Positions 1-64,000 of a stretch of DNA of 64,000 nt are shown here, one piece after another. The stretch is from NCBI GenBank assembly GCA_024697185.1, contig JAILGB010000007.1, forward strand, positions 1 through 64,000. The letters are read 5' to 3'. The translations under genes and the position numbers were made by a program. The notes below the pieces were generated by a model that saw nothing but the letters and a program-made list of their open reading frames with translations, did no database searches and was not told where the DNA came from. This DNA is from Opitutales bacterium. Its GTDB lineage: Bacteria; Verrucomicrobiota; Verrucomicrobiia; Opitutales; UBA953. The stretch's first letter is position 1. Each line of letters opens with the position of its first letter.

Positions 1-324
1 TTCGGTGAACAATCGTTTTGACCGTTCTTTGAAATCTCTTGAGTATTCATGAATGTGATAAACGGGATTGGAGTGACCTGTAAGTTCCGTTTCTCGATGA
101 TATCCGATCTCCAAGACTAAATATCTGTCTTTATCGTAGAATCTCAATTGTTGAAGGTTCCCATCTTTGAGGAGTCTCGCGTATGCTGTGCTCGTGTGCG
201 CCTCTTCCGGCAGTTTGTGCAGTTTGCCTGTTCCCTCTATCACTTTGATCCCGTGAAAATATCCGACGGTCTTGTATAAAAAGGGCGCTTCTTTGCCTGC
301 TGCGTATGTGTTTCGTCCGCCCAT
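1..324 (-). CDS. Partial unknown protein of a small mobile-type cassette (runs off left edge)
   Basis: An open frame of 108 codons starts at the ATG at 324 and continues past the window edge. The protein begins MGGRNTYAAGKEAPF, followed by a stretch rich in Lys, His and Tyr with no membrane segment. The style (MGGRxT.. start, about 110 residues or more, directly behind an XRE gene) resembles short uncharacterised proteins I associate with Firmicutes-type mobile elements and prophages; that is memory-based and weak. The start lies 2 bases beyond the stop of the XRE gene, so the two are almost certainly one transcript. The stretch lacks the full GCGGGAACG motif common further right, which fits recent acquisition. 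Function unknown. Confidence 0.55.
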   Translation of the reverse strand, partial: MGGRNTYAAGKEAPFLYKTVGYFHGIKVIEGTGKLHKLPEEAHTSTAYARLLKDGNLQQLRFYDKDRYLVLEIGYHRETELTGHSNPVYHIHEYSRDFKERSKRLFTE

Positions 325-326
325 TG

Positions 327-671
327 TCAAAATTTCCCGTCGGCTTTGTCGATGCCGTCAATATAATCCTGCGGTGACGCCAGCAGGTGGATCAGTTTCA
401 TTCGGATTTCTTCCGGAATTGTCGCAGCGTTGCGGGCGACGAGGCTGTATAGTTTTTCCGACTCCATGGGCGGTTCCAAGCCTAAGAGATCGTTGGAGCT
501 TGTGTGGAGGGCTGTCGCCATGTTTGCGAGCGTTTCGGCGCCGGGCTGGCGCACGCCTTTCAGATAACGGCACATCGCCGCTTCGGTGACGCCGCACATT
601 CCCGCCAGTTCGCGCTGGTTGAGGTCGTGTTGTTTCATCAGTTTTTTTATCATTTCTATTTGAAGAGCCAT
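327..671 (-). CDS. XRE-family helix-turn-helix regulator
   Basis: A 114-residue protein with a Cro/C1-type HTH in residues about 5-60 (NQRELAGMCGVTEAAMCRYL, then the LGLEPP that often ends such domains). The C-terminal 50 residues look helical and may dimerise. Likely role: repressor or regulator of the short cassette it heads, binding DNA in the cytoplasm. The frame is open upstream to 731, but a good promoter on this strand (TTGACA at 726-731, AATAAT at 703-708) overlaps that extension. The ATG at 671 (MALQIEM) therefore sits about 25 nt into the transcript and is the better start. No strong Shine-Dalgarno is seen. The next gene starts 2 nt after its stop. Confidence 0.8.
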   Translation of the reverse strand: MALQIEMIKKLMKQHDLNQRELAGMCGVTEAAMCRYLKGVRQPGAETLANMATALHTSSNDLLGLEPPMESEKLYSLVARNAATIPEEIRMKLIHLLASPQDYIDGIDKADGKF

Positions 672-702
672 AGTATTCTTCTGTTGGAGGTTTGTGATTC
701 TC

Positions 703-731
703 ATTATTTTACACTTCTTACCATTTGTCAA
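703..731 (-). promoter_or_regulatory. Sigma70-like promoter of the XRE cassette
   Basis: On the minus strand TTGACA (726-731) and AATAAT (703-708) are separated by exactly 17 bp. The predicted start of transcription is near 695, leaving a leader of about 25 nt before the ATG at 671. It decides the start codon of the XRE gene. Confidence 0.7.
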
Positions 732-788
732 GTTTTATTACCAAAATTAATATTATTATTTTGTCCGTCCTGGGCAAAATTTTGAAGA

Positions 789-819
789 CGCCGTTCCCGC
801 GGCTTTCACGGGAACGGCG
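789..819. terminator. Motif-pair hairpin between XRE cassette and symporter operon
   Basis: Perfect arms CGCCGTTCCCG (789-799) and CGGGAACGGCG (809-819) enclose a 9-base loop. The arms are two head-to-head copies of the dispersed motif. A T-run (821-825) follows on the plus strand; on the minus strand, where the upstream operon would end, the T-rich tract is weak. It probably closes the long minus-strand operon, although the polarity of the T-tract fits that less well. Confidence 0.55.
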
Positions 820-853
820 GTTTTTGCTTGCGGGAACGCGCGATTTTCTTTGC

Positions 854-2266
854 TTATCCTTTTATTTTTTTATAAATCGCGAGGCTGGCGAAGGTGAGGG
901 CTCCGTTGAGGATTAGGATTTCGTAGCCAAACTTGTAGTCGAGACAGGACGCGGCGATTTTGTCGAGGACAAAACAGGCGGCGGGCGCGAGGATGCAGAG
1001 GGTTAGGATGACAGGAAATTTTGAAGGACGGGTGCTTGGTTTTTGCGGGATGAGGGCGAAGGCGAAAAGCCCGAGCAGCGGTCCGTAGGTGTAGCCGACG
1101 AGGGTATAGACGAGATTGAGGAGACTGCCGGTCCCGCAAAAATAGAGTCCGTAAACGACTAAGACGAAGAGCCCGGAGAGGGCAATGTGCACGCGTTTCC
1201 GGATTTGTTCGTTGTCGGGTTTTTGCAAAATGTCGATGCAGGTGCTGGTGGTAAGGGCGGTGAGGGCGGAGTCGGCGGACGAAAAAGCCGCAGCGACGAT
1301 CCCGAGCATAAAGAGCAGGAGCGTGATCCCGGAGCCGTTGCCGGCGACAAAGAGCGGGAGCAAGTCGTCACTTTTGGCGGGAAGGGCGATGCCGTGATTT
1401 TGGAAATAAAGGACGAGCAGGACGCCGAGCAGCAGGAAGACAAAGTTGACGGGAACGAAGAAAAATCCGGAAAGGCACATATTTTTTTGCGCCTCGCGCA
1501 ACGATTTGCAAGTGAGATTTTTTTGCATCATATTTTGATTGAGCCCGGTCATGACGATGACGACAAAGGCGCCGCTGATGAACTGCTTCCAAAAATTTTG
1601 GGTGGATTTGAAATCCGCGAATTCAAAAATTTTGAGATGCCCGCTCTCGGGTACTTGCGGGAACGCGTCGCGGAGCTGCCAGACGAGGAGGGCGGCAGCG
1701 GCGAGCATAAAGGTGGTTTGGAGAGCGTCGGTATGGACGAGAGTTTTGACGCCGCCGCGCCGCGTGTAGAGCCAGATCCCGGCGACCATTGCGGGAACGA
1801 CGATGAGAAAATGAATGCCGAGGGCGTCAAAAACAAATTTTTGCAAAAGAATGCAGACGAGGTAAAACTTGACGCCGCCGCCGAGCAGGTCGGAGAGGAG
1901 GAAAAAAATCGAGGCGGTTTTTCTCTCGGCGGAGTTTTTGCCGTTCCCGCGCCTGTCGAGGACTTCATAGATCGAGGTGAGATTGAGCCTGTAATAAATC
2001 GGCAGGAGGATGAAGGCGACGGCAAAATACCCGGCGATAAAGCCGAGGCACATCTGCAGATAGCACATGTCGCTGTGCATCACGATGCCGGGAACGCTGA
2101 CAAAACTGACGCCGCTGAGCGAGGCGCCGATCATGCCGTAGGCGACGAGCAGCCACGAGGATTTGCGTTCCCCGCGATAAAAAACGGCGTTCCCGCCACG
2201 CCCGGCGACATGCCGCGAGTAAAGGAAGAGCAGGCAAAAATAAACGATCAGAACAGTGAGGAGCAT
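854..2266 (-). CDS. Sodium:solute symporter (SSS) family transporter
   Basis: A 470-residue, very hydrophobic protein with about 13 membrane segments and the SSS pattern: an early SLSGVSFVSVPG segment, a middle GLNQNMMQKNLTCKS region and the late AAFSSADSALTALTTS helix typical of the family. It would move a small organic solute (substrate not readable; sialic acid, sugar, proline and others occur) into the cytoplasm with Na+. The frame is open to 2,338, but Met at 2,266 begins directly with a membrane helix as family members do and overlaps the 3' end of comEC by 19 nt, so I use it. It is the last gene of the minus-strand run. Motif copies lie within the gene. Confidence 0.85.
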   Translation of the reverse strand: MLLTVLIVYFCLLFLYSRHVAGRGGNAVFYRGERKSSWLLVAYGMIGASLSGVSFVSVPGIVMHSDMCYLQMCLGFIAGYFAVAFILLPIYYRLNLTSIYEVLDRRGNGKNSAERKTASIFFLLSDLLGGGVKFYLVCILLQKFVFDALGIHFLIVVPAMVAGIWLYTRRGGVKTLVHTDALQTTFMLAAAALLVWQLRDAFPQVPESGHLKIFEFADFKSTQNFWKQFISGAFVVIVMTGLNQNMMQKNLTCKSLREAQKNMCLSGFFFVPVNFVFLLLGVLLVLYFQNHGIALPAKSDDLLPLFVAGNGSGITLLLFMLGIVAAAFSSADSALTALTTSTCIDILQKPDNEQIRKRVHIALSGLFVLVVYGLYFCGTGSLLNLVYTLVGYTYGPLLGLFAFALIPQKPSTRPSKFPVILTLCILAPAACFVLDKIAASCLDYKFGYEILILNGALTFASLAIYKKIKG

Positions 2267-3909
2267 ATCAGAAAATAGGCGAAAATAAAGACCGGCAGCC
2301 CAAAACGCAAGAAGGGGCGTTCCCGCAAAACGCGCCATTCGGCGGCGACAAAAAAGCTCGCGAGGATTGTCGCCGCCCCGAGCGGAGCCAGCCAGGCGGG
2401 ACGGATCGGAAACTCGAGCGCGCCGACTTCATGCGCGAGCAGTCCCGTGAACCATTCGCAAAAAAACGCCAGACGGCATGCCGCCGCCCAAAAAATCGCC
2501 GCGATCGCCGTTCCCGCGGGAACAAAACAAAAGACCGCCGCGACAAGCGCCAACGGCAAAGCGAGCCCGACGACGGGAACGAGCAAAATATTGCAGACGA
2601 TCGAAAGCGGCGTAAAAATCCCCTGGATCGAGGCGAGAAGAAGCGATGTCGCCAAAAACGCCGTGAAGGAAATCGCAAAACTGCCGATCAGATGCCGGCG
2701 CAAAAAATCAAAAATCCTTTGCGGGAACGCCATAAGCTTTCCCGGCAGCCCGAACGGCGCGTTGACGCTGCCGAGCAAGCGCTTTTCGAGCGGGATCCCG
2801 TAGAGAAAAATCCCGATGACGACGCTGTAGGAAAGTTGAAAACCCAAATCGCGGAGCAGGCGCGGCTCCATCCAGAGGTTGAGCAACGCGACGAGGGCGA
2901 TGGCGGGAACGGTATAATTGCCGCGCCCCAAACTTTTGCCGACATAATAAAAGCAGATCATCATCCACGCGCGCGTCGCCGAGGGAACGCCGCCCGCCAG
3001 CTGGACATAAGCCCAGGACAAAAGCAAAATCAAAAAAATGCGCGGGCGTTCCCGCAAACGCAACGCCGTTCCCGCCCACGAGAGAAGTAGCGCGACAATC
3101 GCGACATGCAGCCCGGAGACGGCAAAAATATGCATCGTTCCCGTGAGCTGGAAATTTTCTTTTTCAATCTCCGGCAGGCGCCCGCGTTCGCCGAACATCA
3201 TCGCGACAAGAACATCGGATTCGCGTTCCCGCGCGCGTCCGCCGAGCGCAACGAGCCGTTCGCTGACCACCGACTGGATTTTTTTGCAAAAACGCAAATG
3301 GCGGGAACGCCAGTCCTGCTCCTCCGGCTCTCCGGCGGGAACGATGCGGGTGAGCGCAAAGGACGTGTGGTTTTTTTGGAGATAGTCCAAAAAGTTTTCG
3401 GGAATCCACGTCTGCGTATGCCAGGGCGAAAGCACGGCATCGATGGCAATGCGGTCGTTTTCGACAGGCGCGACGGCAAGCCGTTTTTTGGGAATCATAT
3501 AAAAGACGCGCGTGTTGTCAAAGACGCCGGCGTCCTTTTGCCGCATCCGGGCGAGCCCCGTCCAGTTTTTGCCGCCGGAGCGAAAGGTTTTTTCGATGAC
3601 GATCGTGCCTTGGATTTCGCTCTCCGGAAATTTTTCACCAATCTCCAAAACGACGGGCGCGCGCAGGCTCCACCACGTTCCCGCGGCAAAGAAAATCCCG
3701 CCGCAAAAAAACAGCGCCCATTGACGGGCGTTTTTGCGGGCGAAAAACGAGAGAGTGGCGAGCGTTCCCGCAATCAGGCTGGCGACAAGCCGTGCGGCGT
3801 TGTTTTCGAGCCCGAATCCGAGTTCACAGACTGTGTAGGCGGCGAGCGTCGGCAGCAAAAGCCAGAGCACGACGCTCCGTTCCCGCGAGATTTCAAAGGG
3901 GCTGCGCAT
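2248..3909 (-). CDS. comEC: ComEC/Rec2-type DNA-uptake channel, short form without nuclease-like domain
   Basis: The 553-residue protein has an N-terminal membrane hairpin, a soluble OB-like DUF4131-type segment (about 85-190) and then the Competence domain. The family signature GTMHIFAVSGLHVAI is at 257-271, followed by at least seven hydrophobic segments. ComEC forms the inner-membrane channel that brings single-stranded DNA into the cytoplasm during transformation. Long members add a C-terminal metallo-beta-lactamase-like domain; here the chain stops after the membrane region, giving a short form as seen in some other bacteria. Its ATG at 3,909 shares one base with the aroA stop (TGATG), indicating translational coupling. 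About 16 motif copies lie in the gene. Confidence 0.9.
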   Translation of the reverse strand: MRSPFEISRERSVVLWLLLPTLAAYTVCELGFGLENNAARLVASLIAGTLATLSFFARKNARQWALFFCGGIFFAAGTWWSLRAPVVLEIGEKFPESEIQGTIVIEKTFRSGGKNWTGLARMRQKDAGVFDNTRVFYMIPKKRLAVAPVENDRIAIDAVLSPWHTQTWIPENFLDYLQKNHTSFALTRIVPAGEPEEQDWRSRHLRFCKKIQSVVSERLVALGGRARERESDVLVAMMFGERGRLPEIEKENFQLTGTMHIFAVSGLHVAIVALLLSWAGTALRLRERPRIFLILLLSWAYVQLAGGVPSATRAWMMICFYYVGKSLGRGNYTVPAIALVALLNLWMEPRLLRDLGFQLSYSVVIGIFLYGIPLEKRLLGSVNAPFGLPGKLMAFPQRIFDFLRRHLIGSFAISFTAFLATSLLLASIQGIFTPLSIVCNILLVPVVGLALPLALVAAVFCFVPAGTAIAAIFWAAACRLAFFCEWFTGLLAHEVGALEFPIRPAWLAPLGAATILASFFVAAEWRVLRERPFLRFGLPVFIFAYFLICSSLF

Positions 3910-5252
3910 CAGCGTGCGCCCATTTTTGCCAGCACTTCAAAGAAGTCCGGAAAGGTTTTGGCGCAGCAGCCGGGATCGTTGACGACGAGCCAGGGACGGG
4001 CGTTCCCGAGAAGATCGACGCTGCCGAGCATGCCGAAACTCATAGCGATGCGGTGGTCGCAATAAGTGTCAACGGCGATCGGGAGCGTCGCTTTGGCGAG
4101 CGTTCCCGCGAGATCCTGCGGCGCGGCGATCGTCAGGGAGTCTTCCGTCTCGACGATGTTTTGCGCGCCGACAATCTTGGCGAGTTCGGTCGCCATCGCA
4201 TGCACGCGGTCGCTCTCCTGCAGACGCGTGTGCGCGATCCCGTTGATCGTCACGCGCGCACCCGTCACGGGAACGAAGGCGGCGAGACTCAAAAACGTGT
4301 CGCTGATCGCATTGAAATCGAGCGCGAGCGAAGCGCCTTTCAGGGATTTGCCCGGCAAAAAAAGCGTTCCCGCGGCGGAAATCTCCCGCCGGACAAAATC
4401 GTGCTGTTCCAGCAAATCAAAAAAGCGCGTGTCTCCCTGAATGCTTTCGCGGCAAAGCCCGCGGACAAAAATCCGTCCGCCGGCAATCGCCCGCACCGCA
4501 AAATACGACGCCGCCGTCGCGTCCGGCTCGATCGCGTAGTCAAAATCTCCGCTCGCGTAGCCGCCGCCGTCAGAAACATACCCCCCGGCACTGCCGGCGA
4601 TTTTGCCGCCAAACTGCCCGATCATCGTCGTCGTCATCTCGAGAAAGGGCTTGGAAACCGTCGTTCCCGTTAAAGAAATTTTCAAAGCGCGCATCGGCGC
4701 GATCATCATAAGCGCGGACAAAATCTGCGAGGAGGCGGAGGCATCGACCGCAATCGCCGTTCCCGCGGGAACGCCGCCTGTCGTCATCGTGAAGGGAAAA
4801 AATCCCGCTTCGCCGTGAAACGTGAAACGGCAGCCGAGTTTTTCGAGCGCGTCAAGCAGGCCTTTCATCGGGCGCCGGCGCATGACCTCCGAGCCGTCGA
4901 GACGATAGGAGCCTTGGGGCGCCAGCGCAAGAAACGCGGTGAGAAAGCGAGCCGCCGTTCCCGCCGTCGCGACAAAAAGCTCCGCGGAAGGCGCGGGGAT
5001 CTTGCCGCCGCAACCGCAAATCCGAATCGTCCGCGCCGTCTCGTCGGCATCGATTTTAAAGCCCAGTTTTTGAAGACAGGCGATCATCGCGCGGGTGTCT
5101 TCGGAAAAAAGCGCATTGCTCAGCCGCGTCGTTCCCGCGCGCAACGCCGCCAGGATCATCGCGCGGTTAGTGATGCTTTTTGAGCCGGGAACAGAAATTT
5201 CAATTGTTCTGTCGGCGGCGGGAGAAAAAGGCGTGACGGGCAAAGATTTCAT
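3909..5252 (-). CDS. aroA: 3-phosphoshikimate 1-carboxyvinyltransferase (EPSP synthase)
   Basis: A 447-residue cytosolic enzyme that transfers enolpyruvyl from PEP to shikimate 3-phosphate in aromatic amino acid synthesis. Family motifs are intact: VPGSKSITNRAMILAA at 21-36, the AGTAARFLTAF loop near 115, RRRPMKGLLDAL for phosphate/PEP binding, and TYCDHRIAMSF near the C-terminus. The frame is open much further upstream (to 5,537) across the end of tatC. The ATG at 5,252 gives the normal length and N-terminus and lies 34 nt after the tatC stop, so I choose it. The stop overlaps the comEC start by one base. Several motif copies are present, giving inserted Ala-Gly-Thr peptides. Confidence 0.95.
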   Translation of the reverse strand: MKSLPVTPFSPAADRTIEISVPGSKSITNRAMILAALRAGTTRLSNALFSEDTRAMIACLQKLGFKIDADETARTIRICGCGGKIPAPSAELFVATAGTAARFLTAFLALAPQGSYRLDGSEVMRRRPMKGLLDALEKLGCRFTFHGEAGFFPFTMTTGGVPAGTAIAVDASASSQILSALMMIAPMRALKISLTGTTVSKPFLEMTTTMIGQFGGKIAGSAGGYVSDGGGYASGDFDYAIEPDATAASYFAVRAIAGGRIFVRGLCRESIQGDTRFFDLLEQHDFVRREISAAGTLFLPGKSLKGASLALDFNAISDTFLSLAAFVPVTGARVTINGIAHTRLQESDRVHAMATELAKIVGAQNIVETEDSLTIAAPQDLAGTLAKATLPIAVDTYCDHRIAMSFGMLGSVDLLGNARPWLVVNDPGCCAKTFPDFFEVLAKMGAR

Positions 5253-5286
5253 CGGGATTTTTAAAGATTGCAGATTGGGAATGTTT

Positions 5287-6183
5287 TTAGTCGAGAGAGC
5301 GCAGGTCACCGTTTTCGTCAATGGGCGGATCGTCGTTCCCGCGCGTTTCGTTTTTGCCGTTCCCGCCGGAAACGTCGTTCCCGCGGTCATCGGAAATCCC
5401 GTTCCCGTCGTCTTCGGGAACGGCTTTGTTTTTGCCCTTGCAGATTTTGTCGCCGACCAGAACGGCAGCCAGGTAGAGCGCAAAGAGCAGTCCCGTGAGC
5501 GCGAGGAGGGCGACGGGATCGCCGATCGGCGAGACAAAGGCCACGGCGATCAGAATCCCGGCGATGACATAGCGCCATTGGGCGAGCAGGGACTTCGTGC
5601 TGACGATTTCAAAATATTGCAAAGCGATGACGACGAGCGGGAACTCGAAAAGCAGCCCGGTAAAAAGCGTGATGAGGACGATAAAACTGTAATAGTCCGC
5701 AGCCAGCCAGTTGACGCTGAGCCCGAGCGTTCCCGAGAAAAAATACATGAAGCGGATCGACAGCGGCGCAAAAATAAAGAAGGCGCAGGCAGCACCGGCG
5801 AGAAAAAGCCCGCTGGCGGCGCTGACGACAGGCAGCAGCTTTTTTTGCTCGCCGGAACTGAGCGCCGGCAGGACAAACGCACCGACCTTGTAGAGAATCA
5901 CCGGAGAGGCGAGCACAAAACCGCCGAGAAGCGCGATATAGACAAGGATCGAAAACGGATCCATGAAATGCAGGCTGGCGAGACCGTTCCCGCCGTCACC
6001 GGCAAATTCGGGATTGTCGGCGAGCACCCGCTCGAGCGGCCAGCGCAGGGCGTCAAAAATCTGTCTGTAAAAAACGATCGATCCCGCCGCTGCGACCGCA
6101 AAGCCCGCGATGCAGGCGATAAGCACCGAGCGCAGTTCCTCGAGATGTTCGAGGAAAGTCATGTTGTTGGGATCCTTGGGCAT
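5287..6183 (-). CDS. tatC: Sec-independent protein translocase TatC with motif-encoded C-terminal tail
   Basis: A 298-residue, six-helix inner-membrane protein that recognises twin-arginine signal peptides. It starts MPKDPNNMTFLEHLEELR, the conserved TatC N-terminus, and keeps the SPIGDPVA region before the last helix. After the last membrane segment there is a hydrophilic tail of about 55 residues made of Gly, Asn, Asp and Glu (GNGISDDRGNDVSGGNG...). The corresponding DNA (about 5,335-5,425) is essentially five CGTTCCCG/CGGGAACG motifs in about 85 nt, so the tail looks like motif DNA being translated. sufC lies 3 nt upstream; aroA follows. No tatA/tatB is in the window. Confidence 0.93.
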   Translation of the reverse strand: MPKDPNNMTFLEHLEELRSVLIACIAGFAVAAAGSIVFYRQIFDALRWPLERVLADNPEFAGDGGNGLASLHFMDPFSILVYIALLGGFVLASPVILYKVGAFVLPALSSGEQKKLLPVVSAASGLFLAGAACAFFIFAPLSIRFMYFFSGTLGLSVNWLAADYYSFIVLITLFTGLLFEFPLVVIALQYFEIVSTKSLLAQWRYVIAGILIAVAFVSPIGDPVALLALTGLLFALYLAAVLVGDKICKGKNKAVPEDDGNGISDDRGNDVSGGNGKNETRGNDDPPIDENGDLRSLD

Positions 6184-6186
6184 GGT

Positions 6187-6939
6187 TTAGAGGAAATTTT
6201 TTTTGACCCAGTCGTAACCGTTTTTTTCGAGTTCGAGCGCGAGATTCTTGTCGCCGCTGTGAACGATGCGACCTTCGTCCATGATGTGGACTTTGTCGGG
6301 AACGATGTAGTCGAGCAGGCGTTGGTAGTGGGTGATGACGAGGGCGCTAAAATCGTTCCCGCGCATTTTGTTGACGCCTTCGGAGACGATCTTGAGGGCG
6401 TCGATGTCGAGCCCGGAGTCGGTTTCGTCAAGGATGGCGCAGGCGGGTTTCGCCATAATCATCTGGAGGATGTCGCAGCGCTTTTTTTCTCCGCCGGAAA
6501 AACCCTCGTTGACGGCGCGCGCGGTAAACTTGCGGTCGATTTTGAGACTGTCCATCGCCGCGTAGAGCTCGGCGTAAAACTGTTTGGCGTTGATTTTTTC
6601 GCCCTCGGGCAGACGCGCGGCGCGCATCGCGCGGATAAAGTTCGCGATGGTGACGCCGGGGATTTCGACGGGATATTGAAACGCGATAAAGAGGCCGAGG
6701 CGGGCGATTTCGTCGGTTTTTTTGCCGATGATCTGCACGCCGTCGAGCCAGGCTTCGCCGCGGGTGATCTTGTAGTCGGGATGTCCCGCGAGCGCCTTGG
6801 AGAGCGTCGATTTGCCGGTCCCGTTGGGGCCCATGATGGCGTGGACTTCGCCCTTGGGGAGGGTGAGATTAAAATTTTTGAGGATTTCGCGGTCGCCGAC
6901 CGACACGCAGAGATCTTTGATTTCCAATTGTGCGTTCAT
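6187..6939 (-). CDS. sufC: Fe-S cluster assembly ATPase SufC
   Basis: A 250-residue ABC-type ATPase of the SUF system, normally acting with SufB and SufD. Walker [10 protein letters not shown] is at 37-45, the signature FSGGEKKR at 147-154 (the SufC-specific form), Walker B ending LDETDSGLD at 170-178, and the switch histidine at 204. The C-terminus YDWVKKNFL is also SufC-like. No sufB, sufD or sufS lies beside it. Instead it is packed 3 nt from fabH and 3 nt from tatC, so the suf operon has been dispersed in this organism. A SufT-type domain occurs in the fusion gene at 10,502. Confidence 0.95.
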
Positions 6940-6942
6940 ATC

Positions 6943-7905
6943 TCAAATTTGAATAGGTTTTAAAATCGTCGTTCCCGCGAGCGAGCAGCGGACGGCTCCC
7001 CAGGAAAACCCGGCGCCGAATCCGCAGGCGAGCACCTTGTCCCGGCAGGGCGCGTCGGCGAGACATTCGGCGATTGTCAGCGGGATCGACGGCGCGCTGA
7101 CGTTCCCGTAGCGCTGGAGCGAATACGCGAGTTTTTCCGCGGGAACGCGAAGGCGTGCCGCCAAAAAATCCGTCATCATTTTGTTCGCCTGGTGAAAAAC
7201 GAGCCAGTCGAGCGTCTGCGGCTCCGGGCAGAGCGATTTGACCGCGGCGGGAACGCGGCGGATGGCAAAGTTGAAAACTTCCATCCCGTCCATAAAGATT
7301 TTTCCGTCCTCGCGCGTTTTGACGGCTTCGCTGCCGCCGTCGGTGTGGAGGACGAATTCGGCGTTCCCGAAATCGCCCGCCTCGACGATCGTCGCCGTTC
7401 CCGCATCGCCGTAGAGCGGCGCGTTGACGCGGTCGGCGGGATCGACGATTTTTGAAAGTGCGTCGCCGCAGGTCAGCAAAACGCGTTTCGCGCCTGCCGC
7501 GACATAGGCGTATGCGCTCGCCAAGGCGAAGATGTAGCCGGAGCAGCCGAGCGAAAGGTCGAGCGCGGCGCAGCCGGTTGTAAGTCCGAGTTTCGCATGG
7601 AGCTCCGTCGCGGTGGCGGGAATGCTCCGGCGTTTGCTTTGCGACATGTGGAGCAGGACGTCGATCGAGTCCGGGGCGATGTCGGTTTTTGTGAAAATTT
7701 CCTTGGCGGCGGCGAGACAAAGGCTGTCGGCGTCGAGTCCGTTCCCGCAGACATGGCGGGTGCGGATGCCGATCGCGGAGACGGTCTTTTCGATTTCCTC
7801 CGGCGAGAGCAGCGTCCGGAGCGCGGTCGCGTTGTCAACGCTTGTGGCGGGAACGCAGGCGGAGAGGGCTCGGATGCCGATTTTGTCAAAACTTAATTTT
7901 GCCAT
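6943..7905 (-). CDS. fabH: 3-oxoacyl-[ACP] synthase III family protein
   Basis: A 320-residue thiolase-fold condensing enzyme. The Cys-His-Asn triad of KAS III is visible: Cys121 in LSLGCSGYIFAL, His238 in VFHQANKMM and Asn268 in YGNVSAP. FabH condenses acetyl-CoA with malonyl-ACP to start fatty acid synthesis. Paralogues act in secondary pathways, so priming specificity is not certain from sequence. The frame extends upstream into the neighbouring gene; the ATG at 7,905 (MAKLSFDKIGI) gives the standard N-terminus. It lies 7 nt after the DUF4838 gene and 3 nt before sufC. No plsX or fabD neighbour is seen. Confidence 0.9.
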   Translation of the reverse strand: MAKLSFDKIGIRALSACVPATSVDNATALRTLLSPEEIEKTVSAIGIRTRHVCGNGLDADSLCLAAAKEIFTKTDIAPDSIDVLLHMSQSKRRSIPATATELHAKLGLTTGCAALDLSLGCSGYIFALASAYAYVAAGAKRVLLTCGDALSKIVDPADRVNAPLYGDAGTATIVEAGDFGNAEFVLHTDGGSEAVKTREDGKIFMDGMEVFNFAIRRVPAAVKSLCPEPQTLDWLVFHQANKMMTDFLAARLRVPAEKLAYSLQRYGNVSAPSIPLTIAECLADAPCRDKVLACGFGAGFSWGAVRCSLAGTTILKPIQI

Positions 7906-7912
7906 AAAAAAA

Positions 7913-10375
7913 TTACCAGCGGCGGAGTTCGAGGTTGTCGAGGAGGAGAAAGTCTTCATCGCCGAATCCGGAGACGTTGATGCTGATTTTGGCGCTTGCC
8001 GTTCCCGCGGGCGCTTTGGAGCAGGTGACATAGCGGCGCCAGTGGGAGTTGTCGCCGGCGGGAACGCCGACCATGCTGTAGGCGAGCGCGCGTCCGGCGG
8101 CGTTTTGCCAGACGATCACAAAGCGCGCGTCGGAGCCGACGGAGAGTTTGCCGCGCGCCGTCGCGGAGAACAGAAGCGTGTCGCCGGCTTTGGCGGGAAC
8201 GGTTTTTTGGAAACCGGCGCAGTCTTTGGCACCTGAAAACTTGTAGGAAAACTCCCCGTCAAAGACTTCTCCGCCTTTGCTCGTGATGTCGGCAAAAAGG
8301 TTCGGGCTCGGATAGAGGATCGGACGGCAGTCTTGCGGGAACGCGAGCGATTTGCCCTGGCGCCAATCGCCCGACGGGAACGCCTTGAGCTTGGTGATCG
8401 GACTGTCTTCGTCGTTGTAGCGGCCGGGCAGCCGTTCAAAAGTTTCGCGCCATTCGGGACGTTTGTTGTGGTGGCGGAGCAAATCGGCGAGCAGCGTTCC
8501 CGCGGGCGTTCCCGTGAGGTGTTTTTCGAGCAGCTTCTCGATTGCGAGCCGTTGCGGCGACGCTTCAAAGGTTTTGAGGGCTTCGATGATCTCGAGGATT
8601 TTTGTCGGGCGCGGATCCGAGATGGAGATTTTTGGGGGTGCGGGCAAAACGGCTTTGTCCCAGATCGGCATCCTGACCGCGTTCCCGATGTCTTCGAGCG
8701 TTTGGAGCGGAGCGTTCATCAGCGCCTTGCGTTCGTCATAGGCGTCGGCGAGGGCGCGCATGCGTTCAAAATCTTTTTTGACGCGCGACAGGCGGGCGCG
8801 TTCCCGACGGTTGCGTTCGGTGCTTGCGCTTTTGGCGAAGGATTTTTCCGCCGCGTCAAAAAATGCGGCGAGCTCCGTCCAGTCTTCCCGCGAAAAAATT
8901 TCGACGGCGCTTTCGAGGCGGTAGCCGGCGAGCCAGCGCTGGGGTGTTTTCTGATTGTACCAGATTTTTTCGCAGCGGAGATAAAAAGCCTTCATCGCGA
9001 CGGCGGCGGGACCGAACGCTAAGCGGCAATAGCGGTCGATGAGGTGGTCGGCGTTGGCGTTTTGCGGGTCGGCGAGCGCTTGGGCGGCGATCCAGGCTTT
9101 GAGGCAGTCAACGCCGTTCGGGTCGGCGCCTTCGATCATCATGAGGCGTGCGCCGTTGGCGTGGGCTTGGCGGATGGCTTCGACTTGCGCATGGTAAAAT
9201 TCCCGCGGGAACGGATAAGGCGCGCCTTCGTAATATTCCCAAATGCCCCAGAGACGCGCGCCCGATTTGCCCCAACGTTCAAAAAGTTCGAGGTCGCGGG
9301 AACGGTATTTGTCGTAAAACCATTGGCCGCGGTCGGTGCAGAGCACGGGCAGAATGTTCTCGCGAAGATTGAACAGCGGCGGCGTCTGGGTTTCGCGGTA
9401 GGCAAGACAGCCGAAATTCCGTTCGGGCATCATCGCCGCGACGGTGTTGGCGTAGCGGTAAAAATAATCGGAGCGGACGACGGCGTCATTGAAAAATTTC
9501 ACGGGAACGCCGTAATGCTCTTCCGACTCGGGGGATTCGTCCCAAACGAGATTGTCGTTGATGCCGAGAGAAAAACTGTAGGCGTTGGGGTATTTTTCAA
9601 AATATTTTTTTGCCGCAGCGACGGTGACGGAGGCGGCGCTCGGCGGGATGAGATTGGGCTGCGGGCTGAAACCGTTGTCGCGCATGCGGGCGGGCGTTCC
9701 CGCAAAAACGGAGCGGAGTTCGGGGTGCTGTTCCAGGACTTCGCTTGTAAAAATGTTGTAGAGGTTGTGGCTGAACGCCGGCGAGTTGCCGAAGCCGAGA
9801 TGCCTGCCCCAGAGCCCGAGCGTTCCCGCGTTGCGCCAGTGCCAGGCGGGAACGATGTCGCGCCGGCCGTTCCCGATTGAAAAGTTGGCGAGGGTGTTCC
9901 ACTCGGCGCCGTCGGTGCCGGGCATCAGGAAATGGATGTCGAGGTATTCGCGGAGAAAAACGCTGCAGGCTCCCCAGATGGCGGATTCGCTGTTGGCTTT
10001 GATAAAAATCTTGCCGTCGCGGGCGGCGATCGTGTAGCTGTCGCCGGGATTTTGCGGCGGGATCAGATCCGCTCCTGCGCGCGTGTTCCCGATGTAGATG
10101 CCGGAAGCGTTCCCGGCGGGAACGCTGTGTTCGCTGCGGACCTCGACGGCGGTTTCAAAAACGCGGCCGAGCCATTCCGCCAAGTCCTGTGCCGCCAAAA
10201 GATCCGTGTCGGGACTGTCGTCCGCGACATAGACGGCACCGCTGAAAACGCCGTTGTGAACGAGCATCGACGACGAATCTTCGCCGTTCGCCGCGGGAAC
10301 AAAAGCCAAAACGAGCGCCCCAAAAAGAATCGTCGGACGCAAGCGCCGGAGCATCGTGCCGAGAAACAAAAACAT
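7913..10375 (-). CDS. Secreted DUF4838-domain protein, probable carbohydrate-active enzyme
   Basis: An 820-residue protein with a signal peptide (a second Met at residue 8 starts LRRLRPTILFGALVLAF, ending near AANG). Residues about 40-160 resemble the GH67-type N-terminal domain, with a carbohydrate-style YIGNT core. Residues about 180-450 are DUF4838-like, and the last about 170 form a beta-rich, probably sugar-binding domain (FSYKFSGAK...FLLLDNLELRRW). DUF4838 proteins occur widely in Verrucomicrobiota, Planctomycetes and Lentisphaerae near glycan-degradation genes. Alpha-glucuronidase-like activity has been suggested by fold only, so the substrate is unknown. It heads the minus-strand operon and faces the hydrolase-SufT gene across a 126-nt divergent region. 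About 20 motif copies lie in the gene. Confidence 0.85.
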   Translation of the reverse strand: MFLFLGTMLRRLRPTILFGALVLAFVPAANGEDSSSMLVHNGVFSGAVYVADDSPDTDLLAAQDLAEWLGRVFETAVEVRSEHSVPAGNASGIYIGNTRAGADLIPPQNPGDSYTIAARDGKIFIKANSESAIWGACSVFLREYLDIHFLMPGTDGAEWNTLANFSIGNGRRDIVPAWHWRNAGTLGLWGRHLGFGNSPAFSHNLYNIFTSEVLEQHPELRSVFAGTPARMRDNGFSPQPNLIPPSAASVTVAAAKKYFEKYPNAYSFSLGINDNLVWDESPESEEHYGVPVKFFNDAVVRSDYFYRYANTVAAMMPERNFGCLAYRETQTPPLFNLRENILPVLCTDRGQWFYDKYRSRDLELFERWGKSGARLWGIWEYYEGAPYPFPREFYHAQVEAIRQAHANGARLMMIEGADPNGVDCLKAWIAAQALADPQNANADHLIDRYCRLAFGPAAVAMKAFYLRCEKIWYNQKTPQRWLAGYRLESAVEIFSREDWTELAAFFDAAEKSFAKSASTERNRRERARLSRVKKDFERMRALADAYDERKALMNAPLQTLEDIGNAVRMPIWDKAVLPAPPKISISDPRPTKILEIIEALKTFEASPQRLAIEKLLEKHLTGTPAGTLLADLLRHHNKRPEWRETFERLPGRYNDEDSPITKLKAFPSGDWRQGKSLAFPQDCRPILYPSPNLFADITSKGGEVFDGEFSYKFSGAKDCAGFQKTVPAKAGDTLLFSATARGKLSVGSDARFVIVWQNAAGRALAYSMVGVPAGDNSHWRRYVTCSKAPAGTASAKISINVSGFGDEDFLLLDNLELRRW

Positions 10376-10398
10376 TTGACTTTTATCTTAAATCAAAA

Positions 10399-10455
10399 AC
10401 GGCGTTCCCGCGAGTGCTTTTTATGACAGCCTGCGAGCGCGCGCGGGAACGCCGT
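10399..10455. repeat. Long-looped inverted motif pair between divergent genes
   Basis: Arms of 14 bases (ACGGCGTTCCCGCG at 10,399-10,412 and its complement at 10,442-10,455) enclose a 29-base AT/GC-mixed loop. The flanking genes diverge, so it is not positioned as a terminator. It lies upstream of both starts and could be a regulatory cruciform or simply a motif pair left after rearrangement. Confidence 0.6.
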
Positions 10456-10465
10456 CCCTGTGTTT

Positions 10466-10494
10466 TTGCGATAAATTTGCGAAAGCCTTATAAT
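10466..10494 (+). promoter_or_regulatory. Promoter giving a probable leaderless mRNA
   Basis: TTGCGA (10,466-10,471), a 17-bp spacer and a perfect TATAAT (10,489-10,494). The ATG of the next gene is at 10,502, so transcription would start at or 1 nt before the start codon. AGAGGA between them resembles a Shine-Dalgarno but would not be in the RNA if this promoter is used. Confidence 0.6.
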
Positions 10495-10501
10495 AGAGGA
10501 T

Positions 10502-12022
10502 ATGTCCGCAGATTATACCGTTCCCGCCTTGCCCAAGGCTGTCAAAACCTTGTATCCGTTTGAGCCGCATCTTTTCGATTTGCCCGACGGCGAGGGCTGT
10601 ATGCATTATCTCGACGAGGGTAACGGCTCCAACGGTGTGATCGTTTTGCTGCACGGGAACCCGACTTGGTCGTTTATGTATCGCCGGCTGATTTTGGAAC
10701 TCGCCCATCGCGGTTACCGCTGCATCGCGCCGGACCATCTCGGCATGGGACTTTCGCAAAAACTGCCGGGGCGGCATTACCGGCTCGCGGATCGCATCCG
10801 CCACATTGAGGCGCTGATCGGGCATTTGGGGATCTTGCATTATACGTTGATCGCCCACGACTGGGGAGGAGCGATCGCCTGCGGTGTCGCCGGACGCTCT
10901 CCCGTGATGGTCGAACGCTTGGTTTTGATGAACACGGCGGCTTTCCGTTCCCGCAATATTCCCAAACGCATCGCGCTTTGCAAAATGGGCGGGATCGGTC
11001 CGTTTTTAGTTAAAAACTTTAATGTCTTCGTCAAGGCGGCGACGCGGATGACGGTGACGCAGCCGCTCGATGCGGCGACGCGCGAAGGCTATCTGTTCCC
11101 GTATGACTGCCCGCAGCATCGTGTGGCGGTCGCCGATTTTATCCGCGATATTCCGCTCGACAAAAACGATCCGTCCTATGAAACCCTATTAGAGACGGAA
11201 AACAATCTGGAAAAACTGAAAAACAAGCCGGTTTTGCTGGCGTGGGGCGGGGCGGATTTTTGTTTCGGCAAAGATTTTTACGATGAGTTTTGCGAACGCT
11301 TCCCCAAGGCGGAGCATGCGTTTTTTGAGGATGTGAAGCATTATCTGCTCGAAGGCGACGCCGGTGTGAGGACGATGAAGGCGATTGTGGCGTTTTTGGA
11401 ACAGACGCAGCCGCCAAAGCCTGTTTCGCGGCCGTTGCCCAACAACAACCGCATACTCAAGCGCGATGTGGAGGCGACAACGGTGCCGAGCGGTGATGCC
11501 GCCTATTTGCCCGCGGGAACGCCGGTGACGATCACGCACCGTTTGGGCGGCAATTTTACGGTCATTTGCGATGTGGGCATGTTCAGGATCGCCGGCAAAG
11601 ACGCCGACGCGCTCGACGAGCCGCCGCCCGGCGAGACGGTCAATATTTCCGGGACGACTGACGCTTACGGCTCCACGGGAACGGCGGAGCACCCTCATCA
11701 CAGCGGCGCTCCCGACACCGACAAGATCTGGGACGCGCTCAAACTCGTCTATGATCCCGAAATCCCCGTCGATATTGTCAATCTGGGCTTGATTTATTCT
11801 TTGAAGGTGGAGGAGCTGGGCGACGACCGTTATGCGGTCCGGATCGCGATGACCTTGACGGCGCCCGGCTGCGGTATGGGTCCCGTCATCGCCGAAGACG
11901 CGCGCAATCGCGTTTTGAGCGTTCCCGGAGTGCATGAGGCGACGATCGAGATTGTTTTTGAACCGCCGTGGACCCAGGATATGGTCAGTGAAGAGGGACG
12001 GATGGAACTCGGCTGGATTTGA
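10502..12022 (+). CDS. Alpha/beta-hydrolase fused to a SufT (MIP18-family) Fe-S protein
   Basis: One uninterrupted frame of 506 residues joins two proteins that are normally separate. Residues 1-300 are a haloalkane-dehalogenase/epoxide-hydrolase-like alpha/beta hydrolase: HGNP oxyanion loop at 51-54, nucleophile Asp120 in HDWGG, probable acid Asp252 and His280. A Pro-rich linker (301-316) leads to residues 317-506, which match SufT: an N-terminal part with PSGDAAYLPAGT and FRIAGKDADAL, then a DUF59 domain with DPEIPVDIVNLGLIY and the conserved Cys457 in TAPGCGMG. SufT-type proteins act in Fe-S cluster maturation. The hydrolase's substrate is unknown. birA follows after 23 nt. A lost stop codon between two cotranscribed genes is the simplest origin. 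Confidence 0.88.
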   Translation: MSADYTVPALPKAVKTLYPFEPHLFDLPDGEGCMHYLDEGNGSNGVIVLLHGNPTWSFMYRRLILELAHRGYRCIAPDHLGMGLSQKLPGRHYRLADRIRHIEALIGHLGILHYTLIAHDWGGAIACGVAGRSPVMVERLVLMNTAAFRSRNIPKRIALCKMGGIGPFLVKNFNVFVKAATRMTVTQPLDAATREGYLFPYDCPQHRVAVADFIRDIPLDKNDPSYETLLETENNLEKLKNKPVLLAWGGADFCFGKDFYDEFCERFPKAEHAFFEDVKHYLLEGDAGVRTMKAIVAFLEQTQPPKPVSRPLPNNNRILKRDVEATTVPSGDAAYLPAGTPVTITHRLGGNFTVICDVGMFRIAGKDADALDEPPPGETVNISGTTDAYGSTGTAEHPHHSGAPDTDKIWDALKLVYDPEIPVDIVNLGLIYSLKVEELGDDRYAVRIAMTLTAPGCGMGPVIAEDARNRVLSVPGVHEATIEIVFEPPWTQDMVSEEGRMELGWI

Positions 12023-12045
12023 GAATTTTTTAGCGGGAACGGACT

Positions 12046-12843
12046 TTGGAAAAATCGGAGGACATCGTGGCGGGAACGCTGGCGGCGCTTTGCGGGAACG
12101 CGGCGATCGGGATTTTTGTCTGTGAAGAGCTTGATTCGAGCAATGCGGAGGCTTTGCGGCGGCTTCGCGCCGGCGCGGGAACGCCGTTTGTGGTTTTCGC
12201 CAAACGCCAGACGGCGGGACGCGGCCGCGGCGACCACCGTTGGGAGAGTCCCGCCGGGAACATTTACGCCTCCTTCGCCTTCCGCCCGAATATCGCGCCG
12301 CAGGGACTTTGCAATTTTACAACCTGGCTGGGTGTCTGCGTCTGCCGGATGCTGAACGAGACGTTCGGCGTTCCCGCCACCGTCAAATGGCCCAACGACA
12401 TTTGGGTGGACGGCAAAAAACTTTCGGGAACGCTGACGGAGGTTGAAACGGATCCGCAACGCGTCCGCGCCGTCGTCTATGGCATCGGGCTCAATGTCGC
12501 GGGAACGCCCGAAAACCTGTCGTCGCCTGCCGTCGCCCTCGCAGACTGTGTTCCCGCGGGAACACCTCTGTCGTCCAATGCGGTGGCGGCGCGCCTCATC
12601 GAAACCGTGCTCGACGGGGCGGAACGCTTTTTTGCCGGCGGGATCGAAGAGGATTTGGCGCTTTTGTGGGAAAAATACGACGGCTTGCGCAATCGGGAGA
12701 TTTCGGCGGTTCACGGGAACGAGGCCATTGCGGGAACGGCGCGCGGGATCGACGGGAATGGCAATTTGAAAATCGAGTGCGACGGGCGGATCTGCATTTT
12801 TTCGGCGGGCGACGTTTCCCTGTTGCGTCCGTGTGAAAAATAA
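12046..12843 (+). CDS. birA: Biotin--[acetyl-CoA-carboxylase] ligase, no DNA-binding domain
   Basis: A protein of about 265 residues that activates biotin as biotinyl-AMP and attaches it to carboxylase carrier lysines. The biotin/ATP loop GRGRGDHRW and the KWPNDIW motif are present, followed by a beta-rich C-terminal domain. It lacks the N-terminal helix-turn-helix of E. coli BirA, so it is a plain ligase and not a repressor. No ATG begins the frame: a TTG at 12,046 or a GTG at 12,067 must serve; I list the former. Motif-encoded Ala-Gly-Thr peptides are frequent. Likely cotranscribed with the hydrolase-SufT gene. A biotin-dependent partner is suggested at 45,160, though its carrier domain is missing. 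Confidence 0.9.
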   Translation: MEKSEDIVAGTLAALCGNAAIGIFVCEELDSSNAEALRRLRAGAGTPFVVFAKRQTAGRGRGDHRWESPAGNIYASFAFRPNIAPQGLCNFTTWLGVCVCRMLNETFGVPATVKWPNDIWVDGKKLSGTLTEVETDPQRVRAVVYGIGLNVAGTPENLSSPAVALADCVPAGTPLSSNAVAARLIETVLDGAERFFAGGIEEDLALLWEKYDGLRNREISAVHGNEAIAGTARGIDGNGNLKIECDGRICIFSAGDVSLLRPCEK

Positions 12844-12896
12844 TTTTTGCGGGGGGCTTCGCCGGCGTTCCCGTGAAGGCGTTTTTTAATTTTTTC

Positions 12897-12925
12897 TTGA
12901 ACGGCAAGTCGCGCGCGATTAAAAT
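12897..12925 (+). promoter_or_regulatory. Sigma70-like promoter of the GYF-domain gene
   Basis: TTGAAC (12,897-12,902), 17 bp, TAAAAT (12,920-12,925), about 26 nt upstream of the ATG at 12,951. Confidence 0.55.
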
Positions 12926-12950
12926 TTGTTCATCAAACCCCTTTTAAATT

Positions 12951-14963
12951 ATGAAGCAATTTTTTGTGTTCATTAACGATGAAACGGTAGGTCCGTTCCC
13001 GCAAGATCAAGTCGAAGCCAAAATCCGTTCCGGAGAATATCCCTATGATGTTTTGATCGCGGACGCCGGCAAGGAGAATCTGACGGAAAACGACTGGGTG
13101 GAGGCGGCGGGAGCCTTGAATATTCGCCGCGCCGGCGTCGGTTTGCGTATGGCGGGCAAATCGGCGGAGGAGGAAAAGCGTCTGCGCGAGGCGCGCGAGG
13201 AAAAAATCGATCCCGAGATCCGCGTCAAACTGATGCGTTACGGCTTGGCGGACTCGATTTCCGTCGATAAATTTTCCCCGGAACAGGCAAAAGCTGCCGT
13301 GGAGTTTTACGAAAAAAACCAAAAGCGTTTCCGCGCCATAAAAATTTCTGCCGGCATCGGCGGTTTTGTTTTGTCCGCCGCGCTTTTTTCCGGGCTGTTT
13401 TGCATTGAGTTGGGCGGCAAGGCTCCGCATCGCAATCTGCTCGCGCCCGTCATCGAACTTTTTGTCGAGCCCAATGAAGCCTTGAACAATCACAAGAAGA
13501 CGGTCGCCAAGGAGATTATGCAACTCGAAGAACTGCGTCAGGAAGTGGCGGCTGTGGAATTTGTCCTGCCCAAGGGTAAGGCTGTCGGCGATCTTTTCTT
13601 GAACCAGGTCGAGATTCCCGCAGACCAGCGCGAATTTACGACGGCGACAGTGAACTATGAACCGTTGGCGGCGGCGTTTGGCGCTCCGACGGCGGTAAAA
13701 GTCTATCTGCCCCAAAACCCGTTTTCATCGACGGCGAAAAAATGGTTGCCGGAGGAAATCGAAGAGCGGATTTTGTTGAACAGCCCCGCGTGGACAAACG
13801 AGGAGCTTTCGAACAATGCCAGCCAGGAACTCGGTCCGCTGCTGCCGACATCCAAGGCCGTTCAAGCCTTCACGGCGCGCCTGCTCGACATGCTTTCAAA
13901 ACTGGATTGCGAAACGGCGCTGGAGCAGCCAAAAGTCTGGGCGGACGGCTTGATCGAAATCGTCAAGAAACAGGATTCGCGGCATATTTACTATTTTGAC
14001 TCGGAACTCAAACGGATTGCGACGCGCGCGGACGAACACGGCAATTTGCCGTCGGAACTTTCGACCCAGTTGCCGCGCAACCGGGATTTGGAGATGCTCC
14101 CCAAGGACGGCAGCGGCAAATCACTCGTCGTCGCATGGGCTTGTCGTGAGATGCCGGCGTTTTTGGACAAGTTCAACAATTTCCTCAAAGCCAACCGCTA
14201 CAAGTTTTCGCGTCAGGCGCGTCTGGACCGCTGGAACGATTTTAGAGCCAAGGAAGGCGATGTCGTCAAGATGGAGATGGAAAAAGTCCTGGGCGCGACA
14301 GCCGTCGATATTGACGAAGACGGAACCCTCACCATCTCCGGCAACCAGTCCCGACTGCGCAACGCCTGCCTCGCGTTTACGGTCGGCGATGAAACCTTTG
14401 TCGTTCCCGCCAAAACCGCCTTCAATCCCAAGGGCCCGAACGATCTGGTCGGCAAAGTGTCGGAAAAGGCAGTCGCGTTTGATTTGACAAACATCACCGG
14501 CAAAAAGACGACAAAGGCGGATTTTCTCGCCGACGAACGTTACGAAGTCAAAGAAAAAATCGAAGTCGGCGGCGTCCCGTATTTTAAGGAAGGGATGCTC
14601 GACAAGAAAAAAGTGCCGGTCGTCAAATGCTCGCCGAAACTTTATTATATCGCCGTTTTGCGCCATGTTGCCGACGATTCGCCGCAACACCGCCGCAACA
14701 AGCCGATAATCCTGGGCGTTCCCGAGGACGATTACAACGCGGTGAAGGAAGGCGATCTGCTGACCGTCGAACAGTTGAGCCAGTATCAAGTTTTCAATCG
14801 CGCACAAGAAGCGCAAAACAAAAGCCAGCTGCGCCCGATGTCCAAAGAGCAGGCGGCGGAATATTTCGCAAAGGGAGAAAACGGAAAAAAACCGGAAGCA
14901 GACGAAACACCGGCGGACGATGAGGCGGAAGAAGACGTTCCCGCCGACGAAGCGGAAGAATAG
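12951..14963 (+). CDS. Large GYF_2-domain membrane-anchored protein of unknown function
   Basis: The 670-residue protein starts with a GYF_2-type module (residues 3-55, FFVFINDETVGPFPQDQ), which usually binds peptides or other proteins. A charged helix (68-130) and one membrane helix at about 131-153 follow. The remaining 500 or so residues are soluble and mixed alpha/beta. The last 35 residues are strongly acidic (Asp/Glu/Ala repeats). With the GYF module inside, the large domain would lie outside the membrane, although orientation is not certain. I recognise no enzymatic motif. It has its own promoter and a strong terminator after it. It carries few copies of the genome motif for its length, suggesting sequence constraint. 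Confidence 0.75.
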   Translation: MKQFFVFINDETVGPFPQDQVEAKIRSGEYPYDVLIADAGKENLTENDWVEAAGALNIRRAGVGLRMAGKSAEEEKRLREAREEKIDPEIRVKLMRYGLADSISVDKFSPEQAKAAVEFYEKNQKRFRAIKISAGIGGFVLSAALFSGLFCIELGGKAPHRNLLAPVIELFVEPNEALNNHKKTVAKEIMQLEELRQEVAAVEFVLPKGKAVGDLFLNQVEIPADQREFTTATVNYEPLAAAFGAPTAVKVYLPQNPFSSTAKKWLPEEIEERILLNSPAWTNEELSNNASQELGPLLPTSKAVQAFTARLLDMLSKLDCETALEQPKVWADGLIEIVKKQDSRHIYYFDSELKRIATRADEHGNLPSELSTQLPRNRDLEMLPKDGSGKSLVVAWACREMPAFLDKFNNFLKANRYKFSRQARLDRWNDFRAKEGDVVKMEMEKVLGATAVDIDEDGTLTISGNQSRLRNACLAFTVGDETFVVPAKTAFNPKGPNDLVGKVSEKAVAFDLTNITGKKTTKADFLADERYEVKEKIEVGGVPYFKEGMLDKKKVPVVKCSPKLYYIAVLRHVADDSPQHRRNKPIILGVPEDDYNAVKEGDLLTVEQLSQYQVFNRAQEAQNKSQLRPMSKEQAAEYFAKGENGKKPEADETPADDEAEEDVPADEAEE

Positions 14964-14990
14964 TCGCACAAGCAAATCCCATCAAAAAAG

Positions 14991-15024
14991 CCGTTCCCGT
15001 GAAAGCCGCGGGAACGGTTTTTTT
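14991..15024 (+). terminator. Intrinsic terminator built from a motif pair
   Basis: Perfect 9-bp arms CCGTTCCCG (14,991-14,999) and CGGGAACGG (15,009-15,017) are followed by seven T (15,018-15,024). It closes the GYF-domain gene; the next gene is on the other strand. Confidence 0.9.
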
Positions 15025-15048
15025 ATTGTCGCGGGAACGCGTCAGAAT

Positions 15049-16134
15049 TTAATTGCCGCCTTTGCGCCGATTACAGTCTTTGCAGAGCATTTGGCAGTTT
15101 TCGGCAATTGTTCTTCCGCCATCGTGCCAAGGCGTGATGTGGTCGCCTTCCATTTCTTCGTAGTTGAAATGCTTTTTACAGACGGGGCAAATTCCTTTTT
15201 GCTTTTCGTAAGCGGTGTGTTTCATCGTGTCTGAGAAAGCGCGAACGCTCAGATGTTTTTCTTCGCGGGTCAGGATGTATTGGTAGATGCCGGATTTATT
15301 TGTCACGTCATCGTCCGCCATAAGTTTTTTGACTTCCGTTTCGAGCGTTTCCGCATTAAACGTGTTACTTTTATATTTATTATACAAATCGCCCCAGGGA
15401 ACGCCTTTCATTTCCTTGCGGTATTTGGGGAATAAAATTTTGACCCAGTTGATGACGGATTGGAAATATTGCCATAGGGGAGAGGCATTGGCGTCGTGCT
15501 GGTGAGTCGCCATGTAGTTTTCGATATGGTTTTCGCTGATCCATTCGATTGCTGTTTCCAAAAATTCTTGGCGAATTGGCGCTCCCTTCAAGTAGTCCTT
15601 ACCGATCTGATATGCCGCGCAGCCGTTCCTGCTGAAATAGCGTTTGGCATCGACAGTCCAAGTGCCGGCATAGACGGCGTTGCGGAGTTCCTGGTTCGAC
15701 AATTTTTCGCCGGCGATATTGATGGTTTTAAACCACGACAATTTTTCGCTGTCTGTGCCTTTGCAGATATAAATCGTCAGTTTGTAGTTTTCAAATCTGG
15801 CTTTTTCATCGGGCGTCAGGTTGTGATAATAGCGATTTTCAAGCGAAAACACGCTTTTTGCATATTGGCAGATTGAAATGGTTCGTTGTTGCCCGTCAAT
15901 AATTTCAAAAGTCCCGTTGTCGCGCGCCGCCCAATACATTACATTGAGGGGAAAACCTTTAAAAACAGTATCAATTACAGCTTCGCGTTGTTTGTCGTTA
16001 TAGACAAATTCCCGCTGATAGATGGGTCGGATGTCCAATTTGCCGCCGTATCCGACGACATGGCTGGTTTGGGGATCTTCGCTGTAGCCGTCGGCGAGTT
16101 CTTTGATCGTTATTTCTTTGAGTGTGATTTCCAT
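15049..16134 (-). CDS. DUF262-HNH protein (GmrSD/restriction-type nuclease)
   Basis: The 361-residue protein has an N-terminal DUF262 domain with DIRPIYQREFVY (34-45) and the hallmark DGQQR at 80-84, a ParB-like nucleotidase motif. Its C-terminal HNH zinc nuclease has paired CPVC and CKDC knuckles around GDHITPWHDGG. This architecture is that of DUF262-HNH proteins related to GmrS/GmrD type IV restriction and other defence nucleases. It lies 21 nt behind an EcoRI-type adenine methyltransferase, so a restriction-modification-like pair is the natural reading, though not proven. The gene is AT-richer than its surroundings and almost free of the genome motif, which points to horizontal acquisition. 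Confidence 0.88.
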   Translation of the reverse strand: MEITLKEITIKELADGYSEDPQTSHVVGYGGKLDIRPIYQREFVYNDKQREAVIDTVFKGFPLNVMYWAARDNGTFEIIDGQQRTISICQYAKSVFSLENRYYHNLTPDEKARFENYKLTIYICKGTDSEKLSWFKTINIAGEKLSNQELRNAVYAGTWTVDAKRYFSRNGCAAYQIGKDYLKGAPIRQEFLETAIEWISENHIENYMATHQHDANASPLWQYFQSVINWVKILFPKYRKEMKGVPWGDLYNKYKSNTFNAETLETEVKKLMADDDVTNKSGIYQYILTREEKHLSVRAFSDTMKHTAYEKQKGICPVCKKHFNYEEMEGDHITPWHDGGRTIAENCQMLCKDCNRRKGGN

Positions 16135-16155
16135 GGTTTGGGGGAGGGGTTAAAA

Positions 16156-17163
16156 TTAGTGGAGACGGCGGATTGCAAGTCTTTTATAAAGAGGTTTCCC
16201 ATTAACAATCGGATTGGCAATATTGTATTCGTCAATTTTCCCAGAATCTATTTTCCCAATAATTTCGAATTGTTTGGGATTGAATTTGTCTAAAAAAGTA
16301 ATCGGGACGCCCATAACTCCGTCGTAGTCCATTGGGATTTCGGAAGTTTTTGAAACTTCGATTGCGTCATAGTTGTCGTATTTCGGGTATTCTTCCGGGT
16401 TGTAGTTTTTATAAAGGATCAAATCTTCGTGGCGTTTTGGATGGTCTAAATTGGTAAACCAACAAATATTTCCCATGCTACGCCATTTTTGTCCCGTTTC
16501 ATCAATCCAAAAACGATTGCTTTTCTCTTCATAATGAGAAGGAACTTTGAATGCGCAATATGACAAGGCGTGTCCGATCCATATTTTATTTTTCATAATT
16601 AAAGGGAAAATTTCTCGATAAGTAATCGCATTTTGATTCCCAATAATTAAAAATTGTTTATTGTGTTGGACTAATTGTGCGACGTATTCCCGGAAAAGGG
16701 AGAATGGCGGGTTTGTGACGATGATGTCTGCTTTTTTTAGGAGTTCGGTGCATTCTTTTGAGCGGAAGTCTCCGTCTCCGTGGAGTTCGGTCAGGATATT
16801 TTTTCGGGATTTTATAAGGAGTTTTACGTCGGCGAGGTCGATTGCGCCGTTCCCGTCCATGTCGGGGACTTCGGTGATGACGATTTTGTAGGGCTTTTTA
16901 GAGTTGAGGGTCAGTTCGTTGTCAACGACGGGCGAGCCTTCGTAGCAGGTGGCGATAAGTTTTCTTATGCCGAGGCGGTTAAAATTGAGGGCGAAATATT
17001 TGAAGAAATTGCTCTCGTAGGGGTCGTCGCAGTTGCAAAAGACAGTTTTGCCTCGAAAATGTTCCGTGTAGTGGCGGAGTTCATTTTCGATATCGCAGAG
17101 TTGTGTATAAAACTCGTCTTTTTTGGCGGATTTTGCCGTCGTCAGATTTTTATTACCTCCCAT
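16156..17163 (-). CDS. Adenine-specific DNA methyltransferase, EcoRI family
   Basis: A 335-residue protein, close to the 326 residues of M.EcoRI. It begins MGGNKNLTTAKSAKKDEFYTQ, typical of the EcoRI_methylase family. The catalytic NPPF of N6-adenine methylases is at 151-154, and CNCDDPYESNFFKYF at 43-57 belongs to the SAM-binding region. The frame is open to 17,295, but the ATG at 17,163 is preceded by AAGGAAG at good spacing and gives the family N-terminus. It would modify a DNA site, probably protecting against the DUF262-HNH nuclease downstream. GAATTC is not depleted in this window, so EcoRI specificity cannot be assumed. Low GC and scarcity of the genome motif indicate an acquired island. 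Confidence 0.88.
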   Translation of the reverse strand: MGGNKNLTTAKSAKKDEFYTQLCDIENELRHYTEHFRGKTVFCNCDDPYESNFFKYFALNFNRLGIRKLIATCYEGSPVVDNELTLNSKKPYKIVITEVPDMDGNGAIDLADVKLLIKSRKNILTELHGDGDFRSKECTELLKKADIIVTNPPFSLFREYVAQLVQHNKQFLIIGNQNAITYREIFPLIMKNKIWIGHALSYCAFKVPSHYEEKSNRFWIDETGQKWRSMGNICWFTNLDHPKRHEDLILYKNYNPEEYPKYDNYDAIEVSKTSEIPMDYDGVMGVPITFLDKFNPKQFEIIGKIDSGKIDEYNIANPIVNGKPLYKRLAIRRLH

Positions 17164-17182
17164 TATAGTCTTCCTTTCTTTT

Positions 17183-17213
17183 TTTATAATGAAAAAAAAA
17201 AGAAAACTTGCAA
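17183..17213 (-). promoter_or_regulatory. Candidate slippage-prone promoter of the methyltransferase
   Basis: On the minus strand TTGCAA (17,208-17,213) is followed by TTATAA (spacer 18) or TATAAA (spacer 19). Ten of the spacer bases are an uninterrupted T-run (A at 17,192-17,201 on the plus strand). A 9-A run lies just upstream at 17,216-17,224. A change of one or two bases would bring the boxes to 17 bp. Confidence 0.4.
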
Positions 17214-17289
17214 CGAAAAAAAAACGGGCTTTTCGGGATTGTTTTTTTGGTTGGGTTTTGTTTTTTATTTTGCTCTGAAAAATTTTTTC

Positions 17290-17318
17290 TTGCACAAATA
17301 AAAAATTGTATGTAGAAT
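17290..17318 (+). promoter_or_regulatory. Promoter of the ribosomal protein operon
   Basis: TTGCAC (17,290-17,295), 17 bp, TAGAAT (17,313-17,318). The predicted start near 17,325 leaves a leader of about 27 nt before rpmC. It explains how the operon can begin at rpmC without the usual upstream S10 genes. Confidence 0.6.
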
Positions 17319-17351
17319 GGAAATTCCTAAAGTATTTAATGCCCTATTACA

Positions 17352-17567
17352 ATGAGCACAACAAATAAAAAACAAACCGCTGCTTCTAAGGTTCGTGAGT
17401 TTTCTGCAGAAGAACTCTGCAAGAAGCTTTCGGACAATCGTAAGGAGCTTTTGGACTTGAGCCTTCGCTCGCGCGCCGGTCAGGTTCAAAATCCGATTCG
17501 TATTCGCACGTTGCGCCGCGAGAATGCCCGCATTCTTATGGTTCTTGGCGAAAAGGCGGCAAAATAA
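17352..17567 (+). CDS. rpmC: 50S ribosomal protein L29
   Basis: A 71-residue basic, helical protein with the L29 core (ELCKKLSDNRKELLDLSLRS, then PIRIRTLRRENARI). It sits near the exit tunnel of the 50S subunit. It is the first gene here of a spc-type order; rplP, which normally precedes it with rpsC, is absent and is replaced by the restriction-type island. Confidence 0.95.
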   Translation: MSTTNKKQTAASKVREFSAEELCKKLSDNRKELLDLSLRSRAGQVQNPIRIRTLRRENARILMVLGEKAAK

Positions 17568-17592
17568 TAACCTACTAACTAAATAAATAACC

Positions 17593-17877
17593 ATGTCTGA
17601 AGAACAAGCACGTTCATCTCGTAAGGTTCTTATCGGTGTTGTTACAAGCAAAACAGGCGATAAGAGCGTCAAGGTGACGTATTTCTATAAGAAACCGCAC
17701 CCTGTGTTCGGCAAGGAAATCAAGCGTAAGACCGTCATTCATGCTCATGATGAAAAGAATGAGTGCAATGTCGGCGACAAAGTCGAACTCATGGAAACCC
17801 GTCCGCTCTCGAAGCTCAAACGCTTTCGCGTCGTTAGCATTGTAGAGAAGGCTAAAATTGTTGGCGAGACCGCCTAA
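17593..17877 (+). CDS. rpsQ: 30S ribosomal protein S17
   Basis: A 94-residue OB-fold protein binding 16S rRNA in early 30S assembly. The S17 signatures GVVTSKTGDKSVKV and the C-terminal GDKVELMETRPLSKLKR are present. It lies 25 nt after rpmC and 15 nt before rplN. Confidence 0.97.
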   Translation: MSEEQARSSRKVLIGVVTSKTGDKSVKVTYFYKKPHPVFGKEIKRKTVIHAHDEKNECNVGDKVELMETRPLSKLKRFRVVSIVEKAKIVGETA

Positions 17878-17892
17878 TAGGAGGAAACTACT

Positions 17893-18261
17893 ATGGTATA
17901 TCTCAAATCTCGTTTGGAGGTCGCCGATAACACGGGCGCTCGCGAAGTTGAAATGATCCGCAAGGTCGGTCAGATTACCGACTGTGCCGGTGTCGGTGAC
18001 GTGATCACCTGCGCTGTCAAGGATTCGACGCCTCAGGCGCCGGACGCAGTCCGCAAGGGCAAGGTCGTGAAGGCGGTTATCGTCCGCACCACGGCTCCGA
18101 TCCGTCGTGCAGACGGCAGCTATCTTCGTTTTGATTCTAACGCCGTTGTGATTCTCGACGGTTCGGGCAATCCCCGCGGCACCCGCATTTTTGGGCCGGT
18201 GGCTCGTGAATTGCGCGCTAAGTTTATGAAAATCGTATCTTTGGCTCCGGAGGTTCTCTAA
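17893..18261 (+). CDS. rplN: 50S ribosomal protein L14
   Basis: A 122-residue protein at the subunit interface. Starts [20 protein letters not shown], the universal L14 N-terminus, and ends with [13 protein letters not shown] clear AGGAGG (17,879-17,884) precedes the ATG. The next gene begins 2 nt after its stop. Confidence 0.98.
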
Positions 18262-18263
18262 TT

Positions 18264-18521
18264 ATGGCAAAACAAATTTTGAAAAAAGACGACGAAGTCG
18301 TTGTTATTTCCGGTGACGAAAAAGGCAAGCGCGGCAAAGTCCTCGCAGTCTCGATGGAAAAGCGTCGTGTTGTTATCGAAGGCTTGAACATTGTGAAACG
18401 CCACGTCAAGGCCAATCCGCAGGCGGGTGTCGAAGGCGGCATTATCGAAAAGCCGGCTCCGATGCATACGTCCAATGTGATGCTCGCGTCGAAATGGGAT
18501 GCGAAGCACCCTGCAAAATAA
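18264..18521 (+). CDS. rplX: 50S ribosomal protein L24
   Basis: An 85-residue KOW-type assembly initiator of the 50S subunit. The KOW motif [20 protein letters not shown] is near the start, then [12 protein letters not shown] and [15 protein letters not shown]. The C-terminus is shorter than in many L24 proteins (about 100 residues) but within the family range. Confidence 0.97.
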
Positions 18522-18536
18522 TAGAAGGAACGAACA

Positions 18537-19106
18537 ATGGCTTATACACCCATTTTGAAAAAACTTTATGACGAACAGGTCGTTCCCGAGCTCAAAAAAG
18601 AGCTTGGTGTGACCAATCCCCACATGGTCCCCCGGATCACGAAGATTGTCCTCAACTCGGCTTATTCGGCTGATGCGGACAAGAATCACCAGGCGGAGGT
18701 CGTCAAGGAAATCTCCAAGATCGCCGGACAAAAGCCGGTCGTGACCCATGCGCGCAAGAGCGTTGCGAACTTCCACGTTCGCGAAGGGATGCCGCTGGGT
18801 TGCATGGTGACGCTTCGCGGCGCTGCGATGTATGAATTTTTGGCGCGTTTGATCTATATCGCGTTGCCGATGATTCGTGACTTCCGCGGTGTTTCCAATC
18901 GTTTGGACGGTCGCGGCAACTATTCGTTGGGCATTGCCGACCATAGCATTTTTGCGGAAACGCCGAGCGACGGCACGCAAAAGGCGAATATCGGTTTGGA
19001 CATCACAATCGTGACGACCGCCACTGACGACAACGCGGGACGTTTGCTGCTTCGCAAGTTGGGCATGCCCTTCCGCAAGTCGGCAAAAGCTGCAGCCGCT
19101 AAATAA
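18537..19106 (+). CDS. rplE: 50S ribosomal protein L5
   Basis: A 189-residue protein that binds 5S rRNA in the central protuberance. It shows L5 motifs [20 protein letters not shown], then MYEFLARL and [14 protein letters not shown]. The only exact core copy of the genome motif in the operon is near 18,582 (CGTTCCCGAG). Confidence 0.98.
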
Positions 19107-19120
19107 GGAGAAACACTACT

Positions 19121-19426
19121 ATGGCAAAAACATCTTCTATTCAAAAGAATCTGAAACGCAAGCGCCTCGTCGAGAAATATGCGGCGAAACGTGCGGCGTT
19201 GAAAGCAATTCTTCGCAATCCGGAAACTTCCGACGAGGATTTTTATGCGGCTCAAGCCAAGCTTGACAAGTTGCCGCGCAACTCTTCCAAGATCCGCGTT
19301 CGCAACCGCTGCTCGATCACCGGTCGTCCGCGCGCTTATGTCGGCAAGTTCGGCGTTTCCCGTATTACATTCCGTGAGCTCGCGTCTTACGGCAAAATCC
19401 CCGGCGTGATTAAGGCGTCCTGGTAA
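19121..19426 (+). CDS. rpsN: 30S ribosomal protein S14 (long, zinc-free type)
   Basis: A 101-residue protein matching the C-minus S14 type: no CxxC knuckles, ending [20 protein letters not shown], then [13 protein letters not shown]. It binds 16S rRNA in the 30S head. Confidence 0.97.
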
Positions 19427-19457
19427 TTATTAACCTCTTATATAGAAAAGAAAGATT

Positions 19458-19853
19458 ATGGCTACTCATGATACCTTGGGAGACTTCCTTACGATTATTC
19501 GTAACGGCAGCCGCGCAGGTCTGAAAAGCGTTTCTGCACAATGGTCCACGATTCGCGAGGGCGTCGCAAAGATCCTCAAAGAAGCCGGATACATCGCAGA
19601 CTATCAAAAGCTTGAAAAAGACAAGCTTCCCGTGCTTGAACTCACATTGAAATATAACGGAAAAACAGCCGTTATCACAGAGATCAATCGCGTGTCGAAA
19701 CCCGGCCGTCGCATTTACGCGGGCTATGGTGATATTCCAAAAGTGATCGGAGGCATGGGCATCTCGATCCTGACAACGTCAAAGGGCATTCTCAGCGACG
19801 CTGAAGCCCGCAAACAAAAAGTGGGCGGCGAAATTCTCGCTCAAGTCTGGTAA
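19458..19853 (+). CDS. rpsH: 30S ribosomal protein S8
   Basis: A 131-residue central organiser of the 30S body. Characteristic DTLGDFLTIIRNGSRAG at the start and GISILTTSKGILSDAEAR towards the end. Confidence 0.97.
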   Translation: MATHDTLGDFLTIIRNGSRAGLKSVSAQWSTIREGVAKILKEAGYIADYQKLEKDKLPVLELTLKYNGKTAVITEINRVSKPGRRIYAGYGDIPKVIGGMGISILTTSKGILSDAEARKQKVGGEILAQVW

Positions 19854-19881
19854 TCCTCAAAAATAGAAAGAATACAAGACA

Positions 19882-20418
19882 ATGAGTCGTATTGGAAAAA
19901 TCGCAGTTCACATTCCCGCGGGCGTTAAAGTCGCTCTCGAAGGCAACACAGTCAAAGTCGAAGGTCCCAAAGGAAAAGTTTCCGCTTCGTTTGCCTCTTG
20001 TGTCGCAATTTCGATGGAAGACAACCTGATCCACGTCAAACCGCTCAATGATGATCGTTTTGCAAATGCTATGCACGGCACCACCCGTGCTATCATCAAC
20101 AATATGGTCAAGGGCGTGAGCGAGGGCTTTACAAAGTCTCTCGAAATCACAGGCGTCGGCTTCAAGGCCATCCTCAAGGGCAAGGAGCTCGACCTCAAAC
20201 TCGGTCAGTCTCACCCGATTCTCTATCCGATCCCGGAAGGCATCACGGTCAAGGTGACGGACGAAACGAAGCTCGAAATCTCCGGCGCGGACAAGCGCAT
20301 GGTCGGGCAAGTCGCTTCGGATATCAAGCGCTTCAAGCCGGTTGAACCTTACAAGGGCAAGGGTGTTCATATTGTCGGCGAGTATGTCCTCCGTAAGGAA
20401 GGCAAGAAGACCGCATAA
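19882..20418 (+). CDS. rplF: 50S ribosomal protein L6
   Basis: A 178-residue two-domain protein near the sarcin-ricin loop. MSRIGKIAVHIPAGVKV at the start and the second-domain PYKGKGVHIVGEYVLRKEGK at the end are family hallmarks. A near-miss of the genome motif (CATTCCCGC) lies at about 19,911. Confidence 0.98.
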   Translation: MSRIGKIAVHIPAGVKVALEGNTVKVEGPKGKVSASFASCVAISMEDNLIHVKPLNDDRFANAMHGTTRAIINNMVKGVSEGFTKSLEITGVGFKAILKGKELDLKLGQSHPILYPIPEGITVKVTDETKLEISGADKRMVGQVASDIKRFKPVEPYKGKGVHIVGEYVLRKEGKKTA

Positions 20419-20437
20419 CCTTAACGTTTTCTGAAAA

Positions 20438-20803
20438 ATGAATAAGAACGAACGTAAAATTAAACTTTTGCAACGTCGCCGTTATCATATCCGTCACTCT
20501 GTTGTCGGAACTTTGGAGCGTCCTCGCGCGGTTGTGAAATTTACAAATCTCAACATCCACGCGCAAATCATCAATGATGCGGAAGGCAAAACGCTTGTCG
20601 GCGCATCAACGATGCAAAAGGATCTTCGCGAACAAAAAATTCGCCCGAATGTCGCCGGTGCCACAGCATTTGGCAAGATCGTCGGAGAGAAGGCCGTTGC
20701 CGCCGGTATCACCAAGGTCGTTTTTGACCGTGCCGGACGTCAATATCATGGAACCGTTAAGGCTTTTGCCGACGCTCTTCGCGCGGCTGGCCTCCAATTC
20801 TAA
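20438..20803 (+). CDS. rplR: 50S ribosomal protein L18
   Basis: A 121-residue 5S rRNA-binding protein; RRRYHIRHSVVGT, RPRAVVKFTNLNIHAQII and the ending VVFDRAGRQYHGTVKAFAD are typical. Confidence 0.97.
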   Translation: MNKNERKIKLLQRRRYHIRHSVVGTLERPRAVVKFTNLNIHAQIINDAEGKTLVGASTMQKDLREQKIRPNVAGATAFGKIVGEKAVAAGITKVVFDRAGRQYHGTVKAFADALRAAGLQF

Positions 20804-20815
20804 GGAATCATTCAC

Positions 20816-21412
20816 ATGGCAGAAGAAACTTCAGCTTCAGAAATCGCAACCGTTGCTCAAGGAGCAAAAACGGAAGCGGCTCCCAAAACTCGCGCCAATG
20901 GTGGCCGTCGCGGCAGCAGCCCGCGTCGTCCGCGTCCTGCGCGCGAACAGGAAAAATCTCCTTATATCGACAAGTCGGTCAATATCGCCCGCGTTTCCAA
21001 AACGGTTAAGGGCGGTCGCCGCATGGGCTTCTCAGCCCTCGTCGTTTCGGGCGATCCTGAAAAACACACCGTAGGTATTGGACTTGGCAAGGCGAAAGAA
21101 GTGCCGGAAGCGATCAAAAAAGCGACCGCGCACGCACATCGCGACATGCAGGAGATCCAGCTTCGCGGCAACACCATTCCTCACGAAGTGTTCGGCACTT
21201 CGGACGGCGGCAAGGTGCTTCTTCGTCCGGCGGCTCCCGGTACCGGTTTGATCGCCGGTGCGGCAGTCCGTGCAGTGCTCGAAGCTATCGGCGTTAAAGA
21301 CGTGCTGACCAAATCGCTCGGTTCGAACAACAAAACCGCTCTTGTGAAAGCGACGATCGCAGGTCTTGCGAAGTTGCGCACATTGGAGCAGATCCGCGCA
21401 GCGCGTTCATAA
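20816..21412 (+). CDS. rpsE: 30S ribosomal protein S5 with N-terminal extension
   Basis: A 198-residue protein; the first about 40 residues are a low-complexity extension before the S5 core (VNIARVSKTVKGGRRMGFSA, then GLGKAKEVPEAIKKA). S5 helps decoding fidelity in the 30S subunit. In the usual order rpmD (L30) follows; here rplO follows directly, so L30 is absent at this place. Confidence 0.97.
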   Translation: MAEETSASEIATVAQGAKTEAAPKTRANGGRRGSSPRRPRPAREQEKSPYIDKSVNIARVSKTVKGGRRMGFSALVVSGDPEKHTVGIGLGKAKEVPEAIKKATAHAHRDMQEIQLRGNTIPHEVFGTSDGGKVLLRPAAPGTGLIAGAAVRAVLEAIGVKDVLTKSLGSNNKTALVKATIAGLAKLRTLEQIRAARS

Positions 21413-21434
21413 ACAATAGAAGGAGTCAAATACA

Positions 21435-21872
21435 ATGAAACTTCATACACTTCCGGCAATCGAGGGTTCAACCCATCGCCACAAACGCCTCGGCTGCGGT
21501 CCGGGCAGCGGACACGGCAAAACTTCAGGTCGCGGTAACAAAGGTATGCTCGCCCGCTCCGGCGGCGGCAACCGTCCGGGATTTGAAGGCGGTCAGATGC
21601 CGCTTTACCGCAAGCTTCCGCATCGTGGATTCAAGAGCCTCGACAAGACTGTCTTTGCAGTCGTCAACATCGAGCAGATCGCCAAGCTTGACGCAACAGA
21701 AATCAATCGTGACGTTCTCGTCGCGGCGGGTATTGTTCGCGCCAAGGACGCTTTGGTCAAAGTCCTCGGCGTCGGCGAAATCTCCAAGGCGGTGACTGTG
21801 ACCGCGGCAAAATTCTCCGCTTCTGCAAAAGCGAAGATTGAAGCTGCCGGCGGCAAAGCCATCGAAGCCTAA
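21435..21872 (+). CDS. rplO: 50S ribosomal protein L15
   Basis: A 145-residue protein with the Gly-rich L15 start (RHKRLGCGPGSGHGKTSGRG). It is the last gene of the operon; secY, which usually follows, is not here, and a strong terminator starts 22 nt after the stop. Confidence 0.97.
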   Translation: MKLHTLPAIEGSTHRHKRLGCGPGSGHGKTSGRGNKGMLARSGGGNRPGFEGGQMPLYRKLPHRGFKSLDKTVFAVVNIEQIAKLDATEINRDVLVAAGIVRAKDALVKVLGVGEISKAVTVTAAKFSASAKAKIEAAGGKAIEA

Positions 21873-21893
21873 TCGGATTTAAGTTAATAAAAG

Positions 21894-21926
21894 GCCGTTC
21901 CCGGAAATTTTCGGGAACGGCTTTTT
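21894..21926 (+). terminator. Terminator of the ribosomal operon, motif pair
   Basis: Arms GCCGTTCCCG (21,894-21,903) and CGGGAACGGC (21,912-21,921) with an 8-base loop and TTTTT (21,922-21,926). The motif is nearly absent in the genes upstream yet is present exactly as the terminator. Confidence 0.92.
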
Positions 21927-22041
21927 ATTGTTCGCGTTTAGGGGTGATTTTTTTATTGTATTCGCCATTTGTTGAATTTGTATTTATTATTCTAAAAAAG
22001 GTGCTTATCGTTAATCCCCTCGTATCCCCTATTTTATTTTT

Positions 22042-23691
22042 ATGAAAAATTCGATATTGTTTTTGACGGCGACTGTTGCGCTGTCCTGTTTGTCTGCGCA
22101 AGCGATGACGATTACCTTTGTCGGAGATTCCATTACACAGGGCGGGACTTTTAATTCGGGGACGGTGTCGAGTTTCAGGTATCAGCTGTTTAAAAATTTT
22201 GTGGACAACGGTGTTTCCTATGACCCGATGGGAATGACGGTGGGAGCGTCCAAAGGTGTCAGCACGGCGTCGTTGACTCCGGACTATCGCGGATTTTCGT
22301 TCAGCAATGTTTCGGAAGCGGCGGCGAGCGGTCGGGCCTACCAGTATTCCGGGCATGCGGCGAGTTCTTCCTACAAGGCGGATCCGGGCACTGTTGCCAA
22401 TGATGCGAATCGCGGTCCCGTGACGGTAAAGTTGGGTTTGGAAAATCCTTATACGGAAACGACGGACACTTATTATAACGGTTCGACGCTGACGACTTAC
22501 AAGGGCGACACTTATCAGTCGCTCTACGGGGATGTCCTGATGGATCGCGTCTGTATTATGATCGGGATCAACGATCTTTATGACGGGAACGATCTTGCCG
22601 CCACGGCGGGTTTTGTCGGGGAAATCGTCTCCGCCTATCAGGCTTACAATCCGGATGTCCGCATTCATCTGTTCGAGCTTTTGCCTACTGGGAGCGACAA
22701 CGGCACGGGAACGAACAACAAGAATAATTATGCGCCCTACAATGCGGTTTTGAAAGAGGCGGCGTCCTCTTGGAGCACGGCGACTTCGACGGTGACGGTG
22801 GACAATATTTCGACAGGCTTTTATGCGGAAAACGGAGCGATGATCGATACGGCGGCGGGCGCGCATCCCAACAGGCAGGGCGAGTTGATTGTTGCCGGCA
22901 ACATTGCGCGCGTCTTGGGAGTCGGGCAGCGGACGGCAGGTTTGGAGCGCAAGGGTGCTGCGGCTTTGTCTTCGCAACTGGCATGGACGGGCGCCGCATC
23001 GTCTCCCACGCTGTCAATGATCGTGGACGGTGATTCAAAAACGTTCACGACATTAAATATTTTTTCCATCGCGGCAAACGGCAATTTGTCGATCTCTTCG
23101 GAGCTTGCCGGAGGGCGCGATGCCCGATTGGTTTGGAATTCCACGGGAGTCGCCCGCGAGTTCACCTTGTCGTTTTCGGTAAAAATGGCGGAGACGGGAA
23201 ATGAGCAAAACGCATTCGGGCTGATGTTCGGGAACGGCGAAGGCGCCGGAGCCCTCTATGTGACGGAATGCGGGATTCTTTGGGGCCCCTCCAATTCGAC
23301 CACGTTGCTTTACGGCTCTAATAACATTGCCGACACGACCCACAACACTTTTTCCTCTACGGAAGATTTTATTGATATTACGATTTCGTATTTGGGCAGC
23401 GGTCACGAGGGTGTCGCGAGCGGATTTTATATCTGGCTCGGCGATCAGCTGATCGGCGAGGCGTTGGGTGCTGTCAGCAGTATTTCCGCCCATAAGGATA
23501 AAATCCTGTTCGGCGACATCGGGGCGTCCTGGCTTACCCAAGCGGAGTTGGCGTCGTTGTCCTTTGAGGCGGGAACGGCTTATGCGCCTTTGGCGCGGTC
23601 GATTCCGGAGCCTTCGGCGGTCGGATTGCTCGCCGGCCTTGGCGCCGTTGTTCTTGCGGGAATGCGCCGTCGTCGCAAGATGCGCCGGTAG
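22042..23691 (+). CDS. Secreted SGNH/GDSL hydrolase with PEP-CTERM anchor
   Basis: The 549-residue protein has a signal peptide (1-21, cut after SAQA). Its SGNH esterase domain has block I GDSITQGG with nucleophile Ser30, block III GIND (176-179) and block V His275 in AGAHPNRQGE. Such enzymes remove acyl groups from carbohydrates or lipids; the substrate is not readable. Residues about 300-515 are beta-rich with a laminin-G/lectin-like look (FGLMFGNGEG...GILWGPS). The C-terminus is a PEP-CTERM signal: IPEP, a hydrophobic stretch, then an Arg-rich end (about 521-549), recognised by an exosortase that should be encoded elsewhere. It stands alone between terminated operons. Confidence 0.9.
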   Translation: MKNSILFLTATVALSCLSAQAMTITFVGDSITQGGTFNSGTVSSFRYQLFKNFVDNGVSYDPMGMTVGASKGVSTASLTPDYRGFSFSNVSEAAASGRAYQYSGHAASSSYKADPGTVANDANRGPVTVKLGLENPYTETTDTYYNGSTLTTYKGDTYQSLYGDVLMDRVCIMIGINDLYDGNDLAATAGFVGEIVSAYQAYNPDVRIHLFELLPTGSDNGTGTNNKNNYAPYNAVLKEAASSWSTATSTVTVDNISTGFYAENGAMIDTAAGAHPNRQGELIVAGNIARVLGVGQRTAGLERKGAAALSSQLAWTGAASSPTLSMIVDGDSKTFTTLNIFSIAANGNLSISSELAGGRDARLVWNSTGVAREFTLSFSVKMAETGNEQNAFGLMFGNGEGAGALYVTECGILWGPSNSTTLLYGSNNIADTTHNTFSSTEDFIDITISYLGSGHEGVASGFYIWLGDQLIGEALGAVSSISAHKDKILFGDIGASWLTQAELASLSFEAGTAYAPLARSIPEPSAVGLLAGLGAVVLAGMRRRRKMRR

Positions 23692-23772
23692 TCGGATTTG
23701 CGGGAACGGTCTTTCGCCGGCGCGGGGGAAAATTTCTCGCGGGGTTTTTCTTAACTTGTTAAACTATCATTT

Positions 23773-24201
23773 ATGAGTCAGGAAATCGAAGAGGGCTTGA
23801 AATTTAAGTTTGACTTTAAAAAGTTGCGCAAGGCGCTTGCGCAATGTCAAAGCGATGTCGTTCCCGTCGTGGCGCAGGATTATGATACGCGCGAGGTTTT
23901 GATTGTGGCTTATGTGAACGAATTGGCGTTGGAGACGGCTTTGAAGGAGCGAATGGCGACTTTTTGGTCCACGTCGCGCAATGAACTTTGGATCAAGGGC
24001 AAGAGTTCCGGCGATTATCTCGAACTGGTCGAGGTGCGCGTCAATTGTGAGCAGAATTCGCTGCTTTATCTTGTGCGTCAGGGCGGAGAAGGCGCCTGTC
24101 ACACAATTGGCAAAGACGGCAAGCCGCGCCGTGGCTGCTACTATCGGACATTGAGTTTGGACGACGGCGAAAGTTTGGCGTTTGTGCCGGGAATGGAGTA
24201 A
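23773..24201 (+). CDS. hisI: Phosphoribosyl-AMP cyclohydrolase with altered acidic metal motif
   Basis: A 142-residue enzyme opening the purine ring of PR-AMP in histidine synthesis. ATFWSTSRNELWIKGKSSG (62-80) and the two zinc cysteines Cys109 (CHT) and Cys122 (GCYYR) are present. The usual Asp-Cys-Asp-x-Asp metal motif reads Asn91-Cys92-Glu93-Gln94-Asn95 here. HisE is not fused. The stop overlaps the next start by one base (TAATG), so it is coupled to the UDG-like gene and not to other his genes. Confidence 0.9.
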   Translation: MSQEIEEGLKFKFDFKKLRKALAQCQSDVVPVVAQDYDTREVLIVAYVNELALETALKERMATFWSTSRNELWIKGKSSGDYLELVEVRVNCEQNSLLYLVRQGGEGACHTIGKDGKPRRGCYYRTLSLDDGESLAFVPGME

Positions 24202-25061
24202 TGAAGGATATTTTGTCATTGATATTGGACGATTTGCGCGCGCTCAAGCGTGACGGGGTCGAATCCGTCTCGGTCGATGACAGAACGCTGTCGGCGCTCA
24301 AAACGACATTGGAAACACTCTCTCACGGCGTAGAGACGGCGAGCGTTCCCGAACAAAAAGAGTCCGCGGGAACGCCGGTTTTGCGGGAACGCCCGACAAG
24401 TCAATCCAAAGAGCTTGAAAGGCGCGTACCTGTTTTGCCGCCGGTCAAAAACATGGAAGAATTGCAGGCGGCGGTAAAGGCGGACGCTCTTTTTTGCAAA
24501 CATGCGCAAGCCGGCAAAGCTTGGGTTTTGGGTCGTGGGAACGTTCCCGCCAAAATTTTCTTTTGCGGCGATATGCCGAGCGTGGCGGATGAACGGAACA
24601 AAGAGGTTTTTTCGGACGAGTCCGGAAAACTTTTGGACAAGATTGTCGCGGCGATGGGGCTTGCCGCCGAGGATGTCTATTATAGCAATTTACATAAATG
24701 GCGGACAGAAATGTCCCAGTTTTTGCGGCGGCCGGGACTTGAGCAGACGACGGGCATTTATTGCGAGCCGTTTTTAAAGGCGGAACTTTCGATTGTCCAG
24801 CCTCGTCTGATCGTGTCGCTGGGATTGTCACCCGCCCGGTTTTTTTCGGGAAACCGAGAGGCGAAGCTGAGCGATTTTAGGGGAAAAATGTTTGAATATT
24901 GCGGCGTGAAAGTGCTGGCGGCGTTTCATCCGTCGTATCTGATTCGCGACACCAACAAGCAGACGCGCCGCGTTTTTTGGGAGGATATGCTGTGCGCGAT
25001 GAAATATCTGGGTATGGAAATCAGCGAAAAGCAGCAGGCGTATTTTTTGCCAAAAAATTAA
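24201..25061 (+). CDS. Uracil-DNA glycosylase family 4-like protein with incomplete Fe-S ligands
   Basis: A 286-residue protein. Residues 116-250 show the UDG fold: KIFFCGDMPS in place of the usual GEAPG loop, GLSPARFF, and FHPSYLIR with His243. Family 4 enzymes hold a 4Fe-4S cluster on four cysteines; here only Cys99 and Cys188 (YCEPFL) occupy such positions and two are missing. The N-terminal 95 residues include a linker (about 48-68) encoded by three genome-motif copies (24,345-24,395). It would remove uracil from DNA if active. Coupled to hisI by a one-base overlap. Confidence 0.8.
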   Translation: MKDILSLILDDLRALKRDGVESVSVDDRTLSALKTTLETLSHGVETASVPEQKESAGTPVLRERPTSQSKELERRVPVLPPVKNMEELQAAVKADALFCKHAQAGKAWVLGRGNVPAKIFFCGDMPSVADERNKEVFSDESGKLLDKIVAAMGLAAEDVYYSNLHKWRTEMSQFLRRPGLEQTTGIYCEPFLKAELSIVQPRLIVSLGLSPARFFSGNREAKLSDFRGKMFEYCGVKVLAAFHPSYLIRDTNKQTRRVFWEDMLCAMKYLGMEISEKQQAYFLPKN

Positions 25062-25099
25062 CTTTTTGATATTTTAAAATTATCGGTCAAATAAATCTT

Positions 25100-26140
25100 A
25101 TGGCAATCTCAATCACATTGGAACAACTTTGCAACGGGATCGATCCTATTCGGGTTTCGGGATCGACAACGGTTCCGTTGGGCAATATCGCTTCGTTGGA
25201 CAATGCCGTTCCCGGCGATCTGGCGTTTCTCGGCAATCGCAAATACGACTCGCAGGTAAAGGACTGCAACGCGTCGGCGATTCTCGTTCCCGTGGATTAT
25301 TCAGAGAGCGAGCCCAAGGAAAATCAGGCATATGTTTTTGTAGAAAATCCCTCTTATACGCTGGCGTTGATTTGTCATCAGATCGAGTTGTCGCTGTTCC
25401 CGCGTCCTGCGGCGGGCATTCATCCTTCCGCGGTGGTCGATCCGTCGGCTTCGGTCGATCCGTCGGCTTCGGTGGGGCCGTTCTGTTATGTCGGAGCAAA
25501 ATCGAAAATCGCCAAGGACTGTGTTTTGGAGGCGGGCGTGACGATCGGCGCATCGGTGACGATCGGTGAAGGAACGCGTTTGGAAAGCGGTGTTCGCGTG
25601 AACGCCTATTCCGTGGTCGGCAAACACTGCCATTTCTTGCCCAACGCCGTCATCGGGGCCGACGGTTTCGGCTATGCGCCGGTAAATGGCGGGATCGAAA
25701 AAATCCCCCAGATCGGGAACGTCGTTATTGGAGATGATGTGGATGTCGGCGCCTGTTCGTGTATCGATCGCGCCCGCTTCGCCTCGACGCGTGTCGGTCG
25801 CGGGACCAAAATCGACAATCTCGTGCAAGTCGGGCACAACTGCACGATAGGGGAGTTTTGTTTCCTGTGCGGCCAGGTCGGTTTGGCGGGTTCGACGGAA
25901 ATCGGCAATTATGTAACGCTCGCCGGGCAGGCGGGAACGGCGGGGCATATCAAAATCCACGACAAGGCGACAATCGGTCCGCAATGCGGCGTTAGCGGGA
26001 GCATAGAGGCCGGGCAAACGGTCTTGGGGTCTCCAGCGTTGCCGGCGGCTTTGACGATGCGCGTGATGGCGTGCCAAAAAAAATTGCCGGACCTTTTCAA
26101 GCGTGTCGGTGCGCTTGAAAAATTGTTGGCGGGCAAATAG
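25100..26140 (+). CDS. lpxD: UDP-3-O-acylglucosamine N-acyltransferase
   Basis: A 346-residue enzyme adding the N-linked acyl chain to UDP-3-O-acyl-glucosamine, the third step of lipid A synthesis, on the inner face of the cytoplasmic membrane. An N-terminal uridine-binding domain (about 1-105) is followed by a left-handed beta-helix of hexapeptide repeats and a C-terminal helix. The catalytic His246 lies in VQVGHNCTIGEF. It implies an LPS-bearing outer membrane. Two adjacent hexapeptide coils are encoded by an exact 18-bp duplication. It stands alone, ended by a motif-pair terminator; lpxA, lpxC and fabZ are not beside it. Confidence 0.96.
   Translation: MAISITLEQLCNGIDPIRVSGSTTVPLGNIASLDNAVPGDLAFLGNRKYDSQVKDCNASAILVPVDYSESEPKENQAYVFVENPSYTLALICHQIELSLFPRPAAGIHPSAVVDPSASVDPSASVGPFCYVGAKSKIAKDCVLEAGVTIGASVTIGEGTRLESGVRVNAYSVVGKHCHFLPNAVIGADGFGYAPVNGGIEKIPQIGNVVIGDDVDVGACSCIDRARFASTRVGRGTKIDNLVQVGHNCTIGEFCFLCGQVGLAGSTEIGNYVTLAGQAGTAGHIKIHDKATIGPQCGVSGSIEAGQTVLGSPALPAALTMRVMACQKKLPDLFKRVGALEKLLAGK
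25436..25471 (+). repeat. Exact 18-bp tandem duplication inside lpxD
   Basis: The 18-mer at 25,436-25,453 is repeated without change at 25,454-25,471, each encoding one V-D-P-S-A-S hexapeptide coil of the beta-helix. Copy-number change would stay in frame. Confidence 0.9.
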
Positions 26141-26160
26141 AAGAATCTTGCGCAAAAATG

Positions 26161-26193
26161 GCGTTCCCGTGAGTTTTTGCGGGAACGCTTTTT
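26161..26193 (+). terminator. Terminator after lpxD, motif pair
   Basis: Arms GCGTTCCCG (26,161-26,169) and CGGGAACGC (26,180-26,188) with a 10-base loop, then TTTTT (26,189-26,193). Confidence 0.9.
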
Positions 26194-26194
26194 A

Positions 26195-26223
26195 TTGCAA
26201 AAACGCGTGTTTGGGCATAAACT
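26195..26223 (+). promoter_or_regulatory. Promoter of nuoJKL
   Basis: TTGCAA (26,195-26,200), 17 bp, TAAACT (26,218-26,223), immediately after the lpxD terminator and 12 nt before the nuoJ ATG at 26,236. Confidence 0.5.
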
Positions 26224-26235
26224 AACTTATTAATT

Positions 26236-26766
26236 ATGGCAGAAGATTATTTGTTCTATTTGTTCGGCGCGGTGACGTTGACGAGCGCGTTGCTGATGGT
26301 CGTCAATCGTCGTCCCGTAAATTCGGTGATTGCGATGCTTTTGACGATTTTGGGAGTGACGGCGACATTCTTTTTGTTGGACGCCCCGTTTTTGGCGACT
26401 TTGTTGCTGATGGTTTATGCGGGTGCGATTGTCGTTTTGTTCCTTTTTGTCGTGATGTTGATTGATTCGGCGGTAAATCCGTTTAAGTTGGGTTGGGTAA
26501 AAACGACCTTGTCGGCATTTGCCGTTCTGGCGATTTTGGGCGGCGGACTTGTTTGGCTTTTTGCAGATTCGGGCTCGATCCCGCCTGTCGGTGACGGGCT
26601 GGAGAGCGGGTCGGCGCTTTCGTATTCGGCGGAACCGCAAACATTCGGACTTTTGCTTTTTACGCGTTATATCGTTTTGGTCGAAGTTGTCGCCATGTTG
26701 CTTTTGGGTGCGATGGCGGCGGTTTTGATGCTTCATCGCCAACGCGAGATCCCGGTTCAAAAATAA
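26236..26766 (+). CDS. nuoJ: NADH-quinone oxidoreductase subunit J
   Basis: A 176-residue membrane subunit of complex I with five predicted helices. NRRPVNSVIAMLLTILGV and LLMVYAGAIVVLFLFVVM match the conserved NuoJ helices, including the pi-bulge region. It is transcribed with nuoK and nuoL from a promoter just upstream; nuoA-I and nuoM-N are not in the window. Confidence 0.95.
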   Translation: MAEDYLFYLFGAVTLTSALLMVVNRRPVNSVIAMLLTILGVTATFFLLDAPFLATLLLMVYAGAIVVLFLFVVMLIDSAVNPFKLGWVKTTLSAFAVLAILGGGLVWLFADSGSIPPVGDGLESGSALSYSAEPQTFGLLLFTRYIVLVEVVAMLLLGAMAAVLMLHRQREIPVQK

Positions 26767-26787
26767 TCTGTTTCAAAATTTAAGACT

Positions 26788-27087
26788 ATGACTCTCTCGA
26801 CTTGTTTGATTTTAGCGGGCCTGCTTTTTGTGATCGGGCTTGTGGGCGCGATGTTCCGTCGCAATGTGGTGACGGTTTTTATGTCGCTTGAAATGATGTT
26901 GATTGCCTCGATGCTCGGTTTTGTCGCGTTTGCAAAATACACGGACACTGTGGACGGAGTGCTCGTTTGCTTTTTTATCTTCGCCTTGGCGGCGGCGGAG
27001 GTCGCAGTGGGGCTTTCGGTGATTGTCGCGTATTATCGCCTGCGCCAGTCCGCGTCGCTCGACGATTTGAATTCGCTTAAAAATTAA
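26788..27087 (+). CDS. nuoK: NADH-quinone oxidoreductase subunit K
   Basis: A 99-residue, three-helix proton-channel subunit. The conserved glutamates lie in FMSLEMMLIA and AAAEVAVGLSVIVAYYR. It is 21 nt after nuoJ and 18 nt before nuoL. Confidence 0.96.
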   Translation: MTLSTCLILAGLLFVIGLVGAMFRRNVVTVFMSLEMMLIASMLGFVAFAKYTDTVDGVLVCFFIFALAAAEVAVGLSVIVAYYRLRQSASLDDLNSLKN

Positions 27088-27105
27088 ATCTTTAAATATT
27101 GTTTT

Positions 27106-29037
27106 ATGAATCTCGATTTTATTTTTGATCCGGGCTTTTTGATGCCGGCAATTTTGCTGTTGCCTTTGGCGGCGGCTGTTTTTTCCGCGTTTTTCTTGCG
27201 CCGTTCGAAGCATGGTGCGGCGATTGTCTCTGTGACGGCTTGCGGTTTGGTGCTGGCGATGTCGTTGCTCCTGCTCCTGTCGGTTGCCCCTGCGGAGAAC
27301 GGCATTTTGGCGGAAGCGTCGTTGCCGGGATTTGTCGTGGGATCGTTTAAGGAATTGTCGAGTTTCGGTTTGATGTTGGACGCCAACGGCGCGACGATGT
27401 TGTTTGTGGTGACTTTTGTGGCGTTTTGGATTCATGTTTTTTCGGTCGGATATATGGATGACGATCCCGCGCGCGGTCGTTTCTTTGCGGGATTGAGCAT
27501 CTTCATGTTTTCGATTCTTGGCATTATTTTGGCAAAAAATCTTTTTATGACATTCATCTTTTGGGAGTTGGTCGGTTTCAGTTCCTACATGTTGATTGCG
27601 CATTATTTTGAGACTCCGTATTCTGCGATGGCGTCCAAAAAAGCGTTTATTGCCAATCGTGTCGGCGATTTTGGATTTTTGATGGGTATTCTTCTCTGCT
27701 ATCACCTTTATGGGACGACGGATTTTGCGGCATTGCAGGCGGCGGGAACGCGAGATACGGCTGTCGGGCTTTTGTTGATGTGCGGTTTTTTGGGCAAGTC
27801 GGCACAGTTCCCCCTGCATGTTTGGTTGACGGATGCGATGGCGGGTCCGACGCCGGTTTCCGCTTTGATTCACGCGGCGACGATGGTTGCGGCTGGCGTG
27901 TTTTTCATGGTTCGCATTTCTTTTATGCTCACGGGCCCCGTGTTCACGACGATGTTGTGGCTTTGCGCCGGAATGGCGGCTTTGGCGGGCATTGCGGCTT
28001 TGGGGCAGACGGATATTAAAAAATCCCTTGCGTATTCGACCTTGTCGCATCTTGGCTTTATGGGGGCTGCGATCGGTTTGCAGTTGCCGGAAATCGCCTT
28101 GTTGCATATGGCGATGCACGCATTTTTCAAGGCGACTCTGTTCCTTTGCGCGGGCTCGATTATTCACGCATGCCATCACGAGCAGGACATGACCAAGATG
28201 GGCGGACTGCTCAAGAAGATGCCGTTGACGGCGGCAGCGTTTGTAATTGCGGGTTTTTCGATTGCGGCGTTCCCGTGGTTTGCGGGTTGGTATTCCAAGG
28301 ATATGATTATCAGTGGCGCCCTGGTGCAGGGTAATTGGGGCGCGTTTGCGGCTTTGGTCGTGGCGGCTGTCGGCACGGCGCTTTATATCGGGCGCATGTT
28401 CGCGATGGTGTTTTTGGGCAAGGCTCACGGACACGGTGCGGAGCATGCGAAAGAGTCTTCCGCCTGGATGACGTTGCCGCTTGTCGTTTTGGGCGTTGTT
28501 TATTCCTTGGCTGCCGGTTGGGCTGTTTATGGATGGGACTGGGCTGCCGGCAAGATGTCTGCGCTGTTCCCGAAAGTCGCGACGGTTTCATTTGCCGGAG
28601 CGTATGAAAAACTTGAACATGCGGTCGGGGCTTCGGGTTTCCATTGGCCGATGTTTGCTCTCAGCGTCGGCATTGTCGTGGTCGGTTTCGCTTTGGCGAT
28701 TGTGTTTTATCGCACGGCGACGGGCGAGGACAAGTTGCGAGAAAAAGCTCCGGTGCTCTATGCGGCGGTCGAATATCGCTATTGCGACGCCCTCTATGAT
28801 TGGTATATTCAGAAAGTGCAGCAACGGATTGCGATCGCGCTTAATTTTATCAATGATACATTCGTGACTTTGATTGGCGTTCGCGTCATTTTTGCCGGCA
28901 TTCCCGCGATTTTGGGAGGAGCGATTCGCCGTTTCGTATATACGGGTGACAATTCGCAGGTCGTTGTTCGGATTGCGTTGGGTTCGGTGATTCTTGCCGC
29001 GTTGGCGATTTCGGGTGCTTTGACCTGCTTGCTTTAG
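27106..29037 (+). CDS. nuoL: NADH-quinone oxidoreductase subunit L
   Basis: A 643-residue antiporter-like proton-pumping subunit of complex I. FWELVGFSSYMLIAHYFE carries the key Glu, then KSAQFPLHVWLTDAMAGPTP, HAATMVAAGVFFMVR and KKSLAYSTLSHLGFMG. A long C-terminal part includes the lateral helix. It is the last gene of the short nuoJKL unit; an inverted motif pair follows 16 nt later. nuoM and nuoN must be elsewhere. Confidence 0.97.
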   Translation: MNLDFIFDPGFLMPAILLLPLAAAVFSAFFLRRSKHGAAIVSVTACGLVLAMSLLLLLSVAPAENGILAEASLPGFVVGSFKELSSFGLMLDANGATMLFVVTFVAFWIHVFSVGYMDDDPARGRFFAGLSIFMFSILGIILAKNLFMTFIFWELVGFSSYMLIAHYFETPYSAMASKKAFIANRVGDFGFLMGILLCYHLYGTTDFAALQAAGTRDTAVGLLLMCGFLGKSAQFPLHVWLTDAMAGPTPVSALIHAATMVAAGVFFMVRISFMLTGPVFTTMLWLCAGMAALAGIAALGQTDIKKSLAYSTLSHLGFMGAAIGLQLPEIALLHMAMHAFFKATLFLCAGSIIHACHHEQDMTKMGGLLKKMPLTAAAFVIAGFSIAAFPWFAGWYSKDMIISGALVQGNWGAFAALVVAAVGTALYIGRMFAMVFLGKAHGHGAEHAKESSAWMTLPLVVLGVVYSLAAGWAVYGWDWAAGKMSALFPKVATVSFAGAYEKLEHAVGASGFHWPMFALSVGIVVVGFALAIVFYRTATGEDKLREKAPVLYAAVEYRYCDALYDWYIQKVQQRIAIALNFINDTFVTLIGVRVIFAGIPAILGGAIRRFVYTGDNSQVVVRIALGSVILAALAISGALTCLL

Positions 29038-29053
29038 ACAACTTGACAAAAAG

Positions 29054-29083
29054 CGTTCCCGCGAGTCAAAGCTCGCGGGAACG
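29054..29083 (+). terminator. Motif-pair hairpin between nuoL and ilvB
   Basis: Perfect 12-bp arms CGTTCCCGCGAG (29,054-29,065) and CTCGCGGGAACG (29,072-29,083) with a 6-base loop. The T-run is not directly adjacent, so termination may be partial and ilvB might receive read-through. Confidence 0.65.
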
Positions 29084-29119
29084 AGGAATGAATAAAATTT
29101 TTAGAATTTGATTACGACT

Positions 29120-30934
29120 ATGAAAACTGCAAAAAATGACGTTCCCGCGGGAGCGATGAAGGGCGCCGAAGTGGTGGTGCGTTGTCTTGAAAATTTGGGT
29201 GTGGATACGGTTTTTGCGTATCCTGGAGGATCCGCAATTGAGCTTAATCAAGCCTTGTCGCATTCCAAAATGCGCGTTGTTTTGCCACGTCACGAGCAAG
29301 GTGGCGGTTTTATGGCGAGCGGTTATGCGCGTTCGACGGGCAAGGTGGGTGTCGCGTTCGCGACATCGGGGCCGGGAGCGACTAATCTGGTGACGGCGAT
29401 TGCCGATGCGTATATGGATTCGATCCCGACGCTGTTTATCACCGGTCAGGTTTTTTCACAGTTTATCGGCAAGCAGGCTTTTCAGGAAACCGATTTTTAC
29501 GGGATGACCCTTCCGGTCGTCAAACACAGTTTTTTGGTGATGAAGGCGGAAGATTTGCCGATGGTGATGTATCGCGCTTACAAGATTGCGACATCCGGCC
29601 GTCCGGGTCCTGTGGTGATCGATATTCCCAAGGATATCCAGCAGGCGGTTTTTGTGCCCAAGTTCCCGACGGAGGATTTGACGCCGCGGATTCCGGGCAA
29701 GCTTCATGCGATGGACGAGGAGTTGCAAAGTCTTTTGCGCTTGATTTCCGCCTCCAAAAAACCGGTGCTTTATATCGGCGGCGGAGTGATTTCGTCGGAT
29801 TCGACACAATTGTTGCGTGAGTTTGCGGCATTGACGGGCGTTCCCGTGGTTTCGACATTGATGGGCTTGGGCGCGTTCCCGGCGACCAGTGAGCAGTCGC
29901 TTTATTGGTTCGGCATGCACGGAACGGTCGCCGGCAATTGGGCGGCGTATTATTCCGATCTGTTGATTGTCATGGGCGCGCGTTTTGACGATCGCGTTAC
30001 GGGAACGGTCTCGAAATTCGCCCCGGAAGCGACGATTGTCCATATCGATATCGATCGTTCCGAGCACAATAAAAACAAGAAAGTGGATATGCCGATCGAA
30101 GGCGAGTTGCACGACGCGCTTACACGTTTGGTCGCGATGATTAAGGCCGGCGGTTTCAAAAAACCGGATCTGACGGAATGGTTTGAGACGATTAACGGCT
30201 GGAAAAAGGAATACAAGTTCCCGTTCTCGTATGATCATTCGGGATGTCCGCATATTTTGCCGCAAGAAGCGATTGAGACGCTTTATCAGGAGACAAAGGG
30301 CGATGCGATTGTTTGCACGGGTGTCGGACAGCACCAAATGTGGGCGCCGCAATTTTTCATGTTCAACGAGCCGCGCACCTTTATCAGTTCCTTGGGCGCG
30401 GGAACAATGGGATTTGGCGTTCCTGCCGCCTGTGGTGCTGCAGCCGCGTTCCCGAATAAAACGGTCATCAATATTGACGGCGACGGATCTGTTTTGATGA
30501 ATATTCAGGAACTCGCGACAATGACGATTGAAAAATTCGCGGTCAAAACGATGATTATCAATAATCAGCATTTGGGAATGGTCGCGCAGTGGGAAGACTG
30601 TTTTTACGGTTCCAATCGCGGGCAAACCTTGCTTGGCGATGTCAAAAATGTCGGATCGCCCGAAAATGAAAAGGGCTTGTTCCCGGATTTTGTTCAGATC
30701 GCAAAAGGTTTCGGCGTTCCCGGACGCCGTGTTATCAAACGCGAAGAATTGCGCGATGCGATCAGGGAAATGCTTGACACTCCGGGGCCGTTTGTGCTCG
30801 ATGTCGTTGTGCCCTACGGTCCGCACGTGATGCCGTTTATTCCTCAAAAATGCTCGGCGCTCGATGTGATGATCACACAGACGGTCGATCCGTGCAAGCA
30901 GTGCCGCCGTTGTCCGTGGATGCTCAAAAAATAA
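29120..30934 (+). CDS. ilvB: Acetolactate synthase, large (catalytic) subunit
   Basis: A 604-residue ThDP enzyme joining two pyruvates, or pyruvate and 2-oxobutyrate, in branched-chain amino acid synthesis. The catalytic Glu lies in [16 protein letters not shown]; central FAD-domain motifs follow; the ThDP-binding [15 protein letters not shown] is near residue 450. A TTG could start at 29,108, but the ATG at 29,120 is more natural. A motif palindrome encodes VPAG at residues 8-11. The C-terminus ends in an unusual [13 protein letters not shown]. The small regulatory subunit ilvN is not adjacent; a histidine kinase starts 3 nt after the stop. Confidence 0.95.
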
Positions 30935-30937
30935 TTC

Positions 30938-32062
30938 ATGGCGGAAATCTCCGACAAGCATTCGTCAATTGCCTTTCATCGCCTGCAAAAGGAATATGCT
31001 TTGCTGGCATCGGCATTTGACAGTGTCGAGGAATCTTTGATTTTGGTCGATGAAGCGGGAACGATAAGATATGTCAATCGGGCAGGGCGTGAGTTGACAG
31101 GCTTGGCTGATTTGAATCTGCGCGAAGAAAATCTTTGGAAACGCTTGCCGGAACTCGGTCGTGCGCTCGCGGGAACGACAAAAAGCGACAACGCGATGCT
31201 TGACGTCGAACTGTTTTATCCCGAGCATCGTTGGGTTCGTGCGCAGATTTCTTCACTGGCAAAAGAGGAAACGGCGGGACACCGGCTTTTTTCGGTGCTG
31301 TTGAGAGATATCACCGCAGAACGCGATTCCGCGCGGGAACGCATTGAGAGCGAGCGAATAAATTCGATTGTCTCTCTGGCGGCTGGAGTTGCACATGAAA
31401 TCGGCAATCCTCTCAATTCGCTGCAAATTCATTTGGGGCTGATCAAAAAACGTTTGGATAAAGTCGCGGGAACGACAGAGAACGGGGTCGCATTTGAAAA
31501 AATAGAAAAATCGGTGGGTATTTGCGCGAGCGAAATCGAGCGTTTGGATGTGATTCTGAAAGATTTTTTGGGGGCGATCCGCAATCAAAAACCGACATTG
31601 GTGCAAACGGATGTTTCCGCCGTCGTCGTAAATGTTTTGCGCGTGATGCAGCCGCAAATCCAAGAACGGAGAGTGCATTGCAATATCGAGGTCGCGCCGT
31701 TGCTGCCGCGAATTATGGGCGACAATGCGCAGTTGAACCAGTTGTTTTTCAACATCGTCAAAAACGCTCTTGAGGCGATGACGGACGGCGGTGCGCTCAA
31801 TATCGTGTTGCGCTTTGACGACGAATTCGTTTTTGTGGACATCAAAGACAGCGGCTGCGGGATTTCCCACGAAGATTTGGCAAAAATTTATGAGCCGTTT
31901 TATACGACAAAGGCAAACGGACACGGTTTGGGGATGATGATTGTCGAGCGGATTATGAAGTCCCACAATGCGCAACTTTCAATCGAGTCCGAGTTGGGGG
32001 CGGGAACGAAATTTACGTTTTGCTTCCCGCGAATTGACCGTCGCGCGAAAACGCTTGTGTAG
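30938..32062 (+). CDS. Soluble PAS-domain sensor histidine kinase (NtrB-like)
   Basis: A 374-residue protein without membrane segments. A PAS domain spans about 18-130 (SLILVDEAGTIRYVNRAG). The HisKA phospho-acceptor His153 is in AAGVAHEIGNPLNSL. A HATPase domain follows, with N-box NIVKNALEAM, G1 DSGCGIS and G2 GHGLGMMI. It senses an internal signal, possibly through a PAS ligand, and phosphorylates an unseen partner. No response regulator is encoded nearby, so it is an orphan. It is packed 3 nt after ilvB and 4 nt before thiD, which suggests cotranscription with metabolic genes. Confidence 0.92.
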   Translation: MAEISDKHSSIAFHRLQKEYALLASAFDSVEESLILVDEAGTIRYVNRAGRELTGLADLNLREENLWKRLPELGRALAGTTKSDNAMLDVELFYPEHRWVRAQISSLAKEETAGHRLFSVLLRDITAERDSARERIESERINSIVSLAAGVAHEIGNPLNSLQIHLGLIKKRLDKVAGTTENGVAFEKIEKSVGICASEIERLDVILKDFLGAIRNQKPTLVQTDVSAVVVNVLRVMQPQIQERRVHCNIEVAPLLPRIMGDNAQLNQLFFNIVKNALEAMTDGGALNIVLRFDDEFVFVDIKDSGCGISHEDLAKIYEPFYTTKANGHGLGMMIVERIMKSHNAQLSIESELGAGTKFTFCFPRIDRRAKTLV

Positions 32063-32066
32063 ATTT

Positions 32067-32876
32067 ATGAAAAAAACATTGGCGACAGCATTGACGGTTG
32101 CGGGTAGCGATAGCGGCGCCGGTGCTGGCGTTCAGGCGGATTTGTTGACATTTGCAGCCCGTGGAGTTTGGGGAACAACGGTTTTGACTGCGTTGACAGC
32201 TCAAAATCCCGATCGTGTGAGCGGCATTTTGCCTGTTCCCGCAAACTTTTTAAAAGCGCAATTAGACGCCGTGGTGTCCGCGTTCCCGATTGCGGCGATG
32301 AAAACAGGAATGTTGGGAGATCTTGCGGCAATTGAGGCAATTGTCAGATTTCACAAGCGGCATCCGTCGATAAAATTGGTCGTCGATCCCGTGATGGTTG
32401 CGACAAGCGGAGCCAAGTTGTTTTCTGCGGGAACGGCAATGGATGCGCTTACAAAAAAACTGATTCCGCGGGCGACACTTGTCACACCCAATCTCGACGA
32501 GGCTGCGATTCTTTTAGGGCAGTCGGCGGGAACGGTTTCTGCGGGAACGGTGGAAACGGCGCTCGAGCTGTTTCATAAATTTGGCGTTCCCGTCCTGCTC
32601 AAAGGCGGGCATGGTTCGGGAACAAAGATTTCGGACATTTTGGTGGAGTTCAATGGCGACGTTTCGATTTTTACGCATCGCAGACTTAAGGATATAAATA
32701 CTCACGGGAGCGGTTGCACGCTCTCGGCGGCGATCACGGCGGAATTGTCCAAAGGGAAACCGTTGCGCGATTCTGTGCAGGAGGCAATCGAATATTTGCA
32801 AGCTGCAATGAAACATTCTGCAAAAACGCCGGCTGGAAATTTTATCGCGCATTTGCAAAAATGCGGTAAGGATTAA
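32067..32876 (+). CDS. thiD: Hydroxymethylpyrimidine/phosphomethylpyrimidine kinase
   Basis: A 269-residue ribokinase-fold enzyme phosphorylating HMP and HMP-P for thiamine synthesis. AGSDSGAGAGVQADL at the start, VVDPVMVATSG in the middle, and NTHGSGCTLSAAI carrying the anion hole and active Cys are all present. The frame is open upstream into the kinase gene; the ATG at 32,067 gives the normal N-terminus. Its product's end use, ThDP, is the cofactor of the ilvB enzyme two genes upstream, a sensible grouping. Confidence 0.95.
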   Translation: MKKTLATALTVAGSDSGAGAGVQADLLTFAARGVWGTTVLTALTAQNPDRVSGILPVPANFLKAQLDAVVSAFPIAAMKTGMLGDLAAIEAIVRFHKRHPSIKLVVDPVMVATSGAKLFSAGTAMDALTKKLIPRATLVTPNLDEAAILLGQSAGTVSAGTVETALELFHKFGVPVLLKGGHGSGTKISDILVEFNGDVSIFTHRRLKDINTHGSGCTLSAAITAELSKGKPLRDSVQEAIEYLQAAMKHSAKTPAGNFIAHLQKCGKD

Positions 32877-32883
32877 AATAGTC

Positions 32884-32912
32884 TTGAAGGTTTTTTCTGA
32901 AAATGTGATAAT
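32884..32912 (+). promoter_or_regulatory. Promoter of rpsA
   Basis: TTGAAG (32,884-32,889), 17 bp, GATAAT (32,907-32,912), giving a leader of about 92 nt before the rpsA start at 33,011. Confidence 0.55.
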
Positions 32913-32929
32913 GAAAGAACTCGACTGCG

Positions 32930-32951
32930 GCGAAGGCAGGGTGCCTGTCGC
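32930..32951 (+). promoter_or_regulatory. Hairpin in the rpsA leader
   Basis: GCGAAGGCA (32,930-32,938) pairs with TGCCTGTCGC (32,942-32,951), with one bulged base and a GGG loop. In other bacteria S1 represses its own mRNA through leader structure; whether this hairpin does so is inference. Confidence 0.4.
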
Positions 32952-33010
32952 TTGAAGCATCGGGAAAATTCAACCGTCGCTTACAGACGTAAAAAGTAAG
33001 AAAACAATAT

Positions 33011-34714
33011 ATGTCAAAATTGATGGAACAGTTGTTGGCCGAGTCGGAAAACGGCCTCAGTGCTCTTAAACAAGGCTCAATCGTCAAAGGCATTATCGCA
33101 GAAATCCGCGATGACGAAGTCGTAATTGACGTGGGCGGAAAATCAGAGGGTGTTGTCCCGGCATCCGAATTCCCCAATATCGAGGAAGTCCAAGTCGGCG
33201 ACGAAGTCGATGTGCTCGTCGAAAAGCCGGAGGATCGTAGCGGCGCTCCCGTGATTTCGTATGATAAGGCGCAACAGCGCAAAAATTGGGAAACAATCGT
33301 CGCCGAATGCCAGGAAGGCTCCGTTCGCACCGGCATCGTCAAAAGCAAGGTTAAAGGCGGTCTCGTCGTTTCGATGGGTATCGACGCATTCTTGCCGGCT
33401 TCACAGATTGACGTCATTCCTCCCAAAAATCTCGACCAATATGTGGGTCAGACTTACGAATTTAAAATTCTCAAAATCAATACCGAACGCAAGAATCTTG
33501 TGATTTCGCGTCGCGAACTCATCGAAGAGCAGCGCGCAGAAAAACGCCGCGCACTCCTCGAGACGATCAAGGTCGGCGACAAGATCCGCGGAAACGTTAA
33601 GAACATCACCGACTACGGTGCGTTTATCGATCTTGACGGTCTTGACGGTCTTCTCCACATCACGGATATGAGCTGGGGTCGTGTAACCCATCCGAGCGAA
33701 ATCCTCAAAGTCGGCGAACCGATCGAAGTCATGGTTACGGAAATCGATCGCGAGCGCGAACGCGTTTCCCTCGGCCTCAAACAATGCACGGTCAATCCTT
33801 GGGAAGACATCATTGTTCGTTTCCCGGTCGGCGCCAAGGTGCACGGCAAGGTTGTCAATCTTGTGCAATACGGCGCGTTTGTTGAGATCGAACCCGGAGT
33901 CGAAGGTCTTGTTCACGTGACGGAACTTTCTTGGACAAAACGCATCACCAAGCCTTCTGATGTTCTCAAAATCGGTCAGGAAGTTGATGCAGTCATCCTC
34001 GGTGTCAACAAGGAAGAGCAGAAAATCTCGCTCGGTATTCGCCAGCTTGAGGCCAATCCTTGGGAAATGGTGCCGCACAACTACCCGGTTGGCGCACGCG
34101 TTCACGGCAAAGTTCGCAATCTCACCGCTTTCGGTGCGTTTGTTGAGCTCGAAGAAGGTATCGACGGCATGGTCCATGTCTCCGACATGAGCTGGACAAA
34201 GCGCATTGCCAAGCCGGAAGAGTTTGTCAAGAAGGGTCAGGAAGTCGAGGCGATCGTTCTCGATGTTGACGCTTCGCAGCAACGCATCTCCTTGGGCATG
34301 AAACAATGCACGGAAGATCCGTGGTCGGAAATCGACCGCACCTACCATATCGGTGACGTCGTTTCCGGCAAAGTCGCCAAGATCGCCAATTTTGGCGCAT
34401 TCGTGGAACTGCCCGACGGAATCGACGGCCTTGTCCATATCAGCCAAATCAGCGAAGAACGCGTTGAAAAAGTGGGCGATGTCCTCAAGAAGGGCGACGA
34501 AGTCTCTGCGCGCGTTATCAAAATCGACAAGGAAGAACGTCGCATCGGTCTTTCGATTAAGGCCGCCAACTACGACGAGTCCAAATTTAAGGCGGAAGTC
34601 AACGCCTTCGATCGTGTCCGCACCACCTCCGACAAAAAGGATGCTGCGGGAACGGCAAGCAGCGAGGGCGACAAAAACCTCAACAGCTTGGGCGACTTGC
34701 TCGACAATCTCTAA
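33011..34714 (+). CDS. rpsA: 30S ribosomal protein S1
   Basis: The 567-residue protein has six S1 RNA-binding repeats at roughly 22-88, 105-170, 188-260, 273-347, 360-434 and 447-520. The conserved GAFVEL and DGLVHIS cores are clear in repeats three to six. The C-terminal about 45 residues are a flexible tail holding one motif-encoded Ala-Ala-Gly-Thr. S1 holds mRNA on the 30S subunit, which matters for mRNAs with weak Shine-Dalgarno sequences such as several here. Own promoter and terminator. Confidence 0.97.
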
Positions 34715-34736
34715 TACGGAGAAAAAAATCAAAGAG

Positions 34737-34767
34737 CCGTTCCTGCATTTTGCGGGAACGGTTTTTT
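34737..34767 (+). terminator. Terminator after rpsA, one motif arm degenerate
   Basis: CCGTTCCTGC (34,737-34,746) pairs with GCGGGAACGG (34,752-34,761) through one G-U pair, then six T (34,762-34,767). The left arm reads GTTCCTG, a one-base departure from the motif that keeps the RNA stem. Confidence 0.9.
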
Positions 34768-34798
34768 CGTTTTTATTTTTTGATCTTAAATATTTTTA

Positions 34799-34828
34799 TT
34801 GACGAGAAATGGAAAAATGTTGTATATT
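34799..34828 (+). promoter_or_regulatory. Promoter of rplA-rplJ-rplL-rpoBC
   Basis: TTGACG (34,799-34,804), 18 bp, TATATT (34,823-34,828); predicted leader of about 45 nt before rplA at 34,880. Confidence 0.65.
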
Positions 34829-34879
34829 AGTTCATTCTTACTGCAATTACGCAGGAGACTTGAACAATAGTCGAAAAAT

Positions 34880-35572
34880 ATGAAAAAGCAATCAAAACGT
34901 ATTCAATCAGCGGAGGCGGTTGGCGATTTGAAGGCGGAGTATTCGGTGGCGGAAGCCGTCGCTTTGCTCGCTAAAATGCCAAAAGCGAAGTTTGATGAAA
35001 CAGTAGAAATCAGCGCACGTTTGGGCGTTGATCCCAAACAGTCGGACCAGATGGTTCGTGGCACCGTTTCGTTGCCCAACGGCAGCGGCAAAAAGGTGAG
35101 CGTTATCGTCTTCACCGCAAATCCCCAGGAAGCTCTCGCCGCAGGTGCAGACGCTGCCGGCCTTGGCGATCTTATTGAAAAGATCAACGGCGGATGGATG
35201 GATTTTGACGTGGCGATCTCGACCACGGCGGCCATGAAGGACGTCCGCAAAGTGGCGCGCGTTCTCGGTCCTCGCGGCTTGATGCCGAATCCTAAGTCCG
35301 GAACGGTCTCTGACAACATTCCGGAAACGATCAAGGAAGTTAAAGGCGGACGTGTCGAGTTCAAGATGGACAAGACGGGCAATATTGCTATCGTCGTCGG
35401 CAAGCGCTCCTTTGAAGACTCCGCGTTGGCGCAAAATGCCGAGGCTGCAATTCAAGCCCTCGTCAAAGCGCAACCCGCTGCCACGAAGGGAATCAAATTC
35501 ATTAAATCCTTGACCGTGAGCTCCACGATGAGCGCAGGTGTCAAGATTGATACGAAACCATATCTTGCATAA
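34880..35572 (+). CDS. rplA: 50S ribosomal protein L1
   Basis: A 230-residue protein of the L1 stalk. KFDETVEISARLGVDPKQSD and VLGPRGLMPNPKSGTV are family signatures. L1 often represses its own operon by binding the leader. The usual secE-nusG-rplK genes do not precede it here; the unit starts at rplA from its own promoter. Confidence 0.97.
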   Translation: MKKQSKRIQSAEAVGDLKAEYSVAEAVALLAKMPKAKFDETVEISARLGVDPKQSDQMVRGTVSLPNGSGKKVSVIVFTANPQEALAAGADAAGLGDLIEKINGGWMDFDVAISTTAAMKDVRKVARVLGPRGLMPNPKSGTVSDNIPETIKEVKGGRVEFKMDKTGNIAIVVGKRSFEDSALAQNAEAAIQALVKAQPAATKGIKFIKSLTVSSTMSAGVKIDTKPYLA

Positions 35573-35587
35573 GAGAGGACTTTAAAG

Positions 35588-36082
35588 ATGAGATCAGAAA
35601 AACAATTTCTCGTAGACGAAGTCGCTGCACATCTCGCCAAATCGAACTATCTCCTTTTGGCAGATTTTACGCATGTTACAGTTGATGATGCGGCAAAAGT
35701 GCGCGAGGCTATCCGTCCGTTTGGGGCTGAATATCATGTCGTTAAAAACACGATCTTGAATATCGCCCTTAAAAATGCCAATATGCCGGATCTTTCGGAG
35801 TATTTGACAGGACATACGGCGATTCTTACCGGCGGTGACAATCCGAGTGCTGTCGCGAAAGTCGTGCTCAAATTTTTTAAAGACACCACGCGTCTTGAAC
35901 TTAAAGCCGGTATCGTCGAAGGCAATTCGATCGACAAGGCTGGAATCGAGGAACTCTCGAAGCTCCCGACACTCGACGAGGCGCGCGCGACTCTTCTTTC
36001 CCTCCTCTCGACGCCTGCCGGCAATTTTGTCCGTGTTTTGGTGGCGAAAAACGACAAGGAAGGAGGCGAGGCTGCTGCATAG
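35588..36082 (+). CDS. rplJ: 50S ribosomal protein L10
   Basis: A 164-residue base of the L7/L12 stalk. SNYLLLADFTHVTVDDAAKVR and the VVKNTILNIAL element are L10-like. The C-terminal helix that carries L12 dimers is present. It lies 15 nt after rplA. Confidence 0.96.
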   Translation: MRSEKQFLVDEVAAHLAKSNYLLLADFTHVTVDDAAKVREAIRPFGAEYHVVKNTILNIALKNANMPDLSEYLTGHTAILTGGDNPSAVAKVVLKFFKDTTRLELKAGIVEGNSIDKAGIEELSKLPTLDEARATLLSLLSTPAGNFVRVLVAKNDKEGGEAAA

Positions 36083-36112
36083 TTGCAGTAGCTTGGCAGA
36101 AATCTTTTTTGG

Positions 36113-36187
36113 GTCGCTTGCGGCCTAAAGAAAATCCAAGGAATAAGATTAGGGGCTTTTCCCCCTTAAATGTTAGGTTCTCCTAAC
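36113..36187 (+). promoter_or_regulatory. Three small hairpins between rplJ and rplL
   Basis: The 132-nt gap holds GGTCGC..GGCC (36,113-36,126), AGGGG-CTTTTC-CCCCT (36,151-36,166) and GTTAGG-TTCT-CCTAAC (36,172-36,187). None has a U-run typical of a terminator. Processing sites or structures adjusting the high L12 output are plausible. Confidence 0.5.
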
Positions 36188-36214
36188 GCTAATCATTCAA
36201 GGAAAGTTAAAAAA

Positions 36215-36586
36215 ATGGCAGATATCACAAAAGAACAAGTTATCGAATGGTTGAGCGCTCAGCCCGTTAAGGACATGGTCGCTCTCGTTAAAGAACTCGA
36301 GGAGCTCTGGGGTGTCTCAGCGGCTCCTGTGGCAGTAGCTGGCGCGGCAGCGGCGGCAGCCCCGGCAGAAGAGAAGACGGAATTTGACGTCGTTCTCGTC
36401 GACAAGGGCGCAAGCGCGATCGGTGTCATCAAGGCAGTGCGCGAAATCACCGGCCTCGGTCTTAAGGAAGCTAAGGAGCTTGTTGAAGGCGCTCCGAAAG
36501 CGATTAAGGAAGGCGTCTCCAAAGAAGACGCTAAGGCCATCGCGGACAAGCTTACGGCCGCTGGTGCTAAAGTTGAAGTCAAGTAA
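36215..36586 (+). CDS. rplL: 50S ribosomal protein L7/L12
   Basis: A 123-residue stalk protein that recruits translation factors. An N-terminal dimerisation helix, an Ala-rich hinge (about 41-57) and the C-terminal [20 protein letters not shown], then [16 protein letters not shown] are typical. The frame is open to 36,170, but the ATG at 36,215 (MADITKEQ) follows AAGGAAAG and gives the normal length. Confidence 0.97.
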
Positions 36587-36617
36587 TTCGTGCTTGATTT
36601 TCGACTCGAAATTCAAA

Positions 36618-36767
36618 CCAACTGCGGGCAGCGGTAACGCTGTCCGCATGTTGGCGCTTTAAAAAAAGGCTCGTGGAGCCTTTTGATCACAGGTGCCCAA
36701 AGGCATGAAACAAGGGCGTGAAAGCTCTAAAAATCGCAGTAGGACTGCACAATGAAGCTCGCTTCAT
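36618..36767 (+). promoter_or_regulatory. Structured rplL-rpoB intergenic RNA with probable attenuator
   Basis: The 214-nt gap holds four helices. A 10-bp stem at 36,624-36,647 is capped by a GUAA tetraloop and can be extended by CCAAC/GTTGG (36,618-36,654). A terminator-like stem AAAAGGCTC-GTG-GAGCCTTTT lies at 36,664-36,684. GCAGT-AGG-ACTGC is at 36,736-36,748 and ATGAAG-CTCG-CTTCAT at 36,752-36,767. In E. coli the same gap holds a partial terminator and an RNase III site that lower rpoBC relative to rplL; position and shape suggest the same job here. Confidence 0.65.
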
Positions 36768-36800
36768 AAAAAATTATTTCAACTCAACAAATTATCAATT

Positions 36801-39800
36801 ATGGTAACAAGTTCAGAAACTATGTCGAATCCAACCAAAAACGATCGTCAGTATTTTGGAGATTTGGTCGAAATTATCCCCCCACCCAATCTTATTGCTA
36901 ATCAATTGAAATCATATGATGATTTTCTGCAAAAGGATGTTCCTGCTGAAAAGCGTAAGAATATCGGGTTGGAAGCCGTATTTAGAGAAGTTTTTCCGAT
37001 TGAATCAAATCAAAATACGAACGGCGCGCGTCTCGAATATGTAAGTTATCGTTTGGAAGATCCCGAATTTACCGATGTTGAGTGTTTCCGTGAAGATAAA
37101 ACATTCGCGTGCAAATTGTATGTGACCTTGCGTCTTGTCGCGGCGGACGGGACGATGAAGGAAGACGAGATTGTGATGGGGGATATCCCGATGATCACGG
37201 AACGCGGTTCTTTTGTTTTCAACGGTTCGGAACGCGTTGTCGTTAGCCAGTTGCATCGTTCTCCCGGTTTGTGCTTCGAAAAAGACGAGCATGTTAGCGG
37301 CAAGGTGCTTTATGCGTTTCGTATTATTCCGGATCGCGGCACTTGGCTGGAAGTGCAGTTCGACCAAAACGATTTGCTTTATGTCTATTTGGATCGTCGC
37401 CGTCGCCGCCGCAAATTTTTGTTGACGACACTTTTGCGCACGTTGGGCTATCCGTCCGACGAGGCGATCATCAAACTTTTCTACAAGACAGAGGAAAAGG
37501 AAGTTGATGAGATGATTGACATGAAAGACGTTTCGGACTATGTTTTGGTCCAGGATGTCGTTGATGTCAAGAAGGGAACTGTCGTCGGCCACGCGTTTGA
37601 GGCCCTCAATCGTTCGACATTGAACGACATCAAGAAAATAAACATTAAGCGTGTGAAGGTTTTGAATACGTCGGTGGATGACGGCGCCATTATTCGAGCG
37701 ATCAAAAAGGACTCGACTCATAACGAGGAGGAGGCGCTGAAAAAAATCTACAGTGTCGAGCACCCGGGCGAACCTATCCAGCTCAATGCGGCCAAGACAT
37801 CAATCAGCCGTCTCTTCTGTGATCCCAAAACTTATGATTTGGGCAAGGTCGGACGTTATAAAATCAATCAAAAATTGAGGCACGGCGAATCAAATTCGCA
37901 ATTGATAGAGGTAAAGGACCTTGTTGCCGCAACGCAATATCTCTGCCGCCTGAAAAACGGGGATGGCGTGCTCGACGATATTGACCATTTGGGCGCACGT
38001 CGTTTGCGTAGCGTCGGCGAACTTTTGCAAAACGAATGCCGTAAAGGCTTGGTGCGGACAGAACGCACGATTCGCGAGCGTATGAGCATGCAAGACGCCA
38101 AGTCCGACAATGTCCGTCCGATGCGGCTGGTCAATCCTAAGGCGCTTGCGACGGTTATTAAAGACTTTTTCGCACGCAGCCAGCTTTCGCAGTTTATGGA
38201 TCAGATCAACCCCCTGGCGGAGTTGTCGCACAAGCGTCGTCTCTCCGCTCTCGGTCCGGGAGGTTTGAGCCGCGATCGCGCAGGCTTTGAGGTTCGAGAC
38301 GTTCATCCGTCACATTACGGACGCATTTGCCCGATCGAAACTCCGGAAGGCCCCAATATCGGTCTTATCAATTCGTTGGCAACTTATGCCCGCGTCAATG
38401 AATATGGATTTATCGAGGCTCCGTATCGCCCTGTTAAAGACGGTAAGGTGGACAACGATCCCAAGCATGTCGAATGGCTGACAGCGGACGATGAAGAGCC
38501 CTACAAGGTCGCCGAAGCCAATACGGAAATTGATAAAAACGGCAAGCTCGTCGGCGATATTCAGGGCAAAGTGGCTGTCCGTTACAAAGGCGAGGTGCAG
38601 TCCGTCGATCCGAAGGATGTCAACTTTATTGATATTTCTCCCAAACAGGTGGTGTCGGTGGCGACAGGTTTGATTCCGTTCCTTGAACACGATGACGCGA
38701 ACCGCGCCTTGATGGGCTCGAACATGCAGCGCCAGGGTGTTCCTTTGCTCAAGCCGGAGGCTCCTTTGGTGGGAACCGGTATTGAAAAACTGGTGGCGGA
38801 AGACTCCTGCGCGATTGTCCGCGCTTCAGAGGATGGCGAGGTGACATCTGTCACCGCTAATGAAATAGTCGTTACGGACAAGAATAAAAATCCGCATGTT
38901 TATGTTTTGCGCAAGAATTTGCGCTCCAACGCCTCCACTTGCTTTAACCAGCATCCGATTGTTTCAAAAGGTCAAAAGGTGAAACAGGGGGATTGCCTGG
39001 CGGACGGTGCGGCGACCGATCATGGTGAACTGGCTTTAGGACGCAATGTCCTCGTGGCCTTTATGCCGTGGAACGGCTACAACTTCGAAGACGCGATTTT
39101 GCTTAGCGAGCGCGTTTTGAAGGATGATGTTTTCACGTCAATTCATATCGATCCCTACACGGTGGAAGCCCGCGAAACGAAACTCGGGCCGGAAGAAATA
39201 ACGCGCGATATCCCGAATACCGGTGAAGACGCTCTGAAAAATCTTGATCGCCGCGGTATCATCCGCGTCGGTGCAGAAGTTAAGGCTGGGGATATTTTGG
39301 TCGGCAAAATCACCCCAAAACCTCAACAGGAACAGCCGCCGGAAGAGAAATTGCTCCGTGCAATTTTTGGACAAAAAACTGCGGAAGTCAAAGACACTTC
39401 ACTGCGCGTTGAGCCAGGAGTGAGCGGTGTCGTCATGGATGTTCTTGTGACTTATCACACGGAAAAAGAGAGCGAAAAATCGCCTTCAGACCAACGTCGC
39501 CGGATCAAGGAAACACAAGAAAATTTCCGCTCCCAGTATCAAAAAGACACCACAGACCTGACAGATAAGCTTTCGGATATTCTTTTGGGCGAAAAAATCC
39601 CGTTGAATGTCACGAATGTAAAAACAGGAGATGTGATTATCCCTGCCGGTCGCAAAATTACAAAAACTCTTTTGCGAAAACTGGCGTCCGTGGCTCGTGA
39701 CATCGATATGCCGTCGTCGCCGGTGCGTGAAAAAATCATGCGTATCGTCGATGACTTTAAGCGCAAGTTGAGTGAACTCGAACGCGAACGCGATCGTAAA

Positions 39801-40673
39801 ATCGATGAAATTGCGCACGGTAAAGCATCTGACGGCACGATTAAGAGCGTCAAGGTTTATCTCGCGGAGAAGCGCAAGATCCAAGTCGGCGATAAAATGG
39901 CAGGACGTCACGGCAACAAGGGCGTTGTGGCCCGTATTGTTCCCGTGGAAGACATGCCTTATCTGCCGGACGGCACTCCCGTTGACATTTGCTTGAACCC
40001 TCTCGGCGTTCCTTCACGTATGAATGTGGGACAGGTTCTTGAAACGCATATGGGATGGGCTTGCCAAAAGCTCGGTATCAAGGTTTCAACTCCGATCTTT
40101 GACGGTATTCCCGAAAAAACGGTTCGTGATTATTTGAAAAAGGCGGAATTGCCGGAGACCGGCAAGACCTTGCTTTTTGACGGAAAGACAGGTTCGCCGT
40201 TTGACCAGGATGTCGTTGTCGGCATCATGTATATGATGAAATTGAACCACTTGGTCGAGGACAAAATTCACGCTCGTGCGACAGGTTCTTATGCACTTAT
40301 TACCCAGCAGCCTCTCGGCGGTAAAGCCCAAAAGGGCGGTCAACGTCTCGGAGAAATGGAGGTCTGGGCAATGGAGGGCTACGGTGCCGCCTACACCCTG
40401 CAGGAATTTTTGACGGTCAAGTCTGACGACAAGGAGGGCCGTGACAAGATGTATGAAAATATTGTCAAGTCCGAGAAAACTCTTGCCGCAGGCATCCCGC
40501 AATCCTTTAACGTTTTGGTTAAGGAAATGCAATCTCTCGGTCTTGAAGTTCATTATACGGGCGAACGACCAGACGGTCCGAGCAATGCGCAAAAGTCTAA
40601 AGCGGAGCCTTCGGCATCCGTTGAGCCGATGCCGGCCGTCACTCAAGATCACAACGACAACACCACGAAATAA
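36801..40673 (+). CDS. rpoB: DNA-directed RNA polymerase beta subunit
   Basis: The 1290-residue protein forms one jaw of the polymerase clamp and the rifampicin pocket. Conserved segments include SQFMDQINPLAELSHKRRLS (fork/rif region), then CPIETPEGPNIGLINSLA, MPWNGYNFEDAI, and the late GDKMAGRHGNKGVVARIV. The length is ordinary for lineages without large beta insertions. Fewer than five motif cores occur in 3.9 kb, in contrast to flanking metabolic genes. rpoC follows after 23 nt. Confidence 0.98.
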   Translation: MVTSSETMSNPTKNDRQYFGDLVEIIPPPNLIANQLKSYDDFLQKDVPAEKRKNIGLEAVFREVFPIESNQNTNGARLEYVSYRLEDPEFTDVECFREDKTFACKLYVTLRLVAADGTMKEDEIVMGDIPMITERGSFVFNGSERVVVSQLHRSPGLCFEKDEHVSGKVLYAFRIIPDRGTWLEVQFDQNDLLYVYLDRRRRRRKFLLTTLLRTLGYPSDEAIIKLFYKTEEKEVDEMIDMKDVSDYVLVQDVVDVKKGTVVGHAFEALNRSTLNDIKKINIKRVKVLNTSVDDGAIIRAIKKDSTHNEEEALKKIYSVEHPGEPIQLNAAKTSISRLFCDPKTYDLGKVGRYKINQKLRHGESNSQLIEVKDLVAATQYLCRLKNGDGVLDDIDHLGARRLRSVGELLQNECRKGLVRTERTIRERMSMQDAKSDNVRPMRLVNPKALATVIKDFFARSQLSQFMDQINPLAELSHKRRLSALGPGGLSRDRAGFEVRDVHPSHYGRICPIETPEGPNIGLINSLATYARVNEYGFIEAPYRPVKDGKVDNDPKHVEWLTADDEEPYKVAEANTEIDKNGKLVGDIQGKVAVRYKGEVQSVDPKDVNFIDISPKQVVSVATGLIPFLEHDDANRALMGSNMQRQGVPLLKPEAPLVGTGIEKLVAEDSCAIVRASEDGEVTSVTANEIVVTDKNKNPHVYVLRKNLRSNASTCFNQHPIVSKGQKVKQGDCLADGAATDHGELALGRNVLVAFMPWNGYNFEDAILLSERVLKDDVFTSIHIDPYTVEARETKLGPEEITRDIPNTGEDALKNLDRRGIIRVGAEVKAGDILVGKITPKPQQEQPPEEKLLRAIFGQKTAEVKDTSLRVEPGVSGVVMDVLVTYHTEKESEKSPSDQRRRIKETQENFRSQYQKDTTDLTDKLSDILLGEKIPLNVTNVKTGDVIIPAGRKITKTLLRKLASVARDIDMPSSPVREKIMRIVDDFKRKLSELERERDRKIDEIAHGKASDGTIKSVKVYLAEKRKIQVGDKMAGRHGNKGVVARIVPVEDMPYLPDGTPVDICLNPLGVPSRMNVGQVLETHMGWACQKLGIKVSTPIFDGIPEKTVRDYLKKAELPETGKTLLFDGKTGSPFDQDVVVGIMYMMKLNHLVEDKIHARATGSYALITQQPLGGKAQKGGQRLGEMEVWAMEGYGAAYTLQEFLTVKSDDKEGRDKMYENIVKSEKTLAAGIPQSFNVLVKEMQSLGLEVHYTGERPDGPSNAQKSKAEPSASVEPMPAVTQDHNDNTTK

Positions 40674-40696
40674 TCTCAATTTAGAAAGATAATTTT

Positions 40697-43600
40697 ATGA
40701 CAAGTGAAGACTATGTGTCCGTAAATATCGCCTCTCCGGAGACCATTCGCAGTTGGTCCTACGGTGAGGTAAAAAATGCGGAAACGATTAATTATCGTTC
40801 CCAAAAACCGGAAGAGGGCGGTTTGTTTTGCCAAAAAATCTTCGGCCCGGTTAAGGATTTCGAGTGCGCTTGCGGTCGTTATAAGCATTCCAAAAACCGA
40901 GGAACGATTTGCGAGAAATGCGGTGTCGAGGTTACCGTTTCCAGCGAGCGTCGTCGCCGTATGGGACACATCGAACTCGCGGTTCCCGTGGCACACATCT
41001 GGTTTTTGAAATCGCAACCGTCCTGCTTGAGCCTTTTGCTCGACATGACCCCCAATCAGCTCGAATCGGTCATTTATTATGAAAAATATCTTGTGACCGA
41101 TGCAGGAACCAGCAATCTTGAAGAGCGTCAATTGCTCACGAGCGATGAGTATGAACAGGCGGTTCAAGATTACGGATCCGATGGTTTTGTGGCGGAGCGC
41201 GGAGCGAAGGCCTTGCACGATATTTTGGAAAAACTGGATCTTAATCAGGAGTTGAAACGGCTTCGTGACAAAATTGTTCAAACAAAGTCGTATCAAAACC
41301 GACAAAAATTAACGCGCCGTCTTCGTGTTATTCAAGGTTTTATCAAGTCCGGCAACCGCCCGGAATGGATGATTCTGACCGTTCTTCCCGTGATCCCGCC
41401 GGATTTGCGCCCGCTCGTCCCCTTGGACGGAGGCCGTTTCGCCGCGTCGGATTTGAACGAACTTTATCGCCGCGTTATCAACCGCAACAAGCGTTTGAAG
41501 GATTTGCTCGATAAAAAAACACCGTTGGTGATTATCGACAACGAAAAACGAATGTTGCAGGAAGCTGTTGACGCTCTCTTTGACAACGGCCGTCACGGAC
41601 GACCTGTCGCAGGTCCAAACGGACGTCCCTTGAAATCTCTTGCGGACGGACTTAAAGGAAAACAAGGGCGTTTCCGTCAAAACTTGCTCGGAAAGCGCGT
41701 TGATTATTCCGGACGTTCGGTGATCGCCGTCGGCCCGGATCTTAAGCTGAACCAGTGCGGTCTTCCCAAGGAGATGGCTCTCAAATTGTTCGAGCCGTTT
41801 ATTATCCGCCGTCTGATGAAGCCGCCGTATAATGTCGCGACAATCAGAGCCGGTAAAAAAGCGATCGAGCGCCGTACTCCCGATGTTTGGGACGTGCTTG
41901 ATGAAGTGACAAAGGGACACCCGGTGATGCTCAACCGCGCTCCGACACTGCACCGCGTTTCGATTCAGGCTTTTGAACCCAAATTGATCGAAGGTAAGGC
42001 GATGCGCTTGCATCCGCTTGCCTGTACCGCATTTAACGCCGACTTTGACGGCGACCAGATGGCTGTGCACGTGCCGCTTTCGACAGAGGCGGAAATGGAA
42101 TGCAAATTGTTGATGCTTTCGACAAACAACCTTTTCTCCCCGTCGTCCGGCAAACCGTTGATCACGCCTTCGCAAGACGTTATTTTGGGAGCCTATTATT
42201 TGACTTATCAGCCGACAAAAGCTCCGGAAGAACTCGGAGTCGCAGTCCCGCTGATGGGCACAAAGGAAGAAGTGCTCCTTGCAGAGGCGGACGGATCGCT
42301 TCACCTCCACAGCTGGATTGATTTTGTCAATCCCGATTATAACAAAAAGACGCTTTGGGGTAATGAAAAAGCGAAGATTATCCGCACGACGGTCGGTCGC
42401 GTCATCTTCAACCAGATTTGGCCGGAAGGAATGGGTTTTGTCAATGTCCCGGTTAAAAAGGGTGAAATTGGAAAACTGATTGCCCACACATATGATTTGG
42501 TCGGCAAGCCCGGCGTTCCCGCTGTTGTTGACGCTCTGAAGAATATGGGCTATCGCATGGCGACACGCGCCGGCATTTCGATGTCCGTTAACGATATGAT
42601 CCCGCCGCCCAATAAGGAAGAAGTCATCAAGCAGGCTTCCGTAGAGGCGAAAAAATGCGATGAGGATTTCCACAAGGGTGTGATTACCGATGCCGAACGC
42701 TATAACACGGTGGTCAACATCTGGACACGCGCGACAAAAGAAATCGCCGACAAGGCCTTTGATACGCTTAAAGAATCGGCCAAACCCGCCAAAACGGAAC
42801 AAAAGCCGGAAGATCCGCGTAATGACGGCCGCTGGATTTTGAACCCTGTTTGGGTTATGATGGATTCCGGTGCTCGTGGTAACAGAGACCAGGTGCGTCA
42901 GCTTTGCGGTGCCCGCGGCCTTATGGCAAAGCCGGACGGCGCGATTATCGAACGCCCGATTTTGTCGTCTTTCCGCGACGGTCTTTCGATCGGTGAATAT
43001 TTTATTTCCTCCCACGGTGCGCGTAAAGGTTTGTCCGATACGGCGCTCAAGACGGCGGACGCGGGTTATATGACGCGTAAACTCTGCGACGTCGCTATGG
43101 ATGTCATCGTCACTGTTGACGACGACGGCAATCGCGACGGCATTTGGAAGGAAGCGATCGAGGAAGAAGGATTTGAAATCCCGCTTCACGAGCGTATTTA
43201 CGGACGCTGCTCATCGGACGATGTCGTTAATCCCGCTACAAAAGAAATCATCGTGAAGTCCGGTGAAATGATCACGAACGAGATGGCCAAAAAGATTGAA
43301 GAGGCCGGCATCAAACGTGTAAAAATTATGTCGCCGTTGACACACATGAACGTGAACGCGATTCCGGCATTGGCATACGGACTCGATCCTTCGACCAACA
43401 AATTGGTCAAACGGGGTGCCTCGGTCGGTATTATTGCCGCCCAATCCATCGGCGAGCCCGGTACGCAGTTGACGATGCGAACCTTCCACGTCGGCGGTGT
43501 CGCGAGCAAGACGGTTTCCATCCCGGAAATCCGTCCGGACATCAGCGGTGTCGTCCAATACAAAAATCTTCGTTTCGTCCCGATTGACGACAGCAAAGTC

Positions 43601-44929
43601 GTTGTTCTCAACAAGACCGGTTCTGTTCAGATCCTCGACAAAGACGGCAAACCGATCGAAGAATATCCGCTTGCAATCGGCACGATTATAAACGTCCTTG
43701 ACGGCGGCAAGATCGAAAAGGGCCAATTGCTCGCAAAATGGGACCCGGATCTGATTCCGATTTTGTCCGCTCACGAAGGACGTGTCCGCTTTAAGGATAT
43801 CACACCGGGCATTACCGTCCATGCCGAGCGCAACGATACGACCGGCGACCTTTCGATTGTGGTTATCGACCACCCGGAAGACGTCAATCCGGAAATCGAG
43901 ATTCTTGACAAAAAAGGCAAGGTTCTTGAAGTTTATCCGATTCCGGTCGGCGCTCAATTGAAGGTTTTGGAAGATGCGGTGATCAAGGCGGGCGCTGTGA
44001 TCGCGACGACTCCGCGTGCAGCGGCAAAGTCGCAGGACATTACCGGCGGTTTGCCGCGAGTCGCAGAGCTTTTTGAAGCGCGCAATCCCAAGGACGCCGG
44101 CATTATGGCGCGGGTCTCGGGTCGTGTTTCGCTCAAGACAAATCGTGGCAAAAAACAGGTGGTCATCACTCCGGAAGGCGACAAGCCGGTCACGCATGTC
44201 ATCCCCAACACCAAACACATCACAGTCTCCGACGGCGATTTTGTCGAAAAAGGAACACTCGTGACAGAAGGCGCGCCCAATCCGCGCGAAATCCTCGAAA
44301 TCCTCGGTCGCGAAGGCGTTCAAGATTTCTTGGTGCGCGAGATTTTGAGCGTCTATCGTCGCCAAGGTGTGACGATCAACGACAAGCACATTGAAGTGAT
44401 CGTCGCTCGTATGCTCCGAAAGGTGCGCATCACCGATCCCGGTGACACGACCTTCCTCCAAGATGAAAAAGTCGATGTCTCCCGTCTTGTGGAGGTCAAC
44501 AAGGAAACGGAGGAGCAGGGCGGTGACCCGGCAAAATCCGAACCTATTCTCTTGGGCATCACAAAGGCGTCGCTCGAAACCGAGTCCTTTATCGCGGCGG
44601 CATCCTTCCAGGAAACTCCGCGCGTGCTCACGGAAGCGGCGACATTCGGCAAAAAAGACGTTCTCAAGGGCTTCAAGGAAAATGTCATTATGGGACACCG
44701 CATCCCCGCCGGAACAGGTCTCCCCGCTTATCAAAATCTGACACTCGTCTATGGCGAAAAAGACAAAGGCGCACAAGAAATGGCCAGTGTCATGGATTCA
44801 GACCTGAGCGAGGAAGATCGTGAGTATATCAAAAATGAGGAAGATGTAGCTGTCGTCAATGATCGCGGCGAATTGCTGGATAATGATGAAGGCATTGGCA
44901 TGTCTGTTGATGGCAATGATGAAGAATAA
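40697..44929 (+). CDS. rpoC: DNA-directed RNA polymerase beta' subunit
   Basis: A 1410-residue catalytic subunit. The N-terminal zinc ribbon uses Cys57, Cys59, Cys72 and Cys75. The absolutely conserved NADFDGDQM with the three Mg-binding Asp is at 447-455. The bridge-helix/trigger-loop region includes [19 protein letters not shown]-type sequence ([20 protein letters not shown], near residue 910). A hydrophilic insertion with [16 protein letters not shown] lies in the secondary-channel region. The C-terminus is acidic. It ends the operon before a strong terminator. Confidence 0.98.
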
Positions 44930-44950
44930 TTGAATTCTTCTTTAAAAATA

Positions 44951-44983
44951 AAAGGCTTCGCGGGAACGCGAGGCCTTTTTTAT
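44951..44983 (+). terminator. Terminator after rpoC with the motif as its apex
   Basis: AAAGGCTTCGCG (44,951-44,962) pairs with CGCGAGGCCTTT (44,967-44,978) through one G-U pair; the loop GGAA is a GNRA tetraloop. A single GCGGGAACGC forms the top of the stem, and T-rich sequence follows (44,976-44,981). Confidence 0.9.
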
Positions 44984-45075
44984 TTTTTGACGATGCTGTT
45001 TTTCCAATTGAAAAAAAATCTGTCCGTCCCATGAAAAAAATACGGGAGCACGATTTGCGGGAACGTTCTTTTATC

Positions 45076-45104
45076 TTGCTCGTTTTTTCAAAATGCGCGA
45101 TAAT
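45076..45104 (+). promoter_or_regulatory. Promoter of the carboxyltransferase gene
   Basis: TTGCTC (45,076-45,081), 17 bp, GATAAT (45,099-45,104); the ATG is at 45,160. Confidence 0.5.
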
Positions 45105-45159
45105 AAAAGGACTAAATTTAAGGTTTTTCTTTAATTTTTTACGTTGATTTTTTGTATTT

Positions 45160-46638
45160 ATGGAACCAGTAAAATTCAATAGCACCGTCCTTCGTGACGC
45201 ACACCAATCTCTTGCGGCAACGCGTATGAGCACAGCCCAAATGCTGCCGATTCTCGAAAAACTTGACGCGGTCGGCTACAACCGTCTCGAAACTTGGGGC
45301 GGCGCTTCGATTGACGCAGGTCTTCGCTTTTTAAAGGAGTTCCCGTTTGACCGTCTGGACGCTTTGCGCGCCAAGACAAAAACAAAGCATATGATGCTGA
45401 TGCGCGGACAAAATATTGTCGCGTACAATCAGTCTCCGGACGATGTCGTCTCCACCTTCTCCAAGCTTTGCGTCAAGCACGGTATGAATACGATCCGTAT
45501 TTTTGACGCGCTCAATGATCCGCGCAACATGAAGACGGCGATTGAGGCGACCAAGGCTGCCGGCGGCGAGGCGCAAGGCACGATCTGCTACACCAACAGC
45601 CCGGTTCATACGGTCGAAAAATTCATCCAGCTGGGCTGCACGCTTGCCGACATGGGCGTGGACAGCATCTGCCTCAAGGATATGGCGGGACTCGTCGCTC
45701 CCAAGGCTGCCTATGACATCATCAAGGGACTCAAGGACAATGTCAAAGTCCCCATCTATTTTCACACTCACGAGACGACCGGTCTCGGCGCGTCGTCGTA
45801 TCTCGCGGCGATCGAAGCGGGTGTCGATGCGATTGATGTCGCGATCAAGCCTTTCTCCGACGGCACGGCGCACCCGGACCACACGCGTATGCTCGCTCTC
45901 CTCAAAGGCAATCCGCGCTGCCCGCAATATGATCAAAAATTGATCAATGAGATTTCCGCTTACCTGAAAGGCGTTTACGAAGAGCTCTCGGCGTTCGAAA
46001 GCCACAAAAACGAAATCGTCAACATTGACGCACTTCGTTATGAGGTCCCCGGCGGCATGCTCTCAAATTTCCGCAACCAGCTCAAGGAACTCAAGATGGA
46101 AGACAAGTTCGAAGAGGTTTGCGCGGAGATTCCGTATATTCGCGAAAAGCTCGGCTGGATTCCGCTCGTGACGCCGACTTCCCAGATCGTCGGCACGCAG
46201 GCGGCGATGAACGTCAAGTTCGGTCGTTGGAAACAGTTTATCCCGGGTGCAATGGACATCGCGCTCGGCTATTTCGGACAGACGCCGGCTCCGGTCGATC
46301 CCGAAATCCAGGCTTTGGCGGCAAAGAATTCCAAAAAGGATCCGATCACTTGCCGTCCCGCCGATCTGCTCAAGCCGCGCATGGCGGAGCTCAAAAAAGA
46401 GCTCAAGGAAAATGCGATGCCCGACAACGACGAGAACGCGGTGATTTACGCGATGTTCCCGCAGCAGCTCAAGGAATTTTATTTCCCGCCCAAGGCTGCA
46501 AAGCCGGCTCCCGCACCTGTCGCCGCTCCGGCTCCCGCGCCGATTTCTGTCGCGGCCAACGTTTCGGGCTCGGTTGTCAATCTCAAGATGACCGTCAACG
46601 GTGTCGCCCATACGGTCAAGGTTGAGGAAATCGCCTAA
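45160..46638 (+). CDS. Pyruvate/oxaloacetate carboxyltransferase (OadA/PycB type) lacking the biotinyl domain
   Basis: A 492-residue TIM-barrel carboxyltransferase. RDAHQSLAATRM (12-23) binds the metal, ICLKDMAGL holds the Lys that is carbamylated in the family, and FHTHETTG gives metal His residues. A C-terminal conserved domain follows to about 440, then a Pro/Ala linker (about 448-467) and a short beta-strand piece ending TVNGVAHTVKVEEIA. In OadA and PycB that linker leads into a biotinyl domain with a Met-Lys-Met site; here the chain ends first. The carrier must be a separate protein, as in some split decarboxylases. It decarboxylates oxaloacetate or carboxylates pyruvate; direction is not readable. 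Confidence 0.88.
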   Translation: MEPVKFNSTVLRDAHQSLAATRMSTAQMLPILEKLDAVGYNRLETWGGASIDAGLRFLKEFPFDRLDALRAKTKTKHMMLMRGQNIVAYNQSPDDVVSTFSKLCVKHGMNTIRIFDALNDPRNMKTAIEATKAAGGEAQGTICYTNSPVHTVEKFIQLGCTLADMGVDSICLKDMAGLVAPKAAYDIIKGLKDNVKVPIYFHTHETTGLGASSYLAAIEAGVDAIDVAIKPFSDGTAHPDHTRMLALLKGNPRCPQYDQKLINEISAYLKGVYEELSAFESHKNEIVNIDALRYEVPGGMLSNFRNQLKELKMEDKFEEVCAEIPYIREKLGWIPLVTPTSQIVGTQAAMNVKFGRWKQFIPGAMDIALGYFGQTPAPVDPEIQALAAKNSKKDPITCRPADLLKPRMAELKKELKENAMPDNDENAVIYAMFPQQLKEFYFPPKAAKPAPAPVAAPAPAPISVAANVSGSVVNLKMTVNGVAHTVKVEEIA

Positions 46639-46660
46639 GGAAGTTTTTCCAAGAACGAAA

Positions 46661-46697
46661 AAATCCGTTCCCGTCAATTTGCGGGAACGGATTTTTG
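46661..46697 (+). terminator. Terminator after the carboxyltransferase, 13-bp motif-pair stem
   Basis: AAATCCGTTCCCG (46,661-46,673) and CGGGAACGGATTT (46,682-46,694) with an 8-base loop; the right arm runs into T-rich sequence. Confidence 0.92.
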
Positions 46698-46784
46698 TGT
46701 AATGATTTTGCTTGGTTAAATTGTGAAATTCTTATTTTTTGCGGGAACGTCTTTTTGATTTTTTCGGATTTTTGATAAAAAGAT

Positions 46785-46813
46785 TTGAAAACGCCCGCGT
46801 TCCCGAATAAAAT
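46785..46813 (+). promoter_or_regulatory. Promoter of the sugar transporter; spacer contains the genome motif
   Basis: TTGAAA (46,785-46,790), 17 bp, TAAAAT (46,808-46,813). The spacer includes GCGTTCCCG, a full motif copy, between the two boxes. Confidence 0.55.
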
Positions 46814-46858
46814 TTTAGGAGTTGTCAAAAACAATTTAACCCTCAATATAAATCAATT

Positions 46859-48670
46859 ATGTCAGTATCTACTTATAACAAGTTTCTTCTATTTGTAGCA
46901 GGACTTGGTGGATTGCTTTACGGTATCGATGTCGGTGTTATCGCCGGCGCGCTGCCTTATCTTCAGGCGACGACAAACTACACGCCAGCCCAGCTTTCCA
47001 CGGTTGTCGCGGCAGTTTTGCTCGGTTCGGTGCTTTCCTCGCTTTTTGCGGGAACGCTTTCCGATCTTTTCGGGCGCAAGACCGTTATGCTTCTTGCCGG
47101 TATCTGCTTCGTGCTTTCCGTCCCCGTGATCTGTCTTCCGACGGAGTCGTTCTCGATGCTCGTTGTCGGACGTGTTCTCCAGGGTGCCGCCGCCGGTCTT
47201 ATCGGTGTTGTCGTGCCGCTTTATCTTGCAGAATGTCTTACGCCTGACAAGCGCGGCTTCGGCACGGGTATGTTCCAGTTCATGCTTACGATCGGCCTCG
47301 TTTTCGCGGCTCTCGCAGGTCTTGTCTGCGCCAGTTATGTCGGCGATGTGACATCTGCAGAATACGCGACGATTGCAGAAAAAGCCTCGGCGATTTTTGC
47401 CGCCAAAAACATTGCATGGCGTCTCATTTTCTGGATTTGCGCGATCCCCGGTGTGATTTTCACTATCGGTGCGCTGTTCATCTCCGAGTCTGCCCGCTGG
47501 CTTCTCAAACAGGGCAAGGCTGATCGCGCTCTCAAGGCGCTCGAGCGTTCCCGCGGATTGGAACAAGCCAAAATCGAACTTGCCGAAATGGGCGTGGAAG
47601 AACCGGCTGCCGACGCTCCCAAGGGAGAGGCCGACAAACCGAAAGATTCTCTTTTCAAGAAAAAATACATCGTTCCCTTCCTCCTCGCGGTTGTTATTCT
47701 CGCCTGCAACCAGGCGACGGGCGTGAACTCTGTTCTCGCCTACATCGTTGACGTTCTCGCGCAAGCGGGTCTCGAAGGTTCGCTCGCCAACCAGGGCGAC
47801 CTCGTCGTCAAGATTCTCAACATGGTCATGACGATTTTCGCCATGATTTTGGTTGACCGCAAGGGACGCAAATTCCTCCTCACGCTCGGCACCTCGGGTA
47901 TCATCATCGGTCTTATCGGTGTTGCGACGCTTTTCTTCAACTCCGAGCGCAAGATGGTCAACTGCACAGACAAAGTTCCTGTGATCCCGGTATCGCTCGT
48001 GGAGACGAAGATGGACGACAAGCTCGGCATCCCGGTCGTGGACGAAGCCGGCAACGAGATCAAGGAAACTGTTGTCTATGACGCGAATATCGCGTTCCCG
48101 TCAAAGGATCTCGGCCACATCTCCGGCATCGAAGGCGTGAAGGACTATCAAGTCAAAATCGTTTATACGCAGGGCGAACAGCAGACGATCAAGACCATTA
48201 TCGCCAAGGAGGACACAGCTCTTGACGATGTGATGCTCAAGATCAAGCAGGCCAAGGATGACGACGGTGCGGCTCTTCCGTTCGAGATCAATTCGATTGA
48301 AGTCGGTCCCTTGCCGAGCGAACTCAACGGCTGGCTCGTCGTCTTCTTCTTCGCGATCTTCATTGCGTCGTTTGCGGTCGGACCGGGCGTTTGCGTCTGG
48401 CTGGCACTTTCGGAGCTGATGCCGACGCGTATCCGTGCGACAGGTATGTCGATCGCGCTCTTGATCAACCAGGGCGTTTCGACGGTCATCGCGGGAACGT
48501 TCCTCCCTGTTGTCGGCAACTACGGTTATTCGACAATCTTCTTCTTCTGCGCGGGCTGCACGGTCATCTACTGGATTACCGCCGTCTTCTTCCTGCCGGA
48601 GACCAAGGGCAAACGTCTCGAACAGATCGAAGCCTACTTCGAAGGCGACAAGAACGCACTTAAAGACTAA
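46859..48670 (+). CDS. MFS sugar-porter family transporter with a large outer-loop insertion
   Basis: The 603-residue protein has 12 membrane helices of the sugar-porter family. LGGLLYGIDVGVIAGALPYL is at the start, DLFGRKTVML after helix 2, GRVLQGAAAGLIGVVVPLYLAE in helix 4, DRKGRK after helix 8, and PETKGKRLEQIE at the end. It would import a hexose or pentose with a proton. Typical members have about 460-480 residues. Here about 128 residues (361-489) of soluble, mixed alpha/beta sequence sit between helices 9 and 10, on the outer side. A smaller insertion (about 160-188) follows helix 5. Substrate unknown. Confidence 0.9.
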   Translation: MSVSTYNKFLLFVAGLGGLLYGIDVGVIAGALPYLQATTNYTPAQLSTVVAAVLLGSVLSSLFAGTLSDLFGRKTVMLLAGICFVLSVPVICLPTESFSMLVVGRVLQGAAAGLIGVVVPLYLAECLTPDKRGFGTGMFQFMLTIGLVFAALAGLVCASYVGDVTSAEYATIAEKASAIFAAKNIAWRLIFWICAIPGVIFTIGALFISESARWLLKQGKADRALKALERSRGLEQAKIELAEMGVEEPAADAPKGEADKPKDSLFKKKYIVPFLLAVVILACNQATGVNSVLAYIVDVLAQAGLEGSLANQGDLVVKILNMVMTIFAMILVDRKGRKFLLTLGTSGIIIGLIGVATLFFNSERKMVNCTDKVPVIPVSLVETKMDDKLGIPVVDEAGNEIKETVVYDANIAFPSKDLGHISGIEGVKDYQVKIVYTQGEQQTIKTIIAKEDTALDDVMLKIKQAKDDDGAALPFEINSIEVGPLPSELNGWLVVFFFAIFIASFAVGPGVCVWLALSELMPTRIRATGMSIALLINQGVSTVIAGTFLPVVGNYGYSTIFFFCAGCTVIYWITAVFFLPETKGKRLEQIEAYFEGDKNALKD

Positions 48671-48688
48671 GCGTTCTTCCCAAAAAAC

Positions 48689-48723
48689 AAATCGCGTTCC
48701 CACCAAAGGAGCGCGATTTTTTT
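48689..48723 (+). terminator. Terminator after the sugar transporter
   Basis: AAATCGCGTTCC (48,689-48,700) pairs with GGAGCGCGATTT (48,708-48,719) through one G-U pair, 7-base loop, then a T-run to 48,723. Only a half motif (GCGTTCC) is present. Confidence 0.88.
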
Positions 48724-48751
48724 ATTTCTGCGGGAACAAAATTTTTAAGTT

Positions 48752-48781
48752 TTGAAAAGGCAAAATCGCTTTTGATAGAAT
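48752..48781 (+). promoter_or_regulatory. Promoter very close to the sulfatase-like gene start
   Basis: TTGAAA (48,752-48,757), 18 bp, TAGAAT (48,776-48,781). The ATG is at 48,790, so the leader would be only 1-3 nt and the mRNA nearly leaderless. Confidence 0.5.
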
Positions 48782-48789
48782 AATCTCAA

Positions 48790-50793
48790 ATGAAAAGTTT
48801 TGAAAAAAGCGCTCACCCTCAAAATTTCGCCCGGACTTCGGCAATTTTTTTGTCTTTGTGGGCGCTTTCATTTTTAAGCTTTTTTGCGATTTCGATTTTG
48901 GGACGTCTGGTGCTCTGGATTTTTGCCGCGGGAACGGATTTCGCGTTTGAGGATTCGCTTGCCGCCTGGACGATGGCATCCCGCTACGATTTTATGGTCG
49001 CGGCGTATTTGTCGATGCCGCTGTTGCTTTTGATGATTTTTGCATGGTTTTTGCCAAAATCCCGTTCCCGTCTCATTGTCGCGGGAACGGCGATTTCTGC
49101 GGTTTTGACGGCGATTTTGTCGATTTGTTTCATTTTTGATTTCGGATTTTTTTGCGAATATCAGGACCAGTTCAACGTCTGGGTTTTGGGTTTGGTGCAC
49201 GATGATCGCAACGCGATTGTCAGGACGATTGCAAACGATTACCATTGGGGACGCTACCTCTTCGCTCTCGTCGTGGCGCTAACGTTTTTCCCGATTTTTG
49301 TTTTTCCGGGGCTTGCAAAAAAAATTATCAGGAAGGCGAGCCGTTCCCGTCTTTCAAAGTGGGCGGCGACGGCGGCGATTGTTTTTCTCGTTTTCTTTAA
49401 TGTCGTCATTTTGCGCGGTCGTCTGTCGGGCAGACCGTTGGGGATTCGTGATGCCGCCGTTTGCACGGACATGGTCAAAAACCGTCTGATCTTGAATCCG
49501 ATGTTCGCGTTAAAACATGTGCTCATTGATGTTTGGAAAATCTCGGACGGCGCGGGAACGCCGGATTTCGTGCAGGATATAAACGCCCAGATGATTTTGG
49601 CTTACGGCGCGGGAACGCCCGGGCAGACGATTAGCGAACGGATTAGCCGAAAGAACGTTCCCGCGGTGCCGGCGGCGCTTTTCAAACAGCCCAAACAGAT
49701 TTTCCTGATTGTCCTCGAAAGCGGCGACCAGTGGCCCTTGCGCGAGGCCTATGCCGAACTGGGGCTTGCCGACGATTTGAAGTCGCTCGCGGCGACAGGT
49801 GCGAGTTCGGACAACTTTGTTTCCAACGCCGGCGGCACGATGCTTTCGCTCTCGTCGATTATTTCCGGCGTTCCCGATATCGGCGTGGCGCAAAACTACC
49901 GTCCCAACGGACAAAAAATGCTCCCGGTCGCGCTGGCGGGCATTTTCAAGCGCCTGGGCTACAAAACGCGATTTGCGTATGCCGGCTACGGTTTTTGGCA
50001 GCATGTCGAAAAATACGTGCGCGATCAGGGCTTCGACGAAGCGGTTTTCGGCAGCGACATTTCGGACTGCCCCGAAAAATTCAAAGGCGAATGGGGCGTT
50101 CCCGACGGATATTTGTTCGATTATTTGGAAAAACTGGCAAAAGCCGACGGCGACACTCCGACCTTTACGCTGGTGATGACGGCGTCCAATCATCCGCCGT
50201 ATTCCCTGACGGAGGAAGTTCCCGGCTACAAGGATTTTTCGCTCCCGCAAAGTTTTGAAAAAATCTACGACCGCAAGGCTCCGCTTCGCGTTTACGCCCA
50301 TCAGCGCTACGGCAATCATGCGGCGGTGAATTTTGTAAAAAATATTCAAAAAACCGTTCCCGATTCTTTGTTCGCGATAACGGGCGACCATTTTTCGCGG
50401 CGCTTTTTAAACGCGCGTCCCGATTTCCGCGACGGCAAACAGGTGCCGTTTGTCCTCTGTGGCGCGAACGTTCCCGCGGGAACGCGTTTGCCGTTCGGGA
50501 CTCACAAGGACATCGTTCCGACGCTTTTGTCCTGTTGCGCTCCGCAAGATTTTGAATATCCGAGTTTCGGCTGCAGTCTCTTTTCTCCGGCGGCGCAAGC
50601 CCGACGCGGCACAATCGCCTGCGGGACTGTTTTGCACGCCGGCGGCGGTTTTGCTGTCGGCAACGAAAAAAGTTTTTATGGCGTTCCCGTCACGGCGCAA
50701 GAGGCGGCGGAGATAACGCGGATCGCAGACGCGCATCGCGCCGTCGAATGGTATTATTTTGAAAAAGGCGAAACGCTGCCGCCCGCAAAATGA
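48790..50793 (+). CDS. LTA-synthase-like membrane sulfatase-fold phosphotransferase
   Basis: The 667-residue protein has five N-terminal membrane helices (about 20-42, 68-88, 98-120, 158-175, 190-208). A large extracytoplasmic alkaline-phosphatase-fold domain starts near 300. Metal/catalytic motifs: IVLESGDQW with Glu310, the GGTMLSL nucleophile Thr350, and the late ITGDHFSR. Relatives move phosphoglycerol or phosphoethanolamine onto lipoteichoic acid, glucans or lipid A. With no teichoic acid expected here, decoration of an outer-surface glycan is likelier. It opens the polysaccharide region. Motif copies are frequent. Confidence 0.88.
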   Translation: MKSFEKSAHPQNFARTSAIFLSLWALSFLSFFAISILGRLVLWIFAAGTDFAFEDSLAAWTMASRYDFMVAAYLSMPLLLLMIFAWFLPKSRSRLIVAGTAISAVLTAILSICFIFDFGFFCEYQDQFNVWVLGLVHDDRNAIVRTIANDYHWGRYLFALVVALTFFPIFVFPGLAKKIIRKASRSRLSKWAATAAIVFLVFFNVVILRGRLSGRPLGIRDAAVCTDMVKNRLILNPMFALKHVLIDVWKISDGAGTPDFVQDINAQMILAYGAGTPGQTISERISRKNVPAVPAALFKQPKQIFLIVLESGDQWPLREAYAELGLADDLKSLAATGASSDNFVSNAGGTMLSLSSIISGVPDIGVAQNYRPNGQKMLPVALAGIFKRLGYKTRFAYAGYGFWQHVEKYVRDQGFDEAVFGSDISDCPEKFKGEWGVPDGYLFDYLEKLAKADGDTPTFTLVMTASNHPPYSLTEEVPGYKDFSLPQSFEKIYDRKAPLRVYAHQRYGNHAAVNFVKNIQKTVPDSLFAITGDHFSRRFLNARPDFRDGKQVPFVLCGANVPAGTRLPFGTHKDIVPTLLSCCAPQDFEYPSFGCSLFSPAAQARRGTIACGTVLHAGGGFAVGNEKSFYGVPVTAQEAAEITRIADAHRAVEWYYFEKGETLPPAK

Positions 50794-50871
50794 CCGTCGG
50801 CGTTCCCGCGATTTTTTGCGACAAACGGCGTTCCCGTGGCGTGCCCCGCAGGTGCTTTTTACTTGCTCGGG

Positions 50872-53082
50872 ATGCGCAAATTGTTTAGTCTTAAAAAGGT
50901 GCTCGGCGATAGTAAAATCAAGTCAAACGACGGCAATTTTGAACCCCAAAAACGATGGACGTTCGCTCCCGCTTTTTCGGATTCGGATGATGCCAAAACT
51001 TTTGAGACCGCAAAAATCGTCGCGTTGATTTCCAATGGGCGGGAACGCGTCGAGCGCGTGAAAATTTTTCGCGGGAACGAAACGATTGATGCCGTTAAAA
51101 AAACGTTCCCGCGCGCCAATTTCTTACAGCGGCATTTTTCTGACAAAAATATCGGGACCAAGGCGCAACGTGCGTTTCGTGCGGCTCAAATCCTGCGGGA
51201 ACGCGGAGTCGGGACTCCGGAGCCGCTCGCGCTTTGTGAGACGCTCGATGCCGGCGGGAACGTTCTTGAGAGCCGGATTTTTACGCGCTTCGAGCCCGGT
51301 TTGACAAATTTCAGGGATGAAGTTTTCAGACTGTTTTCAGAAGAGCCCGACTGTGCGGCGCTGATGGGACTTTTTGAAGCCGTCGCAAAAGCCTGCCGCG
51401 CTTTTCACGATTGCGGCATTCTTCATCGGGACTTGGGCAATCAGAATATCGGCTTGAGGAAGGATGAGTCGGGCGCGTGGCAGGTGCTTTTTCTCGATCT
51501 CGACCGCGTGCGGATTTTTGATCCGGGCTCCGTGACGGATGCGCAGCGCGGCAGGGATATGGCACGAATCGATTTGCCGTCGGATCTTTTGCGGGCGTTT
51601 TATGTTCTGTATTTTGAACGCTATTCGCCGACCGGAGCTTTTTATGAGGCGGAGGCGCGGGAACGCCGGGCGTTCGAGCGGCATTCTCGCTGGCGTCCCT
51701 GGCGTCATCCGTTGCGCGAGTGGAAAATCCGTCGCGAGGAACGTCGCGCCGCAGCCCGGGCGACAGCCGCGGGAACGGCAAAAGCGATCCCGCTCGGCAA
51801 AGATCTGTGGATCTGGGATTCGCGCTCGGAGCAGGCGATCCCGGCGTATATGTCGCGGGAACGCCGCGGCTTCCGTTCCGCCGGCAATATTTTTAAAATT
51901 TTGAAAGCGTTTTTGCGTCACGGGAACGCGTTTTGGCGCGCCTATAAAAAATTGCCGCCGTTCCCGTGCGGAGAGCCGATCGATCATTTTGAGCGCACGC
52001 TCGGCATCAGTCTCGAAGCCGATCCGGCGACCTGGCAAAGCCAGTTGCACTGGCTTGGAGAGCTCGAAGGCGGGAACGCCAAAGTCTCCGTTTTGATCCG
52101 CGCCTATCATCACAAAGGCCGCGCGCATTGGGATTTTGTCGTTGCGGCGGCGCGGGAACTTTCCGCGCGCGGGAACGCTGTCGCACTGGCTTTGGTGCAA
52201 GATCGCGCGGCGGTTCTTCATCCCGAATCCTGGCGGGAAATGCTGATGACAGTGATCGCGGGAACGAAGGATTTCGCGGATTTTTACGAAGTCGGCCACG
52301 CGAGCAATCGCGGCAAATGGGGCATTTGGGATTTTGAAGACTACACGCAAAAACTTTTGCCGGCGGCGATCGAGGCAAAACGCGCGTTCCCGCAAATCCG
52401 CCTGACGGGGCCCGCCTGCATCGATTTTGACCTGCACACGCTCGCGGGAATTTTGGCGGACGTTCCCGCGGGAACGTTTGATGCGCTTTCGCAACATCTG
52501 TATGTCGATCGTCGCGGCGCCCCCGAAAATTTCCAAGGGAGATTCGACCTCGTCGGCAAAGCGGCGCTTCACAGCCTGTTCGCCAAAATTTTCGCGTTCC
52601 CGTCGCAAAAAATCATTGTTAGCGAATACAACTGGCCTTTGCTCGGAGCCGGCGTCTATGGCCCCGTCGATTCGCCGGTCGAGACTTTCGGTCCGTGGGA
52701 AACGCGTCCGGCGGCGCCGTGGGCGGACGAGCCGCCGCGGGTTTCGGAGACGGATGCGGCGCAGTTTTCCTTGCGCTACTGGCTGCTGGCGATGGCGAGC
52801 GGCTACGTCGAGCGCGTTTATTTTTGGCGGCTGCTGCATCGTGGCTTCGGTTTGGTCGATGACGCGGATCCGCAAAATCCCCGTCCGCGCGAAGGATTTT
52901 TTGCGTTTAAAAAACTCCTGTCGCTTTTGGCGGGAACGCGTTTTGAGCGGCGGATTTTTGACGTTCCCGCGGGAACGTGGGCGCTGGAATTTTCTCGCGG
53001 GAACGGCGGGCGTTTTTATCTGACGTGGACAAAAGACTCGTTCCCGCAAGTTGTGGAGCATTTATCGGATTTGAAAAAATGA
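50872..53082 (+). CDS. Fusion of an LPS-kinase-like domain with a glycoside-hydrolase-like domain
   Basis: A 736-residue protein. Residues about 45-240 are a WaaP/KdkA-type LPS kinase, with the catalytic loop HRDLGNQN at 185-192 and a DLD metal motif at 209-211. A basic linker follows (about 245-330), rich in motif-encoded Arg-Glu-Arg. Residues about 390-736 resemble a TIM-barrel glycoside hydrolase of the GH39/GH5 clan, with candidate nucleophile Glu585 in VSEYNW and a GHASNRGKWG segment before it. An upstream Met at 50,836 is possible; the one at 50,872 is preferred. The pairing suggests phosphorylation and trimming of the same surface glycan. The next gene overlaps by 4 nt. With 23 core motifs it is the densest gene seen. 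Confidence 0.82.
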   Translation: MRKLFSLKKVLGDSKIKSNDGNFEPQKRWTFAPAFSDSDDAKTFETAKIVALISNGRERVERVKIFRGNETIDAVKKTFPRANFLQRHFSDKNIGTKAQRAFRAAQILRERGVGTPEPLALCETLDAGGNVLESRIFTRFEPGLTNFRDEVFRLFSEEPDCAALMGLFEAVAKACRAFHDCGILHRDLGNQNIGLRKDESGAWQVLFLDLDRVRIFDPGSVTDAQRGRDMARIDLPSDLLRAFYVLYFERYSPTGAFYEAEARERRAFERHSRWRPWRHPLREWKIRREERRAAARATAAGTAKAIPLGKDLWIWDSRSEQAIPAYMSRERRGFRSAGNIFKILKAFLRHGNAFWRAYKKLPPFPCGEPIDHFERTLGISLEADPATWQSQLHWLGELEGGNAKVSVLIRAYHHKGRAHWDFVVAAARELSARGNAVALALVQDRAAVLHPESWREMLMTVIAGTKDFADFYEVGHASNRGKWGIWDFEDYTQKLLPAAIEAKRAFPQIRLTGPACIDFDLHTLAGILADVPAGTFDALSQHLYVDRRGAPENFQGRFDLVGKAALHSLFAKIFAFPSQKIIVSEYNWPLLGAGVYGPVDSPVETFGPWETRPAAPWADEPPRVSETDAAQFSLRYWLLAMASGYVERVYFWRLLHRGFGLVDDADPQNPRPREGFFAFKKLLSLLAGTRFERRIFDVPAGTWALEFSRGNGGRFYLTWTKDSFPQVVEHLSDLKK

Positions 53083-54566
53083 TGGCGAAGGAAGAAATCG
53101 TTGAAAAACTGCCCTTGTCGGTGGTGATGGTTGTGCGCAACGAAGCCGCCAATATGCGCGACTGTCTGGCGGCGGTCGCGTTCGCGCGGGAGATTATCGT
53201 GGTTGATGATTTTTCTGAAGACGCGACGCCACAGCTGGCGGCATCGTTTGGCGCCAAAGTTTTCACGCGCGCGATGGCGGGCGACTGGGGCGCGCAGCAG
53301 ACTTTTGCGATCGGGCAGGCGACGCAGCCTTGGATTTTGCTCCTCGACGGCGACGAACGCATCACGCCGCCGCTCGCGGAAGAGATCAAAAAATGCGTTT
53401 TGGAGGACAAAAAATACGCTTACGAAATCAAGCGGCTCAATCATTTCAAGCGCGTTCCCGTGCGCCACGGAGTCCTGCGTCCGGACTATGTGCTGCGACT
53501 GATGCCGCGCGAAGGTGCCCGCGTCGAAGGTCAGGTGCATCCCAAAATCATCACGCCGTTCCCGCCAAAACGCCTCCGCGAACCGATGTTGCACTACACT
53601 TACGAAAAATGGGGCGCGTATCTCAACAAGCTCGAAAAATACACGCGCCTTGCGGCGGAAAAAGCCTACGGCGAGGGCAAACGCGCGCGTTTTTGGAGCG
53701 ACATCGTTTTTCGCCCGTTTTTCGCGTTTTTTAAAATGTATTTTTTGCAGGGCGGATTTTTGGACGGCAAGATCGGTTGGATTTTGTCGGCAAACCATTA
53801 TTTTTACACCGAGATGAAATACGTGCGGCTCTATTTTTTGGCGCGGGAACGCGACGCTGTCGTGGACTGCGGCGATGATGACGGATTTCATACGCTTGCG
53901 GCAAATGCGGACTGGTCGGGGCGTCTGGCGGAGATTCGCGAGATTTTGCGGCAGGAGCGCGGGCAGGTGCTTGCGGACAATCGCAGTTCGCATCGCCCGC
54001 GTTTTGTGCTCAAGGCGACGATTGCGGGAACGGACTATGTCATAAAACACGAGCGCTTTCGTTTCCGTTTTGACCGCAGCCTCAAAGCCTTCCTTTACGG
54101 TTCGGACACTTGCCGGATTTTCAAACTCGGCAGACGGGCGCGGGAACGCGGTTTTGACAAAATCCCGCAAATGTTTTTCGCCGCCGAAAAATTTTCAAAC
54201 GGCATTTTGCGGGAGGCGATTTCGGTGACGGAGTTTTTGGACGGGCGGATTTTGACGCTCCCACTGGAGGACAGGCAAAAAAATGAGATTTTGCAACTGA
54301 TGCGCGAGAGCCATCGCGCGGGCGTGATTTCGGGCGATGTGCAAAGGGACAACTTTATCGCGACTGACGCCGGCGTCCGCCTGATCGATTTTCGCGGGAA
54401 CAAGATTTTCGGCGCATTGGCAAAGGCGCGCGACCGCATTCAGCTGCAGGCGACATTGGGCGTTCCCGCGCGCGATTACGGGATCGCCGAGAAAATCTTT
54501 TTGCTCCAAAACACGGTTCGCAACTGGCTGCGGGTTTTGGCGGGCAAGGAAAAAATCCAACATTGA
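53079..54566 (+). CDS. Fusion of a GT2 glycosyltransferase with an LPS-kinase-like domain
   Basis: A 495-residue protein. The N-terminal about 260 residues are a WaaE/KdtX-type family 2 glycosyltransferase: LSVVMVVRNEAANM at the start, Asp43-Asp44, and LDGDERI at 89-95. Residues about 300-495 resemble a KdkA/RfaY-type kinase, with the loop SGDVQRDNF near 416-424 and IDFRGNKIFG as its metal segment. The protein would add an inner-core sugar to LPS and phosphorylate a sugar, two steps often encoded by separate waa genes. The ATG at 53,079 (or 53,082) overlaps the previous stop; the open frame further upstream is not used. Confidence 0.85.
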   Translation: MMAKEEIVEKLPLSVVMVVRNEAANMRDCLAAVAFAREIIVVDDFSEDATPQLAASFGAKVFTRAMAGDWGAQQTFAIGQATQPWILLLDGDERITPPLAEEIKKCVLEDKKYAYEIKRLNHFKRVPVRHGVLRPDYVLRLMPREGARVEGQVHPKIITPFPPKRLREPMLHYTYEKWGAYLNKLEKYTRLAAEKAYGEGKRARFWSDIVFRPFFAFFKMYFLQGGFLDGKIGWILSANHYFYTEMKYVRLYFLARERDAVVDCGDDDGFHTLAANADWSGRLAEIREILRQERGQVLADNRSSHRPRFVLKATIAGTDYVIKHERFRFRFDRSLKAFLYGSDTCRIFKLGRRARERGFDKIPQMFFAAEKFSNGILREAISVTEFLDGRILTLPLEDRQKNEILQLMRESHRAGVISGDVQRDNFIATDAGVRLIDFRGNKIFGALAKARDRIQLQATLGVPARDYGIAEKIFLLQNTVRNWLRVLAGKEKIQH

Positions 54567-54578
54567 AATTCCTCAAAA

Positions 54579-55550
54579 ATGAATTTTTTAAAGCGTTATA
54601 AAAATTGGAAGAACGAGGTTTTCAAGCGCAAGGCGTGGAACATCGGTTTTGTCGATTTTGACGAGGAGACGATTTTCAAATCCTTTAAAATCTCCTGGCT
54701 CGATACGGGCGATTACGCCGCCAAATCCTGGTTTGCCGATCCGTTTATTCTTTCGCGCGACGGTGACAGAGTCGAGGTTTTGGTTGAAGAAATGCCGCTT
54801 GACCGTCCGGATGCTCTGGGGCGGATTTCAAAACTCGAAATCAAACGCGACGGGAACGGCGTTTACCGTCTGCAAAAAGTCGTTCCCGTGATTGAGGAAA
54901 ATTTTCATCTGTCGTTCCCGGCGATTTATCGTCTCGACGGCAAAATCTACATTAATCCCGAGGCTTCGCAGTCGGGCAGGTCGTCGCTTTATCTTTACGA
55001 TCCCGCGACGGGAACGGCGACGCGCGCGGGAACGCTCTGCGAGGCGCCTTTGGCGGACCCGATCCTCTTTGACGGATTTGGCGAGCCGCTGCTTTTTGCG
55101 ACGCATGCGGACAAGGAGCATGTGCCGGCGTATGAAAAAGTTTTGGACGTTTATCGTTCGACGACGGGAACGCTCACGGGACCGTATGAAAATCAGCCGT
55201 TTGCGTCCATTGTGTTCCCGGATCTCTCGCCGCGCGGCGCGGGCTATTTTTTGCAGCTCGGCGGCAAGGCGGTTCGCGTGGCGCAGGATTGCAACGGCAA
55301 ATATGGCGCGGGAACGGTTTTTTATGAGATGAGTTTTGACGGCTCAAAATTTGCGTTCAGGGAACTCGCCCGCCATTTTCCCAATTCTCCCGTCTGGCAT
55401 TGCGGGCTGCACACTTTTAACACTTACGGTGATCTTGCGGTCGTTGACGGCTACGGCTATCTGAATCCGCTCAAACGCATTTTGTTTTTGATAAAGACAC
55501 GACTGAAGCGGCGCGCGCTCCGGCGCAAGTTCCCGCACGCGATTTTTTAG
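54579..55550 (+). CDS. Five-bladed beta-propeller protein, GINT1-N/GH43-like
   Basis: A 323-residue, soluble protein with repeats of a beta-propeller. WFADPFIL, ENFHLSFPAIYRLDGKIYINP, then LADPILFDG and the C-terminal SPVWHCGLHTFNTYGDLAVVDG match the family that includes the N-terminal domain of plant glucosamine inositolphosphorylceramide transferase. In bacteria it is often next to sugar formyltransferases, as here. The propeller may bind or modify a sugar nucleotide or glycan; activity is not established. It lies 12 nt after the GT2-kinase gene and closes that operon. Confidence 0.75.
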   Translation: MNFLKRYKNWKNEVFKRKAWNIGFVDFDEETIFKSFKISWLDTGDYAAKSWFADPFILSRDGDRVEVLVEEMPLDRPDALGRISKLEIKRDGNGVYRLQKVVPVIEENFHLSFPAIYRLDGKIYINPEASQSGRSSLYLYDPATGTATRAGTLCEAPLADPILFDGFGEPLLFATHADKEHVPAYEKVLDVYRSTTGTLTGPYENQPFASIVFPDLSPRGAGYFLQLGGKAVRVAQDCNGKYGAGTVFYEMSFDGSKFAFRELARHFPNSPVWHCGLHTFNTYGDLAVVDGYGYLNPLKRILFLIKTRLKRRALRRKFPHAIF

Positions 55551-55671
55551 ATCCGCGCTTTTGCGGCCGGTGCAAAAATCCCCGTTCCCGCCGCAATAAA
55601 AGTTTCGTAATGCTCCTCCCGAAGTAATATCCTATATTTATACTCCACTATCGATTTATCCCTATTCTGAT

Positions 55672-56556
55672 ATGAAAGGCATTGTTTTGGCAGGCGGGTC
55701 CGGCACTCGTCTTTATCCGATCACCAAGGGCGTTTCAAAACAGTTGTTGCCCGTTTTTGACAAGCCGATGATCCATTATCCGATCTCCGTTCTGATGCTG
55801 GCGGGAATTCGGGAGATTTTGATAATCTCGACGCCGCAGGATCTGCCGGGATTCAAGCGGCTTTTGGGCGACGGCAGCGATTATGGCGTGCATTTCGAAT
55901 ACGCCGAGCAGCCTTCGCCGGACGGGCTCGCGCAGGCGTTTATTATCGGTGAAAAATTTATCGGGGACTCCGCCGTCGCGCTCGTGCTCGGCGACAATAT
56001 TTTTTACGGACAAGGATTTCCGGGGATTCTCCAAGGCGCCGTGCTGGCGGCGGAAAACGACGGGAACGCGACCGTCTTCGGCTATTATGTCAACGATCCC
56101 GAACGCTACGGCGTCGTGGATTTTGATGCCGCCGGGAACGCGCTTACGATTGAGGAAAAACCCAAAAATCCAAAATCCAACTACGCCGTCACAGGCTTGT
56201 ATTTTTATCCCAATTCGGTCGTGCAAATCGCCAAGAACATCAAACCTTCCGCGCGCGGCGAACTCGAGATCACCAGCGTCAATCAGGAATACCTCCGCGG
56301 GAACGCCCTGCGCGTGCAGCTGCTCGGACGCGGCTTTGCCTGGCTCGACACGGGAACGCACACCTCCCTCCTCGAAGCCGGCATGTTCGTCGATGTCCTG
56401 CAAAAACGACAGAGTCTCAAAATCTCCTGCCTCGAGGAAATCGCCTGGCGCAAACATTGGATCACCTCCGACAAACTCCTCGAACTGGCAGAGCCGATGA
56501 AAAAAAATGAATACGGCCAATATCTCATCAAACTCGCCGAAGGCAAAATCCGATAA
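55672..56556 (+). CDS. rmlA: Glucose-1-phosphate thymidylyltransferase
   Basis: A 294-residue enzyme making dTDP-glucose from dTTP and glucose 1-phosphate, the entry to dTDP-deoxysugars. The nucleotide loop [11 protein letters not shown] (8-18), [24 protein letters not shown] and EEKPKNPKS are present. Length is normal. It is the first gene of the dTDP-sugar series; rmlC and rmlD, needed for rhamnose, are not in the window, in keeping with a 3-amino-sugar as product. Confidence 0.97.
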
Positions 56557-56568
56557 AAAACGAAAAAA

Positions 56569-56672
56569 GAGAACCGCCAAGGACACGAAGCTAACAAAGG
56601 ATATGAGCATCAAATCTTAGATACACCGTAATAAAATCTTCGTATCCTTTGCGCCCTTTGTGGTTTTCTCAA
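56569..56672. repeat. Inverted-repeat element A between rmlA and rmlB (no gene inside)
   Basis: Left end (56,569-56,606), with AACCGCCAAGGACACGAAG, faces right end 56,641-56,672, whose complement contains AACCACAAAGGGCG and CAAAGGATACG. Only about 35 nt separate the arms. The ends match those of element B at 57,873-58,088, so this looks like an emptied copy of the same element family. Confidence 0.7.
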
Positions 56673-56714
56673 AAAAATCTTGTTAATCCTAAAATCTGTG
56701 GATCTGTAAAAAAA

Positions 56715-57857
56715 ATGAATTTCAAACGCAATATTCTCATCACGGGCGGCGCCGGCTTCATCGGCTCGCATGTCGTCCGGCTCTTTGTCAAAAAATACCC
56801 GGAATACCGTATTGTCAACCTCGACAAACTGACCTACGCCGGCAATCTCGCAAATCTCGCCGACATCGAGGGCGCGGCAAATTATGTTTTTGAACGCGCC
56901 GACATTTGCGATTTTGAGCGCATCAGGGAAATTTTTGCGACATACGGCATCGACGGCGTAATCCATCTCGCGGCGGAGTCCCATGTCGATCGCTCGATCA
57001 AGGATCCTTTTACCTTCGCGCGGACAAATGTCCTGGGAACGCTTTCGCTCCTGCAGGCGGCAAAACTTTATTGGGAGTCCCTGGAGCAAAAATTTGAAGG
57101 GAAGCTTTTTTATCACATCTCGACGGATGAAGTTTACGGCAGTCTGGCGATGACAGATCCCGCGGGAACGCCCGCGCCGTTTTCGACTCAGGCTTCCGCG
57201 GGAACGCGCCACGAGGCTTACGGGAACGCGTTTTTTACCGAGACGACGCCGTATTCGCCCCATTCGCCATATTCCGCCAGCAAGGCTTCGAGCGACCATT
57301 TTGTGCGGGCGTTCCACGACACTTACGGACTGCCGACCCTTGTGACCAACTGCTCCAACAACTACGGCCCCTATCAGTTTCCCGAAAAACTTATTCCGCT
57401 CTTTATCAACAATATCCGCCACGGCAAGCCGCTCCCCGTTTACGGCAAGGGCGAAAACGTCCGCGACTGGCTCTTTGTCGAAGACCACGCGCGCGCCATC
57501 GATTTGATTTTCCACAAAGGCAAAATCGCGGAAACCTACAACATCGGCGGCTTTAACGAGTGGAAAAATATCGACCTGATCAAAGTCCTCGTGCGCGTGA
57601 CTGACCGCCTGCTCGGCAATCCCGCGGGAACGTCCGACAAACTCATCACCTACGTGACCGACCGGCTCGGACACGACGCGCGCTACGCGATCGATTCGCG
57701 AAAACTCCAAAAAGAACTCGGCTGGGAACCCTCATTGCAGTTTGAAGAAGGCCTCGAAAAAACCGTCCGCTGGTATCTCGACAACCAAGCCTGGCTCGAC
57801 AACGTCACCAGCGGCGACTATCAGCATTATTACGAAAAAATGTATAAGGGACGATGA
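56715..57857 (+). CDS. rmlB: dTDP-glucose 4,6-dehydratase with motif-encoded loop insertion
   Basis: A 380-residue SDR enzyme producing dTDP-4-keto-6-deoxyglucose. NAD-binding GGAGFIG at 11-17, catalytic Thr137-Asp138-Glu139 in TDEVYG, and Tyr186/Lys190 of YSASK are present. Between the TDEVYG loop and FTETTPY, where most RmlB have only a few residues, there is an insertion of about 27 (145-171). It is encoded by DNA holding three GGGAACG motifs (57,167-57,230). The frame is open upstream through element A; the ATG at 56,715 is the normal start. The stop is immediately followed by element B. Confidence 0.96.
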   Translation: MNFKRNILITGGAGFIGSHVVRLFVKKYPEYRIVNLDKLTYAGNLANLADIEGAANYVFERADICDFERIREIFATYGIDGVIHLAAESHVDRSIKDPFTFARTNVLGTLSLLQAAKLYWESLEQKFEGKLFYHISTDEVYGSLAMTDPAGTPAPFSTQASAGTRHEAYGNAFFTETTPYSPHSPYSASKASSDHFVRAFHDTYGLPTLVTNCSNNYGPYQFPEKLIPLFINNIRHGKPLPVYGKGENVRDWLFVEDHARAIDLIFHKGKIAETYNIGGFNEWKNIDLIKVLVRVTDRLLGNPAGTSDKLITYVTDRLGHDARYAIDSRKLQKELGWEPSLQFEEGLEKTVRWYLDNQAWLDNVTSGDYQHYYEKMYKGR

Positions 57858-57871
57858 TAATGCAAACACAA

Positions 57872-58057
57872 ATGAACCGCAAAGGACACGAAGGTAGCGA
57901 AGGAATGACTCCGGATTCTCGACTGGAGCACATTTTTAAGCAAGTCCTGGACGCTGCTTTTGTTGTTCATTCTGAAATGGGACCCGGACTTCTTGTAAAT
58001 TTTAACGTTGTTCACTTGCGCGACGGCATAAAGCGAATCATCAACAAAGCTCGCTAA
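57872..58057 (+). pseudogene. Internally deleted GxxExxY-family gene
   Basis: A 61-codon frame starts within the left repeat arm. It shows the family N-terminal part (HIFKQVLDAAFVVHSEMGPGLL) running directly into the family C-terminal part (VNFNVVHLRDGIKRIINKAR). Full-length GxxExxY proteins have about 125 residues; the middle, with the motif that names the family, is missing. Both junction segments end or begin at a Gly-x-Gly-Leu-Leu-like stretch in intact relatives, so an in-frame deletion by recombination between short repeats is likely. The frame has no stop inside; it may be translated but is probably non-functional. Confidence 0.75.
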
Positions 58058-58088
58058 TCCTTCGTTCCCTTTGAGTCCTTCGTGGTTT
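57873..58088. repeat. Inverted-repeat element B flanking a GxxExxY remnant
   Basis: The left arm (57,875-57,906, AACCGCAAAGGACACGAAGG...) and the complement of the right arm (58,057-58,088) agree at about 25 of 32 positions. The arms bracket the short GxxExxY-like frame, and the left arm itself encodes the start of that protein (MNRKGHEGSEG). Confidence 0.8.
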
Positions 58089-58113
58089 CCCCCAAAAAAT
58101 CGAAAATAGAAAA

Positions 58114-58533
58114 ATGAGCACATCTATAAACAAAAGCTGGAAAATTTTAGATTTGTGCGTTCACGGTGATGAGCGCGGCAAACTCGTCGCGATTGAAGGC
58201 GGCATCAATTGCCCGTTCGAAGTTAAACGCGCATTTTATGTTTACGACACTAAGGATCCGCAAGAAAAGCGCGGCTGTCATGCAAACAAAAAATCCGAAT
58301 TCCTGTTCGTCGCCTTGTCGGGTTCCTGTAAAGTCATCGCCGACGACGGGAACGCCCGCGAGGAATTCGTTTTGGACAATCCGCAAACGGCGCTCTGGCT
58401 GAACAAAATGACATGGAAAATAATGACGGACTTTTCAGACAACGCCGTTCTGCTGGTCCTTTCCAACGAAAAATATGATGCCGGCGAATATATTCGCGAC
58501 TACGACGTATTTTTAAAGGAGGTTCAAAAATGA
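58114..58533 (+). CDS. dTDP-4-oxo-6-deoxyglucose 3,4-ketoisomerase (FdtA/QdtA family)
   Basis: A 139-residue cupin that moves the keto group from C4 to C3 of the RmlB product, committing it to 3-amino sugars. The WxcM/FdtA core is clear: INCPFEVKRAFYVYDT and RGCHANKKSEFLFVALSGS. The usual His-Ala-His reads His56-Ala-Asn58 here. FdtA (galacto product, Fuc3N) and QdtA (gluco product, Qui3N) differ at a few residues that I cannot assign with certainty. The next gene overlaps its stop by 4 nt. Confidence 0.88.
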   Translation: MSTSINKSWKILDLCVHGDERGKLVAIEGGINCPFEVKRAFYVYDTKDPQEKRGCHANKKSEFLFVALSGSCKVIADDGNAREEFVLDNPQTALWLNKMTWKIMTDFSDNAVLLVLSNEKYDAGEYIRDYDVFLKEVQK

Positions 58534-59105
58534 GTTTTCATCCGCTAAAATCTCTTCGAAAAAGATTTTTTGACCTCAAGAAATTCTGGTTTGGGAAAAT
58601 TTTGTCGGAAAATCGTCCCGTCTCTTGCGGAAAAATCGAGCAGCCCGCGCTTTTTTTGGGCGAGGGCAGGATTGAAATCGACAAGACGGCGACGCTCGGC
58701 TATTTCCCGTCACCTTATTTCTATTCCGGTTATCAGCATATTGAGGCGCGCTCGAAAGATGCGGCCGTTTTTGTCGGCGCGGGAACGTTTTTAAACAACA
58801 ACGCCGTCGTTATCGCGGAGCGGGCAAAAATAACGATAGGAAAAAATTGTCTCATCGGAACGAATTTCCGCTGCCTGTCTTCGGATTTTCACGGTGTCGA
58901 TCCCGACGCGCGCGAAGTTTACAAGTCGGCGGACATTCAAGTCGGCGACAATGTTTTTGTCGGGAACGATGTCGTCATTTTAAAAGGCGTTACAATCGGC
59001 GCGGGAACGACAATCGCCGCCGGAGCCGTCGTCACGCGCTCGTTCCCGCCAAAATCCGTTATTGCCGGCAATCCCGCCAAACTTATTAAAACAATCGGAG
59101 AATAA
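58530..59105 (+). CDS. Hexapeptide-repeat (LbH) O- or N-acyltransferase
   Basis: A 191-residue protein. After a basic N-terminal 45 residues comes a left-handed beta-helix: VFVGAGTFLNNNAVVIAE, then ITIGKNCLIGTNF, IQVGDNVFVGNDVVILKGVTIG and the closing AGNPAKLIK. It resembles maltose/galactoside acetyltransferase-like enzymes that acetylate surface sugars. It overlaps the ketoisomerase stop (ATGA) and is followed 3 nt later by a second LbH enzyme. Confidence 0.85.
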   Translation: MSFHPLKSLRKRFFDLKKFWFGKILSENRPVSCGKIEQPALFLGEGRIEIDKTATLGYFPSPYFYSGYQHIEARSKDAAVFVGAGTFLNNNAVVIAERAKITIGKNCLIGTNFRCLSSDFHGVDPDAREVYKSADIQVGDNVFVGNDVVILKGVTIGAGTTIAAGAVVTRSFPPKSVIAGNPAKLIKTIGE

Positions 59106-59108
59106 ACA

Positions 59109-59594
59109 ATGTCAGCACCTCAAATTCATAAGCTCGCGGATGTCCAGTCCGACAAGATCGGCGCGGGAACGCGCATTTGGCAGTTTTGTGTCGTGTTCCC
59201 GCAGGCGGAGATCGGCGAAAACTGCAATATTTGCGCCAACGCCCTCATCGAAAACGATGTCAAGATCGGCAACAATGTCACCGTCAAATCCGGAGTGCAG
59301 CTTTGGGACGGCGTTCGCGTCGAGGACAATGTTTTTATCGGTCCCAACGCGACTTTTACCAACGACCTCTTCCCGCGGTCAAAAGTTTATCCTCAAAAAT
59401 TTGAGCGGACGATTTTAAAGCGCGGCTGTTCCATCGGCGCCAACGCGACAATTCTCGCGGGAACGACCATCGGTGAAAACGCTATGGTCGGCGCCGGCGC
59501 CGTCGTCACAAAAGACGTTCCCGCCAACGCCGTCGTCATCGGCAACCCCGCCAAAATCATGGTGAAATCTACCCCCCCCCCCACGGTTAAATAA
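59109..59594 (+). CDS. dTDP-3-amino-3,6-dideoxyhexose N-acetyltransferase-like LbH protein (FdtC/WlbB type)
   Basis: A 161-residue left-handed beta-helix protein. [21 protein letters not shown] at the start is characteristic of FdtC/QdtC/WlbB N-acetyltransferases, which use acetyl-CoA on the 3-amino sugar. [21 protein letters not shown] and VVIGNPAKI follow. The last codons run through a poly-C(11) tract at 59,572-59,582, giving Ser-Thr-Pro-Pro-Pro-Thr-Val-Lys. With 10 C the frame would instead extend about 28 codons and its stop would overlap the next ATG. Acetyl- and formyltransferase for the same position are therefore neighbours. Confidence 0.88.
59572..59582 (+). repeat. Poly-C(11) tract at the 3' end of the acetyltransferase gene
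   Basis: Eleven consecutive C, the longest C-run noticed in the window. Such tracts slip during replication. In frame the gene stops at 59,594; one base fewer moves the stop to about 59,673, overlapping the ATG of the formyltransferase. Confidence 0.95.
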
Positions 59595-59672
59595 TTGTTT
59601 GCCGGCGCAATTTGAGCCGGTATTCGCTCAAATTTCACCCATAAAATCTCTTCATGCGGAAAGGACTGCCGC

Positions 59673-60860
59673 ATGAAGACTGTTTGTATTGCAGGGAAAA
59701 ACAATATCGCTGTGGATATTTTATCTTTTTTGCGGCGAAAATATTCCCAAAAATTTAATTTTGTCGCCGTTTGCAACAAAACAGATTTAGGAACGGATTC
59801 TTTTCAGCGTTCCTTTAAGAGATATTGTGCCGATCATGGCGTCGAAATCAAATCGTTGGAAGATTTGTATTCTCTTGAAGATTTGATTTTTATCTCTTTG
59901 GAATTTGATCGCATTGTTGTTCCTTCAAGGTTTCGGACAGACAAACTGTTCAATATTCATTTTTCGTTATTGCCCGCCTACAAAGGAATGTTCACATCTG
60001 TTTTCCCGATTTTAAACGGTGAAAAATTTGCGGGCGTCACATTTCATAGAATCAACGCCGGAATTGATACGGGAGAAATTATCGCTCAAAAAAAGTTCAA
60101 AATAGACTCCGACGACACTTGCCGCGATTTATATTTTAAATTTATAAAGGCGGGAACGCGCCTTGTAAGGCGAAATCTTGCTTCGGTCCTTGCGGGAACG
60201 GAAAAATCGTTCCCGCAGCCGGCAAAAGGATCAAGTTATTATTCTAAAAAAACGATCGATTTTAAATCTCTGAAAATTGATTTGAATCAAACGGCAGATA
60301 ATATCCGGCGTCAAATAAGAGCGTTTTCGTTTAGAGAATATCAGATGCCCGTTGTTTTTGGAGAGACGGTTATCTGTTGCGAAATAACAAATTGTCCGTC
60401 CGTAAAAAAGCCGGGAGAAGTTCTTAAAAAGACGGAGCATTCGCAGACAATTTCGACAATAGATTATGATGTCGTTTTGCACAAAGACCGGACAAATGAT
60501 TTGTTGAAGGCATGTTGTGACGGAGATTTGGAGACTGTGATTGGCATTTGTTCGGTCAGGGAGCACCTCGGGACATCAAACGCAAGAGGCTGGACACCGT
60601 TAATCGTCGCCACTTACAACAACCAAAAAGAGATTGTGGATTATCTGCTTTCTTCGGGCACCGACATTTTTGCGACAAACAATAACGGATGCAATCTTTT
60701 GATGTATGCCAAAGACGCTTACTTGAATACCGGTGACAATACATTGTTCAAAAGATTTTACAATTTGGGGCTGTCACCCAAAACAAAGGATTTTTCAGAT
60801 AGAGATCTATATTTTTATCTAAAAAAGCAAAATTTGTCGCTTCGGGAACTGTTGTCATAA
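59673..60860 (+). CDS. qdtF: dTDP-3-aminosugar N-formyltransferase with C-terminal ankyrin repeats (QdtF type)
   Basis: The 395-residue protein has an N-terminal formyltransferase domain with NIHFSLLPAYKG (Asn94, His96) and Asp132 in AGIDTGEII, the triad of N10-formyl-THF enzymes. A middle Fmt-C-like region follows (about 200-250). C-terminal ankyrin repeats occupy about 275-375 (GWTPLIVATYNNQKEIVDYLL). This architecture is that of QdtF, which formylates dTDP-Qui3N and uses its ankyrin repeats as a second sugar-nucleotide site. It therefore supports a formamido-dideoxyhexose in the surface glycan. The gene is AT-richer than its neighbours. A stem (AATTTGAG/CTCAAATT, about 59,610-59,635) precedes it. 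Confidence 0.9.
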   Translation: MKTVCIAGKNNIAVDILSFLRRKYSQKFNFVAVCNKTDLGTDSFQRSFKRYCADHGVEIKSLEDLYSLEDLIFISLEFDRIVVPSRFRTDKLFNIHFSLLPAYKGMFTSVFPILNGEKFAGVTFHRINAGIDTGEIIAQKKFKIDSDDTCRDLYFKFIKAGTRLVRRNLASVLAGTEKSFPQPAKGSSYYSKKTIDFKSLKIDLNQTADNIRRQIRAFSFREYQMPVVFGETVICCEITNCPSVKKPGEVLKKTEHSQTISTIDYDVVLHKDRTNDLLKACCDGDLETVIGICSVREHLGTSNARGWTPLIVATYNNQKEIVDYLLSSGTDIFATNNNGCNLLMYAKDAYLNTGDNTLFKRFYNLGLSPKTKDFSDRDLYFYLKKQNLSLRELLS

Positions 60861-60930
60861 AAAGCGCCGAACGGGAAAATCAAAGCGCCGATGATGTAAA
60901 ATATTTTAAACATATATAAGTAAAGTTTTA

Positions 60931-60959
60931 TTGACATTCGGCGATTGCGCGTTTAATGT
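60931..60959 (+). promoter_or_regulatory. Promoter and strong ribosome site of the toxin-antitoxin pair
   Basis: TTGACA (60,931-60,936), 17 bp, TAATGT (60,954-60,959), then AGGAGG (60,965-60,970) ahead of the ATG at 60,976. A perfect 12-bp palindrome TAAAATATTTTA lies upstream at 60,897-60,908 and may be an operator for the HTH antitoxin. Confidence 0.65.
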
Positions 60960-60975
60960 TTGATAGGAGGTTTTT

Positions 60976-61737
60976 ATGGAGAGCAATGTTATCGTTCGAC
61001 TGCGAAAGGCGGAAAATTTGTCACAGGAAGAATTGGCAAAACGACTCGGAATTTCTCGTCAGACTTTACTAAAGTATGAAAACGGCGAAAAACCGAGCAC
61101 GAGGAATTTGAAAAAAATAGCCGATTTTTTTGATGTGGCTTATGACAATATTTTGGATAACAAGATGCCCGTTGTGCCGTCGTATAATATCGTTCCCGCG
61201 GAGAAAAACGAGGCGAAGCCGGATTTGCGGATCAATATTCCACAGGAGAATATTGAAAAATTCAAGCAGGTTTTTTTGTATATTCTGACAAAAGTTGGCG
61301 CGAAACCCAATGTCGGGCAAACCGTTTTGTATAAACTTCTGTATTTTATCGATTTTGATTATTACGAACTTTACGAAGAACAGCTGATGGGCTTGAAATA
61401 TATAAAAAACACCTATGGTCCGACACCTGTCGATTTTGCAAAAATAACACGACAAATGGCGGAGTCCGGAGAAATCGAAATTGTCAAATCAAAATATTTT
61501 TCGCGGGAACAGACAAAATATTTGCCGATAAAAAATCCGGATTTGTCGCTGTTGTCGGCACAGGAATTTGCGCATTTGAACAAAGAGCTGGATCGCTTGT
61601 CCGATATGTCGGCAAAAGAAATTTCGGATTTTTCTCACAAGGATATTCCGTGGGTCGGCACGGAAGACAAGGGGATTATCGAGTATGAGGCAGTTTTTTA
61701 TCGCAATCGGGATACGTCCGTGCGTTCTTATGACTGA
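60976..61737 (+). CDS. HTH-Panacea (DUF4065) antitoxin
   Basis: A 253-residue protein. Residues 1-62 form an XRE helix-turn-helix (NLSQEELAKRLGISRQTLLK). Residues about 100-215 form a Panacea/SocA-like domain (VGQTVLYKLLYFIDFDYYEL, NTYGPTPVDF), the antitoxin module that neutralises many unrelated toxins. It probably also represses its own promoter. The toxin gene starts 8 nt after its stop. The pair is AT-rich and nearly free of the genome motif. It lies between the formyltransferase and aminotransferase genes of one pathway, so it is an insertion. Confidence 0.88.
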   Translation: MESNVIVRLRKAENLSQEELAKRLGISRQTLLKYENGEKPSTRNLKKIADFFDVAYDNILDNKMPVVPSYNIVPAEKNEAKPDLRINIPQENIEKFKQVFLYILTKVGAKPNVGQTVLYKLLYFIDFDYYELYEEQLMGLKYIKNTYGPTPVDFAKITRQMAESGEIEIVKSKYFSREQTKYLPIKNPDLSLLSAQEFAHLNKELDRLSDMSAKEISDFSHKDIPWVGTEDKGIIEYEAVFYRNRDTSVRSYD

Positions 61738-61745
61738 GGCGAACG

Positions 61746-62111
61746 ATGATCGAATTTGAAGAAACGCCGGAATTTCGAAAAGATTTCAAATCTCTGTTAA
61801 AGCGCTATCGGACACTCGAAGATGATTTTGAAATCATGAAACGATTTACGCTGATCCCGTTTTTTGAAAAAGGGATTGTCAGTTCGGCGTTGCTTTTCAT
61901 CGAAGGTTTTTGTGACGAAAAATATAAATCCGTTAAAATCAAAAAATTTTCATGCCGTGCGCTAAAAGGGCGCGGTGCGGCTTCCGGTATTCGCGTGATT
62001 TGCGTTTGGCAAAAAGCGAAGTGCAAAATAAGTTTTATTCAGATTTATATGAAAAGTGATTTTGAAAACGAAGACCGTTCCCGTTTGAAACGATTTGTCG
62101 AAACTCTTTGA
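61746..62111 (+). CDS. RelE/ParE-fold toxin
   Basis: A 121-residue protein with the RelE-superfamily layout: EFRKDFKSLLKRYRTLEDDFE helices, then beta-strands SVKIKKFSCRALKGRG and RVICVWQKAKCKISFIQIY. Fits an mRNA-interferase or gyrase-type toxin neutralised by the preceding Panacea protein. The exact target is not readable. No antitoxin-like gene follows. Confidence 0.8.
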   Translation: MIEFEETPEFRKDFKSLLKRYRTLEDDFEIMKRFTLIPFFEKGIVSSALLFIEGFCDEKYKSVKIKKFSCRALKGRGAASGIRVICVWQKAKCKISFIQIYMKSDFENEDRSRLKRFVETL

Positions 62112-62256
62112 GCGAAAAAAAATTTAAATCCGGCGTTTTTCAAAAACTCTGTTCGCGTCCGGGGCTGACTTGTTGTAGAATCAATAAGTGGAGGCTGTGT
62201 TCAGGCTTTGATTTTTACCCCCATTTTTCGCACAACTTTTGAATTTGTAAAAAGCA

Positions 62257-63363
62257 ATGGTCAAGTTTCTCGATTTGCAAAAAATTACGGCAAAATACGC
62301 CGATGAAATTCACGCTGCGGCGTCGCGGGTGATTGACTCGGGCTGGTATTTGCAGGGCAAGGAAAACGAATGTTTTGAGGCGGATTATGCGCGCTACATC
62401 GGTTCCCGCCACTGCGTCGGCTGCGCCAACGGCCTGGACGCGCTGATTTGGATTTTTAGAGCCTACATCGAGCTGGGCGTTATGGCTCCGGGCGACGAGG
62501 TGATCGTTCCCGCCAACACCTATATCGCGACGATTTTGGCGATTACGGAGAACAATCTCGTTCCCGTCCTCGTCGAGCCCGACGCCTCCACGCTCCAGAT
62601 CGACGACAGCAAAATCGAGTCGCGGATCACGGCAAAAACCAAAGCCGTCTGCATCGTCCATCTTTACGGGCGTTGCGCCTATACGGACAAAATCGGCGAA
62701 ATCTGCCGTTCCCGCGGGCTGAAACTCATCGAGGACAACGCGCAGGCGCACGGTTGCATTTTTGGCGGGAACGGCAAAAAAACCGGTGCGCTCGGCGATG
62801 CCGCCGGACACAGTTTTTATCCCGGCAAAAATCTCGGCGCGTTCGGCGACGGCGGTGCGGTTACGACCGACGACGAGACGCTCGCGCAGACGATCCGTTC
62901 CCTCGCCAATTACGGTTCTTCCCGAAAATATGTTTTCAAATACTGCGGACGCAATTCCCGCTTGGACGAAATCCAGGCGGCGATTTTGGGCGTGAAACTG
63001 CGGCATCTGGATGAAGATTTGGAGGCGCGCAAGCAAGTGGCGGCGTATTATTACGGGAACATCAAAAATCCGCTCCTGCGCCTTCCCGTTCCCGCCGCGC
63101 GCGAATCGCACGTCTTTCATCTCTTCCCGATCCTGTGTTCCCGCCGCGACGAACTGCAGCGTTATCTTGCCGACAACGGGATCCAGACCTTGATCCACTA
63201 TCCGATCCCGCCGCACAAGCAGGAATGCTATTCCGAGTGGAACGATCTTTCGCTCCCGATCACGGAGCGTATTCACGCCGAAGAGCTCTCGCTCCCGATC
63301 TCGCCCGTCATGACTCAGGAAGAGATCGAAACTGTCGTCAAAATCGTCAATCAGTTCAAATAG
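62257..63363 (+). CDS. dTDP-3-oxo-6-deoxyhexose 3-aminotransferase (FdtB/QdtB type)
   Basis: A 368-residue PLP enzyme of the DegT/DnrJ/EryC1 family that converts the ketoisomerase product to the 3-amino sugar. Start [13 protein letters not shown], the [12 protein letters not shown] cofactor loop, EDNAQAHG with the PLP-ring Asp, and Lys191 in [17 protein letters not shown] are family hallmarks. C-terminal [13 protein letters not shown] matches FdtB/QdtB-like enzymes. Functionally it belongs before the acyltransferases but is separated from them by the toxin-antitoxin pair. Confidence 0.92.
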
Positions 63364-63372
63364 GACGGCGAC

Positions 63373-64000
63373 ATGGGAAGAGAAGATTGTTTTTTTGAGA
63401 GAAAAATGCGTTCCGTCCGCAAGCGTTTGCGCCCGCTCGCGTATTGGCTGCTCAAAAAAAAATACCGCCATGTCGTCATCGAACAAAAGGGCGGGCTCGC
63501 CTCCCAGCTGGGACTCTATGTTGTCGGCGAATATTTGCGCCGCCGTTACGGTCATGACGTCGTTTATGATTTGTCGTGGTTTGAGGCGGACGGGATGGAT
63601 ATTTTGGGCAGTTCGTCCCGCAAATGGGAGTTGGAAAACTGTTTTGAGATCCAAGTGCCGCACGCCGATCCCGCAGAGGCGGCGACTTTGAAAAATTGGC
63701 TGCCGCTTAAGGCGGATAACCAGTTCGGATCCGACAGCGTGCTGGCAAATGCGCAGGCGCCGTTTTATTGGGTCTCGGAAATGTCTTCGGCGGAATATAA
63801 AATCAAAATGGCGGATTTCTTGCAAAGCCTGAAATTCAAAACGGCAGTCGTCGATGCCGTCCGTGAGGAAAGCGAGGAAATCGCGCGTTGGGAAAACAGC
63901 GTCTGCCTTCACGTCCGTCGCGGCGATTTTGTCGGGAGCGTCCACGACATTTGCGGACTTGGCTATTACCGGCGGGCAATCGATTTTTTGCTGCAAAAGC
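63373..64000 (+). CDS. GT11-like (alpha-1,2-fucosyltransferase family) glycosyltransferase, partial at right edge
   Basis: An open frame of 209 codons starts at the ATG at 63,373 (9 nt after the aminotransferase stop) and runs off the window. It is basic at the start, then IEQKGGLASQLGLYVVGEYL in place of the GGLGNQMFQYA loop of GT11, and the donor-binding HVRRGDF motif near residue 183. GT11 enzymes transfer fucose from GDP-fucose; the altered first loop leaves the donor open. A later ATG (63,406) could also start the protein. It presumably adds a sugar to the same surface polymer. Confidence 0.8.
   Translation, partial: MGREDCFFERKMRSVRKRLRPLAYWLLKKKYRHVVIEQKGGLASQLGLYVVGEYLRRRYGHDVVYDLSWFEADGMDILGSSSRKWELENCFEIQVPHADPAEAATLKNWLPLKADNQFGSDSVLANAQAPFYWVSEMSSAEYKIKMADFLQSLKFKTAVVDAVREESEEIARWENSVCLHVRRGDFVGSVHDICGLGYYRRAIDFLLQK

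Follow-up and report, generated by a model that had tools for sequence, protein, structure and literature searches.

EcoRI is a textbook Type II enzyme, and the EcoRI system is a small two-gene cassette on one strand, with the endonuclease gene preceding the methylase gene on E. coli plasmids. M.CjeNI (CtsM) of Campylobacter jejuni presumably belongs to the same Pfam family (EcoRI_methylase, PF13651) as the methylase studied here. In the accessible part of its published account, M.CjeNI serves self-DNA discrimination in transformation and, as a difference from the present locus, is described without a DUF262-HNH partner (PMC8627207). Among DUF262 proteins, the best-characterised enzymes GmrSD, BrxU and SspE either require modified DNA or sense it, and do not behave as Type II enzymes (PMC12707154). 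Two database or predicted entries come close to the locus considered below, by full-length model matches and by size of the R gene, respectively: the PADLOC Type II models REase_II (PDLC03418) and MTase_II (PDLC03297), and Pin25611FORF1345P of Prevotella intermedia, where a methylase 51% identical to M.EcoRI is directly followed by a 1104-bp R gene (PMC5608340). A methylome study of this species in 2017 listed the pair as a putative GAATTC system and did not detect GAATTC methylation (PMC5608340). As the EcoRI gene measures 834 bp, the size of the Prevotella R gene fits a DUF262-HNH protein and not EcoRI, and from its size and place we infer that it encodes a protein of this kind. No paper describing the pairing of DUF262-HNH proteins with EcoRI-type methylases by name, or testing it, was found in the open-access literature.

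The pair studied here is located in a window of 64,000 nucleotides (the whole stretch of DNA that was analysed) from an Opitutales bacterium, where both predicted open reading frames were confirmed as adjacent genes on the minus strand, with the methylase gene M (16156-17163, 335 aa) first, the nuclease gene R (15049-16134, 361 aa) second, and 21 bp between them. M is an EcoRI-family adenine-N6 DNA methyltransferase starting at an ATG at 17163, preceded by AAAGGAAG. It matches PF13651 over its full length (E 8.7e-146; 486 bits, cut-off 26.4) and the PADLOC model MTase_II with 441 bits over residues 47-377 of the long frame, carries the invariant catalytic motif NPPF (16702-16713, minus strand), and shares 51% identity with M.EcoRI over its full length. 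The product of R combines a GmrSD_N/DUF262 domain (PF03235, E 1.4e-19, 71.5 bits against a cut-off of 33.2) with an HNH domain (PF01844, E 1.1e-13, with HNH_5 also matching), as was originally predicted for a partner of the GmrSD kind, and scores 452 bits against REase_II over residues 1-358. An EcoRI-like partner is indeed absent, as R shows no relationship to R.EcoRI (best BLAST E 8.8). The cassette is thus similar to the EcoRI system in its compact one-strand layout and in its methylase, but differs from it in having a DUF262-HNH nuclease in place of a PD-(D/E)XK enzyme, and in the M-R gene order that is usual for DUF262-HNH pairs.

The association of the two genes extends far beyond this genome. 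A scan of GTDB with one genome per species returned at least 586 pattern matches, at least 582 of them encoding R relatives, and in the best 80 of these M was found beside R at 77 loci, on the same strand and mostly less than 300 bp away (at most 1.6 kb), with M first in 76 of the 77. Two of the remaining three loci end at a contig edge, and the third (L061) lacks an adjacent M because cargo sits between the two genes, with M 7.8 kb upstream and other defence genes in the gap. By their record titles, where contamination of single metagenome-assembled genomes is possible, the best 80 R loci belong to Bacteroidota, Paenibacillus, Neisseria, Campylobacterota, Chloroflexi, Acidobacteria, Saccharibacteria and one archaeal bin. 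The pair is also present on plasmids and phages, including the Flavobacterium phage laban6-1, where it was annotated by Pfam, and the pairing persists down to R relatives of 38% identity. In a survey of 141 relative genomes, M and R relatives that cover most of the query occurred in the same five genomes (identity of at least 57%, plus one fragmented copy in G120). When M and R were searched separately across the phylum, in a set of 387 genomes, 35 had both, one had R alone, 12 had M alone and 339 lacked both (Fisher p 2e-38, a value that overstates the number of independent events owing to the kinship of the genomes); the single R without M among the 36 R-bearing genomes is a fragment at a contig end. 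The distances between M sequences and between R sequences are correlated as well (Mantel r 0.68 over 100 loci, reached in none of 1000 shuffles). The co-occurrence proposed as a check on the original prediction is therefore well documented, at 77 of 80 loci and in 35 of 36 R-bearing genomes, and these observations support M and R as a co-inherited pair of the restriction-modification type. One genome of the phylum (G453; contigs C274, C309, C56 and C344) harbours four separate M-R cassettes.

Viewed from the methylase side, the premise that EcoRI-family methylases normally accompany EcoRI-like enzymes turned out to be backwards. Among the best 30 methylase loci, the partner was a DUF262-HNH protein in 26 (in L192 only as a fragment at a contig end) and EcoRI in two, and the rest comprised one locus without an adjacent partner, where R is 7.8 kb away, and one at a contig edge. 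DUF262-HNH proteins, not EcoRI, are the common partner of EcoRI-family methylases. The suggestion that the pairing could be a new arrangement is likewise not upheld, since the PADLOC Type II models cover both proteins, a like-sized Prevotella pair was listed in 2017, and DUF262-HNH is the commonest partner among the sampled loci; the cassette is an ordinary find, of a kind that is already listed in databases and present in many unrelated bacteria.

In the methylase trees, all EcoRI-partnered methylases form one clade (support 100/99), and this clade is joined (100/100) to the methylase of locus L041, which has a DUF262-HNH partner. The L041 methylase shares 69% identity with M.EcoRI and so stands as close to it as most EcoRI-partnered methylases do, and the R of this locus is 66% identical to that of the window. 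At least one nuclease swap thus took place behind a conserved methylase, and the trees show a single switch, in either direction. With distant outgroups, which are long branches, the EcoRI-partnered methylases are placed inside a DUF262-HNH background, with the alternative not rejected (AU p 0.32). Abundance and this distant rooting favour EcoRI as the newcomer nuclease.

Methylases of this family also occur in other contexts. Solitary copies exist, for example in genome G209 and in the Mycobacterium phage Marchy (L208, 2983-4059), and the methylase of Marchy and its relatives is 51-55% identical to both M and M.EcoRI; it is possibly an anti-restriction gene. In a Lactiplantibacillus plasmid and a Lachnospiraceae phage (L169, 2180-4282, and L207, 609-2717), the EcoRI-type methylase forms a single fusion protein of 700 aa with a C5-cytosine methylase, and two unknown genes follow; neither a DUF262-HNH protein nor EcoRI adjoins these fusions (the Pfam scan covered L169).

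The conserved residues of R are all intact. The motif DGQQR of the DUF262 domain is invariant among 40 homologues and appears as IDGQQR at residues 79-84 (DGQQR itself at residues 80-84, 15883-15897, minus strand); it is predicted to act in nucleotide binding or hydrolysis, as proposed for GmrS (PMC4619093). The HNH nuclease domain (residues 298-361; 15052-15243, minus strand) lines its catalytic residues (D331, H332, N346 and N355) and zinc ligands (C316, C319, C351 and C354) up with those of the structure 4H9D, with the numbering shifted throughout by 278, the 4H9D residues being taken from published work (PMC4619093, PMC3765158). An AlphaFold2 model of R (mean pLDDT 91) consists of a ParB/Srx-like N-terminal domain (about residues 1-141), a helical middle and the HNH domain. 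A Foldseek search of the model against the PDB gave nothing under E 0.001, and no PF13651 methylase with a solved structure was found by sequence for M. In a second look at the structure of R with VIA-align, where even Z values near 8 are modest, the C-terminus matched HNH nucleases (Z about 7), and the N-terminus separately matched SspE (Z 6.8 over 125 residues, confined to residues 1-141 of R), ParB and sulfiredoxin.

The top whole-length PDB match of R in the same comparison was BrxU (Z 8.2), a Type IV enzyme of the GmrSD family that, like R, joins a DUF262 domain bearing DGQQR to a His-Me finger nuclease within a single polypeptide. It is accordingly conceivable, if very improbable, that R targets modified phage DNA in the manner of GmrSD and BrxU, and that M is an independent methylase, protective or orphan, that simply accompanies it, a scenario to which the solitary methylases of G209 and Marchy also lend some weight. 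Such enzymes, however, need no cognate methylase, whereas R is tied to M by a near one-to-one coupling with correlated divergence. In addition, R is shorter (about 361 aa versus 560-580 aa in BrxU chains) and ends in a zinc HNH domain of PF01844 rather than in the DUF1524 (GmrD) nuclease domain, which is absent from its Pfam matches at E 0.1.

The resemblance to SspE suggests another possibility, as SspE too has an N-terminal DUF262 domain and works beside a DNA-modifying partner. In an SspE-like defence, the DUF262 domain of R would read host sites methylated by M, these sites would switch its NTPase, and the HNH domain would then nick or cut unmarked phage DNA, so that R would be no site-specific Type II enzyme. 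The DGQQR motif, the N-terminal alignment and the nearly constant company of M are all consistent with this mechanism, but one clade of the same methylase lineage works with EcoRI, an ordinary Type II enzyme, and R, with 361 aa against 560-771 aa, has no counterpart to the large C-terminal half of SspE. An SspE-like mode of action thus appears improbable, though not to the same degree as a Type IV function. The two proteins also differ in their C-terminal halves, and the partner of SspE makes phosphorothioates.

The cassette is most likely a two-gene, Type II-like restriction-modification system directed at a GAATTC-like palindrome, with R cutting unmethylated sites and the two genes moving as a unit. 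On host DNA, M would methylate an adenine in this palindrome, either GAATTC or the less strict RAATTY, and R would cut incoming DNA wherever the site is unmethylated and spare the DNA of the host. The presence of the EcoRI endonuclease in the place of R in one methylase clade is expected if both nucleases do the same job. The full-length PADLOC Type II models speak for this reading as well, and the closeness of the L041 methylase to M.EcoRI lends indirect support to a common site. The two proteins, their motifs, their joint inheritance and their patchy occurrence are shown directly, and from these we infer cleavage, the sharing of a recognition site by the two proteins and any nucleotide dependence; a nucleotide requirement of R is possible by analogy to the GmrS-like domain with its DGQQR motif. 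The Campylobacter methylase M.CjeNI was first reported for GAATTC and was assigned RAATTY by SMRT sequencing (PMC3526280), and this correction makes RAATTY a live option for M. Evidence on the other side comes from the modification-dependent or modification-sensing behaviour of the best-characterised DUF262 enzymes, from the Prevotella pair with its lack of GAATTC methylation, and from the absence of GAATTC avoidance in this genome beyond a Markov expectation.

Avoidance of GAATTC was considered as a sign of activity or specificity and was dropped. The window has 12 copies versus 46 in dinucleotide shuffles, but over 226 kb of the genome the observed-to-expected ratio is 0.93 under a fourth-order Markov model, and among congeners, whether or not they have the pair, it ranges from 0.45 to 1.06. 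Other palindromes are strongly depleted under Markov expectations: GTCGAC occurs three times versus 80 expected in the same 226 kb and four times versus 24.5 in one congener (G001), and CTCGAG twice versus 38 in another (G004), which hints at other, older restriction-modification pressure in the genus.

The pair was found in one of seven congeners, and it is therefore horizontally acquired in this genome. The original prediction of an acquired, AT-rich cassette is borne out by this patchy presence and by its low GC content (43.7% versus 52.4% for the window); equally AT-rich windows of cassette size number 27 of 619, and the non-overlapping ones all fall in a single stretch near 59-62 kb. The further claim, that the genes are nearly without the genome motif, holds weakly. 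There is one copy of CGGGAACG inside the cassette versus 7.5 expected from the 221 copies in the window (Poisson p 0.005), but the spread of the motif is uneven, and 127 of 619 equal-sized windows, about a fifth, have one copy or none. Elsewhere, copies of CGGGAACG are sometimes paired in inverted orientation within terminator-like stems that follow genes (e.g., 14992-15032), which recalls DNA uptake sequences known from other bacteria.

The cassette lies at a rearrangement breakpoint. In each of the seven congeners, 35-69 bp separate rplP from rpmC within an intact S10 operon, and only in this genome is the operon broken between them (window 15049-17351 and L128, G000:C14, 4701-7145): rplP is on another contig with hisG after it, and the cassette precedes rpmC, the first gene of the detached half. 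To the left of the cassette and outside it lies a gene for a GYF-like domain protein (12951-14963, plus strand; Pfam PF14237 below cut-off), which is located elsewhere in the genome in 7/7 congeners; to the right, and also outside the cassette, rpmC (L29; 17352-17567, plus strand; PF00831) follows an AT-rich divergent intergenic region (17164-17351). With a GYF-domain gene and ribosomal protein genes as its neighbours, R does not form part of any other adjoining system, in line with the original reading. By eye, resemblance to the rplP-rpmC spacers of five congeners begins at about 17320, and the right edge of the insertion is therefore placed there. As both junctions are well inside contigs, a single misjoin at a contig end is no explanation for the break. 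A break through reciprocal exchange of the GYF and hisG neighbourhoods was also considered and is unsupported, the two being on different contigs in congeners.

The cassette probably moves as a unit among distant bacteria, plasmids and phages, and its insertion here would be a recent one. Such a newcomer could look intact and yet be silent or decaying, and hence inactive in this host. Its patchy distribution and AT-richness, the lack of excess GAATTC avoidance and the reported inactivity of the Prevotella relative (PMC5608340) are compatible with silence. In the window copy, however, neither reading frame is disrupted, no conserved residue is lost and a plausible ribosome-binding site precedes M, so that a silent cassette seems unlikely, although less so than either of the alternative mechanisms discussed above.

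At other loci, additional genes were noted between M and R. The 7.8-kb gap mentioned above (L246, 1724-11537, the same locus as L061) encodes a GHKL ATPase, an ImmA-like protein, a PIN protein, a nucleotidyltransferase, a C5 methylase and an NgoFVII-type PLD nuclease; the first approximately 23 residues of the C5 methylase ORF read like the start of a DUF262-HNH R, as if a system had been inserted into the R gene with duplication of its start. A Fic protein lies between M and R in four Paludibacteraceae loci (L053, L060, L063 and L064, about 4994-5947), and Bro-N/DinD-like proteins do so in Rickettsiales and in a Bacteroidetes locus (L079, L080; L104). The interval between M and R seems to be a recurrent site of insertion.

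What is new here is the correction that EcoRI-family methylases are usually partnered by DUF262-HNH proteins. A broader evolutionary scenario can be put forward tentatively, at somewhat less than even confidence: the "EcoRI methylase" family may mainly serve NTP-binding, GmrS-like Type II enzymes that form a widespread class, with R.EcoRI having later replaced that nuclease in one lineage, so that an unrelated HNH enzyme would recognise the EcoRI site and might do so under a nucleotide switch. To our knowledge, such a switch is not known in standard Type II enzymes. The direct question raised is whether a DUF262 protein, a type so far known from enzymes that depend on or sense modification, could also work as a regular restriction enzyme with a specific site, and whether this would require a nucleotide. 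If this scenario is true, the same palindrome may be read by two unrelated nucleases that were swapped behind a conserved methylase, and the swap would provide a clean case for how a restriction-modification system survives a change of its nuclease.
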